A stretch of DNA of 23,588 nt from a virus. Below the pieces are notes generated by a model. The model searched no databases and had not been told where the DNA came from. It worked only from the letters and a program-made list of their open reading frames with translations. The position numbers were made by a program, and so were the translations under genes. This document shows positions 1 to 23,588 of this stretch, in pieces. The stretch is from the IMG/VR virus record IMGVR_UViG_3300008108_000529, positions 1 to 23,588 of that record; one strand, written 5' to 3'. Numbering within the stretch: position 1 is the first letter of the stretch; each line of letters opens with the position of its first letter.

Positions 1-465
1 AGAGAAGTAATTACACCACCTGAAGGTACGGAATGGCGATTTGGAAAAAATACTAAAGAAGATCCTTTGGATCGTCAAGATGCAAGGCATTTTGGTACAG
101 CTTTAGCGAGTGTGCCTAATCCAATTTCAAAAATTGGTGGCGCTTTGATGCGTTATGCTGGGCAAGATCCTAAAGACCCGTTAAATGTAAGGGTAGCCAA
201 AGCACTGGACAACGCAGGTAGTCCGAATCTAAATAAAAAATCTGTGAAAGAACAAAACGTGGCGGAAGCCGAAAAACCATACGATCTACCACAGCGTCAT
301 GCTATGGATTACGGAATGCGTAAAACAATGATTCACAGATTAGCTAAAGCCACAGACTATGAAATCAGCGCATTAAGCCTAGCTAGTGACGAGGAATTAA
401 CTGATTTATATAAACAAGTATTCCCAGATCAAGATATAAACGAAGATTACCTAGACGAAAAATAA
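1..465 (+). CDS. C-terminal part of an unrecognised phage protein
   Basis: The reading frame is open from the first base of the window and ends in TAA at 463-465, giving 154 visible residues; the start lies upstream. An in-frame TTG at 67 exists, but the frame runs through it without a ribosome binding site, so I treat the gene as truncated by the window. The product is charged and soluble, with no membrane segment. A mid-part rich in Pro, Asn and Lys is followed by a probably helical, acidic C-terminus (visible residues about 100-154) containing the pieces RHAMDYGMRKTMIHRL and SDEELTDLYKQVFPDQ. I do not recognise a family. It lies 51 bases upstream of the glycosyltransferase gene in the same direction and is probably co-transcribed with it. 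Confidence 0.75.
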   Translation, partial: REVITPPEGTEWRFGKNTKEDPLDRQDARHFGTALASVPNPISKIGGALMRYAGQDPKDPLNVRVAKALDNAGSPNLNKKSVKEQNVAEAEKPYDLPQRHAMDYGMRKTMIHRLAKATDYEISALSLASDEELTDLYKQVFPDQDINEDYLDEK

Positions 466-516
466 TTTGACCAACTTATCCTTATGTAAATAATAGTACA
501 TTTTCATGAGGATAAA

Positions 517-1458
517 ATGGCTAAGAAAAAACAAACCCAAGAAGCTACTATACCTGTAGAGCAGGCAGTAGAAGCAATACAAGAAATTACAGAACAAGAT
601 GCCCAACAAGCAGATCAATCTGCAGCAACAGGGCAAAATCAAGTACAGGTCAATGTAGACTTTTTGCGTACAACACGTGTACACATAGCTATGCCATGCT
701 ATGGTGGTATGCTAACTGAATCAACATTCATGTCATTCATTAAATGGGCAAATACTGCTAGACAATTAGGAATTGACTGGACATTAGAAACCATGGTTAA
801 CGAGAGCCTTATCAGCCGCGCTCGGAACACATTGACCGCTAAGTTCCTAGATCAAGCAGATTCCACACACCTATTCTTTGTTGATGCCGACATTGGTTGG
901 GAGCCATGGCACTTACTAGTTTTGCTTAACCGTGACAAAGACGTTATTGGCGGACTATATCCTATGAAGACTATGCCAATCAAATGGGTAGTCAATGGAT
1001 TTGAGGGTGCTGAAGAAGGTCCTGATGGACTACAAGAAGTTAGTAAAGCAGGTACTGGTTTCTTACTAATGAAGAAGCATGTATTTGAGAAACTAAATGT
1101 TCACCCTGCAGTTAAGCAGTACAAGAACGATATTGGTCTAGATCCAAAATATGACAAGTATCTAAAGACATACTTTGACACAGCAGTTCGTCAAAATCGT
1201 TACTATAGTGAAGACTGGACCTTTTGCGAAAACTGGCGTGATCTAGGTGGCAAAGTGTTCGTAGACAAACGTGTTCTATTACGTCACAGTGGTGCATATG
1301 TATTCTGTATGGAAAATCAACAACACTTGTTGAACACAATTGGACCTATGTATATCCAAGAACAACAGAATTTAGCAGCACAACAAGCTCAAGCAAGTGC
1401 AGCTCCTGTTGATGCGGGTACAGTTAAAACCACAAAAAAATCTAAAAAAACAGCGTAA
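517..1458 (+). CDS. Putative GT-A-fold glycosyltransferase (DxD type)
   Basis: The 313-residue product looks like a family-2-like nucleotide-sugar glycosyltransferase. Residues 1-45 are a Gln/Glu/Ala-rich low-complexity tail. A Rossmann-like core starts near residue 50 with VHIAMPCYGGM, and hydrophobic strands lead to FFVDADIGW, where D123-A-D125 is the candidate metal and nucleotide-sugar binding DxD motif. The following VIGGLYPMK and GTGFLLMKK stretches fit the acceptor side of GT-A enzymes. The C-terminus is Gln/Ala-rich and ends in a Lys-rich tail (KTTKKSKKTA). A GAGGA Shine-Dalgarno at 508-512 supports the ATG at 517. It is the last gene before the terminator at 1483. The target (capsid or fibre protein, host surface sugar or DNA) cannot be told from sequence. 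The fold call is fairly safe; the substrate is unknown. Confidence 0.8.
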   Translation: MAKKKQTQEATIPVEQAVEAIQEITEQDAQQADQSAATGQNQVQVNVDFLRTTRVHIAMPCYGGMLTESTFMSFIKWANTARQLGIDWTLETMVNESLISRARNTLTAKFLDQADSTHLFFVDADIGWEPWHLLVLLNRDKDVIGGLYPMKTMPIKWVVNGFEGAEEGPDGLQEVSKAGTGFLLMKKHVFEKLNVHPAVKQYKNDIGLDPKYDKYLKTYFDTAVRQNRYYSEDWTFCENWRDLGGKVFVDKRVLLRHSGAYVFCMENQQHLLNTIGPMYIQEQQNLAAQQAQASAAPVDAGTVKTTKKSKKTA

Positions 1459-1482
1459 ATCTAAAAATTTACACTAAAACAT

Positions 1483-1518
1483 AAGGGTTATGACAGGAAA
1501 CTGTTATAACCCTTTTTT
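1483..1518 (+). terminator. Strong intrinsic terminator
   Basis: Two 14-base arms (1483-1496 and 1501-1514) pair along their full length with one G-T wobble, closed by a GAAA tetraloop and followed by a T run to 1518. It sits 24 bases after the glycosyltransferase stop and ends the upstream transcription unit. Confidence 0.92.
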
Positions 1519-1526
1519 GATAAATA
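1519..1526 (+). promoter_or_regulatory. T4-like late promoter box GATAAATA
   Basis: GATAAATA matches the T4-like late -10 element (TATAAATA; NATAAATA in cyanophages, from memory) at seven of eight positions. It begins at the base after the terminator T run, so termination and re-initiation are back to back. The next ATG is only 4 bases downstream, so transcripts would start at or next to the start codon. No -35 element is expected for gp55-type promoters. Confidence 0.6.
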
Positions 1527-1530
1527 CTGT

Positions 1531-2745
1531 ATGAACCTTAAGGAACTAGCAAATTTTAAACTGCATGACGCAGTATTTTTTCATGACCAACTAAATCCAG
1601 TGATTTTTTTGGGTGATAAGATGCGCCCCGAAGTTAGAAATCAACTGCTTATAATCGCAGAAGATTTTATAGATCATTTAGGCATCCCACATTTAGAAAT
1701 AGAAGATGTAACATTGTCAGGCTCAAATGCTGCTTACACTTATACTAAACACAGTGATGTAGATTTACATATTTTAGTAGACATGAAAAAACTAAATGAT
1801 GACACTGTTTATAGAGAATTGTTTGACGCCAAAAAAACAATTTACAATGACACGCATGACATACAAATTGGTGGATATGATGTAGAATTATATGTTCAGG
1901 ATTCAAATCAACCAGTTATAAGTTTAGGTGAATATTCAGTTGTTAATGATAGTTGGTTACGTCTGCCTAAAAAACATCGTAGTAATTTAGATCAAGCAGC
2001 TACTAAACTAAAGTTTAATAAATTAGCGCATTTAGCAGAATTAGCAGTAAAATATGATGATGAGAAAAGAATAAAAACACTACTTAAAACAATCAAAAAG
2101 TATAGACAAGCAGGACTTGATATCCATGGTGAGTTTGGCCCTGAAAATTTAGCATTTAAGGCACTAAGATCAAAGGGTATAATAGGAAAACTATATGATA
2201 AACTTAATCAATTACATAGTGAAAAATTAAGTTTACCTGAAGATACAACTTATATTACTGACGAAGATTTTGATCCAAACGGACCTCCACCAGGACCAGA
2301 GTTTAAACCAACTATGCCAGCTGGTACAGTTAAAGTTGACGTAAGTGACGTATACGATTGGTATAAATTAGGACAACATATCAGTGACCTTGAAGGGTTA
2401 GGAAAACACGACTTTGGTAAAGGACCACCTAGTACTATTTTCTCATTTGGCAGCGAAGATGCTGAACACAAATATATTAAAAATTTAGAAAAGACTGGGC
2501 TTAGTACAACTGACATTGATCCATTTGACCCAAAACAACCAAAAGGTATGAAGCGTCAGAAAACTGATCCTACGTACAATGTCAATGAAGTAAGTGGATA
2601 CATTCCTAGTAAAAAAGAAAAGAGTGGTCCTAGATTTAAAACAGCGTTAACAGTAGACGTTACTCCAAATAGCATAAAGGATAATGCTAGAAAATTAGGA
2701 AGTAAAATAAGTAGAGCAGGTATTCCACCTCTCTTAAGACCATAA
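1531..2745 (+). CDS. Nucleotidyltransferase-fold protein with a phage C-terminal module
   Basis: The 404-residue product carries a Pol-beta-type nucleotidyltransferase core. G64-S65 is followed by S75-D-V-D78-L-H, the GS...DxD metal and nucleotide site, and E119 in GYDVELYV is in the right place for the third acidic ligand. A helical region follows (residues about 150-240), then a Pro/Gly-rich linker and a second conserved-looking module near 275-335 (pieces DWYKLGQHISDLEGLG and KGPPSTIFSFG). I recall both modules from T4-like phage proteins, where their roles are unknown. The ATG at 1531 is the only reasonable start, but it lacks a Shine-Dalgarno and lies right after a late-type box, so it may be translated from a leaderless message. 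It is the first gene of the adhesin block. The transferred nucleotide and acceptor are unknown. Confidence 0.78.
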   Translation: MNLKELANFKLHDAVFFHDQLNPVIFLGDKMRPEVRNQLLIIAEDFIDHLGIPHLEIEDVTLSGSNAAYTYTKHSDVDLHILVDMKKLNDDTVYRELFDAKKTIYNDTHDIQIGGYDVELYVQDSNQPVISLGEYSVVNDSWLRLPKKHRSNLDQAATKLKFNKLAHLAELAVKYDDEKRIKTLLKTIKKYRQAGLDIHGEFGPENLAFKALRSKGIIGKLYDKLNQLHSEKLSLPEDTTYITDEDFDPNGPPPGPEFKPTMPAGTVKVDVSDVYDWYKLGQHISDLEGLGKHDFGKGPPSTIFSFGSEDAEHKYIKNLEKTGLSTTDIDPFDPKQPKGMKRQKTDPTYNVNEVSGYIPSKKEKSGPRFKTALTVDVTPNSIKDNARKLGSKISRAGIPPLLRP

Positions 2746-2765
2746 AAAATTATAAGGAAAAAATC

Positions 2766-3971
2766 ATGGCAACAACAGATCCATATCAGTATATCGCAGA
2801 CCAAGCAAATGCATCTGCATCTGCTGCAAGGTTTTCAGCACAACAAGCTGCAACTTCTGCAAATATAGCTACATCTTCTGCAGCCACTGCAACTTTAGCA
2901 GCAAATCGTGCTAATATTGATGCAAGAAATGCTAATATTTCTGCTAGTTTTTCAGCAAACTATGCAGCACAGGCTCAAAGTTTGGTTGGGGCAGTAAGAA
3001 CAGCTAACACATCTACTATACAAAATGTAACAACTCTTAATAGATCCTCAGGTCCAAATGGCGCTTTACAAATGTCAAATGGAAGTGGAGGTTTTATAAG
3101 TTCAAATGTTTTTGTAACAGGGTATGGTACAATTACTGCAGGAAATCTAAATGTTAGTTCTGGTACTGTAACAGCAGGTCAAATTTCTGCATTAGGTAAT
3201 ATTATATCTAATTCAAACGTAACAGCCCTCAGAGGTGTTTTTAACACTGCAGTTTTAGGTAATGCATCAATAGGTAATCTTACTGTTGTAGGAAATGTTA
3301 CTGGTAATTTTAGTGGTAATGGTACTAATCTAACAGGTGTTGCTCCTTTAAATAGCCCAGTATTTACCGGAATACCAACTGCCCCAACCCCAGCCAACAA
3401 TACCAATACTACACAAATTGCTACAACACAGTTTGTACAGAATGTTGTCAGTGGTATAACAGGTTTTAGCACTGGGATGAATGTTACAGGAAACATTTCA
3501 AGCACTGGCACAATTAATGCAACTGTAGGTGTCACAGCCGTTGGTAACGTCCAAGGAGGTAATTTAAGAACTGTGGGTGTTATCACAGCAACAGGTAATC
3601 TTTCTGCAGGAAATGCAACAATTAACGGACAAGTTACAGCGACCGGAAACATAAGAGGTGCTAATTTGCTTTCTAATGGTGTAGTGAGTACAACTGGAAA
3701 TGCTATCGCATCTAATGTATTTGCAAATTATGTATTTTCTAGTGGTGTAGTTTGTGCAATTGGTAATATAGGAGCCGTAGGAAATATAAGTACATCAGGA
3801 AGTTTAACAGCAAATGGTAATCTACGAACATTCGGTACTTTCATTATGACACAAGTTACAAGAACAAGTACCTCTCCTGGATTCCCAGGACAAATATGTT
3901 GGGATACAGGTTACATATATGTGTGTATAGCAAGTAATGTTTGGAGAAGAGTACCATTAAGCAATTTTTAA
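2766..3971 (+). CDS. Tail fibre protein with alanine-rich N-terminus and PTAPT repeat
   Basis: This 401-residue protein is built like a trimeric tail fibre. The N-terminus MATTDPYQYIAD matches that of the fibre gene at 5268. Residues about 14-75 are Ala/Ser/Asn-rich and heptad-like, consistent with a triple coiled coil. The shaft is made of short G-N-(I/L/V)-x-(A/S/T)-x-G beta repeats. A single TGIPTAPTP...TQIATTQFVQ unit lies at residues 197-225, the repeat common in phage fibre proteins. The C-terminus has a GFPGQICWDTGYIYVCIASN motif followed by a W-R-R tail, a tip also seen at the end of the fibre at 8447. TAAGGA (2752-2757) precedes the ATG. It would act at the baseplate or tail tip in host recognition; the receptor is unknown. 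Confidence 0.85.
   Translation: MATTDPYQYIADQANASASAARFSAQQAATSANIATSSAATATLAANRANIDARNANISASFSANYAAQAQSLVGAVRTANTSTIQNVTTLNRSSGPNGALQMSNGSGGFISSNVFVTGYGTITAGNLNVSSGTVTAGQISALGNIISNSNVTALRGVFNTAVLGNASIGNLTVVGNVTGNFSGNGTNLTGVAPLNSPVFTGIPTAPTPANNTNTTQIATTQFVQNVVSGITGFSTGMNVTGNISSTGTINATVGVTAVGNVQGGNLRTVGVITATGNLSAGNATINGQVTATGNIRGANLLSNGVVSTTGNAIASNVFANYVFSSGVVCAIGNIGAVGNISTSGSLTANGNLRTFGTFIMTQVTRTSTSPGFPGQICWDTGYIYVCIASNVWRRVPLSNF
3354..3440 (+). repeat. Phage-fibre PTAPT/IATTxFV repeat unit
   Basis: One copy of the 29-residue unit SPxFTGxPTAPTP-(spacer)-TQIATTQFVQ. Degenerate copies recur in the next gene at 4512-4832. Confidence 0.8.
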
Positions 3972-3983
3972 TTTATAATTATT

Positions 3984-5255
3984 ATGGCAGACGCAAATAC
4001 ATCAAATACGACTTCAAACACAAGTTCTAATACTTCTTCAATAATTCAACAAATAACTGTTGTCAATGAAGCTGTTGGGTTATTAGGGGCTGTACAATTC
4101 GCTAAAGGAAATAGTTTTTCATCTTCTGATAAATTTCTTTTTGACGCATTAAATTCACAGTTACAAATACAAGGTAAGATATTAGCTGAAAATGCTAACT
4201 TAGGACCAACACAAGTCCAATCATTATCTTCTATTGGCGCGGTAACAGCTTCACTATTGTCTGCTGCAACTGTGTCTGCTCAGGCAAATGTTAGTTCTGC
4301 CAATAATGTTATCGCTAATAATAATGTCATAGCAAATAAATTTTTTATTGGCAATGGATCATATCTTTCAGGTAATTTAGCTAGAACTGATGGTACTACA
4401 TTTACAGGCAATGTACGTATTCCTCCTATAGTTCAAGGAGTCAGTCCGAATAATGCACCAGTGGATTACGGGCTATTTAGAATGTTAATGGATACAAAGG
4501 CAAATATTGCAAGTCCAGCATTCACTGGTAATCCAACAGCACCAATAATAACAAACGTAAATGACAACGATAACTCAATTGCAACAACAAGTTTTGTTCA
4601 ACTAGTAGCTAATACAAGAGCAAGAACATCAAATGTTACATTAACAAATGTAACATTATTAGGTAATGTAACTGTACCTAATACACTAGCCAATACTAAT
4701 AACTTTGCACCTGCGACCACTGCTTTTGTACAAGCTCAGCGACAAAATATTGCATTAGGTGGTATACCAACTGCTCCGACTCCAAATGTAAATGCACCAC
4801 CTACACAAATTGCAACAGCTGGCTTTGTAAGAAGCACGGGAGCTCCATGTGTAATATTAAGTAGACGAGGCGGCTCTGCACTAACATGGAACCCAGGTGT
4901 TTGGCAAAATATTCCATTTGATACTTTTGATAGGAATACTATTAGCGCAACAATTGATGGGACTGGATTTGATTTACCGGCAGGTACGTATGTTTATCAA
5001 ACAGATGTAAGAGTAACTTCTAACGGCGGTATCTTAGAAATTTATATGCGTTTACAAAATGTTGATACTAATTTTACTATACAAAATATTTCAAGCGGAA
5101 GAACACAGGGTGTAGGACAATTTACTTTGTCGGGATTAACAACGTTGGCAATTCAAGTAAACGGCTCTATCACAGGGGTAATTTCTCCAAACTTTGGTTT
5201 ATCAGCTGGTCAAGGATATCAACAAGCATATATTCAACTTTTTAAAGTAGCATAA
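3984..5255 (+). CDS. Tail fibre protein with C-terminal jelly-roll-like head
   Basis: The 423-residue product begins with a Ser/Thr/Asn-rich stretch (residues 1-20) instead of the MATxxPY motif of its two neighbours. A mixed region follows (about 25-140), then three degenerate fibre repeats between 4512 and 4832, the clearest being TGNPTAP...NSIATTSFVQ and GGIPTAPTP...TQIATAGFVR. The last 140 residues are non-repetitive and beta-rich (pieces NPGVWQNIPFDTFDRN, LPAGTYVYQTDVRV and FTLSGLTTLAIQVNG). This pattern resembles C1q/TNF-like or other jelly-roll receptor-binding heads; the resemblance is by eye only. The start follows the previous gene by 12 bases without a strong Shine-Dalgarno, so translation may depend on coupling. 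Likely role: an adhesin or fibre tip subunit. Confidence 0.82.
   Translation: MADANTSNTTSNTSSNTSSIIQQITVVNEAVGLLGAVQFAKGNSFSSSDKFLFDALNSQLQIQGKILAENANLGPTQVQSLSSIGAVTASLLSAATVSAQANVSSANNVIANNNVIANKFFIGNGSYLSGNLARTDGTTFTGNVRIPPIVQGVSPNNAPVDYGLFRMLMDTKANIASPAFTGNPTAPIITNVNDNDNSIATTSFVQLVANTRARTSNVTLTNVTLLGNVTVPNTLANTNNFAPATTAFVQAQRQNIALGGIPTAPTPNVNAPPTQIATAGFVRSTGAPCVILSRRGGSALTWNPGVWQNIPFDTFDRNTISATIDGTGFDLPAGTYVYQTDVRVTSNGGILEIYMRLQNVDTNFTIQNISSGRTQGVGQFTLSGLTTLAIQVNGSITGVISPNFGLSAGQGYQQAYIQLFKVA
4512..4832 (+). repeat. Three degenerate PTAPT/IATTxFV fibre repeats
   Basis: Copies at 4512-4601 and 4755-4832 keep both the PTAP and the IAT(T/A)xFV parts. A middle copy (about 4668-4735) keeps only the PATTAFVQ end. 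Confidence 0.75.
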
Positions 5256-5267
5256 TAAGGAAATAAA

Positions 5268-8195
5268 ATGGCAACAAATAATCCATACGAGTTTATTAGT
5301 GACACTAATGCTAATCTTAGCACAGCTAATGTTATTAGTGTTCAACCAAATGCCAATAATACAAAAACTATCGTCGCTACCTATACAGATCCTGTATTGT
5401 ACGCACAACCACAACTTAATATTATAAATGATCCAGGTGGAAGCGGTGGTCAAATACAATTCAATAGTGGTAAGGGATTTGCAGGTGATAGTAATTTAAC
5501 ATATCAGTCAAACATAGCAAAGTTAAGTCTACGTGGTAATTTGTATGTAAGCGGAAACGTATTTGGAAATATTCAAACAAATTTAAATAATTTTCATTTG
5601 ACTGGTGGTGCTAACGGTTATGTACTATCTACAGACGGTGCAGGTAATGTTACTTGGATTAGTCCTAATCCTAACGTAAGTGGATCAATATATAATGGTA
5701 ACAGCAATGTTATTGTGAATGCCAATGGTAATATAACATTTAGTAGTGCAGGAGTTGCTAATGTTGTTGTTATAAGCAATGATGGATTAAATTTAACAAG
5801 TCCAAACAGATTAAATTTAGGCGGAGGTAATGCAACCAATTACTTAGCAACTGATGGTGCTGGTAATTTATACTGGGCTGATGATATACCTGTTTATATA
5901 GGGAACAGTGCGCCTGATTTACCTCAAGGACATTTATGGTTTGATAGCGATGAAGGTCGTGCATACTTAAATTATGATGGTAATAGTTGGGTAGATTTTA
6001 GTCCTGCTGTTATGCCTAACCCTGATATGTTTGCAAATACAATCACTTTCCCTGATGGTAGTGTACAAACTACAGCAGGTGGCGGAGGTCCAAGTAGCTA
6101 CGGCAATAGCAATGTTGCAGCATATTTACCAACTTATACAGGTAATGTAAACGCAAGTAATATAAATGTTTCCAATACAGCATACACTTATAATATAAGT
6201 GCGACAGGTTTGGCAAGTTTAACAACGGTAAGTGTTTCAGGAAATGTTACTGCTGCACAATTTATAGGTTCAGGTAATAACTTAAGTAATATACAAGGAG
6301 CAAACGTTACTGGTGCAGTTTCAAGTGCAACAACGGCGGGTACTGTAACAACAGCAGCCCAACCCAATATTACAAGTACAGGTACATTAAGTAGTTTAAG
6401 TGTCACTGGAAATGTGAATACCTCTGCTAATATACATGCTGCATTTTTTATAGGCAATGGAAGTCAATTAACAGGTATTACAGCTACTACTGCAGCCACA
6501 GTAACTACAAATGCACAGCCAAATATTACAAGTGTTGGTACATTATCAAGTCTTAGTATAACTGGCAATGCAACAACAGGTAACTTAATTGTTACATCAA
6601 ATACTGAATCAATAGGACCTACCAGTGGTTCAATACATACAGCAGGTGGCATAGGCGCACAAGGAAATATTGTTGGTAATCACCACCTATATGTTGGTCC
6701 AGGCTCTAGTTTAACAGCATTTACTAATCCAGTTATGATTGGTAAAAATACCGGTACAGAATATGTTCAATCAGCAATTATAAATTCAGCAGATACTGGT
6801 TCTAGCGACTGGGTAGCGTATGGTGACAATGGTACTGAAAGCGGAGGGTGGGCAGACTTTGGATTTACAAGTTCTAACTTTTCTGATCCAGCCTATACAG
6901 TAACAGGATCAAATGATGGATATTTCTTTGTTCAACCACAGTCAGGAAGTTACGGTGGTAACTTAGTTCTTGCTACAGGTGATCAGGGAACTGTAAATGA
7001 CATTATATTTGCTACTGGTGGATTCCAAACAGCTAATATATTTGGTAGAATAAGTCATTCTAATTTAACACTTGAATTACCCACAGGTAATATAAGCATT
7101 GGTGGTAATATTACTGCCAACAATTTAGGTAATATTTCAAGTATTGACATAGATGGAAATACAAGTAACATTCTTTACGGTAATGGTATTTTCGCTGCTG
7201 CCCCTAGTACAACTTACGGAAATAGTAATGTTGCTTCTTTTTTAGGTGCTTACGGAAGCAACACAATTTCTACTACAGGGTCTATATCAGCAAACACAAT
7301 TACACTATCAGGAACTGGTACTTCCGTTAATGCCGGCTCAGGAAATATTTTAACCAACGAAGTAACAGGAACTAAGTTTAAATTCTTGAATGGCCTATAT
7401 ACCGCTACACTCACTGGACAAGGAGCAACAAGTAATTACTCATTAGCTCTTCCTGCAAATGCCGGCACTAATGGGCAATTACTAACTAGTGATGGAACTG
7501 GTAATTTAACTTGGACAACATCAAGTAGTTATGGTGATAGTAATGTAGCAACACTATTAGGTAGTTTTGGATCAAACAATGTATCAACTACAGGTAATAT
7601 TACCTCAGATAGTCTAAGTGGTTCAAACTTATTTGTTACATATTCTTCAGGAGATGAAGGCGGTCAAATTTCCCTTGCACAAGCAGCAAATTCAACCTTA
7701 GATGGCAATACAGTAACCGTTGATATCTATCAAAATAGATTTAGAATTTTTGAGCAAGGTGGAAATGCCCGTGGTGTTTACATTGATTTGTTACAGTCAG
7801 CATCCAGTGCTACTACACTACTAAACAATAGAATAACTTCTGCATTTAACACAACTAGTAATGAAGTAACAATGGATAGTATTAAAGTAGGTATAAACGG
7901 TAGTGCTATACCTTATGTGAAAACAGTTAGTGGATCAGCTACATTTACATGGACTTCTGTTTTTGTAAAATATGACGGTATAAGTCAATACGTTTCGTCA
8001 GGCGGCGGCGGAACTGGAATTACAGTAAGTACATCAGAGCAAACAGTGGGTACAGCTTTTACCACTGCGGGAGACTCAGGGGTAGTAACATTAATGAATC
8101 AAAGTAATGGGCAAGTTCACAGAGTAACTTATCTAGCAGGACCTAGCAATGTTGGTACAGGTGGCGGCAGTGTCATCGTAGAAAGATTAATGTAA
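5268..8195 (+). CDS. Large repeat-rich tail fibre protein (975 residues)
   Basis: The N-terminus MATNNPYEFISDTNAN is a clear relative of the fibre gene at 2766, suggesting docking to the same partner. The body is a patchwork of known-looking fibre elements: GGQIQFNSG; three (S/T)(T/S)DG(A/T)GN-x-x-W units; a LPQGHLWFDSDEGRAYL...SWVDFSP module (residues about 213-245); two exact-length 24-residue repeats (6342-6413 and 6498-6569); and three YG(N/D)SNVA units. Between about residues 460 and 600 lies a less repetitive stretch (pieces SSDWVAYGDNGTESGGWADF and NLVLATGDQGTVNDIIFATG), of a kind seen in fibre shafts. The last 80 residues are beta-rich and end in Gly-rich loops (SSGGGGTG, GTGGGS). A TAAGGA Shine-Dalgarno at 5255-5260 precedes the ATG. 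It probably forms a trimeric beta-structured fibre. Confidence 0.86.
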   Translation: MATNNPYEFISDTNANLSTANVISVQPNANNTKTIVATYTDPVLYAQPQLNIINDPGGSGGQIQFNSGKGFAGDSNLTYQSNIAKLSLRGNLYVSGNVFGNIQTNLNNFHLTGGANGYVLSTDGAGNVTWISPNPNVSGSIYNGNSNVIVNANGNITFSSAGVANVVVISNDGLNLTSPNRLNLGGGNATNYLATDGAGNLYWADDIPVYIGNSAPDLPQGHLWFDSDEGRAYLNYDGNSWVDFSPAVMPNPDMFANTITFPDGSVQTTAGGGGPSSYGNSNVAAYLPTYTGNVNASNINVSNTAYTYNISATGLASLTTVSVSGNVTAAQFIGSGNNLSNIQGANVTGAVSSATTAGTVTTAAQPNITSTGTLSSLSVTGNVNTSANIHAAFFIGNGSQLTGITATTAATVTTNAQPNITSVGTLSSLSITGNATTGNLIVTSNTESIGPTSGSIHTAGGIGAQGNIVGNHHLYVGPGSSLTAFTNPVMIGKNTGTEYVQSAIINSADTGSSDWVAYGDNGTESGGWADFGFTSSNFSDPAYTVTGSNDGYFFVQPQSGSYGGNLVLATGDQGTVNDIIFATGGFQTANIFGRISHSNLTLELPTGNISIGGNITANNLGNISSIDIDGNTSNILYGNGIFAAAPSTTYGNSNVASFLGAYGSNTISTTGSISANTITLSGTGTSVNAGSGNILTNEVTGTKFKFLNGLYTATLTGQGATSNYSLALPANAGTNGQLLTSDGTGNLTWTTSSSYGDSNVATLLGSFGSNNVSTTGNITSDSLSGSNLFVTYSSGDEGGQISLAQAANSTLDGNTVTVDIYQNRFRIFEQGGNARGVYIDLLQSASSATTLLNNRITSAFNTTSNEVTMDSIKVGINGSAIPYVKTVSGSATFTWTSVFVKYDGISQYVSSGGGGTGITVSTSEQTVGTAFTTAGDSGVVTLMNQSNGQVHRVTYLAGPSNVGTGGGSVIVERLM
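6342..6413 (+). repeat. 24-residue fibre repeat, copy 1
   Basis: Encodes TVTTAAQPNITSTGTL followed by SSLSVTGN. It is the same length as copy 2, with three residue differences out of 24. Confidence 0.85.
6498..6569 (+). repeat. 24-residue fibre repeat, copy 2
   Basis: Encodes TVTTNAQPNITSVGTL followed by SSLSITGN. Spacing from copy 1 is 156 bases (52 codons), so it is a periodic shaft element rather than a direct tandem. Confidence 0.85.
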
Positions 8196-8201
8196 TTTAA
8201 A

Positions 8202-8209
8202 AATAAATA
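8202..8209 (+). promoter_or_regulatory. Possible internal late promoter AATAAATA
   Basis: AATAAATA lies in the 31-base gap between two fibre genes, 17 bases before the next ATG, and fits the NATAAATA late consensus. The surrounding DNA is very AT-rich, so chance occurrence is a real possibility. Confidence 0.35.
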
Positions 8210-8226
8210 TATAATAAGGAACAGAA

Positions 8227-8430
8227 ATGGCACTAGTTTTTCCAACAGATCCAACAACTGGGCAAATATTTACAGGTGATAACACAGTCACCTATATTTA
8301 CACGGGTGATCGTTGGAGTTCAGCAATAGCAATACATAACGGTGTATACGAATACGCATATGAAGGTGGTGACGCATTTAGTGTGTACAATCCACTACTT
8401 GATACAGTAATAGATGGCGGTGACGCATAA
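8227..8430 (+). CDS. Small fibre-associated protein (67 residues)
   Basis: A short complete gene between two fibre genes, with an AAGGA Shine-Dalgarno at 8216-8220. Its N-terminal half (FPTDPTTGQIFTGDNTVTY, then IYTGDRWSSA) is the P-x-G-x-x-(F/Y)-x-x-x-x-x-x-Y-x-(Y/W)-x-G-x-x-W pattern seen in small phage fibre or adhesin modules. The C-terminal half is acidic and repeats a GGDA motif (EGGDAFSVY and DGGDA at the very end). It lacks signal or membrane segments. By position it may be an attachment or chaperone-like partner of the large fibre at 8447, 16 bases downstream; that role is inferred from neighbours only. Confidence 0.7.
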   Translation: MALVFPTDPTTGQIFTGDNTVTYIYTGDRWSSAIAIHNGVYEYAYEGGDAFSVYNPLLDTVIDGGDA

Positions 8431-8446
8431 GGTTTAGGAAAATAAA

Positions 8447-11400
8447 ATGACAACAATAATCAAACTAAGACGAGATACAGCAGCAAATTGGGCTAATGCC
8501 AATCCAATATTAGCTTCAGGCGAACCAGGACTTGAAACCGATACGCTTAGAGTTAAATTTGGCGACGGTGTTACAGAATGGGCTAATCTTTCTTATCAAT
8601 CTGTAGGTAATGCCACGTTCGCTACATCAGCAGCAACAGCAAATGTTGCATATAGCGTTGACGTTTCAAACGTTGCTAATATAGGTAACATTGCAACTGT
8701 TGACTTAGACGGAAATGTTTTTAATGTATTAGCAGGAGACGGTACGTTTGTTACATTACCTGTAGTTCCTGTATTTGGAAATATTGCTACTATTAATTTA
8801 GATGGCAATGCATCAAATGCACTTAGAGGCGACGGATCGTTTGGGCCAGTTGATAGTGCAGGCACTTCTATCAGCAATGGATTAACTGATGTTTCAATTC
8901 CATCAGCTAATGGAAATGTACTGATTAATATAAATGATGGTAGTGCTGAATGGGAGTTTCAAGAAAATGGTACATTAATCTTACCAGGCGATTTAGCATT
9001 GCCAGGAGGATTAGCAACAATAACAACTACGAATGCCGGAGGTGATACCGAAATTAGTACTCCAGGTAATATTAAACTTCATAATTCAACAAGTGATTGG
9101 ATATTTGATGACACAGGTAATCTAACATTACCAGGTAATACTTTTGCAGTTAATTACGCTAACGGGTCAGCAGTTCAGTTAGGTGGTGGTAGTGGTAGCA
9201 CACTAGGATTTGATTACACTATAGGTAATGCCAATGTTGCAGGTCAATTTAGTACAAGTGCAAATGTTGCTGCTAATGTAACATCAATGGTAATTAATCC
9301 TGTAGCTTCAGGAAATATTAATTTAAAAGCATTAGTAGACTATTTTGAAGATAAAAAAGTAATCGCAACTATTTCAGATACTTCAAACAATCAAGCAAGT
9401 TATGATGTAGGAACATTTACGCCATCTTATAGTAGTTATAATGGTTGGAGAGCAGTCTACTCAAAACTATGGAATAATGATCCAGCATTCTGTAAAATAG
9501 GATTTTATCAAGACACAGCAAATTTTAGTGTCACAACTCAAACTAACACTGACAACGATGAATTTAGATTAAATCTTGATGATGGATTTACAGATGTATT
9601 AGGATTAATAATAATCTACACAGAAAATAGTAATTTTGTTCCAACAAAAGCAAACCTACAAGAGTATTTTGAAAACTTTGTAGATAATGTCTTAACTCCA
9701 GCAAGTGGTAACATAACAGACATAAGAACAAACTTCTATGCAAGTATAAAAGATACTACTGCTCTTATTACAGCCTGGGGCGAAAAACCATACAACTTAG
9801 ATTTTTACAATGGTTATCAATCATTATATGAAAACTTATCTGCAACATCTAATACTTCTGTAGCAGGATCAGGCTTTACTGCTAATGTTGCTTTAGCAGG
9901 TGACACTACATATATTGTAGTAAGTTTTGAAGGTGGCACCTTGTACGAAGTTGGAGACACACTTACTTTTGACGGTACTTCATTTAATGGTGTAACTGTA
10001 ACAAACGACATGGTATTAACGGTAACACAAGTATCAAGTGGGGCAATCACTGAATTTACTACAGCTGGTGTTAACTCAGCAGTTTGGCCAACAGACAACA
10101 TAGATGATGGGGGTAGTGATCAGTACGATACTGGAAATTTCTTAAAGACTAATCAGCAATCACCTGTTCCATATAGTAACGGTAATGTAGAAACCTCAGG
10201 AGCTTTCTCATCACAACCATGGTTTGTGGGTTATGCTTATGGTCAGTTTGTGTTCATTGGTGATAATCAAGGAACCGTTGTAAATGAGTTTGGAACTTTT
10301 GGTGAAACTGGATCAGACGGTAATGGACAAAGAAAAACAGGGGTCTTAAATGATCCAATTTATTATACAACAAGTTTAAGCGTACTAGATTCTACAAATG
10401 CATTTGATTTATCATCAGGATCATTCAAATTAACATTTGATGTTACTGGTCCTAATACACAGGGTGTTGTATTTCAAAATCAACGAACTATCAATACACT
10501 AACAAGTGATTTGTATATTAAAGCAGCGGACGATGTAAGAATACAATCTTCAGATTATGTAGAAATAAGTGCTGGAAACAAATTTCCTTACACTCAAAGT
10601 ACAGGTGGAGGTATAGGCATAAATGGTGGTCAAGGAAGTGATGGTAGAAATGTTAATGGAGTGAATGCAGGTGGTGGAGGTGGTATTACTATTCAAGCTG
10701 GATCAGCAGGTAGTGACGATGGTAATAGTGCCTTAGGAGGACAAGGCGGTACACTTTCTTTAATTGGTGGTAGTTCTAGTGGAAATAATATAGGCGGTGA
10801 AGTTGTTATAATAGGCGGGTATGGATCAGTTTATGGTAATGTTTCTATAGGCGTGAATAATAATAATTGGGTATTTGATAATAGCGGCAATTTAACATTA
10901 CCTAACAACACATTCAGTATTAACTATGCTAATGGTACACAAGTTCCATTAGGTGGTGCAACTAGCCAACTAGCTAACGGCAATGTTACACTTACACTAG
11001 AAACTAATGGAGATATTGTATTCCCATCAAGTGCTAAAGTAGTAAACGGCGGCAACAACCTAAACTTCCAACCAGGTGCTAATGGTGTTACACAAATCTA
11101 CAGTGCCGATGGTAATATATATTGGTCATTTCAGAATTATAATGCATTTGAAGTGCCAGATAATAGTAACATTTGGTCTTATTCAAACTTAGGAATTGCA
11201 GTTGATAGCCATAGATGGACGTTTGAAAACGACGGTAATTTAACATTACCAGGTGGAATGCAAATTGTCGGTGATGCAAATATATTTGGTTCAAATGTAG
11301 CAGCGGTTATAGCATACGATAATTTACCTTTACTTTCATTATCAACTGGAAATGCAGGCAGTGCTTCAAGTATATGGATTGAAAACGGTGATGATATTGC

Positions 11401-12280
11401 TAATAGTAATATTGCAGCAGTATACGCATCAACACCCGGAGCTGTTGGTAATGTAAGAATAGTATCTGGTACTAATGGTGCAAATGTTTATGTTTGGGAC
11501 TTTGACAATACTGGTAATTTATCAATACCAAGTAGAATAGTTGGAGTAAATGCACCTGATAACAATGGCTACTTACAATGGATAGGTAACAGTTCAGGTG
11601 ATGGCAGTGGTTATACGACATTAAACTTAGTACCAGATGATACATTAACAAGTGGCGACCAGTATGTAATACTTGATCCTACAGGTCCTGGTCATATTCA
11701 TATTAGAGCAGGTGGCACACAAGATGGCAGTAATGCAAGTTTATACTTAGGTGGTGAGAATAGTTACTTTATGGTGCCTGCAGGCAGCAATACATCAGTT
11801 TATGTTAATGCTGATGGTAATAGTTGGACATTTGGCAATGACGGTAACTTAAGTGCTCCAGGTGGAATTTCTGCTGCAGGTAATGTCGTAAGCAACGGAT
11901 CTGCTAGATTCTCTGGATCATTTGATGAATCAGAGGCTTCAACCGCTGGTTTATATTTAGGCTACGCTGGCAACACATCACGAATAATGTTTGGCACAGG
12001 AAACACAGCACAAACATTTGAAATTGATAATGACGCTGGAAATCTAAGATTCTATCAACCTGGAAATACTAAAGCTACTCTAACTTCAACAGGTGATTTA
12101 TCTATTCTAGGTAACATTACTGCAAATAATTTGAGTAATATTGTAGTTTGGACAACTGCTCCTGTAGCAAATACAAGTGCAGGAACTGCAGGTCAAGCAG
12201 CATATGATGCAGGTGGTAACTTGTATGTGTGCGTCACAACAAATACTTGGGCTAAATTCTCAGGTACAACAAGCTGGTAA
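8447..12280 (+). CDS. Very large tail fibre/adhesin with Mtd-like N-terminal domain (1277 residues)
   Basis: Residues 1-50 (TTIIKLRRDTAANWANANPI, then LASGEPGLETDTLRVKFGDG and WANLSYQ) match the N-terminal beta-domain of phage Mtd-like fibres, which anchors fibres to the baseplate. The shaft then carries six W-x-F-x-x-x-G-(N/T)-L-x-x-P units. Between units 2 and 3 is a roughly 560-residue non-repeat region: about residues 285-585 hold a folded-looking domain (LKALVDYFEDKKVIATISDT and AVYSKLWNNDPAFCKIGFYQ), and about 720-795 a Gly-rich segment (GGGIGINGGQGS, AGGGGGITIQAGS). The C-terminus (AGTAGQAAYDAGGNLYVCVT, then NTWAKFSG) is the same type of tip as in the fibre at 2766. A weak Shine-Dalgarno (TTTAGGA) precedes the ATG. 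It is the last and largest adhesin gene, ending 1 base before a terminator. Confidence 0.88.
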   Translation: MTTIIKLRRDTAANWANANPILASGEPGLETDTLRVKFGDGVTEWANLSYQSVGNATFATSAATANVAYSVDVSNVANIGNIATVDLDGNVFNVLAGDGTFVTLPVVPVFGNIATINLDGNASNALRGDGSFGPVDSAGTSISNGLTDVSIPSANGNVLININDGSAEWEFQENGTLILPGDLALPGGLATITTTNAGGDTEISTPGNIKLHNSTSDWIFDDTGNLTLPGNTFAVNYANGSAVQLGGGSGSTLGFDYTIGNANVAGQFSTSANVAANVTSMVINPVASGNINLKALVDYFEDKKVIATISDTSNNQASYDVGTFTPSYSSYNGWRAVYSKLWNNDPAFCKIGFYQDTANFSVTTQTNTDNDEFRLNLDDGFTDVLGLIIIYTENSNFVPTKANLQEYFENFVDNVLTPASGNITDIRTNFYASIKDTTALITAWGEKPYNLDFYNGYQSLYENLSATSNTSVAGSGFTANVALAGDTTYIVVSFEGGTLYEVGDTLTFDGTSFNGVTVTNDMVLTVTQVSSGAITEFTTAGVNSAVWPTDNIDDGGSDQYDTGNFLKTNQQSPVPYSNGNVETSGAFSSQPWFVGYAYGQFVFIGDNQGTVVNEFGTFGETGSDGNGQRKTGVLNDPIYYTTSLSVLDSTNAFDLSSGSFKLTFDVTGPNTQGVVFQNQRTINTLTSDLYIKAADDVRIQSSDYVEISAGNKFPYTQSTGGGIGINGGQGSDGRNVNGVNAGGGGGITIQAGSAGSDDGNSALGGQGGTLSLIGGSSSGNNIGGEVVIIGGYGSVYGNVSIGVNNNNWVFDNSGNLTLPNNTFSINYANGTQVPLGGATSQLANGNVTLTLETNGDIVFPSSAKVVNGGNNLNFQPGANGVTQIYSADGNIYWSFQNYNAFEVPDNSNIWSYSNLGIAVDSHRWTFENDGNLTLPGGMQIVGDANIFGSNVAAVIAYDNLPLLSLSTGNAGSASSIWIENGDDIANSNIAAVYASTPGAVGNVRIVSGTNGANVYVWDFDNTGNLSIPSRIVGVNAPDNNGYLQWIGNSSGDGSGYTTLNLVPDDTLTSGDQYVILDPTGPGHIHIRAGGTQDGSNASLYLGGENSYFMVPAGSNTSVYVNADGNSWTFGNDGNLSAPGGISAAGNVVSNGSARFSGSFDESEASTAGLYLGYAGNTSRIMFGTGNTAQTFEIDNDAGNLRFYQPGNTKATLTSTGDLSILGNITANNLSNIVVWTTAPVANTSAGTAGQAAYDAGGNLYVCVTTNTWAKFSGTTSW
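8951..11863 (+). repeat. Six W-x-F...GNLTLP fibre repeats
   Basis: Units begin at 8951 (WEFQENGTLILPG), 9098 (WIFDDTGNLTLPG), 10868 (WVFDNSGNLTLPN), 11216 (WTFENDGNLTLPG), 11495 (WDFDNTGNLSIPS) and 11825 (WTFGNDGNLSAPG). Units 2 and 3 also share the following (F)-(A/S)-(V/I)-NYANG stretch, and they are separated by 1770 bases. Confidence 0.82.
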
Positions 12281-12306
12281 AATAAAGCCCCATAAGGGGC
12301 TTTATT
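12281..12306 (+). terminator. Perfect-stem hairpin terminator
   Basis: Eleven perfectly paired bases (12281-12291 with 12296-12306) close an ATAA loop directly after the fibre stop codon. The 3' arm ends in CTTTATT rather than a pure T run. The A-rich 5' arm and T-rich 3' arm would allow function on either strand. It closes the adhesin block. Confidence 0.85.
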
Positions 12307-12324
12307 CATTCTATAGCAAAAAAC

Positions 12325-12332
12325 GATAAATA
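12325..12332 (+). promoter_or_regulatory. T4-like late promoter box GATAAATA
   Basis: CGATAAATAC lies 18 bases after the terminator and 23 bases before the ATG at 12356. It is the same octamer as at 1519 and 17792, each time in an intergenic gap at the head of a gene block. This copy leaves room for a short untranslated leader. Confidence 0.65.
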
Positions 12333-12355
12333 CTAGATATATTTGGAATATATCT

Positions 12356-14779
12356 ATGAAAATCAAACAACTCTCAGAAACGACAGCGGGTGCAGTAGCA
12401 AGTGTCGCAATGCCAATAGGTAAAACTCATAAAAGAACGGAAGAAGCGGCTAATCCAGCACAACAAGCAGCAATTGCTATCAGTATGAAGAAAGCTGGTA
12501 AGAAGCCAAAGAACCTAAAAGAAAGTTATATTGAGAAGAATCCTGATAGTTTTTTAGATGACGATTTTTATGCATTTGATCCTGAAACAAAAGTGATTAA
12601 GGGCACCTGGAGCCACAAGTCAGTTGGCCGCAGACACCATGAACATGAAGCACAACAAAAGGGGTATGAGGTTGTTAGTGGTATGAGAGCAAAACGATTA
12701 GGACTATTAGTTAAAAATAGTGTAGCGGAAGGAAAAGATGAATCTTTACGTAAAGCTATAACAGATTATGATTATAATAAAAATAATCAGACACCAACAA
12801 CGCCCTCTCCTGAACAAAAAGCACAAATAAAAAAAGACGTATCCGACTATAATAAAGAAAAAGAAGAAAAGCAAAAACAAGGTGTAAAAGAAGATTGGCA
12901 AAAGGTCAATAAGAGCGATAACACTGATGGTATGAGTCGTAAAGCAGTTAAAGCATACCGTCGTGAGAACCCAGGCAGTAAATTAAAAACAGCAGTTACT
13001 ACAAAGCCAAGTAAGCTAAAGAAAGGTAGTAAGAGTGCTAAACGCCGTAAAAGTTTCTGTGCTAGAATGAGTGGCATGAAGAAAGCACATGCTAGTGCAA
13101 AAACTAAGCGTAATCCTGATAGCCCAATCAATAAAGCATTACGCCGTTGGAATTGCGAATCTATAGAAGATATGCGTAATCTTATTGAGAATGCAGAAAG
13201 AATGATTGCTGAAGAAAAGAAAAGATTAGATCCTAAATGCTGGGACGGTTACAAAAAGCAAGGCACTAAAATGAAGGGCGGAGTTCGTGTAAACAACTGT
13301 GTACCTATTGAAGAAGAAAATAAAGGCCTGTATTACAATGTGCAAAAAAAGCGTGAAAGAATTAAACATGGTTCAGGTGAGCGTATGCGTAAGCCAGGCA
13401 CTAAAGGTGCTCCTACTGCACAAGCATGGCGTGATGCGGCAAAAACTGCAAAAACAGAAAGCAACATCATGCGTGGTATGTTAGAAGCTGCATTAAGTGA
13501 GGAAGAATTATTATTAGCACCAGGACAAGGTGTTAGATTTAAAACTGAACTAATGCCAAAGCGTACTGACCATGAAGTTGAAATGGCACGTAATCAATTA
13601 AGATCAAGTTTTGAAAATGCAAAACACATTTATCAAAGTATTAAGGATTTAAGTGAGATACAGGGACTTGATGGTTGGGTTCAAGCAAAGATTACTAAAG
13701 CTAGTGATTACTTAGAAGCAGTCAATCAATATCTTGAGGGTAAAAAAGAGATGCTTGAAATACAAAGTGAGGTAGATCATCAAGTTGAAGAACAGTATCC
13801 AGCTCAACAATATAGTCCAAGAGGTGTGCCATTAAAACAAGCTCCTACAGCACCAGTAAATGTACCTCAAGGTTGGCAAGCAAATACTCAGGCAGATGGT
13901 AGTACACGTATATCCAAACAAGGTAGTATGCCTAGAGCCCAGTATCAACAGAACATGGCAAACTATAAAGCACAAAACTGGACTCCACAAAATATTGCAG
14001 ATTATGACAGAAGAATGGCTTCAGGTCAAGGATATTCTGATGCAGAAAAGTATGCAAATTATCAAGCTGGTGTAAAAGCAAGTGGTCGTGAGGATCCTGA
14101 GACACTAGCAATGTTAATACCAGATGAAAATGTTCGTAATCAATTACAACAACAACCAACAAATGAAAACGACAATGATAATTCGTATATGTATACCCAA
14201 AGAAGTTATACAAATCAAGATGGGGACGAGAGTTTTAACAGAAGAACTGCTTCAATTAGACCAGATAGTCAAGGTAACACACAAATAAGGGCGGTTGATA
14301 CAGGAAGAGCGTTGGGTGATGAAATGACTATAAATGCTACTGTACCAAAGCACGTTAAAGTAAATATGGTCCCACAGCGTAACTTAAAAGAGACAGAAAA
14401 ATTATCATCACGTGAAAAGTTTAAGCGCAGTTTGAAACGTGCAGGATATGATCCTGATGCCGGTGCAGATAGGTTGTTAAAGTTGATTGCTAGACAAGCA
14501 GAAGAACGCAAAGAGTTTGAAAGAAAGCAAAAAGAAGAGGATGAAGAATTCTATAAAAACAGAAAGTTAAAAGAACAAGATCCTCAACCTGTTGATAATA
14601 AACAACAAGAACAACCAAAGTCAAACAAACTGTTTGATGTATTAAAGAGTATCGGTGACGTTGCATTGCCAGTTGGTAGAGCTATTTACGGTATGCAAAA
14701 CAGAGATATTCCTGCTGATGTAAAGGGTGAAATAAAAACACGTTTACATAATTATGTTACAGGCGAGCCAAACAAATGA
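12356..14779 (+). CDS. Modular phage protein, possibly packaged in the capsid (807 residues)
   Basis: The protein is highly charged, without signal or membrane segments, and is a string of modules I recall from many phage proteins of unknown function. These are NPAQQAAIAISMKKAGKK (residues 33-50); an FDPETKVIKGTWSHKSVGRR piece (about 74-93); RKAVKAYRRENPGSKL to the SFCARMSGMKKAH stretch (about 195-240); LDPKCW...GGVRVNNCVP (about 292-315); KHGSGERMRKPGTKGAPTAQ (about 336-355); and HEVEMARNQL...WVQAKITKASDYLEAV (about 405-460). Gln-rich linkers and a Lys/Glu-rich coiled-coil-like segment follow (about 680-740). The N-terminus MKIKQLSE|T ends in an L-x-E motif like T4-type prohead protease sites. 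It opens the third transcription block and overlaps the next gene by ATGA. The role is unknown; an internal head protein is my inference. Confidence 0.75.
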   Translation: MKIKQLSETTAGAVASVAMPIGKTHKRTEEAANPAQQAAIAISMKKAGKKPKNLKESYIEKNPDSFLDDDFYAFDPETKVIKGTWSHKSVGRRHHEHEAQQKGYEVVSGMRAKRLGLLVKNSVAEGKDESLRKAITDYDYNKNNQTPTTPSPEQKAQIKKDVSDYNKEKEEKQKQGVKEDWQKVNKSDNTDGMSRKAVKAYRRENPGSKLKTAVTTKPSKLKKGSKSAKRRKSFCARMSGMKKAHASAKTKRNPDSPINKALRRWNCESIEDMRNLIENAERMIAEEKKRLDPKCWDGYKKQGTKMKGGVRVNNCVPIEEENKGLYYNVQKKRERIKHGSGERMRKPGTKGAPTAQAWRDAAKTAKTESNIMRGMLEAALSEEELLLAPGQGVRFKTELMPKRTDHEVEMARNQLRSSFENAKHIYQSIKDLSEIQGLDGWVQAKITKASDYLEAVNQYLEGKKEMLEIQSEVDHQVEEQYPAQQYSPRGVPLKQAPTAPVNVPQGWQANTQADGSTRISKQGSMPRAQYQQNMANYKAQNWTPQNIADYDRRMASGQGYSDAEKYANYQAGVKASGREDPETLAMLIPDENVRNQLQQQPTNENDNDNSYMYTQRSYTNQDGDESFNRRTASIRPDSQGNTQIRAVDTGRALGDEMTINATVPKHVKVNMVPQRNLKETEKLSSREKFKRSLKRAGYDPDAGADRLLKLIARQAEERKEFERKQKEEDEEFYKNRKLKEQDPQPVDNKQQEQPKSNKLFDVLKSIGDVALPVGRAIYGMQNRDIPADVKGEIKTRLHNYVTGEPNK

Positions 14780-16257
14780 AATTTATAGAACTTTTTGAAG
14801 GTGCTGAACCACAATTACCAGGTGCACCAAGTGGAATACAAATTATGACTCCGCAACAATTTGTTGCTAAAAGTCAATCAGGTCAAGAACCAACTCCTGA
14901 TGAAGAAGTTGAAGAATCAGCTAAAACAAATAAATTTGAATTTGGAAAAAATTTTATTATTTACGCTGAAATACCAGATGAAAAAAATGGTCCTTTTATT
15001 CCTCAAAAATTAGAGTTTAAGTATGGTAAAGACGAGGCTCATGCTGAAGAAATTTTTAAACAATTACTAAACCATGGCGGTGTAAGACATAAAAATGTAG
15101 TCGCAAAGGAAATTTCAATAGATGAAGCTACTAAACTTCCAGCGAGTACTAGAGAATTAAAAGGACAAGAACTTACGGATTATCTAGACCGTATTCGTGG
15201 CACCACTGATATTGATAAAAAGACCGGGCAACCTAAGGTTGATAAAAAGGGTAAAGAAAAGTATATAAGTGGTAAAACTAAACTAGACAAGTATAGAATG
15301 CCATATATTCATCGTAGTGCAGTATTAGGTTTCTATTCACCTGAAGGCAAGAAGTATGATATTGATAAATTAAAAAATGCGATGAGGCAGCGTCCTGCTA
15401 AGTTATTAAAGCAGAACGAAAAAATGAAACACAGCAACGGAGAACTAGTACAATTCTTCAATATTGGTTTCGCTGCATTAGTTGGTTCTGCTGTTGATGA
15501 GACAACAAATGAAATCATTATCGTTAATACTTGTCCTGGTGCAGGCTCATGTAAAGTAGATTGCTTTGCTATGAAAGGTGGTAAGATTCAATATGATGGT
15601 CCTTGGTTAAGCGATGCACGAATTCTTACTTTCTTATTAAATGACCCAGAAGGTTTCAAAGCACAATTAAATTCTGAAATTGCTAAAGAAGCAAAAGCAG
15701 GCGCAACTTACAAAAAAGGTCCCTATAGCGTTTCAATTCGTTGGCATGATGCAGGTGACTTCTTTAGTCCTGAATACTTAGGTTTAGCATTTGATATTGC
15801 AAGGGCTAATCCTACAGTTAAGTTTTATGCTTACACAAAAATGGCTAGTGCTGCTCTTGCACAAAAGCCAGCAAACTTTATTATCAACTGGAGTGAAGGT
15901 GCTCATACTAGCCAAGAAAAACAAATTAAAGCGGCTGATCCTAACCTAGAGCGCACAAAGAATTCACGCATTGTTCCTGATAAACTATTCCAAGATTTAT
16001 TGGTTAAGGACGAAAAGGGTAATTTAATTAAGGGTAGTGACGGCCAATGGCAAGTACAACCTGACAAACTTAAAGAATTAAAAATGCGTTTAGGACAAGC
16101 ATATGGTATTAGTGCAAATTCAATATTATCATATGATGAATATACATCAAAACCAAAAACAGGTGGAATGAAGTACAATGTTATTGTTGCCCCTGGTGAA
16201 GGTGACATAAGTGCTAACGATCCAAACGTATTAAGCACATTATTATTGAGACATTAA
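14776..16257 (+). CDS. Gp88-family phage protein with Cys cluster
   Basis: Of the 493 residues, the core from about residue 205 matches the Gene product 88 family known from mycobacteriophages: FNIGFAAL, then C253-PGAGS-C259-KVD-C263-FAMKG, then SIRWHDAGDFFSPEYLGLAF (H324, D325, D328), and VKFYAYTKMA. The CX5CX3C cluster together with the HDAGD motif suggests a metal-dependent enzyme; the reaction is unknown to me. The N-terminal 200 residues are a phage-specific extension containing Lys-rich pieces (DKKTGQPKVDKKGKEKYISG). The start MKFIELFE|GA has the L-x-E shape of the capsid-targeting peptides described for later genes. ATG overlaps the previous stop (ATGA), and the dps-like gene follows after 1 base. 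Family call is good; function is unknown. Confidence 0.8.
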   Translation: MKFIELFEGAEPQLPGAPSGIQIMTPQQFVAKSQSGQEPTPDEEVEESAKTNKFEFGKNFIIYAEIPDEKNGPFIPQKLEFKYGKDEAHAEEIFKQLLNHGGVRHKNVVAKEISIDEATKLPASTRELKGQELTDYLDRIRGTTDIDKKTGQPKVDKKGKEKYISGKTKLDKYRMPYIHRSAVLGFYSPEGKKYDIDKLKNAMRQRPAKLLKQNEKMKHSNGELVQFFNIGFAALVGSAVDETTNEIIIVNTCPGAGSCKVDCFAMKGGKIQYDGPWLSDARILTFLLNDPEGFKAQLNSEIAKEAKAGATYKKGPYSVSIRWHDAGDFFSPEYLGLAFDIARANPTVKFYAYTKMASAALAQKPANFIINWSEGAHTSQEKQIKAADPNLERTKNSRIVPDKLFQDLLVKDEKGNLIKGSDGQWQVQPDKLKELKMRLGQAYGISANSILSYDEYTSKPKTGGMKYNVIVAPGEGDISANDPNVLSTLLLRH

Positions 16258-16258
16258 A

Positions 16259-16699
16259 ATGCTATCAGATAACTTAAAAGTATTATTAGCAAGTACGCAA
16301 AGCTTTGCAATCAAATCACAAAACTTTCATTGGAACATTGAGGGTAGTGATTTCCCACAATATCATGAATTTTATGATAATCTTTACAATGATGTTCACA
16401 ACACAATTGATAGAATTGCTGAGTATGTAAGAATATTAGGACACTATACTCCTGGCAGTTTACAGCGTTATGGTGAACTGACTATCATTCCTGATCAAAC
16501 AAAGATTCCTAGAGCAGAATTAATGTTTATGGAAACATTAAGTGACATTGAAAGAATGCTCGAATTAATTATACCTATGTTTGATGAAGCAACTAATGAA
16601 AGACAACAAGGTATTGCAAACTTTTTAGCAGAGTTACAAGATTTGTATGGCAAGAAAGCTTGGTTCATTCGTAGTATTCTTAAACGTGAAAGAGCATAA
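16259..16699 (+). CDS. dps: Dps-like ferritin (DNA protection during starvation family)
   Basis: The 146-residue product has the usual length of compact Dps proteins and the full ferroxidase site. H24 (in NFHWNIEG), H36 and D40 (HEFYD), D51 and E55 (TIDRIAEY) fall at the same relative spacing as H51, H63, D67, D78 and E82 of E. coli Dps. The four-helix bundle continues through ELMFMETLSDIERMLELI and ends with KKAWFIRSIL. Dps proteins form 12-subunit shells that oxidise Fe2+ with peroxide and store iron; many also bind DNA. There is no long Lys-rich N-terminal tail here, so DNA binding is uncertain. The start lies 1 base after the previous stop; the stop overlaps the next ATG (TAATG). In a phage it could protect DNA from oxidative damage or sequester iron. 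Confidence 0.9.
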   Translation: MLSDNLKVLLASTQSFAIKSQNFHWNIEGSDFPQYHEFYDNLYNDVHNTIDRIAEYVRILGHYTPGSLQRYGELTIIPDQTKIPRAELMFMETLSDIERMLELIIPMFDEATNERQQGIANFLAELQDLYGKKAWFIRSILKRERA

Positions 16700-16758
16700 T
16701 GGATCCAAACACTAATCCAGATGATGATCGCCCAGTTGTTCCTTACGGAGAACACTAA
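16699..16758 (+). CDS. 19-residue coupled micro-ORF
   Basis: ATG at 16699 overlaps the dps stop (TAATG), and its own TAA overlaps the next ATG (TAATG again), so three genes are linked by identical overlaps. The peptide MDPNTNPDDDRPVVPYGEH is acidic and Pro-rich. TACGGAG close to its end provides the Shine-Dalgarno for the following gene, so the frame may serve mainly as a translational bridge. I recognise no family. Retention of an ATG-to-stop frame with overlaps on both sides argues that it is read. Confidence 0.5.
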   Translation: MDPNTNPDDDRPVVPYGEH

Positions 16759-16940
16759 TGAAAGCCAAAGAGTTTTTAGAAAAAATTAACAAATATTCAG
16801 CTAGAGTCAAAGTAAAAGTTGGAAGCAATTCTACGACAGTAAATACTGTTGTATTTGCAGATAACGTATCGCAAGCACGTGCATTATTACAAGCAGCATA
16901 TGGTGATAATAGCGTAGTTTCATTAGACAAGTTGAGTTAA
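16758..16940 (+). CDS. Small phage protein of unknown function (60 residues)
   Basis: Begins MKAKEFLEKINKY, which resembles the MRAxEFIxE starts of later genes, although the P3 residue is F rather than I/L. The rest is a small alpha/beta protein: a basic strand ARVKVKVGSN, then TVNTVVFADNVSQARALLQA and a short tail. The strand, then an xAxxxxQAxxLLxAxYG helix, is a pattern I have seen in small T4-like phage proteins without known function. GGAG at 16747-16750 gives a Shine-Dalgarno 7 bases before the ATG. It is the last gene before the structured region ahead of the desaturase. Confidence 0.65.
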   Translation: MKAKEFLEKINKYSARVKVKVGSNSTTVNTVVFADNVSQARALLQAAYGDNSVVSLDKLS

Positions 16941-17002
16941 TTTATGATTTCAGAAATTGATGGCACTATCCACAGATCAAGAACTTGTAATACAATACAG
17001 GC

Positions 17003-17073
17003 TTCACCTTAGGACCGTGAGGGCGCGGCTGCTGCGCTATCCAAAGGAGTCGTGCCCTGAGGGTTTAAGTGAG
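17003..17073 (+). promoter_or_regulatory. GC-rich foldable leader covering the desaturase start
   Basis: Within otherwise AT-rich DNA, 17011-17063 has 36 G/C of 53 bases by hand count. Three nested stems can be drawn: P1, 17003-17007 plus 17009-17011 with 17066-17073 (one bulged C, one G-T); P2, 17014-17016 with 17062-17064; P3, 17020-17027 with 17051-17058 (eight pairs, one G-T). A 3x3 internal loop separates P2 and P3, and a 23-base apical loop spans 17028-17050. The GAGGG Shine-Dalgarno (17059-17063) and the GTG start (17069-17071) both lie inside the fold, so it could gate translation. I cannot assign an Rfam family. The manA and wcaG motifs known from marine phage and cyanobacteria are the first to test. 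Confidence 0.55.
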
Positions 17074-17788
17074 CTACAACATTATGATCAATATACTCTA
17101 CCTACTTTTAACAACACATATAACAATAGCATGTGTTACACTTTATCTACATCGTAGTCAAGCGCACAAGGGCTTAATTTTTAATCCAGTCATATCGCAC
17201 TTTATGAGATTTTGGCTTTGGTTAACTACTGGTATGGTTACTAAAGAGTGGGTAGCAGTTCACAGAAAACATCATAGATATTGTGAAGAAAGCCAAGATC
17301 CGCACAGCCCACATGTGCATGGTTTTTATAATGTATTATTTAAAGGTGCGTTACTTTATAATGATGCTGCAAAAGACAGAGCTATGGTGTCATATTATGG
17401 TGTTGGAACCCCAGATGATTGGATAGAAAATAATCTATATTCAAAGCATAGTAAATTAGGAATAACAATACTATTGTTAATTGACTTATTAATGTTTGGT
17501 TATTGGGGATTGTTAATTTGGGGCATACAAATGATTTGGATACCATTTTGGGCTGCAGGAGTCATAAATGGTGTAGGTCATTTTTGGGGCTATCGTAACG
17601 GCGAAACAAGAGATAATAGTAAAAATATAGTTAGTTTAGGTGTAATTATAGGCGGGGAAGAATTACACAACAATCATCATCTAGATCCTGCCAATCCCAA
17701 ACTCAGTAAGCGTTGGTTTGAGTTTGACATTGGTTGGTTATATATTAGTATATTTAAAGTTTTAGGGTTGGTTAAAGTCAAGCCCTAA
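17069..17788 (+). CDS. Membrane fatty acid desaturase
   Basis: The three histidine boxes of the acyl-lipid/acyl-CoA desaturase family are all present: H28-RSQA-H33, H65-RK-H68-H69 and H200-NN-H203-H204. The family GYRNGETRDNSKN stretch precedes the last box. Hydrophobic segments (residues about 4-25, 40-55 and 135-165) fit the membrane-embedded di-iron fold. At 239 residues it is shorter than typical cellular delta-9 enzymes (about 270-320), as expected for a trimmed phage version. I chose GTG 17069 because GAGGG sits 5 bases upstream; the in-frame ATG at 17084 has no Shine-Dalgarno. Desaturases are documented auxiliary genes in cyanophages. It would introduce a cis double bond in host lipids to change membrane fluidity during infection. 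Substrate and bond position are unknown. Confidence 0.92.
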   Translation: MSYNIMINILYLLLTTHITIACVTLYLHRSQAHKGLIFNPVISHFMRFWLWLTTGMVTKEWVAVHRKHHRYCEESQDPHSPHVHGFYNVLFKGALLYNDAAKDRAMVSYYGVGTPDDWIENNLYSKHSKLGITILLLIDLLMFGYWGLLIWGIQMIWIPFWAAGVINGVGHFWGYRNGETRDNSKNIVSLGVIIGGEELHNNHHLDPANPKLSKRWFEFDIGWLYISIFKVLGLVKVKP

Positions 17789-17791
17789 TCC

Positions 17792-17799
17792 GATAAATA
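17792..17799 (+). promoter_or_regulatory. T4-like late promoter box GATAAATA
   Basis: CGATAAATA in the 16-base gap between the desaturase and the deaminase fusion; the ATG follows 5 bases later. The close spacing is like that at 1519, so a transcript from here would begin at or near the start codon. Confidence 0.55.
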
Positions 17800-17804
17800 T
17801 ATTA

Positions 17805-18686
17805 ATGCGTATATCAGACTTTAAAATTCACAACACACAAAAACTAGACCGTATTCTCGCAAAGTTATGTGAGATGATTATTGACGGGCAAAAAGACGAT
17901 CCTGACTACTATGGTATGGTAGCAGCATGTGTACTTGACACACAAGACGAAGCTGTTTGTGCAGTCAATTATCAGAAAGGTGATCAGCGAGTACACGCCG
18001 AAAAAGCAGCGGTTGAAAAATATATGAATCAATACGGCGACATACCTGCTGGAAGTATCATAATTACTACACTAAGTCCATGTAGCGAGATGATGAGAGA
18101 ACGCTATGGAGACGACTGCACAGACTTGATAGAACAGATAGGAGTGCATAAAGTATACTGCGGATATGAAGATCCTACACAGGATGACAGTAGTAACTAT
18201 GTGCATAAGACGTTTCATGTAATGGAAACAAAAAATGAAAAACTTAAAGAATTATGTAAGTCTTTTGCTGATACATTTTTAGAAAAAGAAAAGATAGCAG
18301 AAAATAAACAAATAATGGAAGCAGTATTAAAAGTTAATACCGAAGAAATGGTTCCTAAATTTGTTGAGTGGTCAAAGCGTGTGTTGAAATTAGAATCTGA
18401 TCCTGAGATAGAATTAAGTTATGATACAGAAGAAGCACAAAAAGGCCATCATACTGGTCGTCACACTACAGACGATAATAAAGTATGGGTCTATGCAAAG
18501 AATCGTAACTTAGTAGACATATTAAGAACAGTATTTCACGAATTAGTTCATGTACGCCAAGGTGAGTTGAATATGATTAAGCCAGGTGACAGTTATCCTG
18601 GTAGCCCAATAGAACGTCAAGCAGATGAGTTGGCTGGAAAATTCATAAAGATATTTGGTGAAAAACATCCGGAGATTTTCCAATGA
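17805..18686 (+). CDS. RibD-like deaminase fused to an HExxH zinc metallopeptidase-like domain
   Basis: Residues about 10-150 form a cytidine-deaminase-fold domain. H64-A-E66 supplies the zinc ligand and catalytic Glu, and TLSPC93SEMMRERYGDDC105 gives the two Cys ligands, with spacing like RibD pyrimidine deaminases (PCxHxGRTPPC) rather than free cytidine deaminases. A Lys/Glu-rich linker (about 150-180) leads to a second zinc domain. There H245-ELV-H249 is an HExxH site, and E270 in ERQADELA is the likely third ligand of a gluzincin-like fold. The 293-residue protein has no signal peptide. It leads the run of overlapping genes to 22996 and ends ATGA into the next gene. The deaminase substrate (nucleotide, RNA or a modified base) and the zincin target are unknown. 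Both domain calls rest on complete metal motifs. Confidence 0.8.
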   Translation: MRISDFKIHNTQKLDRILAKLCEMIIDGQKDDPDYYGMVAACVLDTQDEAVCAVNYQKGDQRVHAEKAAVEKYMNQYGDIPAGSIIITTLSPCSEMMRERYGDDCTDLIEQIGVHKVYCGYEDPTQDDSSNYVHKTFHVMETKNEKLKELCKSFADTFLEKEKIAENKQIMEAVLKVNTEEMVPKFVEWSKRVLKLESDPEIELSYDTEEAQKGHHTGRHTTDDNKVWVYAKNRNLVDILRTVFHELVHVRQGELNMIKPGDSYPGSPIERQADELAGKFIKIFGEKHPEIFQ

Positions 18687-18709
18687 GAGCATACGAATTT
18701 ATAACAGAA
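18683..18709 (+). other. Candidate capsid-targeting peptide MRAYEFITE
   Basis: Nine N-terminal residues matching the pattern of T4 internal proteins, ending in I-T-E before G, a gp21-type cleavage site. Confidence 0.6.
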
Positions 18710-19780
18710 GGAGCACAACAATCTGCTAACAAGTCAAGATTGAATAAAACTATTGCCAACTTAACAATAAACGATGTACCTAAACCTTTTATTGATGCAT
18801 TCAGAGAAAGAGGAATAACAAACCCTAATACTATCACTGCATATTACAAAGTAGCAGGTAAAGAAACAAAGGCATTAGGCGGTCCTGAAAACATGGACTA
18901 TAGCCAAACACCTAATACAAGAATTGTAAAACTATTTGGTGAACCTAATAGTTGGCGTGGCACTAATAAGAGTAATCCAAATAATCTTAATTATTTGCCA
19001 CCTGAAAAACTAGATTGGCTTAAGAGCGATCCTCAAAGATTTGGGCAGTTTCTATATGGTGGACAACGTGCAAAGATTGTGCCTGATGCCAAACAAGGTT
19101 ATCGTATGGAATTCAGTAAACCAGAAGATCAACAACGTGCTAATGATGGTTGGAATTATAGAGGAAGAGGTCATGTACAAATCACTGGACGTGATCAATA
19201 TGCTAAGATAAGTCAAGAATTATACGGTGATGATAGATTAGTAAAAAATCCAGATTTAGTTAATGATCCAAGTGTAGGATTAAGGGCATCGGCAGCATAT
19301 GCTAAGTTATATGGAAACGCACATAAAGATCAAAGCGCAAATGCAACTGATAGTTTGAATAGAGCATTAGTTACAGTTGGAGGCAGTGCAGAAAAATATA
19401 AGCCAGGTGGCCGTATGTATCAACAACAAATTGATGGTATTAATACGTTTGCGCAAAATTTAGCAGACCCAAAATTTAAACAACAGCATGACCAACATTA
19501 TGCAAGTGTAAACTTAGCTAATACACAAGCAACTAAGCCACCTTCTACTACCACACCTGCAACACAAGTAGCTAAAACTGAGCCTGGAATGCTAGATAGA
19601 CTTAAATCATTTGGACAAGAAGTTGGTCAAAATATCGGCAATGTGTTAATAAAACCAGCACAAGCAGGTACAACACCTAGTTTTGCTCCAGGCTCTCAAG
19701 GATTACATATACCATCTACAGGATCTAATGACACAAAAGCTAGTACTGATTCTACAACACAGGCAAAGCCAATAAAATGA
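18683..19780 (+). CDS. GH19-type endolysin-like muramidase/chitinase with possible capsid-targeting N-terminus
   Basis: Residues about 25-265 resemble the GH19 lysozyme/chitinase fold of phage endolysins. K-E61-T and PE69NMDYSQTP carry the two candidate catalytic acids, and GWNYRGRGHVQITGRDQYAK (residues 155-174) is the family signature. The C-terminal 100 residues are a Thr/Pro/Gln-rich linker with an amphipathic piece (MLDRLKSFGQEVGQNIGNVL). The N-terminus MRAYEFITE|G is not part of the GH19 fold; it matches the T4 internal-protein targeting peptide plus an I-x-E protease site. The protein may thus be packaged rather than, or as well as, used for lysis. No holin or spanin gene is next to it. 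ATGA overlaps link it to both neighbours. Confidence 0.85.
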   Translation: MRAYEFITEGAQQSANKSRLNKTIANLTINDVPKPFIDAFRERGITNPNTITAYYKVAGKETKALGGPENMDYSQTPNTRIVKLFGEPNSWRGTNKSNPNNLNYLPPEKLDWLKSDPQRFGQFLYGGQRAKIVPDAKQGYRMEFSKPEDQQRANDGWNYRGRGHVQITGRDQYAKISQELYGDDRLVKNPDLVNDPSVGLRASAAYAKLYGNAHKDQSANATDSLNRALVTVGGSAEKYKPGGRMYQQQIDGINTFAQNLADPKFKQQHDQHYASVNLANTQATKPPSTTTPATQVAKTEPGMLDRLKSFGQEVGQNIGNVLIKPAQAGTTPSFAPGSQGLHIPSTGSNDTKASTDSTTQAKPIK

Positions 19781-19803
19781 GAGCCGTAGATTTTATAAGT
19801 GAA
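19777..19803 (+). other. Candidate capsid-targeting peptide MRAVDFISE
   Basis: Same pattern as at 18683, with I-S-E before L. It precedes an unrelated domain architecture. Confidence 0.55.
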
Positions 19804-21123
19804 CTTTACGAACCAGAAACTAGTTTTCCATTAAACTGGTATCCAAGTCATGATCCTAGTGAAGCATCAGCTAGAGCATATGATAGAAACAAAGGTTACA
19901 TTGATATTAAATTCACACCAATATTAGGTTCTGATGATATGGTTGAAGTTGAATTTAGTCGCAACGATAGTTATGACATGACTGGTGGTGGTGATGCTAA
20001 CAGAGTATTAGGAACAGTGTTACAAGCATTTCGTGAATATCTACAAGGATATCAACCTAAAATACTAGTATTCAGTGCAAAGGGCGCCAGCCGTAGTAAA
20101 GTGTATCAGAATTTAATAAAACGATTTGCAAGTACTGTAGGTTACAAACAATTTGATATTAGTAAATTAAGTCCAGAAACACAAGAAAAAATAGCCTTTA
20201 GTGGTAGTGATCTTATGGTTCTTAGAAAGTCTGTAGTGGATGAAGATACAACCACAGAGTCTACTAGTCCTACTATTACCATTAAAGATGCAAAAAAAAT
20301 TCTATCGGCAATGGGTTTTAAACCAACTGGCAGAAAAAAAGGCAGTCATGATATTTGGAAGGACTCATTAGGTATATTATTTACTGTTCCTCTTTTCGGA
20401 AAAGACTTAGAATATGGAGTTACTAAAAATCTACTTAGGTTAATGAAAAACAAAGGAGTCAGTATTAATTCTACCACTGTGAGCGAAATGGCTGGTGAGA
20501 TTCATGGTGGCGTTCGTAAAGCACTAATAGATCAAGGCTACAAATATTTAGGTAGTGGCATTGATAAACAAGCATACTTAGAACCAAGTACAGGTCAAGC
20601 ATTAATTATTTTTGGTTATAGAAAGAATATTGATGATTTTAGTCCTGATCAAAGAATGTTTATTGATTGGATTAAGTATTGCAATGCTAATAAAAATAAT
20701 CCAAATTTACCAAAATTCAGTGGCTTTGAAAGTTTTCAATTCTATGGCAAAAATTATATACAAGCTAGAATGGAACCATTGCAAGAAGTAACCGATCAAG
20801 TAAAGAACATTGTAAATTATCTTGAAACTGTAATAGATGAGATATCACAAGGTGACATAAATGCTGCTTTTGAGTACTTGGCAAAAAAAGGTTATTATGA
20901 TGAAAAAATAGACTACTTTAAACCTTACACAGTAAAACAAGTTGTAGACTATTTAGGCGGGCTAAAACGAGCAAAAAACTTACTACAAACTGTACATGAT
21001 GTTGCGATGTTTGGCGCAAAAAACAGATATAACATAGATTTACATTCCGGTAATTATATGCAAAGATCCGATGGAACTATTGTAGTAAATGATCCTTTTG
21101 TAATATGGTTGAGGTCCGAATGA
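19777..21123 (+). CDS. Three-part fusion: phage domain, HicA-like domain and protein-kinase-like domain
   Basis: The 448-residue product starts with MRAVDFISE|L (candidate capsid-targeting peptide). Residues about 28-135 form a phage-common alpha/beta domain (TGGGDANRVLGTVLQAFREY, KILVFSAKGASRSKVYQNLI) with a GNAT-like look. Residues about 165-230 resemble the HicA mRNA-interferase fold: KDAKKILSAMGFKP, KKGSH191DIWKD, FTVPLFGKDLEYGV, where H191 corresponds to the catalytic His. Residues about 245-448 look like a protein-kinase-like fold: LGSGIDKQAYL as the Gly loop, D421-LH-S-G-N426 as the catalytic loop, and D439 in VVNDPF as the metal Asp. No HicB antitoxin lies beside it. It overlaps both neighbours by ATGA. 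Domain calls are by motif only; activity and targets are unknown. Confidence 0.7.
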   Translation: MRAVDFISELYEPETSFPLNWYPSHDPSEASARAYDRNKGYIDIKFTPILGSDDMVEVEFSRNDSYDMTGGGDANRVLGTVLQAFREYLQGYQPKILVFSAKGASRSKVYQNLIKRFASTVGYKQFDISKLSPETQEKIAFSGSDLMVLRKSVVDEDTTTESTSPTITIKDAKKILSAMGFKPTGRKKGSHDIWKDSLGILFTVPLFGKDLEYGVTKNLLRLMKNKGVSINSTTVSEMAGEIHGGVRKALIDQGYKYLGSGIDKQAYLEPSTGQALIIFGYRKNIDDFSPDQRMFIDWIKYCNANKNNPNLPKFSGFESFQFYGKNYIQARMEPLQEVTDQVKNIVNYLETVIDEISQGDINAAFEYLAKKGYYDEKIDYFKPYTVKQVVDYLGGLKRAKNLLQTVHDVAMFGAKNRYNIDLHSGNYMQRSDGTIVVNDPFVIWLRSE

Positions 21124-21689
21124 GAATTAGTGAAGTAAACCCAAACACAAGCAAAGGAAGTTATGGCAAAGGTCTTAACTTAGCTAGACTGTGGAGTTTA
21201 CATGCATTAAGTAAGATACAAAATAAGTTTGATACAATTTATGTTATTGGCAGTTGGTATGGTAACATAAGTATCATGTTTGCATTACTTAAGAATTATT
21301 TTAAGTTTAATAAAATTGTTAATGTTGAACAAGATAAAAAAGCATTACAAGCAAGTGAAGAAACAATTACTAAATTAGGTATTAAAAACATTGAACCAAT
21401 GTATGCAGATGCAAACGAACTTGACTATAGACAATTAGGTAACAATGGTTTAGTAGTTTGTTTTAGTTGCATGAATATAAGAGGTACAGATTGGTTTTAT
21501 AATATACCAGACGGTACATTGGTTATGTTACAAGCTAGAACAAATGATTTAAAAGCAGTTACACAATTTAAAAATTTTAACGACTTTGCCAATACATATC
21601 GTATGTCCGAAATACTACACACAGACAAATTAAATTTATCTGACCCAGAAACTGATTACGCTGCTTGGTTATTGATTGGAATAAAATGA
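21120..21689 (+). CDS. Class I SAM-dependent methyltransferase-like protein
   Basis: A 189-residue Rossmann-type methyltransferase. TIYVIGSWYGNIS (G44 onward) is motif I, the SAM-binding loop. KIVNVEQDKKAL puts acidic E70 at the end of strand 2. MYADANELDYRQ is the motif III region, and the FSCMNIRGTDWFYNIPDGTL stretch is a pattern I recall from phage methyltransferases (TSC...DW...IPDGTLV). I start it at ATG 21120, which overlaps the kinase-fusion stop (ATGA) and follows GAGG at 21111-21114; an in-frame ATG at 21105 would need a longer overlap. The start MRISEVNPN is a weaker relative of the MRAxEFIxE peptide. The substrate (DNA, RNA, protein or small molecule) cannot be told. Confidence 0.78.
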   Translation: MRISEVNPNTSKGSYGKGLNLARLWSLHALSKIQNKFDTIYVIGSWYGNISIMFALLKNYFKFNKIVNVEQDKKALQASEETITKLGIKNIEPMYADANELDYRQLGNNGLVVCFSCMNIRGTDWFYNIPDGTLVMLQARTNDLKAVTQFKNFNDFANTYRMSEILHTDKLNLSDPETDYAAWLLIGIK

Positions 21690-21712
21690 GAGCAAATGAA
21701 TTTATAATTGAA
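21686..21712 (+). other. Candidate capsid-targeting peptide MRANEFIIE (first copy)
   Basis: Identical at protein level to the start of the next gene, with 25 of 27 bases identical. I-I-E precedes Y. Confidence 0.6.
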
Positions 21713-22624
21713 TACAGGCGTGATGTAACTATACAAAAGTTAGGTCAAGCGTTATATCAGAAAATGATAAATGACAGAACCGTACAAAGAATATACGGTG
21801 ATGATCCATTACAAAATATAAATCCAAATGAGATAATTGAATTTGGTATTGATAGATTCCAAGAGGCTGATCCTACACCAAACAAACAGTTTGTTGCTTG
21901 GTTAGTGAGATTATACGCAAAAGATCCTACATTTAAGTTTGAAGATGTACTAAGTCAAGTTCATCCTTACTTAGAAAAATTCTATAAATTAAACATGCGT
22001 AAGAAAATTCCTAGTCCACGCAATGATGTAAATCGTTATAGTAGCTTTGCAGATTTTATGGGCGTAATGGATGAATACGAAGATCCTGATAAAGCAGAAC
22101 TAAAAGATAAAGGTCGTGCATTTACATTATATGATGATGAAAATTGGCGTGTAATTGTACCAGAAGATGTACATGCTTCATGTTACTATGGACAAGGCAC
22201 ACGCTGGTGTACTGCTGCTACTAAAGGTAATAATATGTTCAAATATTATTATGGCATCGCACCATTACTTATTGCAATACCAAAAAAGCCTAAATACCCT
22301 GGAGAAAAATATCAACTACATTTTGGTATTTCTATTGATGATCAACCAGTAAGAAGCGATGATGATGCTATGGATTATGCCCGTCAATCAAGTGACTATG
22401 CTGGTTACGATTGGGATGAAGTGGCCGATTCCGATGATTTGGATATAGATTTTGAATATGGTCAAATAATGGATGAGCGAGATAATCCTGTAGCAGGTCC
22501 AACCATTATTACAAGAATGGGCGATAGCTGGGAAAATATGTTAAATTCTTACATCAATAAATTTCCTAAAAATCGTTGGCAATTAGAAAAGAATTTAGAG
22601 GCACTGGATACAGGGTTTATTTAA
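21686..22624 (+). CDS. Phage WCTA-domain protein of unknown function
   Basis: I start this at ATG 21686 (312 residues, ATGA overlap) rather than the in-frame ATG at 21665, because it gives the MRANEFIIE|Y N-terminus shared with the next gene. Residues about 20-110 are helical (TVQRIYGDDPLQNINPNEII, FVAWLVRLYAKDPTFKFEDV). The core (about 150-215) is ENWRVIVPEDVHASC166YYGQG, GTRW174-C175-TAATKGNNMF and YQLHFG. I recall this W-(V/R)-V-x-x-P...YG-x-GT-x-WCTA pattern from many phage proteins without assigned function. An acidic stretch (about 220-270) follows. The two Cys nine residues apart could be catalytic or metal-binding. No signal or membrane segment is visible. Confidence 0.72.
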   Translation: MRANEFIIEYRRDVTIQKLGQALYQKMINDRTVQRIYGDDPLQNINPNEIIEFGIDRFQEADPTPNKQFVAWLVRLYAKDPTFKFEDVLSQVHPYLEKFYKLNMRKKIPSPRNDVNRYSSFADFMGVMDEYEDPDKAELKDKGRAFTLYDDENWRVIVPEDVHASCYYGQGTRWCTAATKGNNMFKYYYGIAPLLIAIPKKPKYPGEKYQLHFGISIDDQPVRSDDDAMDYARQSSDYAGYDWDEVADSDDLDIDFEYGQIMDERDNPVAGPTIITRMGDSWENMLNSYINKFPKNRWQLEKNLEALDTGFI

Positions 22625-22651
22625 ATGAGAGCAAACGAATTTATAATAGAA
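22625..22651 (+). other. Candidate capsid-targeting peptide MRANEFIIE (second copy)
   Basis: Same nine residues as at 21686, followed by S instead of Y. The proteins are unrelated beyond this point. Confidence 0.6.
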
Positions 22652-22996
22652 TCGTTTCCTGGTAGAAACAAAAACAAAATATATTCTTTGTTGATAAATT
22701 CTGTTGATTCTGGACCATTTGACGGCGGCTGTGTTATTTTCGCTAGAGCATTACAAATTAAACACGGCGGTGATATCGTTGTATTGACAGGTAAACATGG
22801 TGCAGATCATGCAATATTGAGTCTTAATAGAAAATTTGTTGATGCTGATGGACCTGCTGAACCAAACCAATTTATAAAAAGATTCATGCAAAATGAACTT
22901 GCAGAAATAACCGGAGTCCGTCCAATTAAGGATAATGATTTACCAGACGCTCCTAGAAGTGAAGAACTATCACAACAAATAGCAAAACTATTGTAA
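22625..22996 (+). CDS. Small papain-like (NlpC/P60-like) cysteine-peptidase-like protein
   Basis: The 123-residue protein begins MRANEFIIE|S. Its core has the order of a papain-like fold: C36 in FDGGCVIFARAL at the start of a helix, then H62 in GADHAILSLN at the start of a strand, then D73 in FVDADG as the third polar residue. The G-G-C-x-x-x-A-x-A-L and D-H-A-x-L patterns fit minimal phage members of this superfamily. Its length is close to the catalytic core alone, with no cell-wall-binding domain. The ATG follows the previous stop with no gap, and the gene ends the long coupled run; the tilS promoter is next. Possible roles are peptidoglycan amidohydrolase, transglutaminase-like enzyme or deamidase; the sequence does not choose between them. 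Confidence 0.65.
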   Translation: MRANEFIIESFPGRNKNKIYSLLINSVDSGPFDGGCVIFARALQIKHGGDIVVLTGKHGADHAILSLNRKFVDADGPAEPNQFIKRFMQNELAEITGVRPIKDNDLPDAPRSEELSQQIAKLL

Positions 22997-23006
22997 CCAA
23001 AAGTAG

Positions 23007-23035
23007 TTGTTTATTTTACACATCTATGCTATACT
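23007..23035 (+). promoter_or_regulatory. Sigma-70 promoter with extended -10
   Basis: TTGTTT (23007-23012), a 17-base spacer and TATACT (23030-23035) with TG two bases upstream (TGCTATACT, an extended -10). The predicted start of transcription is about 23042, the ATG of tilS itself. This host-type promoter contrasts with the late-type boxes elsewhere and suggests early expression of the downstream genes. Confidence 0.65.
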
Positions 23036-23041
23036 ATATAG

Positions 23042-23588
23042 ATGATCAAATTACTCTTTCCCTTACCCAAAAAAGTAGTTATCGCATTCAGCGGCGGTGT
23101 GGATAGTGTAGCTGTTGCTGATTTCTTGCGTAGGAAACATGATGTAACATTAGCATTCTTTCATCATGGTACAAAAACAAGTGATTGGGCACATACTTTT
23201 GTGCAAGACTTTGCTGGTGCAAGAGAGTTACCACTGGTAGTTGGACATTTAACTAAACCATATCCAGATGGTGTAAGTAGTCAAGAGTTTTGGCGTGATG
23301 AACGGTATAAGTTTTTAGAGTCATTTAAAGATCCAGTTGTTACTGCGCATCATTTAGATGATTGCGTAGAAACATATATTTGGTCATGTATGCATGGTAA
23401 TCCAAAAGTTATTCCTTCACAACGAAACAATGTATTACGCCCGTTTCTTACTACATCAAAAGCAGATTTAATTGATTGGGCAGAAAGACATGAATGTGGT
23501 TGGATTGAAGATCAATCTAATACTGATACCAAATACATTCGTAACTATATCAGACATGAAATGTTGCCACACGCATTACATGTTAACC
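23042..23588 (+). CDS. tilS: tRNA(Ile)-lysidine synthase, 5' part
   Basis: The 182 visible residues carry the N-type ATP-pyrophosphatase P-loop S17-G-G-V-D21-S22 (in VVIAFSGGVDSVAV), the HHLDDCVET motif at residues 103-111 (HHADDQxET in bacterial TilS), a RPFLTTSKADLIDWAERH stretch and WIEDQSNTDTKYIRNYIRHE. The last two are specific for TilS within the family. TilS makes lysidine at the wobble base of tRNA-Ile(CAU), switching it from AUG to AUA decoding. Phage genes in this window use AUA often, so the enzyme would help their translation. The gene runs off the window, so length and C-terminal domain are unknown. The ATG lies about at the predicted transcription start, with no Shine-Dalgarno. 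Confidence 0.9.
   Translation, partial: MIKLLFPLPKKVVIAFSGGVDSVAVADFLRRKHDVTLAFFHHGTKTSDWAHTFVQDFAGARELPLVVGHLTKPYPDGVSSQEFWRDERYKFLESFKDPVVTAHHLDDCVETYIWSCMHGNPKVIPSQRNNVLRPFLTTSKADLIDWAERHECGWIEDQSNTDTKYIRNYIRHEMLPHALHVN

Follow-up and report, generated by a model that had tools for sequence, protein, structure and literature searches.

An N-terminal-domain-only tRNA(Ile)-lysidine synthetase of freshwater phages, with a predicted promoter at its start codon and few AUA codons

A phage genome fragment ends in a gene for a tRNA(Ile)-lysidine synthetase (TilS) which is reduced to the N-terminal domain (NTD) of the enzyme. The gene is preceded by a sigma-70-like promoter whose predicted transcription start falls on the start codon, and its reading frame is depleted of AUA codons in an AUA-using genome. 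We consider it likely that this minimal TilS, made early from its own leaderless promoter, converts the tRNA-Ile2 of the phage, and that of the host, for AUA-rich genes expressed later.

The window, the whole stretch of DNA analysed here, is the entire 23.6-kb IMG/VR record IMGVR_UViG_3300008108_000529, a fragment (Table 1). At least 17 other viral contigs carry a complete tilS relative including its start, and a search with a jumbo-phage TilS added 24 further phage loci, most of them in a second clade. TilS identity between the two clades, A and B, is 53-56%. The tilS group is one of freshwater phages. Phage TilS proteins are already known (PMC6892783, PMC8504454). In the open-access literature we found no earlier report of an NTD-only phage TilS noted as such, of a promoter at a tilS start codon or of AUA avoidance in tilS.

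Table 1. Positions of tilS, its predicted promoter and related features in the window
Feature	Position	Strand	Basis or remark
Candidate late-promoter octamer GATAAATA	17792..17799	+	5 nt before the ORF at 17805; position alone
Last gene of the upstream block, late-type, N-terminal tag MRANEFIIE...	22625..22996	+	Other genes here in relatives
Conserved 5' element CCAAAAGTA, just before the TTG box	22998..23006	+	Comparison of relatives
-35-like hexamer TTGTTT	23007..23012	+	TTG(T/A/C)TT in clade A; TTGATT in L015
Extended -10, TG-C-TATACT	23027..23035	+	TG at 23027-23028, TATACT at 23030-23035
tilS start codon ATG, predicted +1, zero-length leader, no Shine-Dalgarno	23042..23044	+	Promoter spacing; in-frame stop upstream
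tilS, NTD-only tRNA(Ile)-lysidine synthetase	23042..23588	+	TIGR02432, PF01171, PDB matches, model

Identity and architecture of the phage TilS

The tilS frame of the window is interrupted by the contig end, which leaves 182 of about 207 codons. The relative L002 encodes a TilS of 207 aa that is identical across the shared part. A TAG stands in frame directly before the ATG, and the next start-type codon in the frame is a GTG at residue 20, within the PP-loop motif SGGVDS (residues 17-22); the start is therefore placed at 23042.

The preliminary description had taken this gene for tilS, and both profile and structure comparisons agree. The window product reaches 112.8 bits against the curated N-domain model NCBIfam TIGR02432 (cut-off 93.6), matches Pfam PF01171 and finds TilS chains in the PDB. 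The catalytic-domain motifs SGGVDS, TAHHLDDCVET, RPF and EDQSN...RNYIRH are kept. Structure prediction from the single sequence was poor (pLDDT 45), while an alignment of 19 rows brought the pLDDT to 91.9. Foldseek ranks 1-5 for the model are all TilS, as are the top matches of VIA-align (best match 2e89, Z 23.2, rmsd 3.1, 207 aligned residues, 30% identity); the next family in the latter ranking is TtuA, with a Z of 18.1. By profile and modelled fold, the phage protein is a real TilS.

The PP-loop NTD fold and its motifs are common to the phage protein, the type II TilS of Aquifex aeolicus (1wy5, 2e21, 2e89), the type I TilS/MesJ of E. coli (1ni5) and the G. kaustophilus TilS-tRNA structure (3a2k). 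However, described TilS enzymes carry at least one C-terminal domain, type I having two and type II one (PMC12514573), whereas the phage protein stops at the end of the NTD. Full-length phage relatives, at 199-208 aa, reach no further than the NTD/linker helix, the whole protein aligns to residues 6-241 of the 317 of the Aquifex enzyme, and neither CTD1 nor CTD2 is present in the full-length relatives or in the model alignment. The phage TilS thus belongs to neither type and is an NTD-only form of the family. Since known TilS bind tRNA via their C-terminal domains, an NTD by itself could have low activity or act on another substrate. A TilS that works in this form would challenge the need for such domains in the selection of tRNA-Ile2.

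The absence of both C-terminal domains from a protein of about 207 aa could also mean that TilS activity was lost along with them, leaving a PP-loop enzyme with another role, be it on a different tRNA, in thiolation or against a tRNA pathway of the host or of defence. Other PP-loop enzymes of tRNA (TtuA, for instance) and LarE share the fold at lower Z. We nevertheless judge such a role to be very improbable: the TIGR02432 cut-off that the protein passes is that of an equivalog-domain model, TilS chains stand above every other PP-loop family in the structure ranking, the NTD motifs SGGVDS, TAHHLDD..ET and D.SN.....RN.IRH are retained, and the AUA avoidance described below would be left unexplained.

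A predicted promoter at the start codon

The bases before tilS are exactly those that the preliminary description had claimed, an extended -10 with a TTG box 17 bases upstream (spacer 23013-23029). Six bases, ATATAG, separate the -10 hexamer from the ATG and, with +1 set seven bases past this hexamer, the predicted transcript begins at the A of the start codon. The -35 matches at 3 of 6 positions only, and for this reason a stricter scanner (at least 4/6 per hexamer) does not list the site; the promoter-like sites which that scanner lists in the window are no commoner than in shuffled sequence. The arrangement TTG-N17-TGNTANNNT-N6-ATG is expected 0.13 times per dinucleotide-shuffled window. 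Taken alone, this one sequence makes a modest case for a promoter, while comparison with relatives puts the site far beyond chance.

In all 19 distinct tilS upstream regions of clades A and B, a sigma-70-like site scores 8-12 and its -10 ends 6-7 nt before the ATG, the relatives being non-independent samples, though clade A differs from clade B all along the spacer. Under the same scoring, a score of 9 is attained by only 12 of the 317 control ORF starts. A Shine-Dalgarno precedes none of the 19 tilS starts, compared with 32% of the control starts. The distance from -35 to -10 is 16-18 bp throughout, and the -10 stands 6 nt before the ATG in every clade A region and in the majority of those from clade B. 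Every distinct clade A region has the TG, a -10-like hexamer and a 17-bp spacer; clade B has fuller -35 boxes (TTGATA, TTGCAA, TTGACT). A host-type promoter as proposed in the preliminary description is thereby predicted in both clades, with its spacing to the ATG maintained.

Conservation extends to the CCAAAAGTA element, which reads CCAAAxTA(A/G) in relatives and CCAAT or CCGAAA in clade B. Its mean pairwise identity within clade A is 0.85, compared with 0.33 in the region of the upstream genes (-110 to -51). These genes vary from relative to relative, but a conserved block spans CCAAA through the ATG. It begins right past the upstream stop codon, and a recombination junction could be conserved in the same way: on this reading, most tilS expression would come from late-operon read-through, and the block would hold no promoter. 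Given that a terminator is predicted nowhere before tilS, late read-through is possible. As the main route of expression it is quite improbable, however. The divergent relative L015 retains five of six bases in both the -35 and the -10 of the window-type sequence, at identical spacing, though its spacer agrees at no more than 5 of the first 14 positions. Clade B shows the same geometry built from different sequence, and internal initiation on a read-through message would have no Shine-Dalgarno to rely on.

The promoter reading implies a leaderless tilS message, as predicted from spacing. 70S ribosomes are able to initiate at 5'-terminal AUGs (PMC9031893). Lambda cI, the classic leaderless phage mRNA, has its AUG at the 5' end and no Shine-Dalgarno, as predicted for tilS (PMC9031893); cI is a repressor gene, whereas tilS encodes an enzyme in a T4-like phage and is predicted to be leaderless. 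Leaderless starts may be common in the early-type genes of this phage group, DNA polymerase included.

Among the high-scoring controls, a 104-aa ORF, a 76-aa ORF and the DNA polymerase look like leaderless genes too. Sigma-70-like sites lie 5-7 nt before the ATG at L002:9332, L013:4091 and L032:3190, and at the 76-aa ORFs of L033 and L036.

Gene order around tilS

Late-type genes lie upstream of tilS, fibre genes first and then a run of genes whose products share the N-terminal tag MRAxEF(I/L)xE. In the relatives examined whose contigs reach far enough, the genes downstream encode a DsbA-like transcription regulator (phrog_639), then in most cases a small membrane protein, and a family-B DNA polymerase (phrog_262). 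Clade B keeps the order tilS, DsbA-like gene, membrane protein, DNA polymerase. Judged by this gene order, the late-to-replication boundary at tilS is real.

The tag is found in the window at 18683, 19777, 21686 and 22625, and in the genes before tilS in L006, L011, L016 and L019. It is common to unrelated proteins (GH19-like, HicA/kinase-like and others; 15 distinct tags) and recalls the capsid-targeting sequences of T4 internal proteins (T4 ipI begins MKTFKEF). The tagged run resembles an exchangeable cassette whose proteins may be packaged in the virion. ORFs for a DesA-family fatty acid desaturase (17069-17788) and a Dps/ferritin-like protein (16259-16699) lie in the window after the fibre genes and before this run. 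An AMP-binding (acyl-CoA synthetase-like) ORF follows right behind tilS in two relatives only, at L006:8597 (contig end) and L015:1532.

Promoter class and timing

The preliminary description had seen a switch from late to early genes at tilS. The boundary between late-type and replication genes is in keeping with this, while the promoter itself is not of the standard early type. That type is seen in a 117-kb contig which encodes an 88%-identical TilS and contains 28 TTGACA-17-TANNNT sites (3.0 expected), mostly before other genes. Many of these promoters share the spacer start ATAAATCC, and their leaders of about 30 nt often include a Shine-Dalgarno. The tilS promoter departs from the standard TTGACA-17-TATAAT plus leader in its TTGTTT -35 and its predicted leader of zero length. 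The term early, as applied to tilS, is inferred from sigma-70 likeness and gene order. The 117-kb relative (L032, L033 and L034) has early promoters that are alike beyond the hexamers (TTGACAATAAATCC..TTGG..TATAAT), with similar leaders after them.

A middle-class promoter would account for several of these features. Host RNA polymerase would recognize the extended -10, and a phage activator would act near -35 to -45 on the CCAAA..TTG element. The weak -35, the conserved element upstream of it, the different early consensus of the 117-kb relative (TTGACAATAAATCC..TATAAT with leaders) and the DsbA-like transcription regulator gene adjoining tilS downstream all suit this arrangement; the fuller -35 boxes of clade B speak against it. 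On balance, we regard it as somewhat unlikely. Judged by eye, the spacing to the -10 does not fit a MotA-like middle promoter of T4.

Turning to the late genes, TATAAATA, the late octamer of T4, is depleted or absent. A candidate late promoter, leaderless at times, is GATAAATA. The ORF behind the copy in Table 1 is the first in the series of genes that leads up to tilS, and further copies lie at 1519-1526 (4 nt before a late ORF) and 12325-12332 (23 nt before a late ORF). Compared with shuffles, the octamer is about as frequent as chance, yet nearly always stands just before an ORF; this includes large ORFs in relatives.

AUA use and its avoidance in tilS

The preliminary description had spoken of an AUA-using genome, and in the window AUA indeed amounts to 25 per 1000 codons and 41% of Ile codons (24-36% of Ile codons in three relatives). 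None of the 8 Ile codons present in the window tilS is AUA. Over 28 phage tilS loci, AUA accounts for 12 of 335 Ile codons, compared with 1540 of 4133 (37%) in neighbouring ORFs, an approximate baseline since the neighbour sets are mechanical calls that include some spurious ORFs. The depletion is found in clade A (6/88, neighbour fraction 0.30), in clade B (1/111, 0.38) and in phage tilS outside the two clades (4/101, 0.48). When each of seven lineages contributes a single locus, AUA makes up 5 of 84 Ile codons where 36.5 are expected; 20,000 gene-level resamples never came that low (minimum 18). Most other TilS matches in the phage collection were excluded as unannotated, UNVERIFIED or short, possibly bacterial records. 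A single scan of a genome collection returned one bacterial TilS and no phage-type TilS in any bacterium.

Could the low AUA content reflect nothing but general early-gene codon usage, or that of a recent host? In the 117-kb relative, genes behind strong early promoters do show less AUA (16% against 34%). Early genes, however, are low in several A-ending codons, whereas tilS of clades A and B has a GC3 equal to that of its neighbours and no depletion of other A-ending codons as a class, although single codon families deviate (for example Gly in clade A, Ser and Ala in clade B). Because early genes lose AUA together with other A-ending codons, this trend explains part of the depletion at most. 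The depletion is, moreover, confined to the reading frame (ATA occurs in tilS at 2.6 per 1000 in frame and at 51 and 14 per 1000 in the other two frames), and the scorable Bacteroidota tilS genes do not avoid the codon (92 of 463, or 20%, against 14% in neighbours). We therefore hold codon usage as the sole cause to be unlikely.

Phage tRNAs and the candidate tRNA-Ile2

A phage tRNA-Ile(CAU) had been anticipated alongside tilS in the preliminary description. No tRNA gene was found in the window or in the first 19 relatives; the 117-kb relative has a large set, with 24 tRNAs according to ARAGORN and 28 according to Rfam. Three of these have a CAU anticodon: an initiator (C1xA72), an elongator-like tRNA (UUCAUAC loop) and an Ile2-like tRNA (L031:10875-10951) with CUCAUAA, A38 and U44, as in tRNA-Ile2. 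Overall similarity leaves Ile2 (39.9) and elongator Met (40.4) unseparated, and the assignment consequently follows from elimination and a few features, by which the third CAU tRNA is a probable tRNA-Ile2(CAU). In place of C4:G69, an element of the E. coli enzyme, it has U4:A69; TilS identity elements vary among species (PMC12514573).

The exact pattern derived from this candidate occurs in 10 further contigs, and TilS is present in 4 of the 11 records overall; a search with the pattern CTCATAA was uninformative. The 220-kb record G014 has the candidate tRNA and no TilS match; since it also has no DNA-polymerase match, it is not clearly of the same lineage. Among the phage contigs, the 220-kb IMGVR_UViG_3300032322_001765 (L053) has 24 tRNAs and a tmRNA call.

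Proposed mechanism

In the sequence of events that we propose, host RNA polymerase would begin the transcript at the tilS AUG. The promoter would split the late from the replication block, and tilS would be transcribed with the pre-late genes, independently of late read-through. Its AUA-free message would be translatable while lysidine-bearing tRNA-Ile2 is scarce. The minimal TilS would turn C34 of tRNA-Ile2(CAU), that of the host and that encoded elsewhere in the phage genome, into lysidine, and the modified tRNA would then let AUA-rich later genes be translated. If this is true, a minimal TilS finds tRNA-Ile2 without any C-terminal domain. More tentatively, we put forward the possibility that selection has excluded AUA from phage tilS, such that the NTD-only enzyme is made first and then opens the AUA-rich late genes; together with the leaderless promoter, it would form a translational gate between infection phases.

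The proposal suggests a reason for a phage to carry TilS that goes beyond upkeep of the host, namely a phage-controlled supply of AUA decoding paired with a phage tRNA-Ile2. An AUA-free tilS would be the codon-level signature of this role, and could be looked for in other viruses with TilS, for example the chloroviruses.

Relation to known systems

The closest parallel is found in the Pseudomonas jumbo phages MIJ3 and PA5oct (PMC6892783), whose TilS is likewise NTD-only (203 aa, 42% identical) and whose tilS is also AUA-poor (2/15 against about 55%); the MIJ3 genome likewise has an Ile2-like tRNA(CAU). Unlike in the window, their tilS starts 3 nt after the preceding gene, which leaves no spacer for a promoter of its own. 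MIJ3 TilS has been proposed to support host viability, and the available text of that report does not make the link to tRNA-Ile2 (PMC6892783). The Ralstonia jumbo phage RsoM2USA also combines TilS with many phage tRNAs, but its TilS has 349 aa (PMC8504454); our searches of the phage collection did not find it.

tRNA-Ile2(CAU) is common in T4-like phages, where it is annotated as Met (PMC1524935); k2C34 has been measured on the tRNA(CAU) of a T4-like vibriophage (cited in the review PMC13191261). As far as the available text of these sources goes, the phage tRNA(CAU) is, as here, meant as an AUA-reading tRNA-Ile2 (PMC1524935, PMC13191261), no phage TilS is described and host enzymes are suggested as modifiers (PMC13191261), whereas the phage of the window brings its own TilS.

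Lastly, chloroviruses resemble the present phages in combining a virus-borne TilS with AUA-rich genomes and tRNA clusters (PMC7589089). The available text of that study does not address the tilS promoter or the gene's own codon use. According to the same text, tilS of PBCV-1, a virus of a eukaryotic alga and in this unlike the phages described here, is transcribed very early, by 7 min (PMC7589089).
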